Below, in pieces: positions 1 to 64,000 of a stretch of 64,000 nt of DNA. Position 1 is the stretch's first letter. Each line of letters opens with the position of its first letter. Below the pieces are notes generated by a model, which was given only the letters and a program-made list of their open reading frames with translations, had not been told where the DNA came from and did not search any database. Source of the stretch: Senegalia massiliensis (GTDB lineage: Bacteria; Bacillota; Clostridia; Tissierellales; SIT17); contig NZ_QXXA01000001.1 in assembly GCF_009911265.1 (NCBI RefSeq), forward strand, positions 1 through 64,000, read 5' to 3'. The position numbers were made by a program, and so were the translations under genes.

Positions 1-69
1 AAGGAATTTTTTATACTTTGTAGAATAATTAATTTAAACATAGTAATAATCTTACCAGGAGGTTTTAAT

Positions 70-234
70 ATGGAGGAGGCCATAAATGATTTAGTACAAT
101 TATCAAAAGATTTTATTAAATTTGCAGAAAAACTTTATAAAGATGAAAAGATAGACAAAGAAACTTATATAGAAATTACAAAGAGAAAGAAAGGTTTTTT
201 AAGGTTTGTTGAAAAAGACAAAATATATAAGTGA
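70..234 (+). CDS. Small protein of unknown function (54 aa)
   Basis: A 54-codon ORF with an AGGAGG Shine-Dalgarno at 57-62, seven bases before its ATG, and a strong terminator right after its stop, so it behaves as a complete monocistronic gene. The product is charged and mostly helical in appearance (LVQLSKDFIKFAEKLYKD, then a lysine-rich C-terminus), with no signal peptide, cysteine or membrane segment. I do not recognise the family. The neighbours give no functional hint. Confidence 0.55.
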   Translation: MEEAINDLVQLSKDFIKFAEKLYKDEKIDKETYIEITKRKKGFLRFVEKDKIYK

Positions 235-252
235 TATAATGAGCAATTATTT

Positions 253-285
253 AAGGCTAGAGATTTTTCTCTAGCCTTATTTTTT
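253..285 (+). terminator. Rho-independent terminator
   Basis: An 11-bp perfect stem (AAGGCTAGAGA at 253-263, partner at 268-278) with a short T loop is followed by a T-rich tract. It closes the 54-aa gene. Related hairpins ending in AGCCTTATTTTT recur at 2341 and near 3033. Confidence 0.85.
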
Positions 286-454
286 GTGATAAAAACTATA
301 TATATATAATATGATTTATAAATGAGTTTTTGTCACATATATAATAATTTAAAATAATGAACAATCCTAGTCTTTTATTTTATCAATTTATATTGTATAA
401 TATCTCTAAGTCTTATAAAGAAAGTTATGAATATAGGTTTAGAGGGGGAGGAAA

Positions 455-1441
455 TTGACAAAGGAGATATATGTAGATGCATTTTTAGAATACTTAGGAC
501 AAGGAATGTCAAATCCAGTATTAGTAATGGGTAGCGATTTTAATAGATATATCCTTAAAAATGAAGAAGTTGATATAGATGGAAATAAGCAAAATTTTAA
601 TTGCATGTTTTTAAATGAATTACTTGCATGTAAAATTGGAGAATACTTAAATGTACCAATACCAGAGCCCGCAATAGCAAGGATTGATAGAAGATTGATA
701 GATAATTCTCCTGTAATGAGATTTACTTATAGATTTAAAGAAGGATGTTATTTTGCTTCTGAAGAACTATCAGAAGTGGAGAATAATTTAATGGAAAATA
801 TGAGTGAATTAATGGAAATGAGGAAACCATATATAGTGAGAAGTTGGAATGTCTTTTTTGATAATATTATTAATAAAAAAGACATAGCAAAAATATTAGC
901 TTTCGACATACTTATTGGAAATTTTGATAGATACACAAATGAAGGAAATATATTAATTAGTTTATCAGATAAAGGAAGAAGAATATATGCTATTGATCAT
1001 GGGCATGCTTTTTGGGGACCAACATGGAATCAAGGAAAAATAAACCATTTAAATAATGATAAGTTGGATCAAGATTATATTATATATTTTTTAAATTCTA
1101 TACTTAAAATAAATCAAGGATCATTAAATGGATTGGGAACTATTTTTAGAGCTTTAGAATCTCATGTTGATTTAAGCAATGTCAATCAACATGATTTTAT
1201 AGAAATTGTGCATAATATTGAAAGTATTGATGAAGAATTCTTAGATGATTGCTTCAAAGAAGTACCTGATAGCTGGTTCATAAATAAACCTACACAAATA
1301 GCATTATATAAGAAATTTATATTAAATCAAAAAAATATGATAAGACATATAATACAAGAGTTAGCTAAGAGAGGCGCTTTTACAAATTTTAGAGGAGGGG
1401 CATTAGAATGGAAGAAAGAAAAGCAGTATGGTACAGCATAA
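455..1441 (+). CDS. HipA-like kinase domain protein
   Basis: This 328-aa protein resembles the HipA-like kinase fold in a stand-alone form without the usual HipB partner. The kinase core is visible: a catalytic-loop motif GNFDRYTNEGN (N156, D158, R159, N165) and a metal-binding DHG at 181-183, so it should be catalytically competent. The N-terminal GSDFNRYILKN probably forms the nucleotide loop. The start is TTG at 455 behind GGGGGAGG. It overlaps the next gene (DUF3037) by 34 bases, which implies translational coupling. HipA-family kinases often phosphorylate aminoacyl-tRNA synthetases as toxins, but the target here is unknown. A defence or toxin role is inference from the family and the recurrent pairing. 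Confidence 0.8.
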   Translation: MTKEIYVDAFLEYLGQGMSNPVLVMGSDFNRYILKNEEVDIDGNKQNFNCMFLNELLACKIGEYLNVPIPEPAIARIDRRLIDNSPVMRFTYRFKEGCYFASEELSEVENNLMENMSELMEMRKPYIVRSWNVFFDNIINKKDIAKILAFDILIGNFDRYTNEGNILISLSDKGRRIYAIDHGHAFWGPTWNQGKINHLNNDKLDQDYIIYFLNSILKINQGSLNGLGTIFRALESHVDLSNVNQHDFIEIVHNIESIDEEFLDDCFKEVPDSWFINKPTQIALYKKFILNQKNMIRHIIQELAKRGAFTNFRGGALEWKKEKQYGTA

Positions 1442-2289
1442 TCAGATATTCTCCAGATAATCTTAGTGGTGAAGTTATTAATGTCGGTATTTTACTGCAT
1501 AATTTTGAAAATCAATCAAGTATAAAATTTTCTATTTTAGAAGAGAATTCATCTAAGATTAGATCGATTATTGAAAAACAAAGTGGTATTAACCTGTATA
1601 AATCATATAAGGATATTTTAGAATATTATTTATCAAAAAGTAAAGAAACAGTTGATGGTAGTGTTGGAGAAATATCAATTGGTTCATATTATAGTGAAAA
1701 TTTCTTGAATAACTTATATGAATATTTTAAAAACAAAAAACTTACAATAACAAAACCTAACTTTGCATTCACTTCAAATGTTGAGATATTATTTAAAGGT
1801 CTTTTTGAACAATACGTTGGTTCGAAATATCTTGATAAAACTCCTAAAACATTAACTGCAAAGAAATTTGTAAAAGAATATTTTCAAACTAAAAAATTAC
1901 TTGATAGGAAAGTAAAATCTGATATAGAACTTAATCCATTAAATAACTTAAATGAATTCAAAATTAAAATTGATTTTACATTTAAAAATGGTGTATGGAA
2001 TTACATGCAAGCTGTACCTAATTTATATAGTTCAAAAGATAATTCCGATTGGCTTGCTAAAACAGAGTATTTTATTAATAATTTAAATGAAACAGATTTT
2101 AAAGTACATTTATTATATAAAGCATCTGATTTTACTGATAATAAAAGTATTTATAAATTTTTCAATTATCTTACATCAAAAAATATGAATATTGCAGAAA
2201 TAAATGTTGATGAAAAAGATAAAATTAATAAATTATGTGACTATATTGAAGAAGAAGCAGAAGATCTTGAAGGTTATAAAGTTAGTTAA
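1408..2289 (+). CDS. DUF3037 domain protein, partner of HipA-like kinase
   Basis: The 293-aa product opens with WYSIIRYSPDNLSGEVINVGILL, the hallmark of the DUF3037 N-terminus (aromatic-rich YS.IRY.P, then GE.xNVGV.L). The rest is acidic and lysine-rich without membrane segments. Its ATG lies inside the 3' end of the kinase gene, with an AGGAGGGG ribosome site also inside that gene. From memory, DUF3037 proteins are often encoded directly beside HipA-like kinases, so the two probably act as a unit, perhaps kinase plus modulator or substrate. No biochemical function is known to me. Confidence 0.75.
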   Translation: MEERKAVWYSIIRYSPDNLSGEVINVGILLHNFENQSSIKFSILEENSSKIRSIIEKQSGINLYKSYKDILEYYLSKSKETVDGSVGEISIGSYYSENFLNNLYEYFKNKKLTITKPNFAFTSNVEILFKGLFEQYVGSKYLDKTPKTLTAKKFVKEYFQTKKLLDRKVKSDIELNPLNNLNEFKIKIDFTFKNGVWNYMQAVPNLYSSKDNSDWLAKTEYFINNLNETDFKVHLLYKASDFTDNKSIYKFFNYLTSKNMNIAEINVDEKDKINKLCDYIEEEAEDLEGYKVS

Positions 2290-2290
2290 A

Positions 2291-2318
2291 AGAGATAATA
2301 ATTATTATCTCTTTTTTT
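2291..2318 (+). terminator. Terminator after DUF3037 gene
   Basis: A perfect palindrome with 11-bp arms (AGAGATAATAA and its complement, 2291-2312) runs into seven T residues, two bases past the DUF3037 stop codon. Confidence 0.85.
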
Positions 2319-2340
2319 GCTTAAAATGAATTTTTTATAC

Positions 2341-2370
2341 AAGGTTAAGATTTTTCTTAGCCTTATTTTT
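2341..2370 (+). terminator. Second, tandem terminator-like hairpin
   Basis: AAGGTTAAGA (2341-2350) pairs with TCTTAGCCTT (2355-2364, one G-T pair) and is followed by ATTTTT. It is a near copy of the hairpin at 253-285 and sits just behind the first terminator. Confidence 0.6.
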
Positions 2371-2470
2371 ATGTGAAGTATTTCAAAATCCATAAAAAAT
2401 TTTATGATTTATATATAATATATGTATATGATTTATTTCAGTTTATTGATTCTCATAAGAAGTAAAAATA

Positions 2471-2920
2471 CTAATTCTTATTTTTAACTAGTCTCTTTGT
2501 TCTACCACCAATAAAAATTACTGCTCCTAAAAGACCATACATAAATGCATAACTCCTTGATAAATCTTTAAATGCATCAGGATGTAATTCTATAAATATT
2601 CCATTAATCCAAAGATAAATCAAAAGAAGAGCCCATGTTATAATAAAAGTTATAGCATATATTATTAATTTGGATTTTATAGTTTTTCTTAAAATATCAA
2701 AGAAAAATAATCCGCTTATAAGTATTGAATGTAATACAAATCTAGCTAGTAGGTGTGCATATGGTCCTATACCTGTTTTAGCTGGCCATAAACCTAATAA
2801 TATTGGTATAGTATCTAGTAAAGTGAAAATAGTAAATAGAATACATATTGTTATTAGCTTATTACTTAAAATTTTTGAATACAGATTTTCAAATTTCCCT
2901 TTAAATTTATTAGCTTGCAT
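2471..2920 (-). CDS. Unknown small integral membrane protein (149 aa)
   Basis: Four hydrophobic segments are visible (about residues 20-42, 57-76, 84-108 and 127-141), with a basic N-terminus and a basic C-terminal tail (RTKRLVKNKN), so it is a small polytopic membrane protein. Conserved-looking polar spots are GLWPAKTGIGPYAHLLARF after helix 1 and LHPDAFKDLSRS before the last helix. A GGGGG ribosome site lies just upstream on the minus strand. It resembles short uncharacterised four-helix families of Firmicutes, but I cannot name one with confidence. It stands alone and is transcribed toward the DUF3037 terminators. Confidence 0.65.
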   Translation of the reverse strand: MQANKFKGKFENLYSKILSNKLITICILFTIFTLLDTIPILLGLWPAKTGIGPYAHLLARFVLHSILISGLFFFDILRKTIKSKLIIYAITFIITWALLLIYLWINGIFIELHPDAFKDLSRSYAFMYGLLGAVIFIGGRTKRLVKNKN

Positions 2921-3104
2921 TAAGTTTACCCCCTTTAATTATAATTTACTTTATATATTACCATATTATAGAGCTTAAGTCATACTTATTTTACCATATA
3001 TAATAAAAGTTTATTATGACATGATTTTAAGTATAGAGAGAAATCTATAGCCTTATTTTTTATTATATAGTAAAATATAGATAATTATATATTAGGAGGT
3101 AAGT

Positions 3105-4040
3105 ATGTTGAAAAACTTGAATGAAAAAGTGATATCAATTTCTGTAATATTATTTGTTAGTTTGATATTATCATTATACATATTAGAGGATATAAGGTAT
3201 GGAATTATTCCATTTGTTATCATATTATACTTTACACATGTTTCAATACTTTTATTAAGAAAATCCTACAATAATACAGAGACTCCTGTGGAAATAAGAT
3301 ATCAAAAGAAGTTTAAAATATTTTTTTTACCTACTATTAATTATGAAGGGATTAAAATTAGTAAAGACATTTTTGAAACTAGTTTATGGGTATTTAAGAT
3401 TCAAATTGTACCGCTATCAATATGTATAATTGAGGTTCTTAAGTTTTTAGTAAAAAGGGATATAATAACTCAAAATCAGTTAAGTGAATCAATTACTCTA
3501 ATATTAGTATCAAGTATTTTAGGTTTATTAATAAAATTCAAAGATTTAATATGGCTAGGCCAAATATTTTTTAAAAACAGAGATGCGTTATATGTGAAAG
3601 TAGAAAACAAAAAGTTGGAATTTTGCAAAGACATAAATTTTAAAAATAAACATAGAGATATTGTATTATATGAGATAAGTTATTCTAAATATTCTGTTAT
3701 TGATTTAGAAAGAGAAGTAATATATTTGGAATCAAAGATGAAAAGAACTACAGAACCCAAATTTTATGATAAATATTTTATCCCAATAGCAATAATTGTA
3801 TTTGGAACAATTATCGGATTTGTAAACTCTATATTTTCAATAATTCTATCTAGCGATGATGGTTTTTCAAGTCTAGATAGGATATTTAAATATTATTTCT
3901 TATATATATTACTATTTTCAAGCATATTTATTTTCATTACAAGTGCCAGACATTTTATGAAACCTGAGTTTCCAGACTTATTACATATGAGGTTACAAGT
4001 TGTAAAAACAGAGCTACTGAGAAGAAATAACATAGAGTGA
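3105..4040 (+). CDS. Unknown membrane protein (311 aa)
   Basis: This 311-aa protein has an N-terminal pair of hydrophobic helices (about 9-26 and 32-50), a central pair (about 95-112 and 127-146), a soluble stretch rich in Lys and Glu (about 155-225) and a C-terminal pair (about 226-250 and 264-284). No enzyme motif is recognisable. The ATG is well placed behind AGGAGG at 3094-3099. It has its own terminator (4209). I cannot assign a family. The layout resembles membrane sensors or anchors with a cytoplasmic mid-domain. Confidence 0.6.
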   Translation: MLKNLNEKVISISVILFVSLILSLYILEDIRYGIIPFVIILYFTHVSILLLRKSYNNTETPVEIRYQKKFKIFFLPTINYEGIKISKDIFETSLWVFKIQIVPLSICIIEVLKFLVKRDIITQNQLSESITLILVSSILGLLIKFKDLIWLGQIFFKNRDALYVKVENKKLEFCKDINFKNKHRDIVLYEISYSKYSVIDLEREVIYLESKMKRTTEPKFYDKYFIPIAIIVFGTIIGFVNSIFSIILSSDDGFSSLDRIFKYYFLYILLFSSIFIFITSARHFMKPEFPDLLHMRLQVVKTELLRRNNIE

Positions 4041-4208
4041 AAAACATTGTTAGCAAACAGATTGTTCATAAAATCTGAGATGATATGAATGTATTAATTA
4101 TACATTTTGGAGGTTTAAGAATTATATTACACACCTCAAGAACTAGAGTGACTTTTATATAAAATCTAAATGTATAGCTATAACCAAAATAGATAAAAAA
4201 ACATAAAC

Positions 4209-4238
4209 AAAACTAGGATATTAATATCCTAGTTTTTT
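4209..4238 (+). terminator. Terminator after 311-aa membrane protein
   Basis: A perfect 14-bp-arm palindrome (AAAACTAGGATATT and complement, 4209-4236) ends in a T tract. It is followed by AT-rich DNA with no gene. Confidence 0.85.
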
Positions 4239-4438
4239 AGTTGATGAATTTATAATAAAATATAAAAATAGTTTATGGGATAAGAAATTCTTACAATATT
4301 ATATTAATAAAGTAATAAGAACAGCTCATTTATAAAATTACACTTTGATGATCTTATTTTTTATTTTAAATTAACTAGTTTTTTAATATTTAATACATCA
4401 TAAAACTAGTAGTATATTTCATAATGAATATCAAATTA

Positions 4439-4460
4439 AAAGGGCCAAATAAGGCCCTTT
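4439..4460. terminator. GC-rich hairpin, weak bidirectional terminator
   Basis: AAAGGGCC (4439-4446) and GGCCCTTT (4453-4460) form an 8-bp stem with a 6-base loop. The flanking T runs are short on both strands. No intact gene adjoins it, so it may be a leftover of a decayed operon. Confidence 0.4.
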
Positions 4461-4657
4461 AATTAGTTTGGGGAATAAATAAGGTGGCAAGGATGAATTT
4501 TTCCACCCTTGTGCCACCCATAAGTAAGTTATATAAAAATATATAATGATATAATAAAATATAATTAAAGTTTCAGTTTCTTTAAAGTTAGTAAAACCAA
4601 GTGTTATAACGTTATATATAGATATGATAAAATATAGAAAAAGTCTTGATTTAATCA

Positions 4658-4842
4658 TACGACACATGTGGAGTGCATAGCATTGATAGAAAAGCAAACT
4701 ATATAGAAATCCTTAGATTCAAGCACTTTTACGACCATTTCGTCTTCACAAAAGATGAGCATGATTTCAAGAAAAAAGAGCTGAAAAAGTATTTCGATGT
4801 TTCAGTGGTTGTTAACCTAGAGTTTGTAGATACAAAGAAGTA
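4658..4842 (+). pseudogene. Coding-like gene fragment
   Basis: An open frame ending at a TAG at 4840-4842 reads as protein-like for about 60 residues, including YIEILRFKHFYDHFVFTKDE and KKYFDVSVVVNLEFV. Its codon and third-base GC pattern differs from the surrounding non-coding DNA. There is no start codon or ribosome site, and a second frame just upstream reads TTHVECIALIEK, as though a frameshift separates two remnants. I cannot identify the parent gene. It lies at the edge of the region with mobile-element relics. Confidence 0.35.
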
Positions 4843-4891
4843 GTAATAGATAAATGGTTTATAAATGAGAATAATTTAATACTTTAAACAT

Positions 4892-4932
4892 AAAAAATGC
4901 AGATGAGCATAAAAAACTCATCTGTATTTTTT
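4892..4932 (+). terminator. Terminator
   Basis: An 11-bp core stem (ATGCAGATGAG with CTCATCTGTAT, one G-T pair) is flanked by A6 and T6. It insulates the TetR operon from upstream transcription. Confidence 0.8.
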
Positions 4933-4993
4933 ATGTTTAGATTTAAGAGGGAAAATTTAAGAGAAATCTAGTTGACAAAGTTTTACTATGGTG

Positions 4994-5032
4994 ATGCCCT
5001 ATGACTATATAATAAATATAGTCATAGGGCAT
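4994..5032. promoter_or_regulatory. Perfect 17-bp inverted repeat, predicted TetR operator
   Basis: ATGCCCTATGACTATAT (4994-5010) and its exact reverse complement (5016-5032) are separated by AATAA. A TATAAT (5008-5013) spans the inner end and spacer, so a bound repressor would cover the probable -10. A TTGACA lies further up at 4972, too far for standard spacing. The repeat ends 11 bases before the tetR-like ATG, as expected for an autorepressed TetR/exporter operon. Confidence 0.75.
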
Positions 5033-5043
5033 GGAGGCGAATT

Positions 5044-5670
5044 ATGGCAACTGCATTTGATGATAATGAAAAGGAATTAATAAGAAAAGAATTAAAAAAA
5101 GCAGCAGTAGAATGTCTGGTAAAATACGGAGTAAAAAAGACTACTGTTGACGAAATTGTTCAGATGGTAGGCATATCGAAAGGATCTTTCTATAATTTTT
5201 ATCCTGCAAAAGAAGTTTTGTTTTTTATGGTATTAGAAGAATACCAAAAGTCTATTATAAGTAAATTAATTAATAGATTAAAAGAATTGGATAATATAGG
5301 AGTTGATGAATTTACGGATTTAATTTATGGAGTTTATCAGGAGGTTAGAAAGTCATTTATTATGAATATAATTCGAAATCAAGAGTTTGAATACTTTATT
5401 AAAAAATTACCTAAAGAACTTATCATTAATCATCATTCACTAGATGATACATTTACAAGAGAATTGTTTTCTTATATAAAGATTAGAGATGATATAAATA
5501 TAGATATTGTAGCAGCTTCATTAAGAGCAATTTTTATGAGTATGATATATGTTGAAGAAATTGGAGAATATGTTGAAGAAATTGGAGAAAAGGAATTTGA
5601 TGAAGTATTAATGATTTTGATTAGGGGGGTTGCAAAGCAATTAATTGAGGAGGATTATAATAATGAATAA
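5044..5670 (+). CDS. TetR/AcrR family transcriptional regulator
   Basis: The 208-aa product has the N-terminal TetR helix-turn-helix: AAVECLVKYGVKKTTVDEIV, then GISKGSFYNFYPAKEVLF (about residues 17-61). The C-terminal ligand and dimer domain is all-helical and variable. The start ATG at 5044 follows GGAGG at 5033-5037 and an operator-like perfect inverted repeat. The 3' end overlaps the start of the ABC ATPase by 8 bases, so the three genes form one operon, and the regulator most likely represses itself and the exporter until a toxic ligand binds. A 21-bp tandem duplication near the C-terminus gives a repeated VEEIGE segment. Confidence 0.9.
   Translation: MATAFDDNEKELIRKELKKAAVECLVKYGVKKTTVDEIVQMVGISKGSFYNFYPAKEVLFFMVLEEYQKSIISKLINRLKELDNIGVDEFTDLIYGVYQEVRKSFIMNIIRNQEFEYFIKKLPKELIINHHSLDDTFTRELFSYIKIRDDINIDIVAASLRAIFMSMIYVEEIGEYVEEIGEKEFDEVLMILIRGVAKQLIEEDYNNE
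5551..5592 (+). repeat. 21-bp tandem duplication inside the TetR gene
   Basis: The 21 bases at 5551-5571 are repeated with two or three changes at 5572-5592. In protein this gives VEEIGEY-VEEIGEK. It is in frame, so the gene stays intact. Confidence 0.8.
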
Positions 5671-6599
5671 AATTATTAATACTATCAATTTAACAAAGAC
5701 TTACGGAAAAACAAAGGCTGTCAATAATGTTAATTTATCAGTTAAAGAAGGAGAAATATTTGGTTTTATAGGATTAAATGGAGCAGGTAAGACTACTGCA
5801 ATACGTATGTTACTGGGGATGATTTCTCCTACTTCTGGAGAGTGTTATCTACAAGGCAAAAAAGTAAATGCAGGGAATACAGATGCTTGGAGTGATGTAG
5901 GATATATTGTAGAAACACCATATTCATATCCTGAGTTAACTGTTAGAGAAAACCTAGAAATTGTTCGTAAGTTTAAGAGCGGTTAAGGATAAAGATTCCG
6001 TTAATTGGGTTATAAAGAAGTTAAAATTAGAAAAATATGAATCAAAGAAAGTTAAACATCTTTCTTTGGGAAATGCACAACGACTTGGTATAGCAAAAGC
6101 AATTATTCATAAACCTAAAATTTTACTCCTTGATGAACCTACAAATGGCTTAGATCCTGCTGGTATTGTTGAAGTACTCAATCTATTAATGGATTTAGCA
6201 AAAAACTCAGGTGTAACTATATTAGTTTCTAGTCATAAATTAAATGAAATTTCAAGAATTGCCACAAATATAGCTATAATTCATGATGGTGAATTAATTA
6301 AAAAGATAGATAGAAAACAACTTGAACATGAATTAAAGAAATATTTACTAATAGATGGAAAAGATAAAAATACTATAAAATCAGTTCTTTATAAATTTGG
6401 ATATAAGGCAAATATTGTATCAAATGGAAATTCATCTGTTTTGCAAATCCACAATGAAGATGCTGTAAAGAATCCGGAGAAGATAGTTACATTACTTGTA
6501 AATAATGGATACCGTCCTAAAATGTTAAAAATTAAAAAGGAAGATTTAGAAGAGTATTTTTTAAGATCTATTGAAGAATTTGGAGGGGGTTTAAAATGA
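5663..6599 (+). pseudogene. ABC transporter ATP-binding protein, frameshifted
   Basis: Two reading frames together make one complete ABC ATPase of the drug or lantibiotic exporter type (BcrA/CcmA-like, about 310 aa). Frame 1 (5663-5986) carries the Walker A GLNGAGKTT and ends at VRENLEIVRKFKSG-stop. Frame 2 (up to 6599) resumes with LRAVKDKDS and carries the signature LSLGNAQR, Walker B ILLLDEP and the H-loop SSHK. Removing one T from the TTT near 5972 restores a continuous RKLRAVKD reading. The break separates Walker A from the signature, so the product would be inactive unless the shift is a sequencing error or is bypassed. It overlaps the TetR stop by 8 bases and the permease ATG by 4. Confidence 0.85.
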
Positions 6600-7381
6600 A
6601 TAAGATAATAATATGTGTTCCTATAGAAATTAAAAAATTTCTAAGTTCTAAAACACTTTTAATAACAATGATTGGACTTATGATACTACCATTTGTAGGT
6701 GGATTTTTTATGATTATATTAAAAGATCCAATAGTAGCACAAAAGATGGGTATTATTTCTACAAAAGCTCAAATCTTAGGATCTAATGCAGATTGGCCTT
6801 CTTATTTTAGTTTGCTTACACAAGGTATTTCACTTGGAGGACTAGTTGTTTTTGGATTTGTTACTAGTTGGGTTTTTGGAAGAGAATACTCAGACAGAAC
6901 AATTAAAGATTTACTTGCACTACCTATATCTAGAAATGTTATTGTAATCTCTAAATTCATTGTAATTTTTCTATGGTGTATGGTTCTTTCAAGATTTGTA
7001 TTTTTAATGGGTATATTTGTTGGTAAAATTATTCGTCTACCTGGCTGGTCTTTAGAAGTTTTATTTTCAAGTAGTATTATATTTTCAATATGTTCATTAC
7101 TTACGATTTTATTGTCTACACCAGTTGCATTTTTTGCGAGTTTTGGTCGTGGATATTTGTCACCGTTAGGATTTATGATACTCACCCTCATACTTTCACA
7201 AATAGTTGCTGCTATGGGATTTGGTGAATTCTTTCCTTGGTCTATACCTGCCCTTGCAAGTGGTATTGCAGGTAAAGGGAGTGCAGTTCTAACAAATACT
7301 AGTATAGTTATTGTTTTTTTAACATATTTAATTGGATTGATAAGTACTATGTTCTGGTGGAGATATGCTGATCAGGATTAG
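6596..7381 (+). CDS. ABC-2 type transporter permease
   Basis: A 261-aa membrane protein with six hydrophobic segments (about 17-40, 74-95, 116-140, 156-178, 186-205 and 231-252) and the ABC-2 motif FGREYSDRTIKDLLALPISR after helix 2, typical of permeases that pair with a BcrA-like ATPase to export peptides or drugs. Its ATG overlaps the ATPase stop (ATGA), with GGAGGGGG just upstream. It depends on the adjacent ATPase, whose gene carries a frameshift. Confidence 0.88.
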   Translation: MNKIIICVPIEIKKFLSSKTLLITMIGLMILPFVGGFFMIILKDPIVAQKMGIISTKAQILGSNADWPSYFSLLTQGISLGGLVVFGFVTSWVFGREYSDRTIKDLLALPISRNVIVISKFIVIFLWCMVLSRFVFLMGIFVGKIIRLPGWSLEVLFSSSIIFSICSLLTILLSTPVAFFASFGRGYLSPLGFMILTLILSQIVAAMGFGEFFPWSIPALASGIAGKGSAVLTNTSIVIVFLTYLIGLISTMFWWRYADQD

Positions 7382-7536
7382 ATAAAAGATTTGTGAATAT
7401 AAGCTGAGGCAACGAAAAAGGATGAAGCATATTGAAGATTAAGTATTTCAGATTATTATAATAATAGAGCGGAATAATTTAGTTACAATATCCAGGAATT
7501 TTATTATGATGTGAAAACAATAAAAATATTTAACAT

Positions 7537-7587
7537 TTGAGCACAAAAAATAGATGAATTTTATTTTCATCTATTTTTTGTGCTCAA
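7537..7587. terminator. Long perfect hairpin terminator
   Basis: The arms are 22 bp and perfectly complementary (7537-7558 and 7566-7587) around a 7-base loop, with A6 and T6 tracts inside the stem. It ends the TetR/ABC operon and separates it from the relics downstream. Confidence 0.75.
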
Positions 7588-7653
7588 AATCAAGGAGGTG
7601 ATTTAGTTTAGTAACATATATAGCTCAGGAAATGACGTTGTAGATCAAGTGAG

Positions 7654-7969
7654 ATGTATTTTAGTGGATATATAATACCAACAACTTGGTATAAAACTAT
7701 AGTAAGAGATAATAAAAAAGCCTTATCTAAATGCCATAATAATATCAGATGTAGTCTATTGGTATAGGCCAACTGAAGTTAGAGATGAACAATCAGGTCA
7801 ATTGATAGGAGTTAAAAAGAAATTTAGAGATGATGTACTCCAAAGAAGTTATCAGCGAATAGCAGATTAATTTGGAATGAGTAAAAGAGAGACAAATACA
7901 AAGAATCCAACAAATAATTCTTCAAAGACTTCTTCAGTAGATTACTATCATATCAATAAGAAAAGATAG
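7654..7969 (+). pseudogene. Relic of ICE/plasmid replication-type DNA-binding protein
   Basis: Pieces of a protein common in clostridial integrative conjugative elements are readable: IPTTWYKTIVRDNKK at the start; then, in another frame, PYLNAIIISDVVYWYRPTE, EQSGQLIGVKKKF and LQRSYQRIAD; then an in-frame TAA and FGMSKRE. The parent protein is a winged-helix replication or initiation-like factor whose RSYQ.IA..F..SKR segment is the DNA-binding helix. A frameshift lies in the A-run near 7713 and the TAA replaces the usual Gln. No function remains. Confidence 0.6.
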
Positions 7970-8005
7970 GATGGGATAGAGAATCAAGCTAAAAATCTAA
8001 TTTAA

Positions 8006-8095
8006 AATGAAAAAAATATATTAGTAGTTGTCAGTTCAGGTTATAGTAAAACTAGATTCTTTGTAAAACCTAACTTAATGTAAATGAATTTATAT
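8006..8095 (+). pseudogene. Relic of VirD4/TraG-type coupling ATPase
   Basis: A short frame reads NILVVVSSGYSKTRFFVKPNLM-stop-MN, which matches the Walker A region of conjugative coupling proteins (normally VVGGSGSGKTRFFVKPN). Two glycines of the P-loop are changed and a stop follows. Being next to the ICE replication relic, it indicates that a conjugative element once sat here. Confidence 0.6.
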
Positions 8096-8133
8096 TAAAA
8101 TCTTTATGACAGTAGTTTTTATAAATTAGTACA

Positions 8134-8169
8134 TTGACTATTACTAAAAGTAATGTTACTATTAGTAAT
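8134..8169 (+). promoter_or_regulatory. Promoter with overlapping operator of the PadR gene
   Basis: TTGACT (8134-8139), a 17-base spacer and TACTAT (8157-8162) form a promoter. A near-perfect inverted repeat (ATTACTAAAAGTAA at 8140-8153, partner at 8156-8169, one mismatch) covers the spacer and -10. This suits autorepression by the PadR-type regulator encoded 23 bases further on. Confidence 0.6.
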
Positions 8170-8192
8170 ATGAAATTAAGGAGATTGAAAAA

Positions 8193-8813
8193 ATGGATAA
8201 AATTATACTTGGAATACTTATGTTAAAGCGTATTACAATTTATGAAATACGGAATATAATTAAATTGAATTTTAAATCAATGTGTAGTGATAGTATGGGT
8301 AGCATTCAGGCTTCTATTAAAAAACTATTAGCAAAAGAAATGATCATTTACAATGAATTCGTAGACAATGGTATAAATAAAAAGGTATATTCAATTACGC
8401 CTTGTGGAAGATCGTTCTTTTTAGAATGGCTTAATACTCCTATGGATATCACAAAAACAAAAAATATGGAATTATCAAAATTATTATTTATGGGCTTTAT
8501 TCCAAAAAACGATCGCATTAATATTATTAGTAAAGTTATTGATAATACAAAAAAAGAGCTAGAATACTTGCAATCTATACTAAGTTCACTAGAAAATAGT
8601 GAGTATAATAAAAGTAGATATTTGGAAGATTTACAGAAAGATTTTGAATATATGGAGGGAATTATAGATGCTACTGGAAATGAAGATATAGAGAAGAATA
8701 TTATCGATATAAATAAGTTTGAAAATTTGACATTGCAGCTTGGAATGGATACTACTGAATTTTACTTGGAATGGTTTATTAAATTAAAAAATTCAATAGA
8801 AAGTGATGTATAG
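8193..8813 (+). CDS. PadR family transcriptional regulator
   Basis: The 206-aa protein starts MDKIILGILMLKRITIYEIRN, the PadR opening (normally ILG.L...PM.GYEI), followed by a winged helix (S..SIQASIKKLLAKEMIIYNE, wing VYSITPCGRSFFLEWL, to about residue 80). The C-terminal half is long and helical, as in PadR proteins with the Vir_act_alpha_C dimerisation domain. An AAGGAG ribosome site precedes the ATG. PadR regulators usually repress a nearby exporter or detoxification gene. The adjacent downstream gene is a broken acetyltransferase. Confidence 0.85.
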   Translation: MDKIILGILMLKRITIYEIRNIIKLNFKSMCSDSMGSIQASIKKLLAKEMIIYNEFVDNGINKKVYSITPCGRSFFLEWLNTPMDITKTKNMELSKLLFMGFIPKNDRINIISKVIDNTKKELEYLQSILSSLENSEYNKSRYLEDLQKDFEYMEGIIDATGNEDIEKNIIDINKFENLTLQLGMDTTEFYLEWFIKLKNSIESDV

Positions 8814-8845
8814 AATTATTAAGATTTATTTTGAAGAAAGGGTGA

Positions 8846-9439
8846 ATTCAAATTACTAATATAAAAATAAAGAACCAAAAAAATAGTTTGAAAGAATATC
8901 AAGAGGATATTGCAAAGATATTTGTAGAAGGGTTTTATGATAAGTTTTCAGGTTTATGTAGTGATAAAGAAAATCTTATAAAAATATTTATGGGTTCTTT
9001 TTGTTCAGAGTCAGTATATATTGCATATATTTAAGATAAACCAGTAGGTATAATGGGAATTTCAGATAATAAGAAGAGAGTATTATCTTTAGACAAAAAA
9101 AGATTTAAAACATATTTAGGATATATAAAAGGAATTTTTTCATACCATATATTTAAAAAAGAATTTAATGAACCATTATATTATAAAAATAATGTTGCTT
9201 ATATAGACTTCATAACCACCTTAGTAGAGGCAAGAGGTAATAATGTTGCAAGAACACTTTTAAAAATCTTGTTAGAAGATAAAAGGTATTCAGAATTTAT
9301 TTTAGAGGTAGGAGATACTAATAATATAGCTTTAAATTTATATACAAAGATGGGATTCGAAGAGTTTGACAGAAAAACAGAAAAATACCCTAAACAGACA
9401 GGATTTAATGAACGTATATTTATGAAATTTAAATATTAA
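8846..9439 (+). pseudogene. GNAT-type N-acetyltransferase, broken
   Basis: A continuous frame of about 198 codons encodes a GNAT acetyltransferase: an N-terminal half (IAKIFVEGFYDKFSGLC, about residues 23-39) and a C-terminal acetyl-CoA part (FITTLVEARGNNVARTLLKI, then LEVGDTNNIALNLYTKMGFEE). It has no ATG or other good start behind its ribosome site, and an in-frame TAA at 9032-9034. The segment from ATG 9053 (128 aa) could be translated alone but would lack the N-terminal fold. The acetyl-CoA loop also departs from the Q/RxxGxG/A consensus. It follows the PadR gene closely and may have been its target. Confidence 0.7.
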
Positions 9440-9552
9440 ATTTTTCAAAATCTTGGTGCTTTTTTTATTTTAAATTAAAATCGAAGTGAATCAGAAAAAT
9501 TTCAAAATATTTTATGTATGGCAAATCACTAGAAGGAATAGAGTAGCTAATA

Positions 9553-9729
9553 ATGCTGATGCCTAATTTTTATCCAAGAAGAAGTGGCATAGTCATTAAC
9601 AATTATTTCATCAGTAATTCTATTATAATGATGATATCAGGGACAATTGAAATATTGCTTTTCTTTAATTTACTAAGATTTAATATAGAAATTAATAGAT
9701 TTAAAAAAGAAGCTGGAATACATGAATAA
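9553..9729 (+). other. Short open frame, possible membrane protein remnant
   Basis: A 58-codon frame (MLMPNFYPRRSGIVINN, then IIMMISGTIEILLFFNLLRF) has one hydrophobic segment and a charged tail, but no ribosome site. It probably survives from a decayed membrane protein gene. The rest of 9440-9875 shows only scattered short frames. Confidence 0.25.
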
Positions 9730-9875
9730 AAAATATTTATTAAGATTGTTTTGATTTTAGGTATTGTATTAAAATGGATTTAAGATATAAGAAATTTAAT
9801 GAGTAATGAATAATTGTAGATTTATGTGTAATAGGAACTATTTATATTTTATTTATACCTAAAATAAATATTTTT

Positions 9876-9904
9876 ATGGAGCACAATAACTGGAAGTGCT
9901 CCAT
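9876..9904. repeat. 9-bp inverted repeat
   Basis: ATGGAGCAC (9876-9884) and GTGCTCCAT (9896-9904) form a stem with an 11-base loop, just before a longer palindrome. Confidence 0.5.
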
Positions 9905-9909
9905 GTTTC

Positions 9910-9946
9910 TTTGCAGTTGATTTTGTCGACCAAAATCAACTGCAAA
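9910..9946. promoter_or_regulatory. 16-bp perfect inverted repeat, possible operator
   Basis: TTTGCAGTTGATTTTG (9910-9925) and its exact complement (9931-9946) flank TCGAC. There is no T tract outside the stem, so it is unlikely to be a terminator. It lies about 50 bases before a broken XRE regulator gene and could have been its operator, or the end of a lost mobile element. Confidence 0.45.
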
Positions 9947-9998
9947 TCCTTTGAGCTTTTAACAACAGCAAGTTATAATTAAAGCAAGAGGTGATAAG

Positions 9999-10730
9999 AT
10001 GAAAGAAATAAATATTGCAAAAACGCTAGTATTTAAGAGAAAAGAAAAAGGCATTACTCAAGAGGAATTAGCAAAATATATCGGTGTTTCAAAGGCCGCT
10101 ATTTCTAAATGAGAAACAGAACAAAGTTATCCTGATATTACTTTTTTGCCACAACTTGCTACTTACTTTAACATTAGTATAGATGAGTTAATGGATTATA
10201 AGCCACAAATGTCAAAAGAGAATATTTGCAAGCTTTACCATAAGTTAGCAGCTGATTTTACATTGAACCCCTATGATGATGTTTTAAATAATTGTAGAGA
10301 TATAATCAAAAGATATTATTCTTGCTTTCCCCTTCCCCTTCTATTGCAAATGGGAGTTTTGATACTCTTTCATAGTGATCTAGCAAAAAATACAGACAAG
10401 ACTGTCTCCTTGATTATGGAAGCAAAAGAGCTTTTTGTTCGAGTAAAAAAAGAAAGTAGAGATCTGGAGGTTATCAAACAGGCACAATATATGGAAGCTA
10501 GTTGCTATATTTCTCTTGGTGATTCACAGTCTGCTGTTAAATTGCTTGAATGTATAAATAGACGACTACTTGTTGTAGAAACACTTCTTGCATCGGCTTA
10601 TAAGATGGAAGGTAAAATAAATGAAGCAAAATCTACATTTCAAATTGGAATATACCAATATGTTGTTGTATTATTTAGTCTTTTTCCTTTTTATCTTATG
10701 ATGTGTACCGAATGTATGGAAATAGAGTAA
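9999..10730 (+). pseudogene. XRE-family regulator with nonsense mutation
   Basis: Reading from ATG 9999 (ribosome site AGAGGTGAT), the frame gives a classic HTH_3 domain: LVFKRKEKGITQEELAKYIG, then VSKAAISK-stop-ETEQSYPDI, then the usual LPQLATYFNISIDELM. The stop is TGA at 10110-10112, exactly where the family has the invariant Trp of SKWE, so a single TGG-to-TGA change broke it. The downstream TPR-like domain (residues 70-225) ends early in an unrelated tail compared with full-length family members of about 350 aa or more. Confidence 0.8.
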
Positions 10731-10864
10731 AATTAAAAGATGTATTTAAAATAATGAGAAGTCAATAAAAAGTATGATAGTAACTTTTAAAGTATAATCT
10801 TCATATATTATTATTAAGCTTATGAAATTATAAGCTAATATAGACTTTAGAAGGAGGATTATTA

Positions 10865-10972
10865 ATGTCAGGATATAATAGAGGTTGTGGAGTTGATAGT
10901 GAATTATTATTCTTTTTCCTATTACTTGTAGTATTATTTAGTCAGTGCTATGGAGGGTATGGAGACTGTTAA
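10865..10972 (+). CDS. YjcZ-like small hydrophobic sporulation-type peptide
   Basis: A 35-residue product: a Gly/Cys/Tyr-rich start (MSGYNRGCGVDSE), one hydrophobic helix (LLFFFLLLVVLF) and a short Gly/Tyr/Cys tail ending GGYGDC. This is the layout of the YjcZ/YrbG-like small spore proteins of Firmicutes. A strong AGGAGG lies at 10852-10858. Three cysteines may cross-link it in the spore coat. Homology is judged by composition only, so function is tentative. It supports a spore-forming host. Confidence 0.65.
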   Translation: MSGYNRGCGVDSELLFFFLLLVVLFSQCYGGYGDC

Positions 10973-11029
10973 TTTACTATAAAGAGAGAGAGCTTTAAAG
11001 CAAGGCCACTGAAAAAGTCTTAGGTAAAT

Positions 11030-11079
11030 AAAACAAGCATAACTCCTACAACAATTGTTGTAGGAGTTATGCTTGTTTT
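11030..11079. terminator. 50-bp perfect palindrome, terminator or IS end
   Basis: Two 25-bp arms meet with no spacer (centre 11054/11055), beginning with AAAAC and ending with GTTTT. It could terminate the small spore-type gene. It also sits immediately before an IS1182-type transposase remnant and may be that element's upstream hairpin. Confidence 0.65.
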
Positions 11080-11084
11080 AGTGT

Positions 11085-11303
11085 AAAATATATAATTTAA
11101 TTATTCCTAAAGATAATATCCTTAGACAAATAAATGGAATGATTGATTTTTCATTCGTTAATGATGAATTGGTTGCAAAATACTGTTCTGATAATGATAG
11201 AGCTGCAATTGATCCACTAAGAATGTTTAAATATCTTTTTTTAAAAGTGATTTATCAGATGTAGGTGTTGTAGAGCGTTCTAGATATGGCACCAGAATAA
11301 GGA
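11085..11303 (+). mobile_element. IS1182-family transposase fragment
   Basis: The N-terminus of a DUF772/IS1182-type transposase is readable: IIPKDNILRQINGMIDFSF, AAIDPLRMFKYLFLKVIYQ. After a frameshift comes LSDVGVVERSRYG, then MAPE-stop. The DDE domain is missing and the gene is dead. No terminal inverted repeats are identifiable apart from the adjacent long palindrome. Confidence 0.7.
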
Positions 11304-11399
11304 ATTATTAATCCAAACTCTTTAATTAAATTCGGAGTATTCCTTATAAGATTTGCCACTTTTTTTATGTTGAAGTATTATATTTAAATTCTAATCTTT

Positions 11400-11735
11400 A
11401 CATAATTTATTACTGATATTTCTAATTTTGTGATAGCTTTTCTTATTGAAATTATAAGCTCATCCATAAATATTTCACTTAATTGCTTCTTCTGCTAATT
11501 TTATCCCTATTTCATGAGTTAATTTAGGTGTAAGAGTATCTCCAGGATCAAATGATTGGATTAAATGTTTTGCTAAATTTTCAGAAGTGCTATTCCAATT
11601 TTTCCTAATTAAATTAAATTCTATAGATACAGTTTCATGACTGTAAGCAAAAGTAGATATCAGAATATTTTCATCAGTTTTATCTTTATCGCATACATAG
11701 TCAATAGATTTTTGTAATTGCTATATCTCATCTAA
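11400..11735 (-). pseudogene. MOBP-type relaxase remnant
   Basis: On the minus strand, segments match the N-terminus of MobA/VirD2-type relaxases: SIDYVCDKDKTDENILIST, SENLAKHLIQSFDPGD, then LTHEIGIKLAEEAIK-stop. The catalytic histidine triad region (normally H.DK.H.HNH) further on is too degraded to read. Several in-frame stops. It follows the MobC-like fragment in the usual mobC-mobA order, so this was a mobilisable element. Confidence 0.6.
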
Positions 11736-11943
11736 CATCTTCTTTGTAATATCTATCAGTAGAATTAATCTTTTTAGCAATTTGATTTATATTAGATTGA
11801 ATCCTAGTTAGGTTCATATTCATTTTTTTAATAAAGACTCTCATATTTGTTGCATCTATAGCACCCATTCTATTTAAAATTAATTCTTTTTCTTCTTCTG
11901 TAACCACTACATTTAAATCAATATTTCTCAATCTATTTTTCAT
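11728..11943 (-). pseudogene. MobC-like mobilisation protein, internally deleted
   Basis: A 71-aa frame begins MKNRLRNIDLNVVVTEEEKE with LNRMGAIDATNMRVFIKKM, the ribbon-helix-helix start of MobC relaxosome proteins. It then jumps to NINQIAKKINSTDRYYKED, the conserved C-terminal motif. The central 20-30 residues of the family are missing. A GAAGGAG ribosome site is still present. It pairs with the relaxase remnant just downstream, so it is very likely non-functional. Confidence 0.65.
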
Positions 11944-12338
11944 CGGTATGCTCCTTCTTTAATTTATTTAGGGTATTAGAGATACTCCCTAACAAGTAAT
12001 ATATCAATACAAACAGTTAGGTTTAGATGATATATTTTAGTTTTATTAAACTGCTAAAACAGACATTGAGATAGTGGTGTGATTACTTAGAATAATTGAT
12101 TTTACTTAACTTAGCAAGATTTTTTCGCATGACACTATATTGAGAATAAATCCAATACAATCAATTTTGTTGAATGGTAAGAGTGTATTGCACCATTTTT
12201 GATGCACAAATGTTTGTTTATGTTGATGTGGATTCTATATGATAAAATATATATACTGACAGAGGGATATTGAAAAATTCAATTTCGTTAAAAATTGCTT
12301 GAGTTGAAACAAAAGGGTATAGAATAGTAGGTGATATA
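11944..12338. other. Intergenic region without visible gene
   Basis: About 395 bp between divergently oriented mob relics and the AraC gene. No convincing ORF, RNA or repeat. It presumably contains the AraC promoter near its right end. Confidence 0.5.
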
Positions 12339-13220
12339 ATGGATTATCAGCAAACAGTACTTTCCGCAATAGATTATATTGAGAATAATATGTTCGAAGA
12401 AAATGTATATCATCATTTATTTGACCATATTTTTCTTTCAAAGTACCATTTTCATAGAATCTTTTATACGATGACAAATGAAACAATTGCAGACTATATT
12501 AGAAAGAGAAAGTTTACAATTATTGCTAAAAAACTAAAATTTACGAATGAAAAAATAATCGATATAGCATTTGCGTGTGGCTATAATTCACATGAGTCTT
12601 TTACAAGAGCTTTCAAGAAATATTTTAGTATATCACCAAGTGAATTTAGAAAGAATCCAAATGAAAATAAGTTGTTAGTCATGGATTGTATTGATAAAAG
12701 AAAGCTTTCCAATATTTATTTTCAATCAAATTATGTGCCGTATTTCGAGTCTATTGATCAACTAACCCTTACTGGTATTAGAGGAACAGTTGATTTAATG
12801 ACAGTGAATGTTCAAAGCTATTGGAGCCAATTGCTTGAATATTTTTCTGATAACTGTATACAGCCAAATGGAGATTACTTATATATGATTTGGGAAAGTG
12901 TTGGTTGTGATCCAAGGAAGATAGATTTCAGTGAGCAGCAAAATGTTTTTATAGGTGGTGTGTTTTATGATGCCAAGAAAAAGATGGATCAATCATTGAT
13001 TAGTAATCAAGCATATGCATGTTTTAGATTAACCCAAACCTTTGAGTATTTACATGACTTATACAGCTATATTTATTTTTCATGGTTTAAGAAATCTGAT
13101 ATGATTTTAGATGATAACTATATCATTGAGCGTTACAGCAAAGATTTTTCTTTTGAGCAGAAAACTGGTTTCATGGAAATCCTGGTTCCTATAAAAAAGC
13201 AACAGATGTCAAGAAAATAA
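12339..13220 (+). CDS. AraC-family regulator with GyrI-like effector domain
   Basis: The 293-aa protein has two helix-turn-helix motifs at its N-terminus (about residues 1-105: HHLFDHIFLSKYHFHRIF, then IIDIAFACGYNSHESFTRAFKKYFSISPSEFRK). A C-terminal domain (about 130-290) resembles the GyrI/Rob ligand-binding fold used to sense small amphipathic or drug-like molecules. The ribosome site is weak (TAGGTGAT). It is followed after 48 bp by a C45-type acyltransferase gene on the same strand, which it may control. Confidence 0.85.
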   Translation: MDYQQTVLSAIDYIENNMFEENVYHHLFDHIFLSKYHFHRIFYTMTNETIADYIRKRKFTIIAKKLKFTNEKIIDIAFACGYNSHESFTRAFKKYFSISPSEFRKNPNENKLLVMDCIDKRKLSNIYFQSNYVPYFESIDQLTLTGIRGTVDLMTVNVQSYWSQLLEYFSDNCIQPNGDYLYMIWESVGCDPRKIDFSEQQNVFIGGVFYDAKKKMDQSLISNQAYACFRLTQTFEYLHDLYSYIYFSWFKKSDMILDDNYIIERYSKDFSFEQKTGFMEILVPIKKQQMSRK

Positions 13221-13268
13221 AATATAATCTGATAAACTTATTTATAGAAAGATAAAAGGAGGAAGATA

Positions 13269-14285
13269 ATGTATAAACCAAGATTTAAAGGGACGCACTA
13301 TGAAATGGGAAATCACTATGGAAAACTATTAAAAAAACACCAAGTTGATTTGTCACCATTGCTGAATTTCAACACTGAAAGAATTGATATGGGAAAGAAA
13401 TCTTTAAAAATATGTGAAATCATATATCCTGAGATTATTGATGAAATCCGGGGGATGGCAGAGGGGCTATCTGTTGACTATTTAAAATTGGGAACGTTTT
13501 TAATAACAGCAGGAGCCTATTCATTTGATGTGGGCTGCACAACTTTTGCATATATTGAAGATGACGAAGTTTATTTTGTTAGAAATCATGACATGTTTGT
13601 TCAACTTAGAAAGACCACAGAAAGCGCCTTTTATAAACCTAATAAAGGGAATGTTTTTTTAGGTCATGGAGATAGCTTGATAGGAAAAGAAGATGGAATA
13701 AATGAACATGGTTTAGCGGTAGGAATGACTTTTGTAGCACCTAGAACAATACAGCCAGGTTTGAATTTTTTGATGATTGTGAGAATGTTATTGGAAAAAT
13801 GTAAAGATGTTGATGAAGCGATTAAACTGCTTGAGAACATACCATCAATGACCTCACAGTGTTTTATATTGGCAGATTCATTAGGACACTTAGCAGTTGT
13901 AGAAATGTGTCCAGATCATATGGCAGTCAGGTATCCTAAATCCGATGAAAGATTTATTGTTGCTACGAATCATTTTATTAAAAAAGAAATGAAAAAATTT
14001 GATTGTAAGCCAGAAGAGAACTGGTATTCAACATTAGACCGTTATGATACTGTCACTAAAAATCTGCAAAGTGGAAGAGACTATTCAAGAGAATTAGGTA
14101 TAGAAATTGCATCTGGGAAAAGAGGATTTTTATGTCAATATGATAAAAAGCTTTCTTTTGACACTTTATGGTCTGTGAGTTATCATTTGAACACTCTTTC
14201 TATAAAAAGAGCAGAAGGGAATCCTAGACGAGCGAAGTATAAATTTGACTATCGCCTGGAAAAATTGAAGAATGAATTACTATAA
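13269..14285 (+). CDS. C45-family peptidase / acyl-CoA:6-APA acyltransferase-like NTN hydrolase
   Basis: A 338-aa protein of the penicillin acyltransferase-like (peptidase C45) family of N-terminal nucleophile hydrolases. The family opening KGTHYEMGNHYG (8-19), the nucleophile segment DVGCTTFAYIEDD around residue 88 and RNHDMF around 105 are present, as is the later GLAVGMTFVAPR. In this family the chain is cut before the Cys, which then hydrolyses amide bonds of beta-lactams, N-acyl amino acids or bile-salt-like compounds. Substrate unknown. AAGGAGG precedes the ATG. It probably forms an operon with the AraC/GyrI regulator 48 bp upstream. Confidence 0.85.
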   Translation: MYKPRFKGTHYEMGNHYGKLLKKHQVDLSPLLNFNTERIDMGKKSLKICEIIYPEIIDEIRGMAEGLSVDYLKLGTFLITAGAYSFDVGCTTFAYIEDDEVYFVRNHDMFVQLRKTTESAFYKPNKGNVFLGHGDSLIGKEDGINEHGLAVGMTFVAPRTIQPGLNFLMIVRMLLEKCKDVDEAIKLLENIPSMTSQCFILADSLGHLAVVEMCPDHMAVRYPKSDERFIVATNHFIKKEMKKFDCKPEENWYSTLDRYDTVTKNLQSGRDYSRELGIEIASGKRGFLCQYDKKLSFDTLWSVSYHLNTLSIKRAEGNPRRAKYKFDYRLEKLKNELL

Positions 14286-14611
14286 AACCATATCTAGAGC
14301 ATGGAAAACTAAAGAGTCTCAAATTTCACAAATATGATTGCGTTGTAAAGAACACTGATAGAATAAGAAAAATTAATATAAAGTGGTGGAGTTTTTGAGA
14401 TAAGAAAACTAAAGAAATACTTAGATGGATTAAGAAACTGATCAATGGAGAACCCTATAAGAGTAAGCAGAATACCCTATTGTGATAGTTTTCAATAAAA
14501 ATAGTGAAAATTCCCCATAATCTGAGTATAAAGATTCATATAGTAAACTTATAAAAATAATGTAGGAAATTGTAAAAAGTTGAAAAATTCATAAGATTTG
14601 CAAAAATAATC
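14286..14611. other. Intergenic region without visible gene
   Basis: Only short broken frames are seen between the C45 gene and the precursor-peptide promoter (one reads TKEILRWIKKLINGEPY, origin unknown). No terminator with a clear T tract was found. Confidence 0.4.
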
Positions 14612-14640
14612 TTGACTTTTGATAAATGCTTTAATATAAT
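14612..14640 (+). promoter_or_regulatory. Strong promoter of the precursor-peptide gene
   Basis: TTGACT (14612-14617), exactly 17 bases, then TATAAT (14635-14640). It is close to consensus and about 70 bases from the peptide ATG, as expected for a highly expressed precursor. Confidence 0.75.
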
Positions 14641-14709
14641 ACATATATACATCATGGGATAATGCAAAAAGAGGTAGAACGTCATACTATACTAGGGGGT
14701 GAAAGTATA

Positions 14710-14826
14710 ATGAAAATGAAGCCAATTATTGAATCAAGTTGGAATTTACAAAATGTAGCTAATCAGGAGAGTTCAGAAATGGGACCAATGATAGGAATTG
14801 GTAGTCAGTTTTGTTGTGCTTGCTAA
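14710..14826 (+). CDS. Putative RiPP precursor peptide (38 aa)
   Basis: A 38-residue peptide with a clear leader/core split: a polar leader (MKMKPIIESSWNLQNVANQ), then ESSEMGPMIGIG and a C-terminal core SQFCCAC carrying all three cysteines. It has a strong ribosome site (AGGGGG, about 11 bases before ATG), a near-consensus promoter at 14612, and is followed by a terminator at 14890 and then a radical SAM/SPASM protein. This arrangement (short Cys-tailed peptide, leaky terminator, rSAM maturase) is typical of radical-SAM-modified peptides such as sactipeptides, ranthipeptides and the Cys-rich clostridial peptides. The exact family and modification are not recognisable from sequence alone. Confidence 0.7.
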   Translation: MKMKPIIESSWNLQNVANQESSEMGPMIGIGSQFCCAC

Positions 14827-14889
14827 GTTTAGTAAAGTAATTTAGCTTACTTTCTTGCTGAATATTTAATTCAAGAAAAGCTAAGTTAC

Positions 14890-14941
14890 AAAACCCTTCT
14901 ATCACAATAATTCAAATTGTTCAGTGATAGAAGGGTTTTTA
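14890..14941 (+). terminator. Terminator/attenuator between precursor and maturase
   Basis: AAAACCCTTCTATCAC (14890-14905) pairs perfectly with 14924-14939 around an 18-base loop and runs into T5. It would stop most transcripts after the peptide gene, giving more precursor than enzyme. Confidence 0.85.
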
Positions 14942-15124
14942 TCATAAATAACATTCATTGAAACATTTTGCTTATTGTATTTCTTGGCAATGTGAGTTGT
15001 TGCGAAATTATGTATGCGCTATAAACTTAATGGAGATGATGGGTATTTGTCTTATATATATAGGACATTCCCGATAAACATGGGACTTGATTAATATAAC
15101 AATCAGTTTTAGGGAGGGAAAGTA

Positions 15125-16510
15125 ATGAAATTAATTAAACACATGATATTTGTAGACATACACGATAACAAAAAACTGCTGATAAACTCTTTAACAGGCA
15201 CTATGGATGAAATTGATGAGCCTATTTACAAAACCCTGTCCAGATGGCAGGATTGTGAAGAGATTGTAACAGAAAATGATTTGGAGGATGAGTTATTGAG
15301 TAATCTTCAATCTAGGGGATATCTGGTAAATAACTACGAAGAGGAAGTAGCTAAAAAGAATGAAATTTTAAAGGTATTGCGTAACCAGCACGTTCAAAGG
15401 CAAAAAGACCAAAGAACTGCCGTCTTTGTTATGACTTATGACTGCAACTTCAGATGTCCTTATTGCTTTGAGGGGGATGCCTATCTTAAAAAACAGGTTA
15501 TAACTCCGACACAAATTGATGCTGCCTTAAAGCTCGCAGGTGAGGGCGTGCAGACAATATGTCTTTTTGGAGGAGAGCCGTTGCTTCCAAAAACTAGACC
15601 CGCTTTGGAACATCTTTTTAATAAAGCTCCCGATAAAATATATCAAATTTTTACCAATGGGTATTATCTGACAGAATTCCTTGATTTGCTTTTGTCTATA
15701 AATATTTCTCAAGTTTTAATAACTTTAGATGGAAGTGAAGAGTCTCACAATAGTAGGAGGATATTAGCTAATGGAAAGCCTACATTCAAAAAAATTATGG
15801 ATGGTGTGGAGAAATGTCTAGAAAGCGGGATGAATATTCGAATTAGAATGAACCTTGAGAAAAGCAATTACAAGGAAGGAATTAATTTAAGAGAAAATCT
15901 GCTTGAAAAATTTTCGGAATATAAGGACAACTTATCATTTGAATTAACCACACTAGTTGGAGACTCTTATAATGAACGAATTGATATAATGACTGAAATA
16001 TATCTTTCAGATATAAATTACTCATTCGAGGATAGGGAAAGAAGAAACAATTTTATAACTAAAAAGAATTCAATACTAGATCACTTAGTGTATGGTAGAG
16101 GCATAAATCCTTTGTACTCTTATTGCTACGCCCACGTAGATGGGATGGCATTTGACCCCTATGGAGATATTTATCCATGTTTGGGTTGTGTTGGCAATGA
16201 ACGCTTTTCTATAGGAAAGTATTATCCTTTAATTGAGTTCAAAGAAAATTCAATACGTAACCGTAACATAGAAAAAATTCCTGAATGCAGGGATTGTACA
16301 TATTCTCTTCTTTGTGGAGGAGGATGTCCTTTGAAGTTAGATGGAAACGGTGATTTTTTCAAGCCTGTGTGCTATTCCGTCAAAACTCTTTTGCATAAGG
16401 AACTTCCTTTATTTTATAGAGAAAGGGAAGAAGCTATGAAAAAAAATGAGGAAATAGTAAATAGTGATGATGGATATAACGAGAACTCGTATCGGAGAGA
16501 AGCTTACTAA
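15125..16510 (+). CDS. Radical SAM/SPASM peptide maturase
   Basis: The 461-aa enzyme has an N-terminal leader-binding-like segment (1-90), a radical SAM core with the CxxxCxxC cluster motif CNFRCPYC (C107, C111, C114), LFGGEPLL and TNGYYL strands (about 155-180), and a C-terminal SPASM domain rich in Cys (YSYCYAHVDG, GDIYPCLGCVG, PECRDCTYSLLCGGGCP, VCYS; about 340-420) for auxiliary Fe-S clusters. Enzymes of this type install thioether or other cross-links on Cys-rich peptides. The nearby 38-aa peptide is the obvious substrate. The ATG follows GGGAGGG. It resembles clostridial Cys-rich-peptide maturases, but subfamily assignment needs profile searches. The last ~15 residues look like an appended tail. 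Confidence 0.9.
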   Translation: MKLIKHMIFVDIHDNKKLLINSLTGTMDEIDEPIYKTLSRWQDCEEIVTENDLEDELLSNLQSRGYLVNNYEEEVAKKNEILKVLRNQHVQRQKDQRTAVFVMTYDCNFRCPYCFEGDAYLKKQVITPTQIDAALKLAGEGVQTICLFGGEPLLPKTRPALEHLFNKAPDKIYQIFTNGYYLTEFLDLLLSINISQVLITLDGSEESHNSRRILANGKPTFKKIMDGVEKCLESGMNIRIRMNLEKSNYKEGINLRENLLEKFSEYKDNLSFELTTLVGDSYNERIDIMTEIYLSDINYSFEDRERRNNFITKKNSILDHLVYGRGINPLYSYCYAHVDGMAFDPYGDIYPCLGCVGNERFSIGKYYPLIEFKENSIRNRNIEKIPECRDCTYSLLCGGGCPLKLDGNGDFFKPVCYSVKTLLHKELPLFYREREEAMKKNEEIVNSDDGYNENSYRREAY

Positions 16511-16828
16511 AGAGATTGAAAGGCTTACAGGGATGAAGAATAGGTCAGACGGATAACGCATCAAGCATAATTAATCTCAAGAGTAAGTCTTTCATTAAAA
16601 AAGACATCTTTATGATATGCTTTAAAGTGATTGTTGTTTATATACTGAAAAGATAATACTTTATTAAAATACTATTGGGAGGCTTGGGTAATTCCTGAAT
16701 TCAAATGTCCCAAAATAAAGTTTTGTAATGAAAGGACTTATCAGACATAGGGGGATATTAATATAAGGTTAAAGGAATAAACTTAATATGAATATTTCCC
16801 TATGAAGTATATATAGTAAATAACATAT
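16511..16828. other. Intergenic region between convergent genes
   Basis: A gap of about 320 bp between the radical SAM gene and the oppositely oriented flavoprotein. A 28-codon frame starting at ATG 16470 (MDITRTRIGEKLTKEIERL) overlaps the maturase 3' end in another frame and has no ribosome site. No terminator or second precursor peptide is evident. Confidence 0.4.
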
Positions 16829-18043
16829 TTAAAAGTTATTAGACTTTAATATATTATTTACAGAATTCTTTACAGATACATATAAATTTGTTAATTCAGG
16901 CTTAGATATTAAAGAACCAATTAGACGGATATGGCTCGTATTTTGTGTTTCGTTAATATCTCGATAGAAGTTCTGTGTCAAATTATGATTATCTAGGTGT
17001 GGGAATATATACCATTGTTTAGCTGTTATTAGGTGTTTTATATGAATTCCTGATTTTTTAATATCATTGGTGATACTATCAATTAGTTCTTTTTTCACTA
17101 TTCCATAGGCATAGGCTACAAGTATTGTTCTTTTGTTTTGTCTTGTAGTATGGAAAAACTGTACTTTACCTTTTTTGCCTAGATTAGCCTTGTAATAAGT
17201 TGTTACTAAATTTTTATTGTCTACTTCATAGGCACATGTGATAAATGGGTTTGTATCAATTTTTTTCATTAATTGATTGTATAAATCGTCCTTAATAACA
17301 TCTCTTGGTAGCTTTGTAGTAATAAGTACCTTATCATAATAATCAGAACTAAAAGGAGTTTCGAGGTTTACTTTATTACCTTTCACTTCGATGTTTTCAA
17401 CTTTAATAGAATATCGGATGTCTGATATGTTCTGACTGAGTTTTTTAATAAGTTCTGAAGATCCCTTGTTGATGAATAAAAGCTTATCACCACGAATAAA
17501 AGAATATATAGTATCTAAATTAAATATCTTAAATGCATAATAAGCTTGGACATCACATATATTTCCAAATCCAAAAGATGAGAGATGTGGAGCAATCACT
17601 TGGCATATAGTATTTAAATTATGCTGTCGTAGAAAGGTACATAAAGGAATCATTAAGTCTTTATGAATATATCCATAATTTACGGTATTAAGTGATTTAG
17701 AATACTTATTAAGAATAACTTTCAGTCTAGGTAATTCATCCATTAGTAAAGTCACATCTTCTCTAGATATGTGTTCTACATTATTATAATTTTCATCAAT
17801 AAAGTTTCTATATGTAAAACGTTCAGTATAGTCCACTTTTAATTCAATTAAAAGCTCTTTAATTTGCTCACTGAAAGAGAACACAGTTCCAAGTTCAGCA
17901 TATATACCTTTACTTGATAATGTTCTACAATGACCACCTATAGATTCTTGTTTTTCATATATTGTAACCTTTATACCTTGCTTTTCCAATAAATATGCTG
18001 AAAGCATTCCGCTAAAACCTGCTCCTATAACTGCAACTTTCAT
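16829..18043 (-). CDS. FAD-dependent amine oxidase/desaturase-like oxidoreductase
   Basis: The 404-aa protein starts with a Rossmann dinucleotide fold, VAVIGAGFSGMLSAYLLE (GxGxxG at residues 7-12), then the FAD-contacting acidic strand IYEKQESIGGHCRT, as in the amine oxidase, protoporphyrinogen oxidase and carotenoid desaturase superfamily. The C-terminal FAD motif is near the last 50 residues (RLIGSLISKPELTNLYVSVK). It has no signal peptide. It lies 11 bp downstream of the transposase-derived gene on the minus strand, so the two are one operon, convergent to the radical SAM gene. Substrate unknown. A role in tailoring the neighbouring peptide is possible but unsupported beyond proximity. Confidence 0.8.
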   Translation of the reverse strand: MKVAVIGAGFSGMLSAYLLEKQGIKVTIYEKQESIGGHCRTLSSKGIYAELGTVFSFSEQIKELLIELKVDYTERFTYRNFIDENYNNVEHISREDVTLLMDELPRLKVILNKYSKSLNTVNYGYIHKDLMIPLCTFLRQHNLNTICQVIAPHLSSFGFGNICDVQAYYAFKIFNLDTIYSFIRGDKLLFINKGSSELIKKLSQNISDIRYSIKVENIEVKGNKVNLETPFSSDYYDKVLITTKLPRDVIKDDLYNQLMKKIDTNPFITCAYEVDNKNLVTTYYKANLGKKGKVQFFHTTRQNKRTILVAYAYGIVKKELIDSITNDIKKSGIHIKHLITAKQWYIFPHLDNHNLTQNFYRDINETQNTSHIRLIGSLISKPELTNLYVSVKNSVNNILKSNNF

Positions 18044-18054
18044 AAATATCCCCC

Positions 18055-19041
18055 TTAGTATTGCCTATCTATATACGCCCATAAAGGCAAGACAAGATTT
18101 GTATCCGTTAATTTATTATGGTATTCAATAGGAGAATACATATTATTATCAAACTTAACCTTATGGTTCATATTATAATTTCTAATGAATTTTTGAAATT
18201 GAATTTTCAGTTGTTCAAATGACATATCATTATAAATAAGTGGCATTAGAAAGGATATGCAACAATTAGTATATTGTTTTCTTAAATCATTGATCCTTTC
18301 TAAATCATCATTCCTCTGAAGAATATGTATATTTACATCAAATCCATTGTCTTGAATGACTTTATTAATCTTTGATTCAAAAATGTTCTTATTTTGTTTA
18401 ATTAATTTTGAATCTTGAAAAAAGCATAAATAATTAGTGTTAAAATTCAGGGTTTGTGCTACAGGTATAGCAACGGCAGATAATAAATCTTCAAAATGAC
18501 TTAAAGATATATTTTTATATAGTCTTGTACAGGATATTCTACTTTTAAAATCAAATAACGTATATTCATAAAGGTTACCTATATTTTTAAAATATCCATA
18601 ATTTGTTATCCAAAACAGCCAGCATTTTCCGCTTTCTATATCTCTTAAAGAAGGAAGGATACTAACAATTTTATTTTCCTTCTTTTTGGCAAATTTTATT
18701 CTACTTTCCTTATTGGTCAGCTGGTGCCTTTTCATGACATTAAAAACTGCTGATTCGCTTATATCATGCCCCAATTCTTCTAATAAATATTTAATCGCTT
18801 TAGGACCATATTTAGGATAGGTTTTAAAAAGTCTAATTAATACATTTTCTATTTCAGTACTTGTTTTATTGATAGGAACAAAATTTTTCTTAATATGATC
18901 TAAACCTTCGATACCTTTGGTTTCATATCTTTTTAGCCAACGATAATAAATGGTCCTTGAAATATTATATTTTCTACAAGTTACACTGATACCATTTTTT
19001 TGTCCTTCCATTATGATATTAAATTTAAGGTTTTTGTTCAT
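18055..19041 (-). CDS. Transposase-derived protein, DDE residues apparently lost
   Basis: A 328-aa protein with an N-terminal double winged helix of the IS481/IS3 kind (NIIMEGQKNGISVTCRKY, ISRTIYYRWLKRYETKGIEGL; then YPKYGPKAIKYLLEELGHDI) followed by an rve-like region (NIGNLYEYTLFDFKSRISCTRLYKN). In true IS481 transposases the core reads QIDxKY, then QTDNGxEF, then a Glu. Here the corresponding places are FWITNYG and FFQDSK, and no late Glu motif is clear, so the catalytic triad seems lost while the frame is intact. No terminal inverted repeats flank it. It has its own GGGGG ribosome site and forms an operon with the flavoprotein. A domesticated DNA-binding regulator is the likely reading. 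Confidence 0.7.
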   Translation of the reverse strand: MNKNLKFNIIMEGQKNGISVTCRKYNISRTIYYRWLKRYETKGIEGLDHIKKNFVPINKTSTEIENVLIRLFKTYPKYGPKAIKYLLEELGHDISESAVFNVMKRHQLTNKESRIKFAKKKENKIVSILPSLRDIESGKCWLFWITNYGYFKNIGNLYEYTLFDFKSRISCTRLYKNISLSHFEDLLSAVAIPVAQTLNFNTNYLCFFQDSKLIKQNKNIFESKINKVIQDNGFDVNIHILQRNDDLERINDLRKQYTNCCISFLMPLIYNDMSFEQLKIQFQKFIRNYNMNHKVKFDNNMYSPIEYHNKLTDTNLVLPLWAYIDRQY

Positions 19042-19344
19042 AATAGTCCCCCTTATTTAAGAATTAATTACTTTTACATAAAAATGAACTATTATATGTT
19101 ACCGTTTTCAATATGTTTATATTTTAACATTATTAGTATATTATTTCAATATTTAAGCTGATAATTATTCAGAAAAATAAGAAAATTATATTTTGATTAT
19201 AAAAAAGTTACTTTAGGTTACTGTTAACAATTTTCTCGTACTAATATGTCTAGGACAATCTGATTATTTAGGGGATGTTGTAATCCTTAGATTGTAAACA
19301 TATTGATAAAGTAAATGTTAAAAAAATTCTTAAAAAAACCACTA
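19042..19344. other. Divergent intergenic region
   Basis: Promoter-bearing region between the transposase-derived gene (minus) and hypB (plus). It contains TTAC-rich motifs (GTTACTTTAGGTTACTGTTAAC near 19205, and TGTTACCG near 19097) that might be binding sites. No gene was seen. Confidence 0.4.
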
Positions 19345-19373
19345 TTGTTTATCATTTATTGTCTTGTTATAAT
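19345..19373 (+). promoter_or_regulatory. Promoter of the hypB operon
   Basis: TTGTTT (19345-19350), 17 bases, then an extended -10 TGTTATAAT (TATAAT at 19368-19373), 30 bases before the hypB ATG. Confidence 0.6.
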
Positions 19374-19403
19374 TAGGATAAAATAAACCTTTGGGGGTCT
19401 AAA

Positions 19404-20102
19404 ATGAATGAATTAAAAGTCTTTACTATCAAGAAAAACATCTATGAAGATAATGCTAAAGTTGCTGAAACCACAAGAAATGAATTAAAGAAAAAAGGTA
19501 CATATCTAATTAATATTATGTCATCACCAGGCAGTGGGAAGACAGCCACTCTTGTAAGTACTATCAAAGCACTAAAAGATGAAATGAAAATAGGTGTAAT
19601 GGAAGCTGATGTGGATTCTGATGTGGATGCTAAAACTGTTCAAGAGGCAGGAGCAAAGGCTATTCAATTGCATACGGGCGGGATGTGCCATTTAGACGCT
19701 ACTATGACAAAGCAAGGTATTGATGAATTAGGTGTAGAAGAATTGGATTTGGTTTTCTTGGAGAACATAGGCAATTTAATATGCCCTGCAGGCTATGATA
19801 CAGGAGCAATGAAAAACGTAGCCATATTAAGTGTTCCTGAAGGGGATGATAAACCTTTAAAATATCCCAAAATCTTTGGAAAAGTAGAGGTACTCATTGT
19901 CAATAAGATTGATGCAATTGAACATTTTGACTTTAGTATGAATTTACTTGAACGAAGAGTAAGAAAGTTAAATAAAGATATTGTTATATTTCCCATATCT
20001 GCTAAAACTGGGGAGGGTGTAGAAGAATGGGCAAATTGGATTAGAGAACTAAAAGTAGGGGGATATAACATTGAAAAAAAAGCTAACAAAAACAAACTTT
20101 AA
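19404..20102 (+). CDS. hypB: Nickel-insertion GTPase HypB
   Basis: The 232-aa SIMIBI GTPase has the P-loop SPGSGKT (41-47), then VMEADVDSDVDA, the metal-site motif HTGGMCHLDA (Cys and His near residues 92-95), the switch LVFLENIGNLICP and the NKID guanine-specificity motif. It delivers nickel to [NiFe]-hydrogenase or a related Ni enzyme together with HypA. It lacks the N-terminal His-rich nickel store seen in some HypB proteins. The 3' end overlaps the next gene by 32 bases, so translation is coupled. No hydrogenase structural gene is in the window. Confidence 0.93.
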   Translation: MNELKVFTIKKNIYEDNAKVAETTRNELKKKGTYLINIMSSPGSGKTATLVSTIKALKDEMKIGVMEADVDSDVDAKTVQEAGAKAIQLHTGGMCHLDATMTKQGIDELGVEELDLVFLENIGNLICPAGYDTGAMKNVAILSVPEGDDKPLKYPKIFGKVEVLIVNKIDAIEHFDFSMNLLERRVRKLNKDIVIFPISAKTGEGVEEWANWIRELKVGGYNIEKKANKNKL

Positions 20103-22845
20103 TAAGTCAGAAAGATTTAATTTTGCTTTAACATGGGGAGATGTAGATGGCAGAGATTATAGACCGGAAATAGTTGATCTTGCAAATAAAATTGGTAGAA
20201 CAAAGGCAGGGACAGGGAGAGAGGCAATTCCATTTGGTCCTGAATACTATGCGCTTGCTCCAATACTTGATGAGTATCAAGTGAAAATAGCCATGCAACT
20301 ACAATTTCGTAAAAAACTTAGTGCAAAGGATATTGCAAAAGGATCGGGAGAGTCCTATGAAAAGGTAAAAAAAACATTAGACTATATCGCTTGGGCTGGA
20401 GTTGCTTTTGTTAATACAATTGATGGCGTGGATATGTATTGGCAAGATATATTTGTTCCGGGACACTTGGAAATGATTAATAACAACAAAGAATTGGTTG
20501 CAAAACATCCTGAAATTGCAGAGGCCTTTTATTATTTTGGTAGCAAAAAAGGACCTATGGCAGCAGGTATTATGCCTGTTGGTGGTGGACCAATGCGTGT
20601 ATTACCTATTGAGAGATCTATCGACGGAAATTCAAGAAGAGCATCCTATGAAGAACTATCAAAATACTTAAATGAAGCAGAAGTGTTTTCAGTGTCAGAT
20701 TGTTCTTGTAGAACATCCCGTGAGGCAATGGAAGAAGGTTGTGGACATCTAAAAGAAGATATGTGCATTCAATTAGACCACGCGGCGGAGTACTACATAA
20801 AAACAGGACGTGGACGAGAAATAACAAGAAAAGAAGCTTTTGAAATTATCAAAAGAGCAGAAGACAACGGATTAATGCACTCTATTCCAAACTTAGACGG
20901 ACTGGGACACACTCATGCTATTTGTAATTGCTGTGGATGTGGTTGTTATGCTATGAGACTTGCCAATGAATATGTGAATAATGATATTGTACGATCTAAT
21001 TACAAATCCATCGTAGATGAATCCAAATGTGTTGCCTGTGGTGAATGTGTAGATGTTTGTCCCACAAATGCCTTAAGATTAGGACAAAAATTGTGCTCCA
21101 AGGAACCAATCGATGAAAGAATGGTTAAAGAGGTACCAAGAAATACAGAGTGGACAGAAGATAAATGGAATAGTGATTATAGGACCAATAGAAAAAATAC
21201 TTTAGATTCCGGGACATCACCTTGTATTACAAATTGTCCAGCACACATACCTGTCCAAGGTTATGTTAAATTAGCTTCACAAGGTAGATATACTGAGGCT
21301 TTGGAATTGATTAAGAAGCATAATCCCCTTCCTGCAGTTTGCGGACGAGTTTGTCCAAGGTTATGTGAGGAGGACTGTACACGTGGTGATATTGATGAAG
21401 CTGTAGCCGTTGATGATATTAAGAAGTTTATTGCAGAGCAGGATTTAAATAAAGGTATTCGCTACATACCAAGAAAAAGACATGATTATAGTGATAAGAA
21501 GATTGCAATTATTGGAGGAGGCCCTTCAGGATTAACGTGCGCTTATGATTTATCTATCGACGGTTACGATGTAACAGTATTTGAAAAAGAAAATAAACTA
21601 GGTGGAATGTTAGCCTTTGGCATACCATCATACAGGTTGGAAAAAGATGTAATAGAAGCAGAGATTGATGTACTAGGAGATATGGGGGTTAAGTTTAAAA
21701 CTGGTGTTGAAGTTGGAAAAGATGTTTCAATTCAAGAACTTAGAGGTAAAGGTTTCAATGCGTTTTATATTGCCATTGGAGCTCAATCAGGGAAAAAAAT
21801 AGGTTTAGAAGGAGAAGATGCTAGAGAAGTATTAAGTGGAGTAGATTTTTTAAGAATGACCAATCTAGGAGATAAAACTAATGTAGGAGGTAAAGTCGTT
21901 GTTATTGGTGGAGGCAATGTTGCTATTGATGTTGCGAGATCTGCAATAAGACTAGATGGGGTTAAGCAAACAGATATCTTTTCCATAGAAGCAAGAGAAA
22001 ATATGCCAGCCCACAATGAAGAAGTAGAAGAAGCCTTAGAAGAAGAGATTAAGATTAACAATTCTTGGGGACCAACAAGGATTATCACAGAAAATGGTAA
22101 AGTCACTGGTATTGAATTCAAACGTTGTCTTTCAGTATTTGATGAAAATGGCAAGTTCAATCCACAGTTTGATGAAGCAGATAGAAAAATTACTGAATGT
22201 GACTATGTCTTATTATCAGTAGGTCAAACCTTCAATTATGGAAATCTATTAGAAGGAGAAGGGGTAAGATTAACCAATAGAAATACTATTGAAGTTGATC
22301 AGGTAACACTTCAAACTTCAAAAGTAGATATTTTTGCAGGTGGAGATGTTGCTAGTGGCCCAAGATTTGCAATTGACTCAATAGCGGCAGGTAAGGAGGC
22401 TGCAGTTTCTATTCATAGATTTGTACAGAGAGGTCAATCATTAGTATTTGGTAGAGATACACATTCCTATAAGGTTTTTGACAAAGAAAATCTGGATGAT
22501 GTTATTGGATATGATGGCACTGAGAGACAAAGAACTCAACATGTTGATGGTAAAGTTTCAAAAACCACTTTTAAAGATTTAAGAGGTATCTTGACTGAAG
22601 AACAGATTAAAAAGGAAACTGCAAGATGTCTAGGATGCGGTGCCACAAAAGTAGATGAATATTTATGTGTTGGATGTGGAGCATGTACACTAAAGTGTAA
22701 ATTTGATGCAATCAAACTTGAGAAAGTTCATGATGTGAAAGGTTATGAAATTGAAGACTTACCAAAAGCAGTTTTAAAAAAAGTAGTTGCTAGAAAGGTC
22801 AAAATTACTGCAAATAAAATTAATCCTTTTGCAAAGAAGAGATAG
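20071..22845 (+). CDS. Fe-S flavin NAD(P)H oxidoreductase (GltD/NfnB-like) with winged-helix N-terminus
   Basis: A 924-aa multidomain protein. Residues about 1-110 are helical (GPEYYALAPILDEYQVKIAM, winged-helix-like). A Cys-rich region at about 210-310 follows (VSDCSCRTSRE, ICNCCGCGCYAM), then a ferredoxin motif CVACGECVDVCPTNAL (about 325-345). Next comes a GltD-type N-terminal Fe-S domain (CITNCPAHIPVQGY, CGRVCPRLCEEDC), then two Rossmann folds (IIGGGPSGL about 475; VIGGGNVAIDVA about 610), an FAD-binding end (IFAGGDVASGP) and a last ferredoxin-like cluster (CLGCGATKVDEYLCVGCGACTLKC). It should pass electrons between NAD(P)H and ferredoxin-like partners. The start is TTG at 20071 behind AGGGGG, inside hypB. 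It is encoded between hypB and hypA, suggesting a nickel- or hydrogenase-linked role. Confidence 0.85.
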   Translation: MKKKLTKTNFNKSERFNFALTWGDVDGRDYRPEIVDLANKIGRTKAGTGREAIPFGPEYYALAPILDEYQVKIAMQLQFRKKLSAKDIAKGSGESYEKVKKTLDYIAWAGVAFVNTIDGVDMYWQDIFVPGHLEMINNNKELVAKHPEIAEAFYYFGSKKGPMAAGIMPVGGGPMRVLPIERSIDGNSRRASYEELSKYLNEAEVFSVSDCSCRTSREAMEEGCGHLKEDMCIQLDHAAEYYIKTGRGREITRKEAFEIIKRAEDNGLMHSIPNLDGLGHTHAICNCCGCGCYAMRLANEYVNNDIVRSNYKSIVDESKCVACGECVDVCPTNALRLGQKLCSKEPIDERMVKEVPRNTEWTEDKWNSDYRTNRKNTLDSGTSPCITNCPAHIPVQGYVKLASQGRYTEALELIKKHNPLPAVCGRVCPRLCEEDCTRGDIDEAVAVDDIKKFIAEQDLNKGIRYIPRKRHDYSDKKIAIIGGGPSGLTCAYDLSIDGYDVTVFEKENKLGGMLAFGIPSYRLEKDVIEAEIDVLGDMGVKFKTGVEVGKDVSIQELRGKGFNAFYIAIGAQSGKKIGLEGEDAREVLSGVDFLRMTNLGDKTNVGGKVVVIGGGNVAIDVARSAIRLDGVKQTDIFSIEARENMPAHNEEVEEALEEEIKINNSWGPTRIITENGKVTGIEFKRCLSVFDENGKFNPQFDEADRKITECDYVLLSVGQTFNYGNLLEGEGVRLTNRNTIEVDQVTLQTSKVDIFAGGDVASGPRFAIDSIAAGKEAAVSIHRFVQRGQSLVFGRDTHSYKVFDKENLDDVIGYDGTERQRTQHVDGKVSKTTFKDLRGILTEEQIKKETARCLGCGATKVDEYLCVGCGACTLKCKFDAIKLEKVHDVKGYEIEDLPKAVLKKVVARKVKITANKINPFAKKR

Positions 22846-22876
22846 AATTGATATATGAAAATTGAGGTGAAGTTTC

Positions 22877-23218
22877 ATGCATGAACTAGGTATAGTTTAC
22901 GAAGTCATTAATATTGTAGATGGATTTGCAAAGGAGAATAATCTAACAACAGTAGATAAAATTGTATTGGAGGTTGGACAATTATCCCAGGCAATTCCAA
23001 GATTTATTGAAGAGTGTTATCCTGCGGCTGTAAATGAAACAGCATATGAAGACACAAAGTTGGAGATCATTGTACTTCCTGCCAATGGAAAATGTAAAGT
23101 TTGCAATGAGGTTTATAATATTATTGACTATAGAAAAGTTTGTCCTAAGTGTCATGGGGAAGAATATTATTTAATTTCAGGACAAGAATTTAATATTAAA
23201 GAAGTTGTAGCATGTTAA
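22877..23218 (+). CDS. hypA: Nickel metallochaperone HypA
   Basis: 113 residues beginning MHELGIV, where His2 and Glu3 bind nickel, and with a zinc site formed by C73, C76, C89 and C92 (GKCKVC, VCPKC). Length and motifs fit HypA/HybF. It hands nickel to the hydrogenase precursor with HypB. It lies in the same operon as hypB but is separated from it by the large oxidoreductase, an unusual order. The ribosome site is GAGGTGA. Confidence 0.93.
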   Translation: MHELGIVYEVINIVDGFAKENNLTTVDKIVLEVGQLSQAIPRFIEECYPAAVNETAYEDTKLEIIVLPANGKCKVCNEVYNIIDYRKVCPKCHGEEYYLISGQEFNIKEVVAC

Positions 23219-23254
23219 AAAAACATAGAGATATTATAAGGGGGAGAAATTATA

Positions 23255-24181
23255 ATGGGTTTATTGTTTGAAGGTTTAACAGTTGGCAGTCTAATCACAC
23301 TAATTTTATTTGTAGCAGCATTGTTAGGCATAAATGAGATTACAAGAAAATCAAAAGATTTATCCATAGTCTTTTACTGTGCCTTACCTGTGGTACTAGC
23401 GATATTAGTATTTATGGGTGTATTAGGCTCACCTACAGGGAAAACGTGGTTCGGTTGGGTTAAAGTAGTTTCTGCGTTGATAGGTGTTTACGGATTTTTA
23501 TTAATCCGATTCACTAAATTAGGTGAAAAGAAATTTGCAGCTATATTTCCTGTAACCATTTTATCTTTAAATATTGCAGAGGCAGTTTATAGAGAATTTG
23601 AAGTATTTGCTACTTTTAAGGAATTGCAAATAGATCCAGGAGGTATAGTTGTTCTAGGTGGAATCTGGAATATATTTAATGGGATAGCAGGAATTCTATG
23701 CATTGTGACATTAACTGGATTTGCTGGTATAAAAGTATCCAAAGATAGGTCAAGAGACATGATTTGGCCAGATATGACATGGATGTACATCATCGGCTAT
23801 ACATTATGGAATTTTGCATATGTTTACAATTGTATTTCAACAAGATCAATGTATGCTGGATTCGGTATCCTATTAGCTGCACTCATTGCAGAATTTTTAT
23901 TCAAAAGAGGCGCATGGCTTCAGCATAGGGCACAAATATTATCCTTGTATGCTATGTTTTCTCTATCTGTAGATTTTCAGAAAAGTCAGTACTTTCAAGT
24001 GTTTCCTACCTATAGCGCAAGTGTACTGATGACAATTAGTATTATATCTTTGATATTTAATGTTGGAGTATTTGCTTATATGGTTTACACCATTATTAAG
24101 AAAAAGAAAAACCCATTAAAAGAAGATATTTATACAGATACAGATTATTATAAGAAAAATATTTTGGCTAATAATCTTTAA
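23255..24181 (+). CDS. Multi-spanning membrane protein, DUF5692-like
   Basis: The 308-aa protein has about nine hydrophobic segments across its length and a basic C-terminal tail. Conserved-looking polar motifs lie between helices: SKDRSRDMIWPDMTWMYII, LWNFAYVYNCIS, and KRGAWLQHRAQILSLYAMF. These match my memory of the DUF5692 family, of unknown function. It is the last gene of the hypB operon (37 bp after hypA, ribosome site GGGGGAG) and could be a membrane partner of the Fe-S flavoprotein or a transporter. A terminator follows at 24271. Confidence 0.7.
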   Translation: MGLLFEGLTVGSLITLILFVAALLGINEITRKSKDLSIVFYCALPVVLAILVFMGVLGSPTGKTWFGWVKVVSALIGVYGFLLIRFTKLGEKKFAAIFPVTILSLNIAEAVYREFEVFATFKELQIDPGGIVVLGGIWNIFNGIAGILCIVTLTGFAGIKVSKDRSRDMIWPDMTWMYIIGYTLWNFAYVYNCISTRSMYAGFGILLAALIAEFLFKRGAWLQHRAQILSLYAMFSLSVDFQKSQYFQVFPTYSASVLMTISIISLIFNVGVFAYMVYTIIKKKKNPLKEDIYTDTDYYKKNILANNL

Positions 24182-24270
24182 GTAGTAATCCTTTATAATT
24201 TATTATCTAATGAAATAAACTTAAAACATCTGTTTAGATAATGACCTTGCTAACTAAATAGGAACCTATT

Positions 24271-24316
24271 AATACCAAGGCTTAGAGCCATTATGCTCTA
24301 GGTTTTGGTATTTTAA
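24271..24316 (+). terminator. Terminator of the hypB operon
   Basis: AATACCAA (24271) pairs with TTGGTATT near 24305, with an inner AGAGC/GCTCT stem, followed by TTTTAAG. It lies 90 bp past the last gene. Confidence 0.65.
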
Positions 24317-24329
24317 GTTTAATTTTAAT

Positions 24330-24470
24330 TCATTCTTTTCTTCATTTCTAGTATCTTTAACCTATTTATTCACAGTTGATCTAGAAAGTCTATATTTTTT
24401 ATGCATGATTGACCTTCAGTTTTCTTTTATTTATTATATAATGTTCCAGTTTTTATTGTATAATTAAGCA
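24330..24470 (-). pseudogene. IS3-type OrfA helix-turn-helix relic
   Basis: On the minus strand a short frame reads MHKKYRLSRSTVNK-stop-V, the recognition helix of IS3-type OrfA proteins (normally YGLSRSTVNKWV). The Trp codon has become TAG. The rest is unreadable. Confidence 0.45.
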
Positions 24471-24699
24471 TAATCTATCCAGAGTATTATGAATTTTAGT
24501 ATGGTTTTTCTGTCAAAATATACGTTGAAAGTGTTGTATTACTAAAAAATCTGTTTAATATTTCTGGTGTAAGTTATTTTAAATCAAATATACTGATTTT
24601 TAGATCTTTTTGATTTTAAAGCTTCGATTTCTTTAGAATATGATTTTAATTTTTTTCAATCTTTTCTTCTGTTTATTCAGTAGATTATCTAAGTTATTA

Positions 24700-24915
24700 A
24701 GAAATTTCTTGTTTTTTAAGTTTGATATGTTTGTTATATATTTCAAACATATAACTCTTTCCATTCTTTTTAAAGTGCATACTATGACCACAAGCACAGA
24801 AAAGTAAATGTATCTGTGCTTGTGGTCTAATTTTCTTACGAGATTTAATTAGCTGTTGAACATCTTCAAAATATTCATTTGAAATAATCTTTTTGTGTAT
24901 TTTTTTAACCCAATA
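24700..24915 (-). pseudogene. Serine site-specific recombinase relic
   Basis: The minus strand keeps the recombinase linker and zinc-ribbon region of large serine recombinases: IHKKIISNEYFEDVQQLIKS, RKK, then CACGHSMHFKKNGKSYMF, then a stop and a lysine-rich coiled-coil-like tail in shifted frames. The catalytic resolvase domain is absent. It probably excised or integrated an element now lost. Confidence 0.6.
24786..24827. repeat. 15-bp perfect inverted repeat
   Basis: GACCACAAGCACAGA (24786-24800) and its exact complement (24813-24827) flank a 12-base spacer inside the recombinase relic. One arm encodes the zinc-ribbon Cys region, the other seems to be an inverted copy of it. Confidence 0.7.
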
Positions 24916-25316
24916 TAATCATTAGTTTTTTTATTTCTCAATTTAATTATAATTGCTAAATTGAATAGAAATCTATATGTTAGATTATATCTTAATGGAT
25001 TAATGTACTTAAAACAAAATGAAAATGAAAAAGCATATAAACCTGCTACAGGTACTGTTTTAAAAAATCAGATTTTATTTGTGAAATACAGAAGGATTTA
25101 ATATCTGATGAATTGATTTTAAAAAAGGGACTGAACTATAAAAAGTAATGAGATTTAAATTAGTATCTTTAATTAATCTAAATATAGATAAATTTTTTTA
25201 GTTAATAGTTGAATTAATTTTATACAGTAAGTACAATGTAATAAAGTATTTAATATTAATATTTTAATATAACTTGTAATTATGAATTATTAATAGATAA
25301 ATGGAGGGAAAAACAA
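24916..25316. other. Intergenic region without visible gene
   Basis: About 400 bp of AT-rich DNA with short frames only (one reads YLKQNENEKAYKPATGT, origin unknown). Probably further debris of the recombinase-bearing element plus the promoter of the next small ORF. Confidence 0.4.
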
Positions 25317-25418
25317 ATGAATTATATGATAAAATATACTGCCTACTTTGGCTCTGTGCAAAGATTACACAGAATAAATAGAACAATGATTTGTTCAGGG
25401 CCTAATTTAGTAGATTAA
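25317..25418 (+). CDS. Possible small peptide (33 aa)
   Basis: A short ORF with a good ribosome site (GGAGGG at 25303, about 9 bases before ATG). The peptide starts MNYMIKYTAYFGSVQR, with one Cys and a CSGPNLVD end. It is not recognisable. It could be a leader peptide, a toxin-like peptide or chance. No downstream gene follows closely (the next start is 73 bp away), so a leader role for the CD3324-like gene is possible. Confidence 0.3.
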   Translation: MNYMIKYTAYFGSVQRLHRINRTMICSGPNLVD

Positions 25419-25490
25419 TTTAGGTAATGTTATTTTGTGTGCTCTTTGCTTTATTATCTAGGAATATCAAAGTAGATGGGAGCAAAAGAT

Positions 25491-25763
25491 ATGAAATATG
25501 AAAATGCACAAAATATACTGCCAGAATATATTGTCCAACTCATTCAAGAATATATAGAGGGTGGATATTTATATATACCAATAAAATATGACAATAAAAA
25601 AGTTTGGGGAGAAAATACTTTAACAAAAGACATTTTAAAAAGAAGAAACAAAGAAATTTTTAATAAATATAATGAAGGAATATCTATTAAAAAACTTGCA
25701 CAGAAGTATTACCTCTCTGAACATAGTATAAGAAGAATAATTAGACAACAAAAGAATATATAA
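25491..25763 (+). CDS. CD3324-like / Mor-type helix-turn-helix protein
   Basis: A 90-aa protein with the family pattern MKYENAQNILPEYIVQLIQEY, then YLYIPIKY..KKVWGE, and a C-terminal helix-turn-helix (RNKEIFNKYNEGISIKKLAQKYYLSEHSIRRII). The start at 25491 is preferred because the GGGAG at 25478 is well spaced for it and the family starts with MKY. An in-frame upstream ATG at 25476 lacks a site. These small Mor-activator-like proteins are common single-copy accessory regulators in clostridia, with no known target. Confidence 0.75.
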   Translation: MKYENAQNILPEYIVQLIQEYIEGGYLYIPIKYDNKKVWGENTLTKDILKRRNKEIFNKYNEGISIKKLAQKYYLSEHSIRRIIRQQKNI

Positions 25764-25766
25764 TTT

Positions 25767-25815
25767 AAAAAATCGGTATTTATTATCAATTTAGATAATT
25801 TAATACCGATTTTTT
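25767..25815 (+). terminator. Terminator of the CD3324-like gene
   Basis: Perfect 14-bp outer stem (AAAAAATCGGTATT, 25767-25780, with 25802-25815) ending in T6, directly after the stop codon. Confidence 0.85.
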
Positions 25816-25931
25816 AGTTGAAATATTACAGGTAAATATGAACAACTTTGATACAGAATCGTTTAAGAACTTGAGTAATTATAGAAAGTAAGGTTAATAT
25901 ATTTATAAATAGATTATAGAGGAGTAAACTA

Positions 25932-26660
25932 ATGAATAAACTAGCGATTTTAGAAATAAAGTTTGATTTTAATGGTAATAAAAATGTCATTTATCCAGTT
26001 ATATTAAGTGATAAAAGTGAAGTTGTTTTAATTGATTGTGGATATCCTAATTTTTTGAATTTAATAAAGGATGCTGCCAAAAAAGATGGAGTGGATATTA
26101 GTAAATTAACAAAAATAATTATAACACATCATGATTTTGATCATATGGGAGCTTTGGGAGAGTTTAAAAGAGAGTACCCACATATAAAGGTTCTCTCATC
26201 GATTGATGATGAAAAATATATTAGTGGTAAGGAAAAATCTTTAAGATTACAGCAAGCAGAGGCCATATGTGATAAAATTCCTGAGGAGGAAAAGGAAAGT
26301 GCAAAAGAGTTTCAGCGTTTTATTCAAAAAGTAGAAAATGTTCAGGTAGACATGTGCTTAAAAGATAGGGATTCTTTTTCTTGGTTTGGAGGTATAGAAA
26401 TAGTTGCTACCCCAGGGCATATGCCAGGCCATATTTCAGTTTATTTGAAAAGTAGTAAAACATTAATTTCAGGAGATGCATTAATAGTAGAAAATGATAA
26501 ATTGATGATACCATATCCACAGTATACTTTAGATATAGATAATGCAAAAAAATCTATAAAGAAGTTATTAAATTATGAAATAGATAGAATTATATGCTAT
26601 CATGGTGGAACATATATAAAAGATATTAAAGAATCACTACAAAGTATTATTTTAGATTAA
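25932..26660 (+). CDS. Metallo-beta-lactamase-fold hydrolase
   Basis: The 242-aa protein shows the MBL metal motif as THHDFDHMG (H66, D68, D70, H71, a common HxDxDH variant), then TPGHMPGHIS (third His site), LISGDALIV (bridging Asp) and a late CYHGG His. The overall length and order fit the glyoxalase II-like or quorum-quenching lactonase-like MBL branch. It lies upstream of a GNAT gene with 41 bp between them, but both are generic accessory enzymes. Substrate unknown. Confidence 0.85.
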   Translation: MNKLAILEIKFDFNGNKNVIYPVILSDKSEVVLIDCGYPNFLNLIKDAAKKDGVDISKLTKIIITHHDFDHMGALGEFKREYPHIKVLSSIDDEKYISGKEKSLRLQQAEAICDKIPEEEKESAKEFQRFIQKVENVQVDMCLKDRDSFSWFGGIEIVATPGHMPGHISVYLKSSKTLISGDALIVENDKLMIPYPQYTLDIDNAKKSIKKLLNYEIDRIICYHGGTYIKDIKESLQSIILD

Positions 26661-26701
26661 CAGATTTGCATAATTAATATGTAAAATAAGGAGAGAAAAA
26701 A

Positions 26702-27136
26702 ATGATTAAACAATTAGAAAAGTTTGAAATTGAAGAAATTATGGATATCTGGTTAAAGACTAACATTACTGCTCATAGTTTTATACCAGAAAAGTATTGG
26801 ATTAAAAATTATAACCTTGTTAAATATCAATATATGCCTGGTTCCACAACTTTTATTTATAAAGAAAATAGTATAATTAAAGGATTTATAAGTATTATAG
26901 ACAATTCATTTATTGGTGCCTTATTTGTTTTAGAAGATTATCAAGGACAAGGCATAGGCAAAAAACTACTAAACTATTGTAAATCTTTATATTCACCTTT
27001 AGAATTAGCAGTTTATACTGAAAATATATCTTCAGTTAATTTTTATATACATTGTGGGTTTATAGTGAAAAAAAAGCAACAAAATGAAGATTCAGGATTT
27101 ATGGAATGTATAATGACATGGACAAAAAATGAATAG
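26702..27136 (+). CDS. GNAT-family N-acetyltransferase
   Basis: 144 aa with the acetyl-CoA binding motif QGQGIGKKLLNYCK (about 81-94) preceded by the beta-4 strand LFVLEDY, and the C-terminal NISSVNFYIHCGF motif. This is the compact YjaB/YncA-like subgroup that acetylates small amines or antibiotics. It has an AAGGAGAG ribosome site. Acceptor unknown. Confidence 0.85.
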   Translation: MIKQLEKFEIEEIMDIWLKTNITAHSFIPEKYWIKNYNLVKYQYMPGSTTFIYKENSIIKGFISIIDNSFIGALFVLEDYQGQGIGKKLLNYCKSLYSPLELAVYTENISSVNFYIHCGFIVKKKQQNEDSGFMECIMTWTKNE

Positions 27137-27252
27137 TTTTCAGTTATATTATTAATAGATTTAAAAATAGTAGTATAGCATTAATGGAAAAGTATTTTTT
27201 ACTAACAATTGATATAATGGTTTTAGATGGTTAAGAGAATAGGAGGATCATT

Positions 27253-30200
27253 ATGAAATGGCTAGAAATTGGAACATTATGTATAGAAGATAAGAATGAA
27301 ATAATTCTCGTAAATTTACATGAAGGATATGAAAAAGCATTGAATAAGCTAGATATGTTTTCTCATTGTATGTTGTATTCCCTTATAAAAGACAGAATCG
27401 AAGTATATGTAACGAAAATTCTGGAAGTTAATGAAAAGATAGGGCAAGTCATACTCAAAATACCAGAGAATTATATACTGAACACTCAAAAAAATACTAC
27501 TGAATTAGAAAGATTGGATAAGAAAAAATCTTTAGGACAATTAATTGATATAAAGCCTTATTATCCTGCTGAAGAAGTTATACTTAGCGCAGAAGAACCT
27601 GAAAATAGATTTTGCCTAAATTATTTAGATTATATCATTGGTGAATATAGTATGTATGGTAACAGAGAAGTCATTAAACTTGAGAAAAATATACTTAGTC
27701 ATATTAAATTTAGTGCTGATAATACTCAATCTATCAAGAAAGGTGACTATATTAGAATTTTGTGGTATTTTCATCGTTTTGACAAAGACTCTTTTCGAAG
27801 GAACAGAACGTGTAATCCTCCTTATAATAATGCACCTAATATGGGAATATTTGCAACAAGATCTCCAGTCCGACCAAATCCAATAGGATCAACAGTTGTA
27901 CGTGTAGAGCAGGTAGATTATCATAATGATATTATTTATATTGAAGGCTTTGACGGGTTTCCAGGGTCAAAAATATTTCAAATTATGTTTTATCAACCAT
28001 CAGTGGATAAAATAGAGGGAGCTACTTTACCTCCTTGGGTATCGCACTGGACGAACTATAAAAGCTTTGATAAGCCAAAAGAGATAGATACATTGGATAA
28101 AAACTATCAAAAAGATATAACAATAAGTGATCAGTATTCTGATTTCTGTGATGAAATTGAGACGGATAGTGTTATAAAAGATGAATATAATAACCAAGAG
28201 ATACATATATATAATGCACATATTCATAATCTGAAAAATGTATCTGTATCCATTCTTAAAAATAGTGTTAATCTAATCTCTGGTGTTAGTGGTAGTGGTA
28301 AATCTAGTTTAGCTTTTGACACAATCTATGCTGAGAGTCAAAAACAGTTTATGGATTTAGTGCTTTCAAATCAAATGTTAACTGATACATTTTCCAATGC
28401 ATATGTTGACAAGATAACTGGATTACAACCAGCTATAGCAATTAAACAAAAAGCTCTAGGGGTTAATCCTAGATCTACAGTGGGATCAGTAACTAAGATA
28501 ACAGATATATTAAGACTTGTATTTGCAACTATTGGTGAGCGAGTATGTCCAATATGTCATCAGACTGTTGATAATACTAATGTTTGTAATGAATGTGGTG
28601 AAATTTTATTTGATTTAATACCTCAAGTATTCAGCTATAATAATCCAGATTATATGTGTCCAGTTTGCAAAGGTTTAGGAGTAGAGATGAGTATAGATGT
28701 AGATAAGATTGTTGAATTTCCAGAGAAATCATTGCTAGACAGTGCTTCATCACTATACGGTGATTTAAGAAAACATAAAAAGAAACCAAATGCAAATTGG
28801 ATGAGAGGAGAAATTTTGGCTTTAGCGGATGATTTAAATGTGGATATTGAGTTACCATTTTTAAATTTGCCAGAGGAATTTAAACATCAATTCTTTTATG
28901 GTTCAAATGGGCGTGAGGTGAGCCTACAATATGAGAATTCAAAGGGGAGAAGTGGAGTTATTACAAGGCCTGTTGAAGGAGCCGTCAACCTTATTCAAAG
29001 ATTGACCTATGATACCAAGTCTATAAGAGGTATTGATAGAACAAAGAGATATATGTCAAAAAAGATCTGTAGCCGTTGTCAAGGTGAACGTCTATTAGAG
29101 GACGGTAGGTTGGTTAATATATATGGGCACAGATATCCTGAGATTGTGAAACAAAGCATTGATCATCTACGCATATGGTGCCATAGAGTTTACAGGCAAC
29201 TTACAAAAGATCAGCAAGATAAAACTAAAATGCTTTTTATAAAGCTAAATCAAAGACTAAAACGAATAGAAGATGTAGGATTAAGTTATATAACAGTTGA
29301 TAGAAGTATACCTAGCCTGTCTGGTGGAGAAGCTCAACGTCTGAAGTTAGCTACACAATTTGGAACAGGACTATCAAATATTCTTTATATTATGGATGAG
29401 CCTTCAAAGGGATTACACCCAAGAGATTATCGTTTTTTGATGAATACCATAGTAGATTTAAAAAAACATGGGAATACAGTTATCATTGTAGAACATAAAA
29501 AAAGTTTTATGACCATAGCTGACATGCATATTAAGATGGGACCAAAGGCTGGGCGATATGGTGGAAATTTAATTTCTGTAAAAAACCGACAAGAAATTGA
29601 ACAACAGCTTAAACTAAATGGTTATAATGATGACTTTGATGACATTCAAATTGTAAATTATAGATATCAAGATAAAAACAAAGAGGTTGCGGAGGAATTT
29701 CTTGATACTAGAAAGATCTCCTATATTCAACTTAAAGGGGTTACTACCAATAATCTACAAAATGTTGACGTAGAAATACCAATTGGTATGATGACAGCAG
29801 TTATAGGCGTTAGTGGTTCTGGGAAAAGCAGTCTCATATCAAAGACTTTGTATCCTTATCTCATGAAATCATTAGGAAGAAATGTGGAGGAGTTAGGGTC
29901 GTTTCAACAAGTAATCGGTGTAGAATCATTTGAAGATATTTGCCATGTCAATCAGAAACCAATAGGTAGTAACTCAAGATCTAATCCTGGCACCTATACT
30001 GGTGTGTTTGACTTAATAAGAAAGTGCTATGCAGATACTAAACAAGCAAAAAATACTAATCTTTCAAAAGAATTTTTTAGCTTTAATTCCAAGAGGGGTC
30101 AATGTCCAGAATGTAGTGGTCTCGGAGAGGTTTCAGTTAATATGCACTATATGGAAGATGTACATTTTCCTTGTAATAAATGCTATGGTAAAAGATATTC

Positions 30201-30657
30201 TAAAGAGGTGCTAGAAGTTAAAAGAAAAGATTTATCTATAGGAGATATTCTTGATATTGAGATTCATGATTTAGTAGAGGTTTTTCAGGAAGAAAAGGAG
30301 ATTGTTAGACAGCTGTCTATGTTAAATAAAGTTGGCTTAGGTTACCTTAAGATTGGCCAAAATGCTTCAACTTTGTCAGGTGGTGAAGCACAGAGAATAA
30401 AGTTGGCCAAAGAATTATACAAAAAGGATTGTAAAAATACTCTTTATATTTTGGATGAACCAACAACTGGTCTACATGAAGATGATATTGAAAAGGTGAT
30501 AGAGGTTTTAATGGAACTGAAAGAAAAAGGTGCTACTATTATTATAATTGAACATAACCTTAAAATGATCAAGTCATGTGACTACATTATAGAAATGGGT
30601 CCAAGGGGAGGAAATCAAGGAGGGCATATTATCAAAGCTGGTTATCAAAAGAAATAA
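27253..30657 (+). CDS. TrmO(TsaA)-UvrA fusion: UvrA-like double ABC ATPase without UvrB-binding domain
   Basis: A 1134-aa protein joining two families. Residues 1-110 resemble a degenerate TsaA/TrmO half (ALNKLDMFSHCMLY, DIKPYYP) and 120-275 a well-kept TrmO domain with its signature GIFATRSPVRPNPIG (198-212); TrmO methylates t6A37 in tRNA. From 316 it is UvrA-like: Walker A GVSGSGKSS (344-352), NPRSTVGSVTKI, zinc modules CPVCKGLG and CPECSGLG, signatures LSGGEAQRLK and LSGGEAQRIK, Walker B IMDEPSKGL and ILDEPTTGL, and a second Walker A. The roughly 120-residue UvrB-interaction domain is missing, as in UvrA2/DrrC-type proteins tied to drug tolerance. The ribosome site is AGGAGG. Standard repair is unlikely; a role in resistance to DNA-binding compounds is plausible. 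Confidence 0.85.
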   Translation: MKWLEIGTLCIEDKNEIILVNLHEGYEKALNKLDMFSHCMLYSLIKDRIEVYVTKILEVNEKIGQVILKIPENYILNTQKNTTELERLDKKKSLGQLIDIKPYYPAEEVILSAEEPENRFCLNYLDYIIGEYSMYGNREVIKLEKNILSHIKFSADNTQSIKKGDYIRILWYFHRFDKDSFRRNRTCNPPYNNAPNMGIFATRSPVRPNPIGSTVVRVEQVDYHNDIIYIEGFDGFPGSKIFQIMFYQPSVDKIEGATLPPWVSHWTNYKSFDKPKEIDTLDKNYQKDITISDQYSDFCDEIETDSVIKDEYNNQEIHIYNAHIHNLKNVSVSILKNSVNLISGVSGSGKSSLAFDTIYAESQKQFMDLVLSNQMLTDTFSNAYVDKITGLQPAIAIKQKALGVNPRSTVGSVTKITDILRLVFATIGERVCPICHQTVDNTNVCNECGEILFDLIPQVFSYNNPDYMCPVCKGLGVEMSIDVDKIVEFPEKSLLDSASSLYGDLRKHKKKPNANWMRGEILALADDLNVDIELPFLNLPEEFKHQFFYGSNGREVSLQYENSKGRSGVITRPVEGAVNLIQRLTYDTKSIRGIDRTKRYMSKKICSRCQGERLLEDGRLVNIYGHRYPEIVKQSIDHLRIWCHRVYRQLTKDQQDKTKMLFIKLNQRLKRIEDVGLSYITVDRSIPSLSGGEAQRLKLATQFGTGLSNILYIMDEPSKGLHPRDYRFLMNTIVDLKKHGNTVIIVEHKKSFMTIADMHIKMGPKAGRYGGNLISVKNRQEIEQQLKLNGYNDDFDDIQIVNYRYQDKNKEVAEEFLDTRKISYIQLKGVTTNNLQNVDVEIPIGMMTAVIGVSGSGKSSLISKTLYPYLMKSLGRNVEELGSFQQVIGVESFEDICHVNQKPIGSNSRSNPGTYTGVFDLIRKCYADTKQAKNTNLSKEFFSFNSKRGQCPECSGLGEVSVNMHYMEDVHFPCNKCYGKRYSKEVLEVKRKDLSIGDILDIEIHDLVEVFQEEKEIVRQLSMLNKVGLGYLKIGQNASTLSGGEAQRIKLAKELYKKDCKNTLYILDEPTTGLHEDDIEKVIEVLMELKEKGATIIIIEHNLKMIKSCDYIIEMGPRGGNQGGHIIKAGYQKK

Positions 30658-30771
30658 TGTAGATTTAGTACTTAGACTATAATAATTGTTGTGTATAATT
30701 TGAAATAGAAACAATTGATTAAGTAATCTTAAATATGATACGATTTATCAAAAGAATTAAGGTGATGTTAT

Positions 30772-31647
30772 ATGCATATAAAAGGTGAAAATCCTTATAT
30801 TAAACAAATTAATAAAGTACAAGATTATATAGAAAACCATCTAGATAAATCTCTTTCAACTAAACAACTATCTCAAATAGCTAATTTTAGTGAATATCAT
30901 TTTCAAAGAATATTTAGAGTTGTGACAGGAGAAAGCTTGTATGGATTCATCAAAAGGATACGATTGGAAAGGGCAGCTTATATGCTTTTAGCAGATAAAA
31001 AGAGATCAATAATTGATATCTCCATGAGTATCGGCTTTTCTAGTCAAGCCTCTTTTGCTAAGGCTTTTAAATCTAAATATGGGATTAGCGGCAGTAACTA
31101 TCGAAAAACAAATGGGATTGTAAGTCAATCTGATTTTGTTGGCCAGTCCTTTCATGAGATTGATATGAGTATTGAACCACTATATATTGAAATACGAAAT
31201 GAAAAGGCAATTAAGTTAATTTATACTAGATATACAGGACCATATAAAGGAGATAGTAAACTTTTTTCTCGTTTGTTTAACAAATTATATCAATGGGCAA
31301 ATCAAAGAAATCTTATTTCAGCAGATTCAAGATGGTTTGTTATATATCATGATTTTGGAAATGAAACAGACCAAAAAGATTTACGGATCAGCGTCTGTAT
31401 GTCTGTTGACAGAAATGTTGCAATTAGTGGGGATATTGGTGTACTGACTCTTTCAGAAGGATTATATGGGGTTGGAAGTTTTATAGTAGACTCAAATGAA
31501 TATGGCAAAGCTTGGTATTATATGTACACAGAGTGGCTTCCAAACAGTGGATATAAACCTGATGATAGGTTTTCTTTTGAACATTACCCTCCTATAGAGG
31601 AAGAAGGAGATAAGCATTTGGTAGAGATTTATATACCGATTGTTTAA
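30772..31647 (+). CDS. AraC-family regulator with GyrI-like domain
   Basis: The 291-aa protein has paired helix-turn-helix motifs (VQDYIENHLDKSLSTKQLSQ, FSEYHFQRIFRVVTGES, then IIDISMSIGFSSQASFAKAFKSKYGIS, about 12-112) and a C-terminal GyrI/Rob effector domain (about 135-290: IYTRYTGPY, YIPIV end). Such regulators respond to toxic small molecules and activate resistance genes. It follows the TrmO-UvrA fusion by about 115 bp on the same strand. The two may belong to one stress-response module. The ribosome site is AAGGTGAT. Confidence 0.85.
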   Translation: MHIKGENPYIKQINKVQDYIENHLDKSLSTKQLSQIANFSEYHFQRIFRVVTGESLYGFIKRIRLERAAYMLLADKKRSIIDISMSIGFSSQASFAKAFKSKYGISGSNYRKTNGIVSQSDFVGQSFHEIDMSIEPLYIEIRNEKAIKLIYTRYTGPYKGDSKLFSRLFNKLYQWANQRNLISADSRWFVIYHDFGNETDQKDLRISVCMSVDRNVAISGDIGVLTLSEGLYGVGSFIVDSNEYGKAWYYMYTEWLPNSGYKPDDRFSFEHYPPIEEEGDKHLVEIYIPIV

Positions 31648-31702
31648 GAGAAATTAAATAGTATAAGTGATATTTTTTAGAAAAATAGAGGTGAGTATGG
31701 AG

Positions 31703-32452
31703 ATGTATGATAAAAAATTATCATTAATAGAAGTGCTCTTTGTTATTATATGTTTAATTTTGATTTTTTTATTTCATACAAATTTTATATTAACATGTAT
31801 ACTTTCGTTACTAGCATTAATTATTTTTAAAAATCAATTAATAAATTACAAAAGTGATATCAAAAAAGAAAAAAACTTTTTGTATGCATTTATTTTGATT
31901 TATTTAGTATATATTGGTATTCAACTTTTCAATTATGGTATAAATACAGATAATTATACACTTAATCAATTGAGATTACTATTCCAATTACCATTGACAA
32001 TGACTATTTTACTAGGTTATTTATTCAAAGTAAGACTAAGTGATTTTAATTGGAGTATAACTTTTAAAAGTTTTCTTGTAGTTGTATTTATATTTATTTT
32101 GTTAGAATTGGTAACTATTATTAACTCTTTAACAGAGGTTAACACAATTAGTTATTATATAAAAAATTTTATACAAAAATTATATTATCCAAGTATAGTA
32201 GAGGAAGTACTTTTCAGAGGATTTTTTTTAAGTGGATTACTTGCATTTGAAGTAAGAGAAGATAAAGCCAACATAATTCAATTTGTTATTTTTGGTTTGA
32301 CTCATATGTTAGGTTATAATGAAATCTCTGTAATTATTGTTCTATCTACTTGTATTCAAACATACATAGGATTTTTATTTGGCAAAATATATATTCAAAC
32401 AAAGTCATTAACACCATGCATATTACTACATGCACTTATAGATACAATTTAG
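31703..32452 (+). CDS. CPBP-family intramembrane glutamic protease
   Basis: A 249-aa membrane protein with about seven helices. The CPBP (Abi/CAAX-like) active-site motifs are present: EEVLFRG (EExxxR), FGLTHML (FxxxH) and the late LLHALID (HxxxD/N). The ATG at 31703 is chosen because GAGGTGAG at 31688-31695 is correctly spaced for it; ATGs at 31667 and 31697 lie in frame but are too far from or too close to it. Roles of CPBP proteases in Gram-positives include peptide-bacteriocin self-immunity and processing. It directly follows the AraC regulator. Confidence 0.8.
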   Translation: MYDKKLSLIEVLFVIICLILIFLFHTNFILTCILSLLALIIFKNQLINYKSDIKKEKNFLYAFILIYLVYIGIQLFNYGINTDNYTLNQLRLLFQLPLTMTILLGYLFKVRLSDFNWSITFKSFLVVVFIFILLELVTIINSLTEVNTISYYIKNFIQKLYYPSIVEEVLFRGFFLSGLLAFEVREDKANIIQFVIFGLTHMLGYNEISVIIVLSTCIQTYIGFLFGKIYIQTKSLTPCILLHALIDTI

Positions 32453-32454
32453 AT

Positions 32455-32645
32455 TAGAAAAATTAACTTATTTCTTCCAATATTTTTTCTTTTGACATAG
32501 TTATTATAATTGTTTATATACTCACAGTAAAAAGCCAAGAATGGAAATTTTGAATATTTACTACATCTATGTATTCTATTGCTTTTATGAAACTGTCTTG
32601 TAAAATATCTTCTGTTTCTTCTTTTGAGCATCCTCATTGTACTAA
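32455..32645 (-). pseudogene. ECF sigma factor relic
   Basis: One minus-strand frame reads GCSKEETEDILQDSFIKAIE then IDVVNIQNFHSWLFTVS, an ECF sigma-70 region 2 (normally G..EDAEDI.Q..FIKAI..., F..WLF.VA). It then hits a stop and loses frame. Region 4 is absent. The fragment is dead. It overlaps the other frames shown by a 62-codon ORF that carries no protein signal. Confidence 0.5.
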
Positions 32646-32774
32646 TGTTAATTACTGAAGCTTTAATAATTCACCTATTATGAATAAAGATAATGAGATT
32701 TCTTTTTAATATAAATCAATGATATAATATTATTATATGAGAATTCAGTAAATTCAAAAAAAGGGGTGTATTGA

Positions 32775-33914
32775 TTGTTATATAGAAGATTTGGGAAAAC
32801 TAATGAAATAGTATCTATTCTTGGTTTTGGATGCATGAGATTTCCACTTTTACCTGGTGGAGATTCATCTGATATAGATGAAGAAAAATCTATAAAGATG
32901 GTAAGGTATGCAATAGATAATGGATTAAATTATCTTGATACAGCTTATCCCTATCATGGTAATGGTATGAGTGATAAAGGTAAAAGTGAACCTTTTGTTG
33001 CAAAAGTAATAAAAGATGGTTATAGAGAAAAAGTAAAGATAGCTACAAAATTACCTACATGGCTTATTGAAAATAGAGAAGATATGGATAAATATTTAAA
33101 TGAGCAATTAGAAAGACTTGAAATAGATTCTATAGATTTTTATTTGTTACATGCTTTAAATAAAGAAGTTTGGGAAAAATTAAAATCTCTTGGCGTAGAT
33201 GAATTTTTGGATAGTGCTATAAAGAAAGGTAAGATTAAATATGCTGGATTTTCTTATCATGATAAACAAGAATATTTTAATGAAATTATAGACTATTATG
33301 ATTTTTCTTTTTGTCAAATACAATTTAATTATTTGGATGAAGATTATCAAGCTGGACTTAAAGGGTTAAAATATGCATATGAAAAAGATCTTGGAATAGT
33401 TATTATGGAGCCTTTAAGAGGAGGAAAACTTACAGGTAATCTACCTATAGAAGCAATAGAACTATTTAATAATGAAGATGGTAATAAAACACCTGCTGAA
33501 TGGGCATTAAGATGGGTTTGGAATCATCCCGAAGTTTCAATAATACTTAGTGGAATGAGTACAATGGAACAAGTAATAGAAAATATAAATATAGCTAAAG
33601 ATGCAGAATTTAACTCACTATTAAAAACTGAATTAAATACTATTGGAAAAGTAAAAGATATTTATAAAAGTAGAATTAGAGTAAACTGTACAGCTTGTGG
33701 TTATTGTATGCCATGTCCACAAGGAGTAGATATTCCTAAGAATTTTAGTGTATATAACAATTATTATGTATTTGAAGAAGAAAGAGGATATGAAGATTTA
33801 GAAGAAAAAAGTGCTTCAAATTGTGTGGAATGTAAAATCTGTGAAACACATTGTCCTCAATCTATAGAAATAAGCAAAGAACTTAAAAATGTAAGAGAGT
33901 TGTTTGAAAGATAA
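32775..33914 (+). CDS. Aldo/keto reductase with C-terminal 2x[4Fe-4S] ferredoxin domain
   Basis: The 379-aa protein begins MLYRRFGKTNEIVSILGFGCMRF (TTG start behind AAGGGGTG). An aldo/keto reductase TIM barrel follows: catalytic Asp/Tyr in YLDTAYPYHGNG, Lys in VKIATKLP and His in FYLLHAL. The C-terminal 80 residues carry two ferredoxin-like Cys sets (NCTACGYCMPCPQGVDIP and NCVECKICETHCPQ). This class is common in anaerobes, where ferredoxin-type clusters link the reductase to electron carriers. It is monocistronic with a strong terminator. Substrate unknown. Confidence 0.9.
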   Translation: MLYRRFGKTNEIVSILGFGCMRFPLLPGGDSSDIDEEKSIKMVRYAIDNGLNYLDTAYPYHGNGMSDKGKSEPFVAKVIKDGYREKVKIATKLPTWLIENREDMDKYLNEQLERLEIDSIDFYLLHALNKEVWEKLKSLGVDEFLDSAIKKGKIKYAGFSYHDKQEYFNEIIDYYDFSFCQIQFNYLDEDYQAGLKGLKYAYEKDLGIVIMEPLRGGKLTGNLPIEAIELFNNEDGNKTPAEWALRWVWNHPEVSIILSGMSTMEQVIENINIAKDAEFNSLLKTELNTIGKVKDIYKSRIRVNCTACGYCMPCPQGVDIPKNFSVYNNYYVFEEERGYEDLEEKSASNCVECKICETHCPQSIEISKELKNVRELFER

Positions 33915-33918
33915 TATA

Positions 33919-33957
33919 AATAAAACTTCGATTTTTGAAAAATCGAAGTTTTATTTT
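33919..33957 (+). terminator. Terminator of the aldo/keto reductase gene
   Basis: An 18-bp stem (AATAAAACTTCGATTTTT with its complement) with a tiny loop and T-rich 3' side, directly after the stop codon at 33914. Confidence 0.85.
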
Positions 33958-33982
33958 ATTTAAAATAAAGATTGAAAACTTA

Positions 33983-34038
33983 TTGACAAAGATTATCAAT
34001 TAGCATATAATATCATCAAGAATGATAATTGTTATCAA
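33983..34038 (+). promoter_or_regulatory. feo promoter with Fur box
   Basis: TTGACA (33983-33988), 17 bases, TATAAT (34006-34011), a consensus promoter. Just downstream lies ATGATAATTGTTATCAA (34022-34038), a 7-1-7 Fur-type inverted repeat, so Fur with iron should block transcription of the Feo operon. Confidence 0.8.
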
Positions 34039-34155
34039 ATAACTTTAAAAGTTCTTTTTTTAACGATCTAATATTAACAATTAAGATTAGATGGACTTAA
34101 ATATTATACTTCAAGTAAAAATGTATTAAAAATATTGTTTAAAGGGGGTACATAT

Positions 34156-34440
34156 ATGGCTGAGAGTTTAGTGAGTGGAATCATGAATAAAATTTATGAG
34201 TTTAAAGATGCAAAAGGTGATATCGTGAAAAATTTATCTAGAGCTAAGGTGAATGTAGAATATACAATAAAAGATATTAAAACAGATGATGAAGAAATGA
34301 AGAATTTTCTTTTTACCTTAGGATGTTATGAAGGAGAAAAGGTAACTATAATATCTTTATTGGGAGAAAATTATGTCATATCTGTAAAAGATGCAAGATA
34401 TAGCATTGATTTAGAACTTGCAAAAGCAATTATTGTATAA
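34156..34440 (+). CDS. feoA: FeoA, ferrous iron transport accessory protein
   Basis: 94 aa with an SH3-like FeoA core: LSRAKVNVEYTIKDI, LGCYEGEKVTIISLLG, ENYVISVKDARYSIDLELA, which is the family pattern (L..LG...G..V...). The N-terminal 20 residues (MAESLVSGIMNKIYEF) form an extension. The start at ATG 34156 follows AAAGGGGG; a frame extension up to 34135 has no site. FeoA binds and modulates FeoB. It is the first gene of the Fur-controlled operon. Confidence 0.88.
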   Translation: MAESLVSGIMNKIYEFKDAKGDIVKNLSRAKVNVEYTIKDIKTDDEEMKNFLFTLGCYEGEKVTIISLLGENYVISVKDARYSIDLELAKAIIV

Positions 34441-34493
34441 AGTTAATTAATATTAAATATAATTTTAAATTAAATAAATTGGGGAGGACAACT

Positions 34494-36491
34494 ATGAAAA
34501 TAGCATTAACAGGTAATCCTAATAGTGGTAAAACAACTATGTTTAACGCTATTACAGGAAGAATTGAACATGTTGGTAACTGGGCTGGAGTTACTATTGA
34601 TAAAAAAGAGGGAATTATAAAGGACAATTTAAATAAAACTGGTGTAGATATTACGGCAGTAGACCTTCCAGGAGCTTATTCAATGTCTCCTTTTACATCA
34701 GAAGAAACTATAACAAGGGATTTTGTGAAAAATGAAAATCCAGATGTAATAATTAATATTGTAGACGCTACAAATTTAAGCAGGAGTTTATTTTTTACAA
34801 CTCAACTAATGGAATTAGATATCCCAGTTGTAATAGCTCTTAATAAAAGTGATATAAATGAGAAAAAAGATACGAAAATTAGTATAGAAAATTTAAGTAA
34901 ATATTTAGGATGCCCTGTAGTAAAAACAGTATCAACAAAATCTCAAAATAACAATTTAGATACTTTAATTTCAAAAGCTGTAGAAGTTAAAGGAACAAAA
35001 CAAAAGGCTCCTTTTAAATATAAATATATTGATTTAAAGGATTCCGATGCTGTAAAAGATTCTGATAAGGCACGTTATAATTTTGTTAAAAAAGTTGTTG
35101 AAGAAGTTGAGACAAGAAAAATAGATAGTAATAAACAAACTAAGCAAGATGCAGTAGATAGGGTTTTAGCACATAAATGGATTGGATTACCGATTTTTGC
35201 ACTTATTATGTGGGCGGTATTTTCAATTTCACAAGAACATTTAGGACCATTTTTAGCAGATACGTTAGTAGCATGGATTGATAACTTATATGCAGTAGTA
35301 GAAAGTGCTTTAGGTGACAATGTATCTCCTTTTCTTAGCTCATTACTATTAGATGGTATTATTGGTGGTGTAGGTGCTGTAGTTGGATTTTTACCACTTA
35401 TTATGGTATTGTTTTTCTTATTGGCATTACTTGAAGATTGTGGCTATATGGCGCGTGTTGCAGTACTTATGGATCGTTTCTTTAAAAAAGTTGGTCTATC
35501 AGGTAAGTCTATTATACCTATGGTAATAGGTACAGGTTGTGCTATTCCTGGAATTATGGCAACTAGAACTATAAAAAATAAAAGACAAAGAAGAACTACG
35601 GCAATGTTAACACCATTTATGCCATGTGGTGCAAAATTACCAGTTATTGCGTTATTTGCTGGAGTATTTTTTGAAAATGCAGCGTGGGTTGGTACTTCTA
35701 TGTATTTTGCAGGAATTCTAATTATCATAATTAGCGCATTAGTAGTAGTAAGAATTACTGGAGAAAAAAATTCAAGATCATTCTTTATTATGGAGTTACC
35801 ACAATATAGATTTCCAAGCATCAAAAGAGCTACAGTTTCAATGTTTGCTCGTGCAAAAGCATTTATTGTAAAAGCAGGTACAATTATATTACTTTGTAAT
35901 GCTGCAGTACAAATTATGCAGACTTTTAATTGGAAGCTTCAAGTTGTAGCAGAGGGTGCACAAGATACAAGTATATTAGCGAGTATTGCTTCACCATTTG
36001 CAGTATTTCTTATACCTTTAGGATTTGGTGTATGGCAATTAGCAGCAGCAGCTATTACTGGTTTTATTGCAAAGGAAAATGTAGTTGGTACTTTAGCAGT
36101 AGTTTATTCAATCACAAACTTTATAGATACTGAAGAATTTGCATTAGTATCAGGAGCTGAAGATGTTGCAAGTGTTATGGGATTAACTTCAGTTGCAGCA
36201 CTATCTTATCTTGTATTTAACTTATTTACACCTCCATGCTTTGCTGCTATTGGTGCGATGAATTCAGAAATGGAAGATAATAGATGGCTTTGGGGTGGTA
36301 TTGCATTCCAGTTTGGAATGGGTTACTCAGTAGCTTTCTTTACTTATCAAATAGGCACATTAATAACAACAGGTTCTTTTGGTTCTGGTTTTATTGCAGG
36401 AGCTATTGCAGTAGGACTTATGATAGGGTATCTTGTATACCTTGTTATAAAAGGAAATAAAAAAGCAGCTCTTAAATTACAGGAGGCTTAG
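34494..36491 (+). CDS. feoB: Ferrous iron transporter FeoB
   Basis: A 665-aa polytopic GTPase permease. G1 is GNPNSGKTT (7-15), G3 is DLPGAYS, G4 is NKSD, then GDI-like and core gates with Cys (VIGTGCAIPGIMATRT and FMPCGAKLPV, Gate motifs 1 and 2). About ten C-terminal helices follow. ATG 34494 is chosen because GGGGAGG lies at 34481-34487; an upstream TTG at 34479 is inside that site. It imports Fe2+ across the cytoplasmic membrane with FeoA. It is standard length for short FeoB proteins. Confidence 0.95.
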   Translation: MKIALTGNPNSGKTTMFNAITGRIEHVGNWAGVTIDKKEGIIKDNLNKTGVDITAVDLPGAYSMSPFTSEETITRDFVKNENPDVIINIVDATNLSRSLFFTTQLMELDIPVVIALNKSDINEKKDTKISIENLSKYLGCPVVKTVSTKSQNNNLDTLISKAVEVKGTKQKAPFKYKYIDLKDSDAVKDSDKARYNFVKKVVEEVETRKIDSNKQTKQDAVDRVLAHKWIGLPIFALIMWAVFSISQEHLGPFLADTLVAWIDNLYAVVESALGDNVSPFLSSLLLDGIIGGVGAVVGFLPLIMVLFFLLALLEDCGYMARVAVLMDRFFKKVGLSGKSIIPMVIGTGCAIPGIMATRTIKNKRQRRTTAMLTPFMPCGAKLPVIALFAGVFFENAAWVGTSMYFAGILIIIISALVVVRITGEKNSRSFFIMELPQYRFPSIKRATVSMFARAKAFIVKAGTIILLCNAAVQIMQTFNWKLQVVAEGAQDTSILASIASPFAVFLIPLGFGVWQLAAAAITGFIAKENVVGTLAVVYSITNFIDTEEFALVSGAEDVASVMGLTSVAALSYLVFNLFTPPCFAAIGAMNSEMEDNRWLWGGIAFQFGMGYSVAFFTYQIGTLITTGSFGSGFIAGAIAVGLMIGYLVYLVIKGNKKAALKLQEA

Positions 36492-36499
36492 GTGATATT

Positions 36500-36649
36500 A
36501 TGGTAAATATAATAGTTGGTTTAATTATTTTTGTAATCATTGGACTATCAATTGGAAAGGTTGTTAAAGAGAAAAAAAGAGGAACAAAATGTATTGGATG
36601 CCCTCATGGAGGAGCTAATAGTAATAAAAACAACTGCAATTGTAGTTAA
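36500..36649 (+). CDS. FeoB-associated Cys-rich membrane protein
   Basis: A 49-aa protein with one N-terminal membrane helix (IIVGLIIFVIIGLSIGKVV) and a short Cys-rich tail (CIGCPHGG, NNCNCS), which is the pattern of the FeoB-associated Cys-rich membrane protein family found beside feoB in clostridia. It starts 9 bases after feoB with a GGAGG site inside the feoB 3' end. Its tail may carry an Fe or Fe-S site. Role unknown. Confidence 0.8.
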   Translation: MVNIIVGLIIFVIIGLSIGKVVKEKKRGTKCIGCPHGGANSNKNNCNCS

Positions 36650-36671
36650 ATAAAATAGTATAAATATTATT

Positions 36672-36703
36672 AAAACCTGAAGTTAAATACTTCAGGTTTT
36701 AAT
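36672..36703 (+). terminator. Terminator of the feo operon
   Basis: AAAACCTGAAGT pairs perfectly with ACTTCAGGTTTT around a 5-base loop. The T tract on its 3' side is short. Confidence 0.8.
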
Positions 36704-36846
36704 AATGAATAAAAATTATAATTTAAAATTGTAGCGGTACAATAGCAATTAAATAAGTAAAATAGAATTTACAGCAATACACTTCCGTGATAAACTAAAA
36801 TTAAGATTAATAAAATGTTAATTTTTATATTAAGGGGGTATTTATT

Positions 36847-37374
36847 ATGGGCAAAAATGCAATTGACAACAAAATTCAAAATTTAACAATTTTAGGGCTT
36901 TTAATAGCATTAGTAGCTGTATCAACAATGATGATTAAAGTTCCTGTGGTTTCAACGGAAGGTTATGTTCATTTAGGAGATAGTATGATATTTCTATCGG
37001 CAATTATTTTTGGTAAAAAGAAAGGTGCTATTGCAGGAGGAATTGGTTCAGCTATGGCTGATTTACTTTTAGGTTATACTCATTGGATAATTCCTACTCT
37101 TATAATAAAAGGGTTAATGGGATATTTTGTTGGATTAATTTCTAATGGTGAAAGTGATAATTTAATAAATGTTAGAAATAGTATTTCATTAATATTTGGA
37201 GCTATATGGATGGTTTTTGGATATTTTATTGCTGGCGGTATTATGAAAGGAAGTTTTTTAGTAGCAGCAACTAGTATTCCTGCAAACTCTATTCAAGCAT
37301 TTGCAGGAGCATTAATATTTATACCAATAGGAATTGCATTAAAAAAAACCAAATATTTTAATCAATATGCTTAG
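36847..37374 (+). CDS. ECF transporter S component
   Basis: The 175-aa membrane protein has about five to six helices and the S-component pattern of the DUF1393-like branch: VHLGDSMIFLSAIIFGKKKG, GGIGSAMADLLLGYTHWIIPTLIIKGLMGY, then a Ser/Ala-rich last helix. These proteins bind a vitamin or similar small ligand and use an ECF ATPase/T module encoded elsewhere. It has its own ribosome site (AAGGGGG) and terminator, so it is a lone S component. Ligand not inferable. The 197 bp upstream show no gene. Confidence 0.85.
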   Translation: MGKNAIDNKIQNLTILGLLIALVAVSTMMIKVPVVSTEGYVHLGDSMIFLSAIIFGKKKGAIAGGIGSAMADLLLGYTHWIIPTLIIKGLMGYFVGLISNGESDNLINVRNSISLIFGAIWMVFGYFIAGGIMKGSFLVAATSIPANSIQAFAGALIFIPIGIALKKTKYFNQYA

Positions 37375-37413
37375 TTAGAATACATTTTGTTTAAAAAAAT
37401 ACCATTGAAAGTT

Positions 37414-37472
37414 AATACCATAATAAAAGATAAGCTAAATATATTTAGCTTATCTTTTATTATGGTATTTTT
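37414..37472 (+). terminator. Long-stem terminator
   Basis: Two perfect 28-bp arms (37414-37441 and 37442-37469) followed by T. It lies 40 bases after the ECF S-component stop. Confidence 0.8.
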
Positions 37473-37564
37473 ACTATGCTTATAAAACTTTATATTACTT
37501 AAAATTTTTATTTGAATCTTACATGTTCTTAAGTTTATTTAATATTAAAAAAATAATGCATATA

Positions 37565-37602
37565 TGTTATAATGGAAATGATAGCAATTGAAAATGTTTT
37601 CA
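37565..37602 (+). promoter_or_regulatory. hut promoter with cre-like site
   Basis: An extended -10 (TGT then TATAAT at 37568-37573) is followed within 16 bases by TGAAAATGTTTTCA (37589-37602), which fits the CcpA cre consensus with one mismatch. It is positioned just past the probable start of transcription, so catabolite repression of histidine use is likely. Confidence 0.6.
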
Positions 37603-37669
37603 TTATTAATAGGATAAAATTAGTTTTATATAATATATAAATAAATTAATTAATAAAGGAGTTGTTTAA

Positions 37670-38548
37670 ATGAAAGTATTACTTGCAGAAGTAAATATTA
37701 GTGAAGGTACAGACTTAGAAAAAGTACAACAAGTAAAAGAAGCTTTAATGGAAAATGGGGATTTAGAACTCATTGATCAAAACTCTGATAAAGATCATAA
37801 TAGAAGCGTTTTTACTTATAAAGGTGATCCTAAGGCAGTTTTAGAAGGTACAAAAAGATTATCAAAAAAAGCTCTTGAGTTAATTGATATGACTAAGCAC
37901 AAAGGTAGTCATCCAAGAATGGGAGCTATAGATGTAGTACCATTTATACCTGTAAAAAATGTATCAAAACAAGAAGCAGTAGAAATTGCTAAGGAATATG
38001 GAAAATACTTAGGTAGTCTTGGAGTACCTGTATATTATTATGAAGATGCAGCGACAAGAGATAATAGAAAAAGTTTAGTTAAAATTAGAAAAGGACAATA
38101 TGAAGCATTTGAAGAAAAGATGAAAGATGAAAACTGGGCTCCAGATGAAGGTCCATTCGAGTTTAATCCAAAAGCAGGTGCAACTGTTACAGGTGTAAGA
38201 TTTGCCCTTATAGCTTTTAATGTAAATATAGATACAGAAGATAAAGAAGTTGCAAAGAAAGTAGTTAAAGCTATACGTGGTGCTAAAGGTGGCTATAAGC
38301 ATGTAAGAGCTATAGCATTAGATATACCCGAGAAAAAACAAGTTCAAATTTCAATGAATCTTACTAATTATGAAGAAACACCTATCCATAGGGTTTATGA
38401 AACTATTAAATCAGAACTTTCTAGATATAATGTAAATGTAGTTAGCACTGAATTAGTAGGTCCAGTACCTGCATATGCTTTAAAAGAATTACTTCAATTC
38501 TATATTAAATTAAATGATGATTTTGAAGTAGAACAAATCTATATGTAA
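37670..38548 (+). CDS. ftcD: Glutamate formimidoyltransferase
   Basis: The 292-aa enzyme transfers the formimino group of N-formimino-L-glutamate to tetrahydrofolate, giving glutamate. Family marks: LLAEVNISEGTDLEKVQQV, SDKDHNRSVFTYKGDP (His around residue 45), HKGSHPRMGAIDVVPFIP (the conserved H.G.HPR region, 80-97) and GVRFALIAFNVNI. It is the formiminotransferase domain only, without cyclodeaminase, which is usual for anaerobes using a separate FchA. It leads the hut cluster, with AAGGAG before the ATG. The product glutamate feeds the proline pathway nearby. Confidence 0.95.
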   Translation: MKVLLAEVNISEGTDLEKVQQVKEALMENGDLELIDQNSDKDHNRSVFTYKGDPKAVLEGTKRLSKKALELIDMTKHKGSHPRMGAIDVVPFIPVKNVSKQEAVEIAKEYGKYLGSLGVPVYYYEDAATRDNRKSLVKIRKGQYEAFEEKMKDENWAPDEGPFEFNPKAGATVTGVRFALIAFNVNIDTEDKEVAKKVVKAIRGAKGGYKHVRAIALDIPEKKQVQISMNLTNYEETPIHRVYETIKSELSRYNVNVVSTELVGPVPAYALKELLQFYIKLNDDFEVEQIYM

Positions 38549-38682
38549 TTAATATCATCACCCTTTAATAATCTTGATATATTGCTTATATTTAAGAATT
38601 GTGTTAAAATTATTTAATAATTTATTTTGATTAGTTCTTTTTGGGACTAACTATAAATAAAATATTTAAAAGGGGTGATGTA

Positions 38683-39987
38683 ATGTTAACTAATCCAGTA
38701 TTAATTTCAGTAATAGTAATGGTTATTCTTAGTTTAATAAAAGTGAATATATTAATAGCACTTATTTTAGCTGCCATAACTGGAGGATTAATTTCAGGAA
38801 TGGGGTTAGGAGAAACAATGAAAATCTTAATAGAAGGTATGGGAGGAAATGCAGAAACTGCTCTATCCTATATTTTATTAGGTGCCTTAGCATTTGCTAT
38901 TGGAAAAACAGGTGCAGCAGAAATATTAGCTTTAAAAATTGGTTCAGTAATAAAAAACAAAAAGGTTATATTTATTTTTTTAATAGCAGGTATTGCATGT
39001 TTATCTCAAAATTTAATACCGGTTCATATAGCCTTTATACCAATATTAATTCCGCCACTTATTACAGTGATGAATAAGCTAAAAATAGATAGAAGAGCTG
39101 TAGCATGTGCATTGACTTTTGGTCTTAAAGCACCTTATATTATGATACCAGCAGGCTTTGGTCTCATATTTCATAATATAATTAGAGATTCTTTAATAGA
39201 AAATGGTATGGATGTTGTGACAGGAATGGTTTGGAAATCAATGCTTTTACCAGGTCTTGGAATGGTAGTAGGACTATTTATAGCTATTTTAATTTCATAT
39301 AGAAAACCTAGAAAATATGAAGAAACTGAAGTAATGGAACCTGATACAGATTATACAATAGATACAAATTTGAATCGTGCTCATATAGGGGCAATTGTAG
39401 GAGCTATAGCTGCATTTACAATTCAAATAATTACAGAGTCATTACCAGTAGGAGCAATTATAGGACTTGTAATAATGTTAGTTTTTGGAGGATTTAAATG
39501 GAATGATATGGATGATGTTATAACAGGTGGAATAGGTCTTATGGGATTTATAGCTTTTGTTATGTTGGTTGCTTCAGGATATGCATCTGTTATAAGAGCT
39601 ACAGGAGGCGTAGATTCTCTAGTTGAAGCAAGTGTAAGTATTATGGGAGGTAGCAAACTAATATCAGCATTTTTAATGTTATTAATAGGATTAGTAATAA
39701 CAATGGGTATAGGTACTTCATTTGGAACTATTCCTATATTAGCAGCTATATTTGTGCCAATTGCTATAGCTATGGGATTTAGTCCTGCAGCTACTATTGC
39801 TTTAGTAGGTACTGCTGGTGCTCTTGGAGATGCAGGATCTCCTGCTTCTGATAGTACACTTGGACCAACAGCTGGATTGAATGTAGATGGACAACATGAT
39901 CATATATGGGATACCTCTGTTCCAACATTTTTACATTATAATATACCATTATTAATAATGGGTACAATTGCAGCAGTTTTATTATAA
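38683..39987 (+). CDS. Na+/H+ antiporter-family transporter, probable histidine permease
   Basis: A 434-aa protein with about 12 helices of the NhaC/YuiF-like antiporter family: ILAAITGGLISGMGLGETMKI, ALAFAIGKTG, ACLSQNLIPVHIAFIPIL, GTSFGTIPILA and GDAGSPASDSTLGPTAGLN. The start is ATG 38683 behind AAGGGGTGA; the frame extends upstream to 38641 without a ribosome site. Gene position inside a ftcD-hutH-hutU cluster makes histidine (or urocanate) the likely substrate. That is inference from context, though YuiF-type relatives are often assigned to histidine uptake. Confidence 0.8.
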   Translation: MLTNPVLISVIVMVILSLIKVNILIALILAAITGGLISGMGLGETMKILIEGMGGNAETALSYILLGALAFAIGKTGAAEILALKIGSVIKNKKVIFIFLIAGIACLSQNLIPVHIAFIPILIPPLITVMNKLKIDRRAVACALTFGLKAPYIMIPAGFGLIFHNIIRDSLIENGMDVVTGMVWKSMLLPGLGMVVGLFIAILISYRKPRKYEETEVMEPDTDYTIDTNLNRAHIGAIVGAIAAFTIQIITESLPVGAIIGLVIMLVFGGFKWNDMDDVITGGIGLMGFIAFVMLVASGYASVIRATGGVDSLVEASVSIMGGSKLISAFLMLLIGLVITMGIGTSFGTIPILAAIFVPIAIAMGFSPAATIALVGTAGALGDAGSPASDSTLGPTAGLNVDGQHDHIWDTSVPTFLHYNIPLLIMGTIAAVLL

Positions 39988-40008
39988 AATAATTATTGGA
40001 GGAATAAA

Positions 40009-41538
40009 ATGACAGAAATATTAATTGATGGTCAAAATTTAGATTTAGATATGTTTATTGAAGTTGTAAGAAATAATAAAAAGATTAAATTGTCAGAACA
40101 ATCTATAAAAAATATAAATAATTCAAGGGCTCTAGTAGATAGATATGTTGATGAAGAAAAAGTTGTATATGGTATAACTACAGGGTTTGGGAAATTTAGT
40201 GATGTAATTATATCAAAACAAGATACAAAAAAACTACAAAAAAACTTAATTATAAGTCATTCTTGTGGTGTTGGAGAACATTTTAGTGAAGAAGTTGTAA
40301 GAGGTATAATGTTACTTAGAATTAATGCCCTTTCTAAAGGGTACTCAGGTATTCGATTATCAACTGTAAATACTTTAGTAGAAATGTTAAATAAAGGAGT
40401 TCACCCTGTGATACCTGAGCAAGGTTCACTTGGTGCAAGTGGTGACTTAGCTCCTTTGGCTCATATGGTTCTTGTAATGTTTGGAGAAGGTAAGGCCATA
40501 TATGAAGGTGAAGAATTACCTGGGAAATTAGCTATGGAAAAAGCAGGTATTAAAACTATAGATTTGACTTCAAAAGAAGGGCTTGCGCTTATTAATGGAA
40601 CTCAAGTTATGACTTCAGTAGGTGCTTTAACAATATATGATGCTTTAAGTTTAAGTAAATTAGCAGATATTTCTGCTGCTTTAACAAATGAAGCTTTAAA
40701 TGGGATAACAGATGCATATGATGAAAAAATACACAAAGCTAGAAATCATATTGGACAAATAAATACAGGGCAAAATCTATTAGATATATTAAATGATAGT
40801 AAAATGACTACTAGACAAGGAGAAAAAAGAGTACAAGATGCATATTCTTTAAGATGTACTCCACAAGTACATGGAGCTAGTAAAGATTGTTTTAGTTATG
40901 CTAAAGAAAAGATAGAACTTGAGATGAATGCAGCAACTGACAATCCTTTAATATTTACTGAAGAAGAACAGGTAATATCTGGAGGTAATTTTCATGGGCA
41001 ACCTATGGCAATAACATTTGATTTTCTTGGCATTGGTATAGCAGAACTTGCTAACATATCTGAAAGAAGGCTTGAAAGATTAGTAAATCCTGCACTTAGT
41101 GAAGGACTTCCAGCATTTCTAGTTAAAAAAGGTGGATTAAATTCTGGATTTATGATTGTACAATACTCTGCTGCTTCTTTAGTGTCAGAAAATAAAGTTT
41201 TAGCTCATCCTGCTAGTGTTGATTCCATTACATCTTCTGCGAATCAAGAAGATCATGTTTCTATGGGAACTATCTCAGCTAGACATGCCAGAGATATACT
41301 AAATAATTCAAGGAAAGTCATAGCTATGGAAATGCTAGCTGCTTGTCAAGCTATTGATTTAAGAGGCAATGCTGGATTAGGAGTTGGAAGTGAAATTGCT
41401 TATAATATAATTAGAGAAGAGATTCCTACTTTGACAGAAGATAGAATAATGCATGAAGATATAGAAAAAACAGAAAGAGTATTAAAAAGTGAAAAAATAA
41501 TTTCTAAAGTAGAAGAAAAAATTGGAAGAGTATTATAA
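40009..41538 (+). CDS. hutH: Histidine ammonia-lyase
   Basis: 509 aa. The self-formed MIO cofactor site is Ala-Ser-Gly at 143-145 in GSLGASGDLAPL. Further family motifs are VYGITTGFGKFSDV (about 52-66), NGTQVMTS, QDAYSLRCTPQVHGA, TDNPLIF and HGQPMAI. It removes ammonia from L-histidine to form trans-urocanate, the first step of histidine degradation. AGGAGG-like site 21 bases after the transporter stop; the next gene hutU starts 12 bases after its end. Confidence 0.97.
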   Translation: MTEILIDGQNLDLDMFIEVVRNNKKIKLSEQSIKNINNSRALVDRYVDEEKVVYGITTGFGKFSDVIISKQDTKKLQKNLIISHSCGVGEHFSEEVVRGIMLLRINALSKGYSGIRLSTVNTLVEMLNKGVHPVIPEQGSLGASGDLAPLAHMVLVMFGEGKAIYEGEELPGKLAMEKAGIKTIDLTSKEGLALINGTQVMTSVGALTIYDALSLSKLADISAALTNEALNGITDAYDEKIHKARNHIGQINTGQNLLDILNDSKMTTRQGEKRVQDAYSLRCTPQVHGASKDCFSYAKEKIELEMNAATDNPLIFTEEEQVISGGNFHGQPMAITFDFLGIGIAELANISERRLERLVNPALSEGLPAFLVKKGGLNSGFMIVQYSAASLVSENKVLAHPASVDSITSSANQEDHVSMGTISARHARDILNNSRKVIAMEMLAACQAIDLRGNAGLGVGSEIAYNIIREEIPTLTEDRIMHEDIEKTERVLKSEKIISKVEEKIGRVL

Positions 41539-41550
41539 GGAGGACTAAAG

Positions 41551-43533
41551 ATGGATATTAAATTACCAAATACTTTGCCACCAAAAAAAGACTTTATTAA
41601 AGGCATACGAAGAGCACCTGTTAGAGAATTAACATTAACTCAAAATGAGATTAAGATAGCACTTAAAAATGCTTTAAGATATATTCCTGAAGAATTACAT
41701 GAAGAAATAGCACCTGAATTTTTAGAGGAGCTTCTTACTCGAGGAAGAATTTATGGTTATAGATATAGACCTGAAGATAAATTATATGGAAAGCCTATAG
41801 ATGAATATAAAGGGAAATGTATAGAAGGAAAAGCGTTTCAAGTTATGATTGATAATAACTTGGATTTTGATGTAGCTTTATATCCTTATGAACTTGTAAC
41901 ATATGGTGAAACAGGTCAAGTTTTTCAAAATTGGATGCAATATAGATTAGTTAAAATGTATTTGGAAAATTTAACAGATACACAAACACTTGTTATTGCA
42001 TCAGGACATCCTTTAGGAGTGTTTGAATCTTCTAAAACTAGTCCAAGAGTTATAATTACAAATTCTTTAATGATAGGGATGTTTGATGATCAAAAAAATT
42101 GGATAAAAGCTCAAGCAATGGGAGTAGCTAATTATGGTCAAATGACAGCAGGAGGATGGATGTATATTGGTCCTCAAGGCATCGTTCATGGTACTTATAA
42201 TACTATACTCAATGCAGGAAGAATGAAATTGAATGTTGCTGATGATGGTGATTTAAGAGGATATTTATTTGTTTCTTCTGGTCTTGGAGGTATGAGTGGA
42301 GCTCAAGGGAAAGCTGCAAAAATTGCAAATGCAGTCTCTATAATAGCAGAAGTAGATAAATCAAGAATAGAAACTAGACTTGAACAAGGTTGGATAGATG
42401 AATCATATGAAGATTTAAAATCATTATTTGAAAAAGTAGAAAAATCATTACAAAATAAAGAATCTATTGCTTATGCATATCATGGTAATATAATTGATTT
42501 ATTAGAGTATACAGTAGAAAATAACATAAATATTCATTTGCTTTCAGACCAAACTTCATGTCATGCTCCTTATGATGGAGGGTATTGTCCACAAGGATTA
42601 ACTTTTGACGAGAGAACTGAACTTTTAGATAAGGATAAAGAAAAATTTATTGAACTAGTGGATGAATCTTTAAGACATCATTTCAGATTAATACAAGAAT
42701 TAAGTAATAGAGGAACATATTTCTTTGACTATGGTAATAGCTTTATGAAAGCTATTTATGATGCGGGTGAAAAAACTATTGCTAAAAATGGTGTTGATGA
42801 ATCAGAAGGGTTTATATTCCCATCTTATGTAGAAGATATTATGGGACCTATGTTATTCGATTATGGATATGGACCATTTAGATGGGTGTGCTTAAGTAGA
42901 AATCATGAAGATTTAATAAAAACTGATAAAGCTGCAATGGATATAATAGATCCTGATAGAAGAGGTCAAGATAGAGATAATTATATTTGGATAAGAGATG
43001 CAGAAAAAAATGGTTTAGTTGTAGGAACTGAAGCTAGAATATTATATCAAGATGCCATAGGAAGACGTGATATAGCATTAAGATTTAATGAAATGGTAAG
43101 AAAAGGTGAGATAGGTCCTGTAATGCTTGGTCGTGATCATCATGATACAGGAGGAACTGATTCTCCTTTTAGAGAAACAGCAAATATTAAAGATGGTAGC
43201 AATATCATGGCTGATATGGCAACACATTGTTTTGCGGGAAATGCTGCTAGAGGAATGAGTCTTATAGCTCTTCATAATGGAGGAGGAGTAGGCATAGGTA
43301 AGTCCATAAATGGTGGATTTGGTATGGTTTTAGATGGTAGTGAAAGGGTTGATGAAATATTAAGAACTTCTATTCCGTGGGATGTAATGGGAGGAGTTGC
43401 AAGAAGAAACTGGGCTAGGAATGAAAATTCTATAGAAACTTGTAAAGAATATAATGAAAAGTTCTCTGGTAGTAATCATATAACTATACCTAATTTAGCA
43501 GATGATAAATTAATAGATAAATTAGTAAAATAA
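41551..43533 (+). CDS. hutU: Urocanate hydratase
   Basis: A 660-aa NAD-dependent enzyme that hydrates urocanate to imidazolone propionate. Characteristic segments: QTLVIASGHPLGVF, AGGWMYIGPQGIVHGT, FVSSGLGGMSGAQGKAAK (NAD loop), DQTSCHAPYDGGYCPQG (conserved Cys and Tyr), HHDTGGTDSPFRET and GGGVGIGKS. Length fits the longer urocanase form common in Firmicutes. It is the last hut gene here; the next step, hutI, is not in the window. Confidence 0.96.
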   Translation: MDIKLPNTLPPKKDFIKGIRRAPVRELTLTQNEIKIALKNALRYIPEELHEEIAPEFLEELLTRGRIYGYRYRPEDKLYGKPIDEYKGKCIEGKAFQVMIDNNLDFDVALYPYELVTYGETGQVFQNWMQYRLVKMYLENLTDTQTLVIASGHPLGVFESSKTSPRVIITNSLMIGMFDDQKNWIKAQAMGVANYGQMTAGGWMYIGPQGIVHGTYNTILNAGRMKLNVADDGDLRGYLFVSSGLGGMSGAQGKAAKIANAVSIIAEVDKSRIETRLEQGWIDESYEDLKSLFEKVEKSLQNKESIAYAYHGNIIDLLEYTVENNINIHLLSDQTSCHAPYDGGYCPQGLTFDERTELLDKDKEKFIELVDESLRHHFRLIQELSNRGTYFFDYGNSFMKAIYDAGEKTIAKNGVDESEGFIFPSYVEDIMGPMLFDYGYGPFRWVCLSRNHEDLIKTDKAAMDIIDPDRRGQDRDNYIWIRDAEKNGLVVGTEARILYQDAIGRRDIALRFNEMVRKGEIGPVMLGRDHHDTGGTDSPFRETANIKDGSNIMADMATHCFAGNAARGMSLIALHNGGGVGIGKSINGGFGMVLDGSERVDEILRTSIPWDVMGGVARRNWARNENSIETCKEYNEKFSGSNHITIPNLADDKLIDKLVK

Positions 43534-43551
43534 CAAATTAAAATATTATAT

Positions 43552-43585
43552 AAAAATTGGAATGATATATATCATTCCAATTTTT
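43552..43585. terminator. Bidirectional terminator between hutU and the holin-family gene
   Basis: A perfect palindrome with 17-bp arms flanked by A5 and T5, between convergent genes. It can terminate both. Confidence 0.85.
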
Positions 43586-43592
43586 ATTATAT

Positions 43593-43934
43593 TTACATTA
43601 CTTTTTTATCTTCAGGAATAAACACATCTACTACTCCAAGTATGAGAGCACCGATAAGAGCACCTAATAATGTTACTGTGAAACCATCTACAATCATGCC
43701 AGTTATATACAATATAACAGCTGCTACAATAAAACCTACAATACCTCTACCAAAAGGTGATGCATCTATATTTGTTAATTTTAATATTATCCAATCAAGT
43801 AAACCAATGACTATAGCAGCAAGTACCAGTGACCATACTCCTCCTTGGTTTGACATACCTGGAACAAAAAAAGCTGTGATTGCTATAGCTAGAGCAGCTA
43901 CTATTATTTTAATAATTAATTTTCCTATACTCAT
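43593..43934 (-). CDS. Phage holin family 4 / YvlD-like membrane protein
   Basis: 113 aa with four hydrophobic segments (KLIIKIIVAALAIAITAFFV, VWSLVLAAIVIGLLDWIILK, GIVGFIVAAVILYITGMIV, LLGALIGALILGVVDVFI) in the PF04020 pattern. YvlD-type proteins are widespread housekeeping-like membrane proteins despite the phage name. The start is taken at MSIGKL (43934) behind GAAAGGAG; a ten-residue upstream extension to 43964 has no site. Confidence 0.82.
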   Translation of the reverse strand: MSIGKLIIKIIVAALAIAITAFFVPGMSNQGGVWSLVLAAIVIGLLDWIILKLTNIDASPFGRGIVGFIVAAVILYITGMIVDGFTVTLLGALIGALILGVVDVFIPEDKKVM

Positions 43935-44054
43935 AACAATTCTCCTTTCAGATTTAGATATCACATAGTATTTGAAAGTTATGGGATATAAATATTATTA
44001 TTTAGTAAAAAAAGAAAATTATTCAAAGAAATTATAAATATAGATTATTTTTTA

Positions 44055-44531
44055 TTATAATAATTCTTTTATATTCATTTCTATATCTTTAGGTTTTGTA
44101 GTAGGTGCAAATCTGTTTACAACATTACCTTTTTTATCAATTAAAAATTTAGTGAAATTCCACTTTATTTTTTTACTGCCTAGTAGTCCACCTTGCTCTT
44201 TTTTCAAATGTTTGTAAAGTGGATGTTCATTTTCGCCATTTACATCTAGTTTCTGAAATATGGGGTAAGTAATATTATAATGCGTTGGATATTTATGTTT
44301 TATTTCTTCATTTGAAAGTGGTTCTTGATTTTTAAATTGGTTACAAGGAAATGCTAGAACTACAAATCCATTATCTTTATATTTTTGATATAATTCTTCC
44401 AATTCTCCAAACTGGGTTTTAAGACCTCATTCAGATGCAGTATTTACAATTAACATAACATGATTTTTAAATCTTTCTAATTTGATTTTTTCTTTATTGA
44501 TATCATTTACTTCAATATCATATATACTCAT
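44055..44531 (-). CDS. gpx: Glutathione peroxidase, predicted selenoprotein (UGA codon 35)
   Basis: The 158-aa frame from ATG 44531 (GAAAGGAATG site) is a complete glutathione peroxidase except for an in-frame TGA at 44427-44429, codon 35, exactly at the catalytic position: IVNTASE-[UGA]-GLKTQF, where the family has NTASxCG or NTASxUG. The rest of the active site is intact: FPCNQFKNQE (Gln69) and KWNF (Trp124, Asn125). A 6-bp stem with a 5-base loop containing GG starts 11 bases after the UGA and could be a bacterial SECIS element. Readthrough as selenocysteine fits far better than a nonsense mutation, because no other damage is visible. It would reduce peroxides using thiols. Confidence 0.8.
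44399..44429 (-). promoter_or_regulatory. UGA Sec codon and candidate bSECIS hairpin
   Basis: Minus strand: UGA (44429-44427), then 11 bases, then CCAGUU / AAUUGG pairing (44415-44410 with 44404-44399, one G-U) around loop UGGAG. A G within the first two loop bases and the distance from UGA fit bacterial SECIS rules loosely. Confidence 0.55.
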
Positions 44532-44637
44532 AAAATCATTCCTTTCATTGCTTTAACTTTAGTATACCCTTATAATAAAAGTATAAAACTTATAAATGGT
44601 TTTATAAAAAATTTATGAAAGGATGATAAAAATTAAT

Positions 44638-45816
44638 ATGAAATATAATTTTGATAATACAATTGATAGAAGGAATACTTATTCCAGAAAGTGGGACCCT
44701 GAAATATTAGAAGAGATGTTTGGAAGAAATGACTTATTACCATTTTGGGTAGCTGATATGGATTTTAGAGTAGCCAAACCTATAGAAGATGCAATTGTTA
44801 ATAGGGCTAATCATCCTATATATGGTTATAGTAAACGACCAGAGTCATATTATGATGCAATAGTTGAATGGATAAATAAGCGTTTTGATTATAAGATAAA
44901 AAAAGAATGGATAATGTACACACCAGGTGTTGTGCCGGCTATAAATTATATTATACAAGCATTTACAGATGAAAAAGATAGTATTATGATACAAGAACCT
45001 GTATATTATCCTTTTAGACGTTCAATTGAAAATAATAATAGAAATGTAGTTAATTCTCCTCTTGAATTTGATGGTGAAAAATATAATATTAATTTTAAAG
45101 ATATAGAAGAAAAAATACAAAGTGAAAATGTGAAAATATTTATACTTTGTAGTCCTCATAACCCAATAGGGAGAGTATGGACAAAAACTGAGTTAGAGAA
45201 ATTAGGTAATATATGTTTGGAAAATAATGTTTTAATAGTGTCAGATGAGATTCATAATGATTTAGTATATAAAGGATATATACATACGATGCTTGCTTCT
45301 ATTAATAAAGATTTTGAAATGAATTCAATAACATGTACTGCACCAAGTAAAACGTTCAACTTAGCAGGTATGGAAGCATCTAATATTATAATACCAAATA
45401 GTAGATTTAGAGAAAAATTCCAAGAAATATTAGATCTTAATAATATAGGATTTCAAAATCCGCTAAGTATAGCTGCAGTTGAGTCGGCATATAAAGAAGG
45501 AGAAGATTGGTTGGAACAACTATTGAAATATTTGCAAGGTAATATAGAGTTTATTGAAGAATATTTAAATAAAAATCTTCCCAAGGCAAAACTTATAAAA
45601 CCTCAAGCCACATATTTAGCCTGGATTGATTTAAGAAAATATGAAAGTGATGGAGAAATTTTAGAAAATAAAATAATAAATAAAGGGAAAATAGCATTAA
45701 ATGGTGGTACTTGGTTTGGAAAAGATGGAGAAGGATTTATGAGATTAAATTTTGCTTGTTCAAGAAGTATGTTAGAGAAAGGATTAAAAAGATTGTCAAA
45801 AGCAATAAATGAATAG
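44638..45816 (+). CDS. PatB/MalY-type aminotransferase (cystathionine beta-lyase)
   Basis: The 392-aa fold-type I PLP enzyme opens with the PatB/MalY signature NTIDRRNTYSRKWDP and LLPFWVADMDFRV. The PLP lysine lies in TAPSKTFNLAG (about residue 228), with the Asp of VSDEIHNDL before it and SPHNPIGRVW. Relatives cleave cystathionine or cysteine conjugates, giving pyruvate, ammonia and a thiol. The start is set at ATG 44638 (family start), though GAAAGGATG is 15 bases upstream; ATG 44623 overlaps that site. Monocistronic with a terminator. Confidence 0.9.
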   Translation: MKYNFDNTIDRRNTYSRKWDPEILEEMFGRNDLLPFWVADMDFRVAKPIEDAIVNRANHPIYGYSKRPESYYDAIVEWINKRFDYKIKKEWIMYTPGVVPAINYIIQAFTDEKDSIMIQEPVYYPFRRSIENNNRNVVNSPLEFDGEKYNINFKDIEEKIQSENVKIFILCSPHNPIGRVWTKTELEKLGNICLENNVLIVSDEIHNDLVYKGYIHTMLASINKDFEMNSITCTAPSKTFNLAGMEASNIIIPNSRFREKFQEILDLNNIGFQNPLSIAAVESAYKEGEDWLEQLLKYLQGNIEFIEEYLNKNLPKAKLIKPQATYLAWIDLRKYESDGEILENKIINKGKIALNGGTWFGKDGEGFMRLNFACSRSMLEKGLKRLSKAINE

Positions 45817-45833
45817 TTATAATATCCTAAAAG

Positions 45834-45868
45834 AAATATTCGTATTAGAAAATACGAATATTTTTTTT
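45834..45868 (+). terminator. Terminator of the PatB/MalY gene
   Basis: AAATATTCGTATT pairs perfectly with AATACGAATATTT around a 4-base loop and ends in T8. Confidence 0.88.
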
Positions 45869-45935
45869 GATATATTATAAAACTACTATTATAAAAGATT
45901 AAATCCGAACTATAAATAATTTTTTATAAAAAATG

Positions 45936-45964
45936 TTGACTTTTGTCGAAAAAAGTATTACAAT
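45936..45964 (+). promoter_or_regulatory. Promoter of the purine permease gene
   Basis: TTGACT (45936-45941), 17 bases, TACAAT (45959-45964). No purine riboswitch structure is visible in the 36 bases before the ATG. Confidence 0.65.
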
Positions 45965-45999
45965 GGGAAACGTAGAAAACGACTAAGGGGGTTTTTAAT

Positions 46000-47289
46000 A
46001 TGTTAGAAAATATATTTAAGTTGAGTGAAAGAAATACTAATATAAAAACTGAAATGACAGCTGGGGTAGCAACTTTTATGACTATGGCATATATATTAAT
46101 TGTTCAGCCTAGTTTTATGCAAGCTGCAGGGATGGATGTAGGAGCAGTTACAGTAGTAACAGCGCTACTTTCTGGAGTATTTACATTGATTATGGGACTT
46201 TTTACAAATTTACCATTTGCCATGGCGCCAGCTATGGGAAGTAATGCATTTTTTGCTTTTACACTTGTAGCAGGGGGACTTGTGACTTGGCAAGAAGGAA
46301 TTGGTATGGTATTTATATCAGGGGTATTATTTTTAATTCTTACAGCATTAGGTCTTCGTGAAGTAATAGTAAAATTAATTCCTAAAAATATTAAGCTTGC
46401 AATAGGAGCTGCAGTTGGCTTCTTTATTGTGTTAATTGGTTTTAATAGTGCTCATTTTATGGATCTTTCTAGTGGATCAATTAAAATGGGGAGTTTAAGT
46501 GATAAGGGTGCACTTCTGTCATTGATAGGACTTGCTATTGTAGTTATTCTTATGGCTAATAAAATAAAAGGGGGTATATTAATTGCAATAGTTGCTACAA
46601 CATTAATTGGTATACCTATGGGAATAACAAATGTACCAAATACTTTAATTACATTGCCACCATCAATAGAACCTATATTTTTAAAACTTGATATTCTAGG
46701 TGCTTTAAAGTTGAGTTTTATACCGCTTATGTTTACTTTTTTTGTGGGAGACTTTTTTTCAACTCTTGGAACCCTGTTAGGAGTATCTGCTAAAGCAGAC
46801 TTATTAGATGAAGATGGTAATCTTCCAGATATAAATAAACCTTTTTTAGTAGATGCAATAGCTACAGTTACTGGAGCTTTATTTGGTTCAACAGTAGTTA
46901 CGACATATATAGAATCTGCTGCTGGAGTTGAAGAAGGTGGGCGTACTGGTCTTACTAGTGTTTTTACTGCAATATGTTTTTTACTTACAATATTTTTAAC
47001 ACCTATTGCAGGAATGATACCATCAGAAGCTACAGCACCAGCACTTATTATTATAGGATTATTAATGTTATCTGGGATAAAAGATATAGACTTTTCAGAT
47101 TTTACGGAGAGTTTTCCTGCATTTGCTACAATAATATTTACTGCATATACATCTAGTATTTCTAATGGTATAAGTGTAGGTATTATATCTTATGCTTTTG
47201 TGAAATTAGTTACTTTTAGATTTAAAGATGTCCATTGGGGAATATATATATTATGTATTCCGTTAATTTACTATTTCATAATAATGTAA
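46000..47289 (+). CDS. NCS2-family purine permease (AzgA/PbuG type)
   Basis: A 429-aa protein with about 12-13 helices of the AzgA branch: TAGVATFMTMAYILIVQP at the start, PFAMAPAMGSNAFFAF (substrate loop), IGAAVGFFIVLIGF, FVGDFFSTLGTLLGV and TTYIESAAGVEEGGRTGLTS. These carriers import adenine, guanine or hypoxanthine with a cation. The adenine deaminase gene follows by 85 bp, so adenine or hypoxanthine is the likely substrate. The ribosome site is AAGGGGG. Confidence 0.92.
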   Translation: MLENIFKLSERNTNIKTEMTAGVATFMTMAYILIVQPSFMQAAGMDVGAVTVVTALLSGVFTLIMGLFTNLPFAMAPAMGSNAFFAFTLVAGGLVTWQEGIGMVFISGVLFLILTALGLREVIVKLIPKNIKLAIGAAVGFFIVLIGFNSAHFMDLSSGSIKMGSLSDKGALLSLIGLAIVVILMANKIKGGILIAIVATTLIGIPMGITNVPNTLITLPPSIEPIFLKLDILGALKLSFIPLMFTFFVGDFFSTLGTLLGVSAKADLLDEDGNLPDINKPFLVDAIATVTGALFGSTVVTTYIESAAGVEEGGRTGLTSVFTAICFLLTIFLTPIAGMIPSEATAPALIIIGLLMLSGIKDIDFSDFTESFPAFATIIFTAYTSSISNGISVGIISYAFVKLVTFRFKDVHWGIYILCIPLIYYFIIM

Positions 47290-47374
47290 ATATAAATATA
47301 AATAATAAGATTAGTATGGTATAATAGGGTAATTTAAATATACTATACTAATTTTTTATAAGGAGATGAATATT

Positions 47375-49153
47375 ATGAAGATTATGCCAAAATATAAAAA
47401 GAAATTGATAGAATCAGCTTTAGGTAAAATAGAATGTGATCTAGCTATAGAAAATGCTAATATATTAAATTTATTTACAGGTGAGATATATAAAGGGGAT
47501 GTTGGAATATATGATGGATTTATTTCTCATATAAGAGTAAATGCAGATGAAGTTAAAATAAAAGCTAAGGATCATTATGATGCTAAAGGAAAATATTTAA
47601 TTCCAGGATTAATAGATGCTCATATACATATAGAAAGTACAATGATGACCCCAAGGAATTTTGCAGAAGCTGTTATTCCTAATGGAACTACTACTGTGAT
47701 TACAGATCCTCATGAAATAGCAAATGTCTGTGGAATAGATGGTGTAAAATATATGATAGATAATAGCAAAGATGTACCGATGAATCAATTTATACTTGCT
47801 CCATCATGTGTTCCATCTGTTCCAGGAAAAGAAAATGCAGGGGCTGAATTCCAAAAAGAAGATATAGAAGAAATATTAAATCTAGATAGAGTTATAGGTT
47901 TAGGGGAAGTAATGGACTTTTTAGGTGTAATAAACAATGATAAGAGAATGGTAGATATTTTAAATTTAGTGGAAGAAAAAGATTTATTTATACAAGGTCA
48001 TGCTCCTTATTTAAGTGGAAAAGATTTATCTGCATATATGTGTGCAGGTCCAACAACTGATCATGAAAGTAGGACAGCTAAAGAAGCAGTAGATAAAATG
48101 AGAGTAGGAATGTATGTAGATGCTAGAGATAGTTCAATATCTAAAAATGTAGAAGATATAGTTAATGGTGTGGGCAAATTTAGATATTTAGATTATCTTA
48201 CTTTATGCACAGATGATAGAGAAGCAGAAGATATTTTAGAAAATGGACATATGAATGATGTTGTAAAGTCTGCTATAAAAGCTGGTATGAATCCAATTGA
48301 TGCAATAAGAAGTGCTAGTTTAAACATAGCAAGAGAAATAAATATTAGAAATTTAGGAGCAATAGCACCTGGATATGTAGCAGATATGCTAATAGTAGAT
48401 TCTCTAGAAGACATAAAGCCAGAATCTGTATTTTTTAGAGGTGAATTAGTTGCTCAAAATGGAAAAATGAAAAAAGATATAAAACAGAAAGAATTTGAAA
48501 TAGAAAATATAAATACAGTGTATGCAGATAATATAGAAGAAAATGATTTTAAAATAAAAGCTCCCATAAAAGAAGGTTATGTTAAGACAAATGTAATAAA
48601 ATACAGATCTCTTAAATCGTCAACTACAGATCTTGTTGTAGAAGAGTTACCTGTAAAAGAGGGGTATTTAGATATATCTCATGATCCTGATTTGAAATAT
48701 GTTATAGTTATAAATAGACATAAAGGTTTTAAAACAAAAGGTTATGGAGTTGTTAGGAATTTTGGAACTAAGGAAGGTGCCATTGCATCTACAGTTTCAC
48801 ATGATTCTCATAATTTAACTATTTGTTATGATAATCCTAAAAATGGTCATATAGTAGCAAAAGATTTAATCGAAATTGGCGGAGGAATTAGTTGTTCTAA
48901 AAACGAAAAATTTGTAGAACATTTAAGCTTACCTATAGCTGGTCTTCTTTCTAAAAAAACGTGTAAAGAATTGGCAGAAGAAGCAGCAAAAATGAAAAGA
49001 GTTTTAAGGGGATTTGGATTAATTGACATAAAAAATCCACTCCTTAGAATAGCAACTTTAGCACTTCCAGTGATTCCAAATGCTAAAATGAGTGATTTAG
49101 GTATAATTGATGTATTAAATCAGGAAAAAGTAGATTTATTTCTAGACATATAA
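47375..49153 (+). CDS. ade: Adenine deaminase
   Basis: A 592-aa amidohydrolase converting adenine to hypoxanthine and ammonia. Visible marks: ANILNLFTGEIYKGDVGIYDG, LIPGLIDAHIHIESTMMTPRNFAEAV (metal HxH), TTTVITDPHEIANVCG, GLGEVMDF (Glu ligand), QGHAP (His) and the CTDDREAED Asp motif. The C-terminal domain typical of Ade follows (GGGISCSKNEKFVEHLSLPI). The start at 47375 is chosen, since AAGGAG is 9 bases upstream of it; ATG 47366 directly abuts that site. Confidence 0.96.
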   Translation: MKIMPKYKKKLIESALGKIECDLAIENANILNLFTGEIYKGDVGIYDGFISHIRVNADEVKIKAKDHYDAKGKYLIPGLIDAHIHIESTMMTPRNFAEAVIPNGTTTVITDPHEIANVCGIDGVKYMIDNSKDVPMNQFILAPSCVPSVPGKENAGAEFQKEDIEEILNLDRVIGLGEVMDFLGVINNDKRMVDILNLVEEKDLFIQGHAPYLSGKDLSAYMCAGPTTDHESRTAKEAVDKMRVGMYVDARDSSISKNVEDIVNGVGKFRYLDYLTLCTDDREAEDILENGHMNDVVKSAIKAGMNPIDAIRSASLNIAREINIRNLGAIAPGYVADMLIVDSLEDIKPESVFFRGELVAQNGKMKKDIKQKEFEIENINTVYADNIEENDFKIKAPIKEGYVKTNVIKYRSLKSSTTDLVVEELPVKEGYLDISHDPDLKYVIVINRHKGFKTKGYGVVRNFGTKEGAIASTVSHDSHNLTICYDNPKNGHIVAKDLIEIGGGISCSKNEKFVEHLSLPIAGLLSKKTCKELAEEAAKMKRVLRGFGLIDIKNPLLRIATLALPVIPNAKMSDLGIIDVLNQEKVDLFLDI

Positions 49154-49170
49154 ATAATGAGGTGTTTAAT

Positions 49171-49977
49171 ATGGATAAAATAATTGGCTTTATTGGTTGT
49201 GGAAATATGGGAAAAGCAATGGTGGGAGGAATAGCAAATTCTAGTATATTAAATTCTAAAAATATATTAGTAATTGATAATCACAAGGAAAATTTAGACT
49301 ATGTAAGAAAAAAATTTGGAGTATCTATAGCTGAAAATAAAATAGAAGTAGCAAAAAAATCTGATTTTTTATTTTTAGCTGTCAAGCCAAACGCTTATAG
49401 TGATTTAATAAGTGAAATAAAAAATGCTATTAAAGAAGGCGTAGTAATTATAAATATAGCAGCAGGAAAATCAATAGAAAATATTGAAAATGATTTTGGT
49501 AAAAAGTTAAAAGTAGTTAAAGCAATGCCCAATACACCTGCATTAGTTGGAGAAGGTATGACTGCTATATCTTTTAACGATAAAATTAGTAACGATGAAA
49601 AAGAAGATATTTTAAGAATTTTTAAAAGTTTTGGAGAAGCAGAGGTTGTTGAAGAAAAGTTAATGGATGTAGTAACTGCTACAAGTGGATCTTCTCCTGC
49701 TTATATATTCATGTTAATAGAAGCTATGGCTGATAGTGCGGTGTTAAATGGTATGAAAAGAGAAAAAGCATATAAAATTGCTTCTCAAGCTATTTTGGGT
49801 TCCGCTAAAATGGTTTTAGAAACAGGAGAACATCCAGGAGAATTAAAGGATATGGTTTGTTCACCTGGTGGAACTACGATTGAAGCAGTAGCATCTCTAG
49901 AAAAAGATGGATTTAGAAATTGTATTATTAATGCTATGAATATATGTGTACAAAAATCAAAGAAAATGACTAATTGA
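49171..49977 (+). CDS. proC: Pyrroline-5-carboxylate reductase
   Basis: 268 aa with an N-terminal NAD(P) fold, IGFIGCGNMGKAMVGGI (GxGxxG), AVKPNAYSDLI, the family centre KAMPNTPALVGEGMTAIS (about 118-135), and the C-terminal dimer motif ATSGSSPAYIFMLIEAMADSAVLNG plus MVCSPGGTTIEAV. It makes L-proline from P5C, the last proline step, joining proA and proB further along. It starts at ATG 49171 behind GAGGTG, 17 bases after ade. Confidence 0.95.
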   Translation: MDKIIGFIGCGNMGKAMVGGIANSSILNSKNILVIDNHKENLDYVRKKFGVSIAENKIEVAKKSDFLFLAVKPNAYSDLISEIKNAIKEGVVIINIAAGKSIENIENDFGKKLKVVKAMPNTPALVGEGMTAISFNDKISNDEKEDILRIFKSFGEAEVVEEKLMDVVTATSGSSPAYIFMLIEAMADSAVLNGMKREKAYKIASQAILGSAKMVLETGEHPGELKDMVCSPGGTTIEAVASLEKDGFRNCIINAMNICVQKSKKMTN

Positions 49978-49993
49978 TTATTTTAAAATATTC

Positions 49994-50022
49994 TTGACAT
50001 TTTAAAATAACCATGATACCAT
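49994..50022 (+). promoter_or_regulatory. Promoter of the lysine-riboswitch transcript
   Basis: TTGACA (49994-49999), 17 bases, TACCAT (50017-50022) with an upstream TG (extended -10), about 40 bases before the aptamer. Confidence 0.6.
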
Positions 50023-50060
50023 AAATGAAATTAAAATTTAATAAAAATCCTCATCTTACT

Positions 50061-50245
50061 AGGTGAGGTAGAGGCGCAATAATTATAAGTAGCTATATGG
50101 AGATCGGAAGTCTTTGAAGTATAGTAAAAGGAATTGTTGCCGAAGTTTTAGATACCAAAATCTAATGCTGGGTCCATATTTAATAGATATGGGACTGTCA
50201 TTATTGCATATTAGCTCCATGCGATAATGTTGTGCTATCTCACAC
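50061..50245 (+). promoter_or_regulatory. Lysine riboswitch (L box) aptamer
   Basis: The conserved L-box blocks occur in order: GTGAGGTAGAGGCGC, AAGTAG, AAGGAATTGTTGCCGAAG, GCTGGGTC, GGGACTGTCATTATTGCA, and the closing GTGCTATCTCAC. The P1 stem pairs 50063-50071 with 50235-50243. Lysine binding should favour the terminator at 50289 and switch off the ABC transporter downstream. Confidence 0.92.
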
Positions 50246-50288
50246 TGAGCTAGAAGGGAGAGGATGTCTTAGCTTTGCTATGTTTATA

Positions 50289-50325
50289 AAAGCATCTAAC
50301 TATCCTGTTGGGTGCTTTATTTTTA
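50289..50325 (+). terminator. Riboswitch-controlled terminator
   Basis: AAAGCATCTAAC pairs with GTTGGGTGCTTT (12 bp with G-U pairs) around a 6-base loop, followed by ATTTTT. It sits between the aptamer and the first transporter gene, the expected expression platform. Confidence 0.85.
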
Positions 50326-50357
50326 TACAAAAAAATAATTTTAAAGGAGAATAAAAA

Positions 50358-51203
50358 ATGAATAGAAAAACAATTTTGATATTAATTATGATTTTATTAA
50401 TAAATATAAGTTTAATAGGATGTAATAGAGAATCAGATATAGAAAGTGAAGAATCATCAAATAATAGTGATACATTTAAAGTAGGTCTTGAAGCAGGATA
50501 TCCACCATTTAATTGGACACAAATAGATAGTTCTAATGGAGCAGTTAAAATAAGTGATAACTCAGAATACGCTGGTGGATATGATGTAGAAATTGCAAAG
50601 AAAATTGCAGAAGGCTTAGGTAAAGAACTAGAAATAGTTAAACTTGAATGGGATGGATTATTGCCAGCATTAACTTCAAACAAAATAGATGCAATAATAG
50701 CAGGTATGTCACCTACAAAAGAACGTATGGAAACAATTGATTTTAGTAACAATTATTATAAATCAGATTTAGTAATGATAGTAAAAAAAGGTAGCAAATA
50801 TGAAGGTGCTGCATCTATTAATGACTTTAAAGGTGCAAAAGTAACGGCTCAATTAAATACTTTTCATTATAGTGTAATAGATCAAATAGATGGTGTGATT
50901 AAAGATGTAGCTATGGATAATTTCCCAGCTATGAGGGTAGCATTACAATCTGAGATGATAGATGGATATGTCTCAGAAAGACCAGAAGGGGTAAGTGCAA
51001 TAGCTGCAAATGACAATTTTGCTATGGTTGAGTTTCAAGAAGGGTTTAATACTTTAGATGACGATACAGCAATTGCTGTAGGACTAAAAAAAGAAAGTGA
51101 TTTAAGAGAAGAAATAAATGAAATATTAAAAGGTATTTCAGATAAAGAGCGTCAAGATATAATGAATAAAGCTATTAAGAATCAACCTACATTACAGGAA
51201 TAA
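50358..51203 (+). CDS. Amino acid ABC transporter substrate-binding lipoprotein, predicted lysine
   Basis: 281 aa with a lipoprotein signal (ILIMILLINISLIGC, Cys near residue 22) and a type-2 periplasmic-binding fold: FKVGLEAGYPPFNW, YDVEIAKKIAEGLGKELEIV, WDGLLPALTSNKIDAIIAGMS, PTKERMETIDFS. The general family includes arginine, lysine and glutamine binders. The lysine riboswitch just upstream points to lysine. The polytopic permease and ATPase follow in the same operon. Confidence 0.9.
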   Translation: MNRKTILILIMILLINISLIGCNRESDIESEESSNNSDTFKVGLEAGYPPFNWTQIDSSNGAVKISDNSEYAGGYDVEIAKKIAEGLGKELEIVKLEWDGLLPALTSNKIDAIIAGMSPTKERMETIDFSNNYYKSDLVMIVKKGSKYEGAASINDFKGAKVTAQLNTFHYSVIDQIDGVIKDVAMDNFPAMRVALQSEMIDGYVSERPEGVSAIAANDNFAMVEFQEGFNTLDDDTAIAVGLKKESDLREEINEILKGISDKERQDIMNKAIKNQPTLQE

Positions 51204-51227
51204 TGACATAAATCTAAGGAGGAAAAT

Positions 51228-51971
51228 ATGAGTTTTGAATATGTATCAAAAATGATTGTTGAAAATTGGCCCATGTTTGTTAGAGGAGCAGGAGTCACTT
51301 TAGTTATAGCTTTAACAGGTACTATAATTGGATCTGTTATTGGGTTATTAATAGGTATAATACGCACTATACCTCTTTCTGATAATAGAATAAAAAATAT
51401 ACTTATTAAAATTATTAATAATGTTTTATCTATATATATAGAGTTTTTTAGAGGAACTCCTATGATTGTACAAGCAATGGTCATATACTATGGCTCCGCT
51501 TTAGCATTTGATATCCACATGAATAGACTATTAGCTGCTATTTTTATAGTTTCTATTAATACAGGAGCATATATGTCTGAAATAGTTAGAGGAGGAATTG
51601 TATCTATAGATAATGGACAATTTGAAGCTGCTCAAGCTTTGGGAATGAATCATTTTAAAACAATGAAAAACATTATAATACCCCAAGTAATTAAAAACAT
51701 ATTACCAGCAACAGGAAATGAATTTGTTATAAATATAAAAGATACATCTGTTTTAAATGTTATAGGAGTAACAGAATTATTTTTTCAAACAAAATCTATA
51801 GCAGGAAATAATTTTAGATTTTTTGAAGCTTTTTTTATAGCAAGTATAATTTATTTTGTACTTACTTTCACTGTTACTAGAATTTTAAGAAATATTGAGA
51901 AAAGAATAGATAAACCTAAAAGATATAATAGGATGAAAAATCAAATTGAAGTAGATGCTAAAGCAGCATAA
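51228..51971 (+). CDS. Amino acid ABC transporter permease, predicted lysine
   Basis: 247 aa, about five or six helices, of the His/Glu/Gln/Arg/opine (HAAT) class: VTLVIALTGTIIGSVIGLLI near the N-terminus, EFFRGTPMIVQAMVIYYG, and the EAA loop EAAQALGMNHFKTMKNIIIPQ (about 134-154) that docks on the ATPase. Middle gene of the riboswitch-controlled operon, with GGAGG before its ATG. Confidence 0.92.
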   Translation: MSFEYVSKMIVENWPMFVRGAGVTLVIALTGTIIGSVIGLLIGIIRTIPLSDNRIKNILIKIINNVLSIYIEFFRGTPMIVQAMVIYYGSALAFDIHMNRLLAAIFIVSINTGAYMSEIVRGGIVSIDNGQFEAAQALGMNHFKTMKNIIIPQVIKNILPATGNEFVINIKDTSVLNVIGVTELFFQTKSIAGNNFRFFEAFFIASIIYFVLTFTVTRILRNIEKRIDKPKRYNRMKNQIEVDAKAA

Positions 51972-51985
51972 GGAAGGTGATATAG

Positions 51986-52714
51986 TTGAACAACATAATA
52001 GAAATTAAAAATTTAAGTAAATCTTATGAAGATAATGAAGTGTTAAAAGATATAAATTTTTCTGTTAATAAAGGAGAAGTCGTATGTATTATAGGTTCAT
52101 CTGGGTCAGGAAAATCTACTTTGCTTCGTTGTATTAATTTATTAGAAAATATAAATGGAGGAAAAATACTTTATAAAGGTAAAGATATATTACAAAATGA
52201 TTCCCATCATTACAGAACTAAATTAGGAATGGTTTTTCAACAATTTAATTTATTTAACAATTATAATGTATTAGAAAATTGCACTATAGGACCATTAAAG
52301 GTAATAAAAAAATCACAAGATAATGCTCGTAATATTGCTTTAAAATATTTAGAGGTGGTTGGAATGGATAGCTATATTGAGTATATGCCAAAATATTTAT
52401 CAGGAGGACAAAAACAAAGAGTTGCAATAGCAAGAGCTCTTTCTATGGAACCAGATGTAATTTTATTTGATGAACCAACATCTGCATTAGATCCAGAAAT
52501 GGTAGGAGAAGTTTTAAAAGTTATGAGAAAATTAGCTGATACTGGCTTAACTATGCTTATAGTTACTCATGAAATGGACTTTGCACGTGAGGTTGCTGAT
52601 AAAATTGTATTTATGGACAATGGTATAATTAAAGAAGAAGGTTCTCCAAAACAGATATTTAATAGTCCAAAAGAAAAAAGAACTAGAGAATTTCTAAGAA
52701 GAATTTTACATTGA
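51986..52714 (+). CDS. Amino acid ABC transporter ATP-binding protein, predicted lysine
   Basis: 242 aa with Walker A GSSGSGKS (about 32-39), the Q-loop VFQQFNLF, signature [15 protein letters not shown], Walker [15 protein letters not shown] and H-loop VTHEMDFA. Typical GlnQ/ArtM length. It starts with TTG behind GGAAGGTGAT, 14 bases after the permease. Energises lysine uptake with the two genes upstream. Confidence 0.94.
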
Positions 52715-52734
52715 CAAACAAAAAAAGAAGCACT

Positions 52735-52986
52735 ATAATATTATTAATATATTTTAATAATTATAAATACTATGATGAAGATTATTAAGAAAGTGATGCT
52801 TTAACAGAGAATGGGAAATTGCTGAGAATCCTATAAGATAACTTTTTGAACCTACTTCTGAGTATGCAGTGATTAAGCTGTTACGTTTTTAGTCGCGTTA
52901 AGATTAGTTAAGTGAGTCTTCTATGACTAACAAGGGTGGTACCGCGAGTAAAAGTCCTCGTCTCTTCTGAGATGAGGACTTTTTTA
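52735..52986 (+). promoter_or_regulatory. T-box riboswitch, proline specifier
   Basis: Stem I features (AACAGAGAATGGGAAATTGC, TGAGAATCC) lead to a specifier loop GAA-CCT-ACTTCTGAG with the triplet CCT (Pro) at 52851-52853. The T-box AAGGGTGGTACCGCG (52932-52946) and a terminator (52950-52986, GTCCTC/GAGGAC stem with T6) follow. Uncharged tRNA-Pro should allow readthrough into proA-proB. Confidence 0.92.
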
Positions 52987-53021
52987 TATAAAATTATTAT
53001 TTTAAAGGAAGGATGATTAGC

Positions 53022-54263
53022 ATGTCAAGTTTATTTGAAAAGAGTAAAAGTTTAAAAAATGCTTCTTATGATTTATCATTAGCAAATACAATAGATAAAA
53101 ATAATGCATTACAAAAAGTTGCAGAAAGTTTAAATGAGAATAAAGATTTAATAATAAGTGAGAACAAAAAAGATATAATTATAGCTAAAAAAAATGGCAT
53201 GAAAGATTCATTAATTGATAGATTATTATTAGATGAATATAGAATTGATAATATGATAAAAGGAATTCAAGAAATTATATCCCTTAAAGATCCTATATGG
53301 AAAAGTGATGAAGTTTGGACAATGGAAAATGGACTTACTATAAGCAAAATGACGGTGCCACTTGGAGCTATAGGGATAATATATGAATCTAGACCAAATG
53401 TTACAGTGGATGCTTTTTCACTTTCTATAAAAAGTGGAAACTGCATATTGTTAAGAGGTAGTTCATCATCTATAAATTCAAATATTGCTTTAGTACATGT
53501 TATTAAACAAGGTTTAAAAAATAGTAATATATCTGAAAATATAATAGAGTTGATTGATGATACAGATATAGCGTTAGTTGATGAAATGTTGAAATTAAAT
53601 GAATATCTTGACTTAATTATTCCAAGAGGCGGTAAAAAGTTAATAGATTTTGTAGTAAAGAACTCAACTGTACCTACTATTGAAACAGGAGTTGGAAATT
53701 GTCATATATATGTTGATGAATCAGCTGATCAAAACAAAGCATTAGATATAATAGAAAATGCAAAAGTACAAAGGCCAGGAGTATGTAATGCTTGTGAAAC
53801 TGTACTTATTCATAAAAATATAAAAAATGAATTTTTACTTAAACTAAAAAAACGACTTGAAAATAAAGTAGAGTTAAGAGGATGTGAACATGCTTTAGAG
53901 TCTATAGATATAAAAGAAGCAAATGAAAATGATTATATAGAAGAATATCTAGATTATATTTTAGCTATAAAGGTTGTTAGTGATGTAAATCAAGCTATAA
54001 ATCATATAAACAAATATGGTACCAAACATTCAGAAGCAATTATAACAGAGAGTTTAAGAAATTCAAATTTATTTGTAAAAAGAGTTGATGCAGCAGCAGT
54101 ATATGTAAATGCTTCAACAAGATTTACAGATGGATCACAATTTGGTTTTGGTGCAGAAATGGGAATAAGTACACAGAAAATTCATGCTAGAGGACCTGTA
54201 GGATTAAATCAATTGGTTTCAAATAAATATACAATTGTAGGAAATGGACAGATTAGAAAGTGA
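53022..54263 (+). CDS. proA: Glutamate-5-semialdehyde dehydrogenase (gamma-glutamyl phosphate reductase)
   Basis: 413 aa of the ALDH superfamily: VPLGAIGIIYESRPNVTVDA (85-120 region), LLRGSSSSINSN, LIIPRGGKKLI, the catalytic Cys in QRPGVCNACETVL, and the C-terminal DGSQFGFGAEMGIST with ARGPVGL. It reduces gamma-glutamyl phosphate to the semialdehyde with NADPH. ATG 53022 is chosen, nine bases after AAGGAAGG; ATG 53013 abuts that site. It is the first gene under the proline T-box. Confidence 0.95.
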   Translation: MSSLFEKSKSLKNASYDLSLANTIDKNNALQKVAESLNENKDLIISENKKDIIIAKKNGMKDSLIDRLLLDEYRIDNMIKGIQEIISLKDPIWKSDEVWTMENGLTISKMTVPLGAIGIIYESRPNVTVDAFSLSIKSGNCILLRGSSSSINSNIALVHVIKQGLKNSNISENIIELIDDTDIALVDEMLKLNEYLDLIIPRGGKKLIDFVVKNSTVPTIETGVGNCHIYVDESADQNKALDIIENAKVQRPGVCNACETVLIHKNIKNEFLLKLKKRLENKVELRGCEHALESIDIKEANENDYIEEYLDYILAIKVVSDVNQAINHINKYGTKHSEAIITESLRNSNLFVKRVDAAAVYVNASTRFTDGSQFGFGAEMGISTQKIHARGPVGLNQLVSNKYTIVGNGQIRK

Positions 54264-54273
54264 GATGACTTAA

Positions 54274-55062
54274 ATGATTTCAGATATAATCAAAAGGATT
54301 AAAAAAATAGTAATTAAAATAGGTAGTAATACCTTATCCAATGAAGATGGAACTATAAATAAAGAGTTTTTAAATAAATTAACTTTTCAAGTATCTAAAC
54401 TTAGAGAAATGGACAAACAAGTAATTATAGTTTCTTCAGGTGCAATAATATCAGGAGTATGTTCAATAGGTAAATGGTCAAGAAAAGAAGATATACATTA
54501 TAAACAAGCATTAAGTTCCATAGGTCAAGTTGAACTTATGAATGCTTATTTAAATGCTTTTAGTAAATATGATTTGAGAATTGGACAAGTGTTACTAACT
54601 AGAGAAGATTTTTTAGATGACTATAGAACATTAAATATAAGAAATACTTTATTTACTCTTGTAGATGAAGGTATTATACCAATTGTAAATGAAAATGATA
54701 CAATATGTGTAGAAGAAATAAAAATAGGTGATAATGATACATTATCAGCACTTACAACAAATTTATTTAGTGCTGATTTATTAGTATTATTAAGTGATAT
54801 TGATGGAGTTTATGATAAAAGTCCTAAGGAATATAATGATGCTGTTATGATTGAAACAGTTACAAATATAGATGAATTGTTAAATAATATAACTATTGGT
54901 AAGGAAAATTACTTTGGAACAGGTGGGATTGCAACTAAAATTGAAGCTGCTAAAAAAGTAAATAAATATGGAATACCTATGATACTTGCAAACGGAAAAA
55001 AGGAAAATATATTAATAGATTTATTAGAAGGTAAAGCAAAATCAACTTTATTTTTGCCATAA
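54274..55062 (+). CDS. proB: Glutamate 5-kinase
   Basis: 262 aa, amino-acid-kinase fold: VIKIGSNTLSNEDG at the start, IIVSSGAIISGVCSIG, GQVLLTREDFLD, VNENDTICVEEIKIGDNDTLSALT, LLSDIDGVYDKSPKE and the C-terminal FGTGGIATKIEAAKK. It phosphorylates glutamate, the first proline step. It lacks the C-terminal PUA domain seen in some ProB proteins, which is common. Ten bases after proA, so an operon. Confidence 0.95.
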   Translation: MISDIIKRIKKIVIKIGSNTLSNEDGTINKEFLNKLTFQVSKLREMDKQVIIVSSGAIISGVCSIGKWSRKEDIHYKQALSSIGQVELMNAYLNAFSKYDLRIGQVLLTREDFLDDYRTLNIRNTLFTLVDEGIIPIVNENDTICVEEIKIGDNDTLSALTTNLFSADLLVLLSDIDGVYDKSPKEYNDAVMIETVTNIDELLNNITIGKENYFGTGGIATKIEAAKKVNKYGIPMILANGKKENILIDLLEGKAKSTLFLP

Positions 55063-55064
55063 AA

Positions 55065-55093
55065 ATAAAGACTAGGAAATTCCTAGTCTTTAT
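55065..55093. terminator. Bidirectional terminator between proB and the lactate permease gene
   Basis: ATAAAGACTAGGAA (55065-55078), one centre base, and its exact complement. It ends inside the stop region of the oppositely oriented permease gene. Confidence 0.8.
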
Positions 55094-56700
55094 ATATTTA
55101 ATATATGTGAGATAAACATTAAAATACCAAAAAGAGTTGCAATAGAAATAGTAAAAGGAAGTATTTTTTTAAGAACTTTTCCTTCTGATCCTAATATATT
55201 TGCCGTAGTAGTACCTAAAACTATATTCCCAGGAGCTATACTCATTCCTACTCCTCCACCTGCTGTTTGAGAACCTAGTATTGCAGGTGTATTTAATCCT
55301 ATTATTTTAGATGTTAACATTTGAAAATCAGCAAATAAAATATTTGAACTCATATTACTTCCTGTAATGAAAGAACCTAAAAATCCAATGAAAGGAGCAA
55401 ATATTACATAATATTCACCTAAAACATTTGAAATTCCTTCTGCTAAAACTAAAGTTTGTCCAGTGCCTGACATTACTCTAGATATAGAAATAAGAGAAAT
55501 TACAGCTAAAATTGGGGGAATTGCTTTTTTTATTGATTTCTTAAAAATAACAGGAAGTTTTCCTTTATTTATAAACCCTTTTTTTCTATAATAAATATAT
55601 CCTAACATACTAGCAGAAAAAAGAAACATGCCTGCATGTGTAAATGGAGTAATTGGTGAGTACTGACTTACAAACTCATTTACAATACCAAAACCAGTTT
55701 TAGTTTCTATAAAACTTGGACCATAACTAAATTTACTTAATGAATTATTTATAGGTTTTATTAAAAGCACAGAAAGAGTTATAAAACTCATTAAATAATA
55801 AGGTAAAAAAGCTTCATGCATATTCATTTTATTTTCTATTTCTTCTACTATATTTTGTTCTTTTCTCTTCATGATCTTACTATCTTCAATCATCCATTTA
55901 TCTTTATATAAAGGAGATCTAGATAATAATATGAGTGAAATAAGAGATAGTGCACTAGGAATAAAAGCTGATAAGTCAGGATTAAATTGAGATATAATAA
56001 CTTGTCCCCCACCTTGTACTAATGAAATAAGTAGTATAGCAATAAATCCCTTTTTAATAGCTCTAAATCCACCATAAAAATAAGCAATAGTAATATTTGC
56101 TATTGTACCTAGTATAAATAAAAGTCCACTACCATATAGTGCAATCTCTCTTATAGTAGTGATATTATCTATACCTGTTTGAAAGATAAGTGCATTCCAA
56201 GCTATTGCAAGAGTGCCAAATGTGCCTGCCCAACTATGTCCTATAAGGGGAATTACTACAGCCCATAAAGGAGATACACCAATTTGTATAAGGAGTGGTG
56301 CAGATACTAATACTGGAACACCAAAGCCAGTAACTCCTTGCAGGAAACTTGCAAATACTACTCCAATCATCATTATTCGTATAAGTTCATTAGGAGCTAT
56401 TTTTTTAAATGTTTTATTTAATATTTCAAATGCTCCAGCCTCATCACTTACTTCATAAAGTAAAATAGCAGTTATGACTACTAAAATTATACTAAGAGAA
56501 TTCCATAAAGCTTTCAAAATCTCTATACTTACTACTTCTATATTTGCTTTAAAAAATAAAAAACTAATTATAATAGTTAGAGTTAGAGTAAATAGAGCTG
56601 CCTTAGGAGCACCCCATTGAAATTTTATCATTAATATTAGTAATACTAATATAGGTATAATTGATAAAAACCAGTAGAAAAAATTCACAGGTATATTCAT
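55090..56700 (-). CDS. L-lactate permease family (LctP) transporter
   Basis: A 536-aa protein with about 13 helices: an N-terminal WFLSIIPILVLLILMI, the family motif FLQGVTGFGVPVLVSAPLL, GHSWAGTFGTLAIAW, and late GSFITGSNMSSNILFA and GSQTAGGGVGMSIAPGNIVLGTT. LctP carriers import lactate or glycolate with protons. It is divergent from the PucR gene; the ligand here could be lactate or another 2-hydroxy acid of nitrogen metabolism. Confidence 0.92.
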   Translation of the reverse strand: MNIPVNFFYWFLSIIPILVLLILMIKFQWGAPKAALFTLTLTIIISFLFFKANIEVVSIEILKALWNSLSIILVVITAILLYEVSDEAGAFEILNKTFKKIAPNELIRIMMIGVVFASFLQGVTGFGVPVLVSAPLLIQIGVSPLWAVVIPLIGHSWAGTFGTLAIAWNALIFQTGIDNITTIREIALYGSGLLFILGTIANITIAYFYGGFRAIKKGFIAILLISLVQGGGQVIISQFNPDLSAFIPSALSLISLILLSRSPLYKDKWMIEDSKIMKRKEQNIVEEIENKMNMHEAFLPYYLMSFITLSVLLIKPINNSLSKFSYGPSFIETKTGFGIVNEFVSQYSPITPFTHAGMFLFSASMLGYIYYRKKGFINKGKLPVIFKKSIKKAIPPILAVISLISISRVMSGTGQTLVLAEGISNVLGEYYVIFAPFIGFLGSFITGSNMSSNILFADFQMLTSKIIGLNTPAILGSQTAGGGVGMSIAPGNIVLGTTTANILGSEGKVLKKILPFTISIATLFGILMFISHILNI

Positions 56701-57006
56701 ATTAATCCACCTTTCAATGTTACATTAAAATTTACATATCTTAATTTCATTGTATTTGGTTTTTAAAAAACGAGCAAGCGATTTCAGAGATAAAAACTAA
56801 TACCTTTTTTATCTGTATTAGATAAAAAAGGTATGTTTTAATTATAAATCATAAGGTAATTATATAGTAAATTATTTTTAAACTATCTTATCAGGATAAT
56901 GTTTTACAATATTATTATACTATTTTGATAATGACGATGTTGTTTTATATTGATATTATGAAATTAGCAAGGAAAACGATTCTTGCTTCTTAATTAAGGA
57001 GGAAAA
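56701..57006. promoter_or_regulatory. Divergent intergenic region with 14-bp inverted repeat
   Basis: The region carries both promoters of the lactate permease and PucR genes. ATACCTTTTTTATC (56800-56813) and its exact complement (56821-56834) form a perfect inverted repeat around 7 bases, a candidate regulator site. It lies outside any gene, and the T and A runs inside the arms also make a terminator-like hairpin possible. Confidence 0.45.
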
Positions 57007-58608
57007 ATGGATTTTAACGTTAAAAAGCTTTTATCATTAGAAGCATATAAAAGAGCAAAACTGATATCAGGTAAAGAAGGAATCAATAACATTATAACTG
57101 GCATTACTATCATGGAAGATGTAACAATTCATGAATGGCTAAAAGGAGGAGAAGCATTAGTTACTAGTCTTTTACCTATAAAAGACTATAAAGATAAAGA
57201 AATTTTTGATTTTTTTGATACATTATTAAATAAAGATTTAAGTGCAGTAATTATAAAAATTAAAAAAGCTGTAACTGAAGTTCCACAAGGCTTAATAGAA
57301 TGGGGTGATAAAAGAAATATACCAATAATTGAAGTGCCTAGGAATGTTTTTTATACTGATCTTATGTATCCTGTTATGGCAGAGGTTATGGAATCAAAAG
57401 TTAATAAACTTAATTATTTTAAAAAAGTACATTATAAATTTACTGACATGGCAATAAAAAATTGTTCCATAGAAGATGTCATAAAAGAATTATCTATAAT
57501 TACAAATAATCCTATAGAACTGTACGATAAAAATAATAATTTGATATTAACTACATTTGAGAAAAATTTAAAAAGGGATAAACAACAATTTAAAAAGTTG
57601 AAATATTCCGAGAAATATTACTATATAGAAAGAGAAACATATGAAAATGAAAATTTTTCTCAATTGATCATAGAAATAAATTCAATTAATAATACTAAAG
57701 CTTATCTAGGTGTATTAGAAATTAATGAAAAAATAAATGAAATGGATATGATTGCTATAGAAAATGCAGCTACCAATATTGCTCTTGCAATGACTAAAGA
57801 TATAGCAATACAAGAAGTAGAAGAACGTTTTATGAGTGATATTATTCATGATTTAATTTTTAGAACACCAGGATTTAATAAAGATTTATTAAAAAGAGCT
57901 AATATAGCAGGAATAGATCTTTTTTCTAAATATTATGTTATAGTTTTGAATTTTGATTGTGACTTGAAAAATATTAAGGAAAGATTTAAAAAAGAGATTT
58001 CAAAATTAGTTAAAAAACATAATGGTGTTTATGCTATAAGAAATAAAGATGTAATAATATTGTTTGATATTTCTAATGAAAATTTCAAAAAATCTATAGG
58101 AAATTTAAAAGAAGATATAAAAATTTTAAGAAATGATTTAGAAAAAGAAGATTGTAAAAACTGCTTTATTGTTGGAGTTGGTAATGAAGTAGAAGGTTAT
58201 AAGAATTTAAAAGATAGTTATAATGACGCAATAAATGCCATAAAAATTGGAAAAGATTTAAAAAATAAAAACGAAATATTTATATATGATGAGCTTGGGA
58301 TATTTAAATTGTTAAAAAACATGTCTTCTATGGAAAATATAAATCAATATATTCCAAATAGCATATTAAAAATTATAAAAATTGATGAGGAAAAAAATAA
58401 GGAGCTTTTAAATACTTTAGAAGCTTATATAGAATCCAATATGAAAGTAACTCAAGCTGCTAATAAATTATTTGTTCATCCTAAAACTGTTTCATATAGA
58501 CTTGAACAAATAAAAGAATTAACTGACATTGATTTTGATGATTCAAATAAAGTTTTAGAATTACATTTAGCATTGAAGATGATTAAATTTAGAGACAAAT
58601 TCAATTAG
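57007..58608 (+). CDS. PucR-family transcriptional regulator
   Basis: 533 aa. N-terminal PucR domain (about 1-125: AKLISGKEGINNIITGITIMEDVTIHEWLKGGEALVT), a central GAF-like or ligand region, and a C-terminal PucR HTH_30 (about 470-530: LLNTLEAYIESNMKVTQAANKLFVHPKTVSYRLEQIKEL). PucR proteins activate purine or allantoin catabolism genes in Firmicutes. It is followed by the PTS IIC, FdrA and DUF1116 genes, its likely targets. AAGGAGG precedes the ATG. Confidence 0.93.
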   Translation: MDFNVKKLLSLEAYKRAKLISGKEGINNIITGITIMEDVTIHEWLKGGEALVTSLLPIKDYKDKEIFDFFDTLLNKDLSAVIIKIKKAVTEVPQGLIEWGDKRNIPIIEVPRNVFYTDLMYPVMAEVMESKVNKLNYFKKVHYKFTDMAIKNCSIEDVIKELSIITNNPIELYDKNNNLILTTFEKNLKRDKQQFKKLKYSEKYYYIERETYENENFSQLIIEINSINNTKAYLGVLEINEKINEMDMIAIENAATNIALAMTKDIAIQEVEERFMSDIIHDLIFRTPGFNKDLLKRANIAGIDLFSKYYVIVLNFDCDLKNIKERFKKEISKLVKKHNGVYAIRNKDVIILFDISNENFKKSIGNLKEDIKILRNDLEKEDCKNCFIVGVGNEVEGYKNLKDSYNDAINAIKIGKDLKNKNEIFIYDELGIFKLLKNMSSMENINQYIPNSILKIIKIDEEKNKELLNTLEAYIESNMKVTQAANKLFVHPKTVSYRLEQIKELTDIDFDDSNKVLELHLALKMIKFRDKFN

Positions 58609-58622
58609 AAAGAAGGTATAAT

Positions 58623-59714
58623 ATGTCAAACACTAAAAAAGAGTCTGAAAAAATAAATAAGGTTGAAAACAAAAGTAAATTCAAAGCTTTTCTTGAAAGA
58701 AAAAATATAGAAATAAGTTTTCAAAGATATTTAATAGATGCTTTATCTTTCATGGCGTTAGGGTTATTTGCTACTCTAATAACTGGTGTAATATTTAGAA
58801 CAGTTGGAGAAAGACTTGGTATAGATTATTTTGTTGATGTAATTGGCCCTAAAGCTATAGCAGTTTCTGGTCCAGGAATTGCAGTGGCTGTTGCATTAGG
58901 CTTAAAGTCTCCGCCTTTAGTATTATTCGCATCAACTATTAATGGTTTTATTGGTTATGAATTAGGTGGTCCTGTAGGTGCCTTTTTAGCAGCAGTAGTG
59001 GGTGCTGAATTTGGAAAAGCTGTATCAAAAGAAACGCCAATTGATGTAGTTGTAACACCTATGGTAACTGCTATTGCAGGTTCGCTTGTAGGAAGTTTAG
59101 TAGGACCTGGTATAAATGAATTCATGTTAGCTTTAGGAGCATTTGTAAATAGGGCAACTTTACTTCAACCAATTCCTATGGGGATAATAGTTGCTGCAAT
59201 AATGGGAATTACTTTGACTTTACCTATTAGTAGTACAGCAATAGCAATAATGATTGCAATTGCAGGACCAGCATCAGGAGCTGCAGTTGTAGGGGGTTGT
59301 GCTCAATCAGTAGGTTTTGGAATACAAAGTATAAGAGAAAATGGTTGGTCAGGATTTATTACTCAAGCTCTTGGCTCACCTATGATTCAAATAGGTAATA
59401 TTGTAAAAAAACCAATATTATTAGTTCCACCTACAATAACTGGTATGATACTTGGACCTTTAGTAACAACCATATTCCCGATGGAAAGTATCTCAGCAGC
59501 AGCAGGAACTGGCACATCTGGTTTAGTTGCTCCACTTGGTGCACTTGCAGCTATGAGTAGTGCTGGAACATATAGTACAGCTGAAATATGGATTAAAATA
59601 ATTGTATTTTGTTTTATAGCTCCAGGTGTAATATGTTGGGCTATATCAGAAGTATTTAGAAAGTTAGGTTGGATAAAACAAGGTGATTTAAAATTAGACC
59701 TTGAGAAAATGTAA
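58623..59714 (+). CDS. PTS-type EIIC-like permease (PTS_EIIC_2 family)
   Basis: A 363-aa membrane protein with about nine helices and the PF13303 pattern: VSGPGIAVAVALGLKSPPLV, GFIGYELGGPVGAFLAAVVGAEFGKAVSKETPIDVVVTP, PIPMGIIVAAIMGITLTLPISS, GGCAQSVGFGIQSIRENG, and TGTSGLVAPLGALA. It has no linked IIA or IIB, and the soluble PTS domains are absent here. Sitting between PucR and FdrA, it may transport a purine-breakdown intermediate rather than a sugar; this is inference. Confidence 0.8.
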   Translation: MSNTKKESEKINKVENKSKFKAFLERKNIEISFQRYLIDALSFMALGLFATLITGVIFRTVGERLGIDYFVDVIGPKAIAVSGPGIAVAVALGLKSPPLVLFASTINGFIGYELGGPVGAFLAAVVGAEFGKAVSKETPIDVVVTPMVTAIAGSLVGSLVGPGINEFMLALGAFVNRATLLQPIPMGIIVAAIMGITLTLPISSTAIAIMIAIAGPASGAAVVGGCAQSVGFGIQSIRENGWSGFITQALGSPMIQIGNIVKKPILLVPPTITGMILGPLVTTIFPMESISAAAGTGTSGLVAPLGALAAMSSAGTYSTAEIWIKIIVFCFIAPGVICWAISEVFRKLGWIKQGDLKLDLEKM

Positions 59715-59735
59715 TTTAAAAGGAGTGTATATTAA

Positions 59736-61451
59736 ATGATATATGGTTTAATTAAAAAAAATACTTATCAAGATTCAGTTAATCTTATGGTATTAAGTAG
59801 TAAGTTATCAGAATCAGATGGTATAAATAACGTATCTATAATGATGGGTACTCCTGCTAATAAGGAAATATTAGAAAATACAGGAATGTATTCAGAAGAA
59901 TTTGAAGAAGCTGGTGCAAATGATATTTGTATAGCAGTAGATACAGAAAACAAGGAAAAGGTAGAAGAAGTAAGAGAGAAATTAGATGAATCTATTAAAA
60001 ATTTATCTTCTAAATCAAAAGATTCTAAACTAGAAAAAAGTAAAACTTTAGATGGGGCATTAACTAGTTTACCTGATGCTAATTTAGCCTTAATATCCAT
60101 ACCAGGTGAATATGTATATGAAGAGGCTGATAGACTTTTAGATAAAGGAATAAACACTTTTATATTTAGTGACAATGTTTCTATAGAAGATGAAAAAAAA
60201 CTAAAAGAAAAAGCACATAAAAAAGATTTATTAGTAATGGGACCTGATTGTGGTACTGGAATAATATCTAATATACCATTAGCTTTTGCTAATATTATTC
60301 CTGAAGGCAATATTGGAATAGTAGGTGCATCTGGTACAGGTATACAAGAAGTTACATCTATAATTGGTAGAAATGGAGGGGGAATTACTCATGCTATAGG
60401 TCTTGGTGGTAGAGATTTATCAAGTGATATAGGAGCCATATCAGCACTTGATGCGTTAGAAATGTTAGATAAGGATAAGGATACTGATGTATTAGTATTT
60501 ATTTCAAAGCCACCTGCAGAAAAAGTAAAAAACAAAGTAATAGATAAATTCAAAAAATTAAATAAAAAGGTAGTAGCAATATTCTTAGGTGAAAGACCAA
60601 AAGAAGATGAAGAAAAAATAAAATATGCTTGGACTTTAGAAGAAGCTGCATATAAAGCATTAATACTATCAAAAAGACAAAAAGATTATAGTTCTAATTT
60701 ATCTGATATTAAAGATAAATTAGATAAAATAAAAGAAAATTCATCACAAAGAAAAGTATTAGGTCTTTTTGGAGGAGGAACTTTAGCAGGTGAAGCTGCA
60801 ATGTTATTAAAAGAACACTTCAATGTAGATGCTAAATCAAAAGAAGAAGGATACATGCTAAAATATGAAGACAACAAAATAATTGACTTAGGGGATGATA
60901 AATATACTCAAGGTAGACCACATCCTATGATTGATCCTTCTACTAGAAAAAAAGCAATAAAAGAATTAAAAGATAATGATGATGTTGCTATAGTACTTTT
61001 TGATGATGTATTAGGATATGGTTCAAATGAAGATATGGCTAGTGCATTGGCACCAGAAATAAAAGAAGTTATAGAATATAAAAAGTCAAATAATAAAGAT
61101 ATAGTATTTATAGCATCTATTTGTGGAACAGAAGATGATATTCAATCTTATAGTGAACAGGTAGAAAAGCTTAAAGAAGCTGGTGTATTAGTATTAGATA
61201 CAAATGCAGAAGCAGTATATACTTCTATTTCATCACTTAATTATTTAAATTCAAATATAGAAATAAAAGAAAATAATGATGAAAAGAAAACAATACTAAA
61301 TAGTGATTTAAAAGTTATAAATATGGGTCTTGAAAGCTTTGCAGAAACTATTAAGAAACATGGAGGACAAGTTGTACAATATGAATGGTCACCAAGAGCT
61401 GGTGGAGATAAGAAAATGCAAGGTTTATTAGATAAATTAAATTCTTTATAG
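59736..61451 (+). CDS. fdrA: FdrA-like acyl-CoA synthetase-fold protein
   Basis: 571 aa resembling FdrA, a member of the succinyl-CoA synthetase-like fold: VMGPDCGTGIISNIPLAFAN, GNIGIVGASGTGIQEVTSII (CoA-binding and phospho-His-type loop region), THAIGLGGRDLSSDIGAIS, and YTQGRPHPMIDPSTR (about 400-415) with VLFDDVLGYGS. E. coli FdrA with YlbE and YlbF forms the oxamate carbamoyltransferase used in allantoin fermentation. The DUF1116 (YlbE-like) gene is next. The YlbF-like DUF2877 partner is not in the window. Confidence 0.85.
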   Translation: MIYGLIKKNTYQDSVNLMVLSSKLSESDGINNVSIMMGTPANKEILENTGMYSEEFEEAGANDICIAVDTENKEKVEEVREKLDESIKNLSSKSKDSKLEKSKTLDGALTSLPDANLALISIPGEYVYEEADRLLDKGINTFIFSDNVSIEDEKKLKEKAHKKDLLVMGPDCGTGIISNIPLAFANIIPEGNIGIVGASGTGIQEVTSIIGRNGGGITHAIGLGGRDLSSDIGAISALDALEMLDKDKDTDVLVFISKPPAEKVKNKVIDKFKKLNKKVVAIFLGERPKEDEEKIKYAWTLEEAAYKALILSKRQKDYSSNLSDIKDKLDKIKENSSQRKVLGLFGGGTLAGEAAMLLKEHFNVDAKSKEEGYMLKYEDNKIIDLGDDKYTQGRPHPMIDPSTRKKAIKELKDNDDVAIVLFDDVLGYGSNEDMASALAPEIKEVIEYKKSNNKDIVFIASICGTEDDIQSYSEQVEKLKEAGVLVLDTNAEAVYTSISSLNYLNSNIEIKENNDEKKTILNSDLKVINMGLESFAETIKKHGGQVVQYEWSPRAGGDKKMQGLLDKLNSL

Positions 61452-61464
61452 GAGGAGAGTAAAA

Positions 61465-62721
61465 ATGAAATATAAAAATTTAGATGAAGCAAACAAGGCA
61501 GTAACAGATAAAATAGTATCAGCACAACCATATTTAATGGATGTAGTACCTGCAAAGGAAGTTATTGATGAATTAAATGGAAAGGTTCTTTTACATGCAG
61601 GTCCACCTATGAAATGGGAGCATATGACTAATCCTATGAAAGGTTCATGTTATGGAGCTGCAATATTTGAAGGTTGGGCAAAAAATGAAGAAGAAGCAGA
61701 CAAGCTACTTTCAAGTGGAGAAGTTGAATTTATTCCATGTCATCATGTAGATGCAGTAGGACCTATGGGTGGAATTACTTCTGGAAATATGCCTGTATTA
61801 GTTGTAGAAAATAAAGATGGTGGAAATAGAGCATATTGTACACTAAATGAAGGAATAGGAAAAGTACTTCGTTTTGGTGCTTATAATGATGAAGTAGTAA
61901 ATAGACTTCATTGGATGAAAGATGTATTAGGACCTGCATTATCTAAAGCAGTTAAACAAATAGATGGAGGTATGAATTTAAGTGTTATAGTTTCTAAAGC
62001 TATAACAATGGGTGATGAATTTCATCAAAGAAATATAGCAGCATCTGCATTATTTATGAAAGATGTAATGCCATATATATTAAAAGTAGGATTAAATGAA
62101 AAAGATCTAGAAGATGTTACAAAATTCTTAGCTGATACAGATCAATTCTTTTTAAATATTATGATGGCATATTCAAAATCTGTAATGGATTCAGCAAGAC
62201 AAATAGAAGAAGGAACTATTGTAACAGCATTAACTAGAAATGGACATGAATTTGGAATAAGGGTTTCAGGTTTAGGAGACAGATGGTTTACAGCACCTGT
62301 TAATACTCCAAAAGGATTATTCTTTAGTGGATATTCTCAAGATGATGCTAATGCTGATATAGGAGATAGTGCTATAACTGAAACATTTGGAGTAGGTGGT
62401 ATGGCAATGGTTGCAGCTCCTGGTGTAACTAAATTTATTGGTTTAGATGGATTTGAAGAAGCACAAAAAATTAGTGATGAAGAAAGTGAAATTTGTGTAG
62501 GACATAATCCTAATATGTCTATACCAAACTGGGACTTTAAGGGAATTTGCCTTGGAATTGATATAAGAAAAGTGGTTGAAACAGGAATTACTCCTTATAT
62601 CAATACAGGTATTGCTCATAAAGAAGCAGGAATAGGTCAAATTGGTGCAGGAGTAGTTCATCCACCAATGGAATGTTTTAAAAAAGCATTAGAAGCATTA
62701 GTTGAAAAATATTCTAAATAG
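61465..62721 (+). CDS. DUF1116 / YlbE-like protein
   Basis: A 418-aa protein of the DUF1116 family: HAGPPMKWEHMTNPMKGSCYGA (about 48-69), VEFIPCHHVDAVGPMGGITSGNMP, MGDEFHQRNIAASALFM, and KGLFFSGYSQDDANADIGDSAITET, with GHNPNMSIPNWDFKGICLGID late. It pairs with FdrA, as YlbE does in E. coli, to make the carbamoyl-transfer complex of allantoin breakdown. The AGGAGG site sits 13 bases after fdrA. A terminator follows. Confidence 0.9.
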   Translation: MKYKNLDEANKAVTDKIVSAQPYLMDVVPAKEVIDELNGKVLLHAGPPMKWEHMTNPMKGSCYGAAIFEGWAKNEEEADKLLSSGEVEFIPCHHVDAVGPMGGITSGNMPVLVVENKDGGNRAYCTLNEGIGKVLRFGAYNDEVVNRLHWMKDVLGPALSKAVKQIDGGMNLSVIVSKAITMGDEFHQRNIAASALFMKDVMPYILKVGLNEKDLEDVTKFLADTDQFFLNIMMAYSKSVMDSARQIEEGTIVTALTRNGHEFGIRVSGLGDRWFTAPVNTPKGLFFSGYSQDDANADIGDSAITETFGVGGMAMVAAPGVTKFIGLDGFEEAQKISDEESEICVGHNPNMSIPNWDFKGICLGIDIRKVVETGITPYINTGIAHKEAGIGQIGAGVVHPPMECFKKALEALVEKYSK

Positions 62722-62730
62722 CATAAAAGA

Positions 62731-62763
62731 AAAAAGTTGGGAAATTTACTTTCCAACTTTTTT
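62731..62763 (+). terminator. Terminator after the DUF1116 gene
   Basis: AAAAAGTTGG-GAAA pairs with TTTCCAACTTTTT (one bulged G), T5 at the end. It may also serve the convergent mgtE gene. Confidence 0.75.
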
Positions 62764-64000
62764 CATATTTTCAATATTAAAGTTGCAATTCTAAAATAAA
62801 CTATAAGAGAAAAGGTATCTACAATTGTGGTAACAAGAGGACTAGCCATAATAGCAGGATCTAATTTAGCTTTTTTAGCTATAAGAGGAAGTATTCCACC
62901 CACTATTTTTGCTAACATAACTGTAAGCATCAAAGTCATTGTAACTATAAGTGAAATTTTTATTGAATATCCTTGAATAAAATATATCCTTAAAAAATTC
63001 AATATCGCAAGTATTATACCAACTATAGAACTCACACCCAATTCTTTTAAGATAACTTTAAATATATCTTTAAATTGTATTTCTTCTAAAGTAATACTTC
63101 TTATAATTAATGTAGAAGCTTGTGAACCAGCATTTCCACCAGTGTCCATTAACATTGGTATGAAAAATGTAAGTGCCACTACAGATTCAAGAGCTTCTTC
63201 ATACCTACTTAAAATAAGCCCTGTAAATGTAGCAGATATCATAAGAACTAGAAGCCAAATAATTCTTCTTTTAGCTAAAATAAATATGTTTTCATCTAAG
63301 TAATTAGTATGTGAAGGTTCTATTGCTGCCATTCTATGGATATCTTCAGTATTTTCAAGTTCTACAACATCCATTATATCATCTATAGTAATTATCCCTA
63401 CTAATCTTTTTTCGTTATCTACTACTGGAATAGATAATAAATCATATTTTTTAAAAATAGATGCTACATATTCTTGATCATCATGAGTATTAACATAAAT
63501 AACATTTTTGCTCATTATATTTTCTATTTTTTCATTACTATCTTCCAATACTAAATCTTTAAGTTCTATAATACCCTCTAATACTCTAGTATTTGTAATC
63601 ACATATGAGGTGTATATTGTTTCTTTATTATACCCTAATTTTTTTATTCTTTCTAAAGACATGGCAGCAGTTAATTCTTTTTTTAAATCAATAAATTCTA
63701 TAGTCATTAAAGACCCAGCTGAATCTTTAGGATATTTTAAAAATTGATTAATTAATTTTCTTTCTTTTTCATCTGAAGTTTTTAATATTTTTTTCACTAA
63801 ATTTGCTGGCATTTCTTCTACTAAATCAACTTTATCATCTAAAAATAATTCATCAGTTAACTTTTTTAATTCTTTTTCATTAACTAATAAAAGAAACTTT
63901 TTTTGGTTTGCTCTAGAAATATAAGAAAATACTCTTGCAGCAGTTATTTTATTTAAAAGTCTAAATATCAGTAAAGAATAAGTATTATCTAATTCTTCTA
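62763..64000 (-). CDS. mgtE: Magnesium transporter MgtE, 5' end beyond the window
   Basis: The minus-strand frame is open from the stop at 62763 to the window edge at 64000, so about 412 codons are seen of a usual 450. The order is MgtE_N helical repeats (VEEMPANLVKKILK, LKYPKDSAGSLMTIEFID), two CBS domains (about 95-215 from the visible M at 63812, ending DDIMDVVELENTEDIHRM), then five membrane helices (LLVLMISATFTGLILS, FFIPMLMDTGGNAGSQASTLIIRSITLEE, PAIMASPLVTTIVDTFSLIVYF). The pore signature GGNAGSQAS is present. It imports Mg2+ and is gated by CBS-domain magnesium binding. Confidence 0.95.
   Translation of the reverse strand, partial: EELDNTYSLLIFRLLNKITAARVFSYISRANQKKFLLLVNEKELKKLTDELFLDDKVDLVEEMPANLVKKILKTSDEKERKLINQFLKYPKDSAGSLMTIEFIDLKKELTAAMSLERIKKLGYNKETIYTSYVITNTRVLEGIIELKDLVLEDSNEKIENIMSKNVIYVNTHDDQEYVASIFKKYDLLSIPVVDNEKRLVGIITIDDIMDVVELENTEDIHRMAAIEPSHTNYLDENIFILAKRRIIWLLVLMISATFTGLILSRYEEALESVVALTFFIPMLMDTGGNAGSQASTLIIRSITLEEIQFKDIFKVILKELGVSSIVGIILAILNFLRIYFIQGYSIKISLIVTMTLMLTVMLAKIVGGILPLIAKKAKLDPAIMASPLVTTIVDTFSLIVYFRIATLILKI

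Follow-up and report, generated by a model that had tools for sequence, protein, structure and literature searches.

Within the 64,000-nucleotide stretch of Senegalia massiliensis DNA analysed here (the window; positions 1 to 64,000 of contig NZ_QXXA01000001.1), a 38-aa open reading frame ending in a cluster of cysteines lies upstream of a gene for a radical SAM/SPASM enzyme. This arrangement raises the question of whether the two genes encode a RiPP precursor and its maturase, as a first-pass annotation had proposed from the letters alone, and, if so, what the enzyme might do to the peptide and where the pair came from.

Layout of the cassette and its enzyme

The following features were assigned, in window coordinates.

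14605..16475 (approximate limits of common DNA homology), + strand: horizontally shared cassette of promoter, peptide, terminator and enzyme (pairwise blastn)
14612-14640, + strand: sigma-A type promoter, TTGACT-17-TATAAT (hexamers conserved in nine aligned copies)
14695..14702, + strand: ribosome-binding site of the peptide gene, a G-rich (GGGGG-type) run before the ATG (aligned with GGGAGGTGA in relatives)
14710..14826, + strand: putative precursor peptide gene, 38 aa, leader MKMKPIIESSWNLQN, tail GIGSQFCCAC (open reading frame list, conservation)
14890..14941, + strand: intrinsic terminator/attenuator between precursor and enzyme (hairpin 14890-14939, then a U-run)
14946..15124, + strand: enzyme-gene leader, 179 nt, with its own ribosome site (no known RNA family, no unusually stable fold)
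15125..16510, + strand: radical SAM/SPASM peptide maturase, 461 aa (PF04055, E 7.9e-21; ten invariant cysteines; AlphaFold model, mean pLDDT 86.9)
15125..15409, + strand: predicted N-terminal RRE-like leader-binding region, residues ~1-95 (model; CteB/TigE alignment)
15443..15466, + strand: CxxxCxxC motif of the SAM-binding cluster, C107, C111 and C114 (invariant in 20/20)
16124..16372, + strand: SPASM auxiliary-cluster region with seven invariant cysteines, 334, 352, 388, 391, 397, 401 and 416 (20 homologues)

The near-consensus promoter noted in the first-pass annotation agrees with the consensus at 11 of 12 positions, and TTGAC and TATAAT are kept in all nine aligned copies of the cassette; promoter-like matches in the region at large were not enriched (19 found, 18.5 expected). 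The peptide (MKMKPIIESSWNLQNVANQESSEMGPMIGIGSQFCCAC) has cysteines at residues 35, 36 and 38. An alternative in-frame start at 14662 would give a 54-aa reading, and the start at 14710 is favoured because of conservation and the ribosome site. Neither NCBIfam nor Pfam contained a family that matched the peptide, which places it outside all of their curated models.

The strong terminator that had been described between the two genes was overlooked by a simple pattern scanner but was revealed by folding against shuffled sequences (-24.8 kcal/mol, z -7.1; 0 of 200 shuffles as good). Its stem, AACCCTTCTATCAC/GTGATAGAAGGGTT, is near-identical across all close copies of the cassette. In L013, a 58% relative, the order promoter, peptide, hairpin and enzyme is kept although the hairpin has an unrelated sequence, suggesting that it is important to restrict read-through. 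The fold of the 179-nt leader was not unusual (z -0.7), and a known RNA element between peptide and enzyme was rejected, all Rfam matches being sub-threshold and mostly to eukaryotic microRNAs.

The cassette is flanked upstream by a C45 acyltransferase/hydrolase and an AraC regulator and downstream by an FAD oxidoreductase and an IS481-like transposase. An adjacent transporter or RiPP protease is therefore absent, as the first-pass annotation had observed. Peptide and radical SAM pairs lacking both are not unusual among sactipeptides and ranthipeptides; two- and three-gene loci are common for these and for cyclophanes (PMC9062424). The gene directly upstream of the cassette (13269-14285) encodes a C45 family autoproteolytic acyltransferase/hydrolase; it and the AraC regulator were rejected as cassette members, being common at this place only to the sister species G003. 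The IS481-like transposase (18055-19041) and a short transposase-like N-terminal remnant (11139-11264, by eye) flank the unit within ~4 kb of the enzyme. A 35-aa open reading frame at 10865-10972, MSGYNRGCGVDSELLFFFLLLVVLFSQCYGGYGDC, encodes a small peptide, hydrophobic and with Gly/Tyr/Cys at its ends, that matched no family.

Pfam recognized the Radical_SAM domain of the enzyme, while the SPASM model fell below its cut-off. The annotated SPASM radical SAM enzyme with a CNFRCPYC motif was nevertheless borne out by the cysteines, ten of which are invariant among 20 homologues: those of the motif (C107-NFR-C111-PY-C114) and the seven in the SPASM region. None of these homologues has a conserved cysteine in the linker before C334, leaving a CteB-like three-cysteine set at Aux I. 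Cys355 (16187-16189), three residues past C352, occurs in 10/10 close enzymes and is missing from all aligned enzymes that are more distant. No NCBIfam model reached its cut-off, the best being CefB (129/600 bits) and Clo7bot (119/600).

In the structural model, the N terminus forms three strands followed by helices. The model aligned with CteB over 394 residues, spanning 5-438 (Z 24.0, rmsd 4.7), and with TigE over 391 residues, spanning 1-435 (Z 21.3, rmsd 5.1). Because these matches begin at residues 5 and 1, the modelled N terminus appears to resemble the leader-binding regions of CteB and TigE. By Foldseek, the fit to CteB was loose (TM ~0.55, rmsd 9). Furthermore, anSME and ChlB matched the barrel and SPASM part, beginning at residue ~90, with similar Z (23-24), and hence fold alone cannot fix the chemistry. 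A role in defence was rejected, as the PADLOC matches were to viperin models only, over the radical SAM core.

Conserved pairing, horizontal spread and ancestry

The enzyme was used as a query against named genomes and against whole genomes of the genus, order, class and phylum. We found 13 solo enzymes, 44-96% identical, and a homologous short open reading frame lay upstream of every one of them. Ten are close (82-96% identical, the enzyme of the window included); their peptides start 347-430 nt upstream of the enzyme, begin with MKMK, have Trp at position 11 and end in (F/W/Y)CC(A/E)(C/Y), and promoter hexamers, ribosome sites and terminator stem are likewise conserved in the close copies. 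For the three more distant solo enzymes, at 58, 48 and 44% identity, the spacing to the peptide is shorter and the peptides end in WCCEW, QCCLDDWAW and WCCAGDQYL. In the converse direction, a peptide profile run over 249 genomes of the order gave strong matches in exactly seven genomes, which are those holding a close enzyme (7/7), and two further weak matches that we attribute to chance. This co-conservation (13/13 solo enzymes, 7/7 genomes) supports the proposal of a precursor-maturase pair, for which conservation of the short open reading frame upstream of orthologous maturases had been named as a check. In-frame TGA codons of relatives were considered as selenocysteine and rejected; they act as ordinary stop codons where the C terminus is shorter.

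Only M1, W11, C35 and C36 are invariant in the peptide alignment, and the leader follows the pattern MKxKPIIxxxWxLQ. The reading of three cysteines in the last five residues (FCCAC) is correct for this peptide, but the third is replaceable in relatives (WCCEY, WCCEW), and the conserved element is a vicinal Cys-Cys, usually after an aromatic residue, rather than three cysteines. An aromatic residue precedes the pair in 12 of 13 solo-enzyme precursors (the exception, L016, has Gln), and most of the precursors end in Cys, Tyr or Trp; candidate acceptor residues in the tails are few and variable. Values of pN/pS were 0.46 for the leader and 0.55 for the tail, against 0.20 for the enzyme, which shows, as far as sequence comparison over few peptide sites allows, weaker purifying selection on the peptide.

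The DNA common to all nine close copies amounts to ~1.9 kb, from about the promoter to near or just past the enzyme stop; counted from the enzyme start, pairwise blastn alignments end near -510/-550 and +1340/+1449. The flanking genes of the nine copies differ, except in the sister species G003. Identity of the enzyme DNA exceeded that of rpoB in 36/36 genome pairs, and identity of the enzyme protein exceeded that of RpoB in 32/36; compared with G675, which belongs to another class, the enzyme is 83% identical and RpoB 66%. As only the ~1.9-kb unit is common to otherwise unrelated loci, and the enzyme is far more similar than RpoB, we conclude from these sequence comparisons that the two-gene unit has moved as one block between distantly related anaerobic bacteria, across classes. 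A phage or viral origin was rejected (no match in phages or viral contigs), and plasmids held relatives of only ~30% identity. A transposon-borne cassette with its own ends was also rejected, since common terminal repeats were not seen by eye and the ends vary between pairs; transposase fragments that were judged IS1182-like by eye accompany some copies (L047, L010, L037) and not all. No clean empty site was found in the genus, where G001 and G002 also lack the upstream flanking genes.

In a midpoint-rooted tree of 50 proteins, the 13 solo enzymes form one group (97/96), which branches from within the clade made up by the second radical SAM enzyme of larger clusters (support of 99/98 and 100/98 at the key forks), indicating that the enzyme is probably a stripped-down descendant; because the root was placed by midpoint, this direction is likely rather than proven. 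Clo7bot-like and SCIFF-type maturases sit in other clades, the SCIFF-type label being based on a true SCIFF peptide next to the maturase in L037. The larger clusters (L014, L015, L040-L044) contain two radical SAM/SPASM enzymes, one of them divergent, an ABC exporter, a W-leader Cys peptide and an M55 family protein (PF04951, E 3.2e-34; annotated as D-aminopeptidase). Their Cys peptides have an LIW-type leader, and some of the clusters contain repeated lipoproteins with an HExxH-like motif (by eye); they could specify D-residue-containing RiPPs. A search of the genome of the window found no M55 homologue, and an M55 protein was accordingly rejected as a needed partner. Elsewhere in the phylum, enzymes of ~30% identity (L071-L076) have short open reading frames ~140-300 nt upstream (e.g. 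L075, ~6650-6760) with ends like VAQCCSKSSKIIAGCHD. Two of these peptides were scanned against NCBIfam and none of its models matched, nor did either of two scanned enzymes pass a cut-off; these pairs appear to form a second, unnamed RiPP family with CC-containing peptides.

Candidate mechanism and rival explanations

Collectively, these observations lead us to favour, with reasonable though far from complete confidence, a minimal two-gene RiPP system in which the enzyme modifies the Cys tail of the peptide, most likely by thioether formation, and which is mobile as a block and descended from a larger cluster. The promoter would drive the precursor gene, and the strong terminator probably restricts read-through so that substrate is made in excess of enzyme, which may be expressed through read-through or from a weak promoter further downstream. 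The N-terminal RRE-like region is the predicted docking site of the conserved leader, SAM would be cleaved at the CxxxCxxC cluster, and the C-terminal tail of the peptide, as the presumed substrate, would be the target. There, at least one thioether link would most likely form from the invariant vicinal cysteines, with the substrate Cys bound, as in CteB, at the one coordination site left free on Aux I. The unit moves between anaerobes as a single block, and its ancestor was probably a larger cluster that also encoded an ABC exporter, an M55 family protein and another radical SAM enzyme. Leader peptides are bound by RRE-containing SPASM radical SAM maturases, many of which form thioethers (PMC8326336), and in PapB one auxiliary cluster binds the substrate thiol (PMC10470005). 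This literature and the anatomy of the enzyme, whose Aux I site, like the open one of CteB, has no conserved linker Cys, make a thioether from one or both vicinal cysteines the most likely product. MoaA, a non-thioether enzyme, also has an open Aux I site, which counts against this assignment.

A modification other than a thioether is the serious rival, one we hold to be rather unlikely. It could be a C-C or C-heteroatom link at the aromatic residue beside the cysteines, an epimerisation or a change of the C-terminal residue, with the dithiol left free, perhaps for a metal or redox role. The aromatic residue that precedes CC in 12 of 13 precursors is what gives chemistry at that position its weight, along with the mostly Cys, Tyr or Trp last residue; SPASM enzymes perform many chemistries (PMC8326336), and the larger clusters include an M55 family protein, annotated as D-aminopeptidase. 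On the other side, the invariant element is the Cys pair, the three-Cys Aux I set and the nearest solved homologue point to thioether-type enzymes, and the genome of the window has no M55 homologue.

The two remaining explanations deny the peptide its role as substrate. It might be a leader peptide or sensor that controls the enzyme gene by attenuation while the enzyme acts on something else, an improbable arrangement to which the shortness of the peptide, its end just before a strong terminator and the separate ribosome site of the enzyme nonetheless conform. Conservation at the protein level, however, takes the form of a motif at the N terminus and a fixed CC tail, separated by a stretch in which indels span whole codons, and not of a run of regulatory codons; the architecture persists in L013 despite the replaced hairpin sequence, and homologous enzymes of the larger clusters adjoin other W-leader Cys peptides and exporters. 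Lastly, a peptide outside NCBIfam and Pfam might be a chance open reading frame beside an orphan SPASM enzyme, but it recurs with every solo orthologue, in unrelated neighbourhoods, together with promoter, ribosome site and terminator, and the comparative data already refute such an accident. Thioether formation on a genuine precursor is thus the leading reading, and the compact pair with its tail of ~10 residues means that vicinal Cys-Cys chemistry could be read directly by mass spectrometry. The natural tail series FCCAC, WCCAC, YCCAC, WCCEY, WCCEW and QCCLDDWAW would map what the enzyme requires.

Comparison with known systems

Among curated families, CefB, the maturase of peptides with Cys at every fifth residue (NF038107), scored best and aligned with the enzyme end to end; its 129 bits lie far from the cut-off of 600, and the tail reads CCAC, not Cys at every fifth residue. 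Clo7bot (TIGR04333 peptides, TIGR04334 maturase) resembles the present system in its short precursor, brief N-terminal MKxxxKP-like motif and radical SAM/SPASM maturase, and its aromatic-Cys-x-A-Cys motif GWCNAC may be compared with WCCAC of the present family. It differs in having many precursors, spread-out cysteines and a separate tree clade; the peptide gave no match to TIGR04333, a model that does recover true members, and the enzyme scored 119 against a TIGR04334 cut-off of 600.

The SCIFF ranthipeptide system CteA/CteB (TIGR03973/TIGR03974), which is clostridial and provides the solved structure nearest by both sequence and fold, shares the RRE, radical SAM and SPASM parts and the three-Cys Aux I. 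Its precursor has six cysteines rather than three, the leader differs, and the enzymes are 18% identical; a SCIFF-type maturase, with a close relative in the same genome, is placed elsewhere in the tree. Scores against the SCIFF- and PapB-type ranthipeptide maturase models (TIGR03974, 73/425 bits; NF047865, 104/340) and the CcpM Cys-rich peptide system (TIGR04068, 63/500) were below cut-off. The first-pass annotation had allowed that the enzyme might cluster with anaerobic sulfatase maturases, which share the radical SAM and SPASM fold, and this did not prove to be the case: TIGR03942 gave 51/349 bits, less than CefB or Clo7bot, and anSME and SuiB supply an extra linker ligand to Aux I (fully Cys-ligated in anSME), which the present enzyme, with its RRE-like N terminus, lacks.

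The tandem radical SAM, M55 and ABC exporter clusters and the unit described here have in common precursor leaders with Trp after an xxIIxxxW or LxxLIW motif; the unit has no partner enzyme, M55 protein or exporter, and its tail is a short CC. It offers an evolutionary example of a RiPP cluster that apparently lost the exporter, the M55 gene and one of two maturases before spreading between bacterial classes. In the open-access literature we found nothing on Clo7bot, Tissierella RiPPs or vicinal-Cys radical SAM substrates, and a prior description elsewhere is possible. We put forward only tentatively the fuller reading of an undescribed RiPP family that is marked by a C-terminal aromatic-Cys-Cys tail and whose single radical SAM enzyme would make a cross-link or other change at a vicinal Cys pair without known precedent, with no dedicated export or leader peptidase, in a selfish-looking two-gene block reduced from an exported two-enzyme system. 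Two-gene radical SAM RiPPs are already known as a kind; what is new is that this family has no curated model, keeps its vicinal dicysteine tail invariant, apparently descends from a larger cluster and has spread horizontally as a minimal block.
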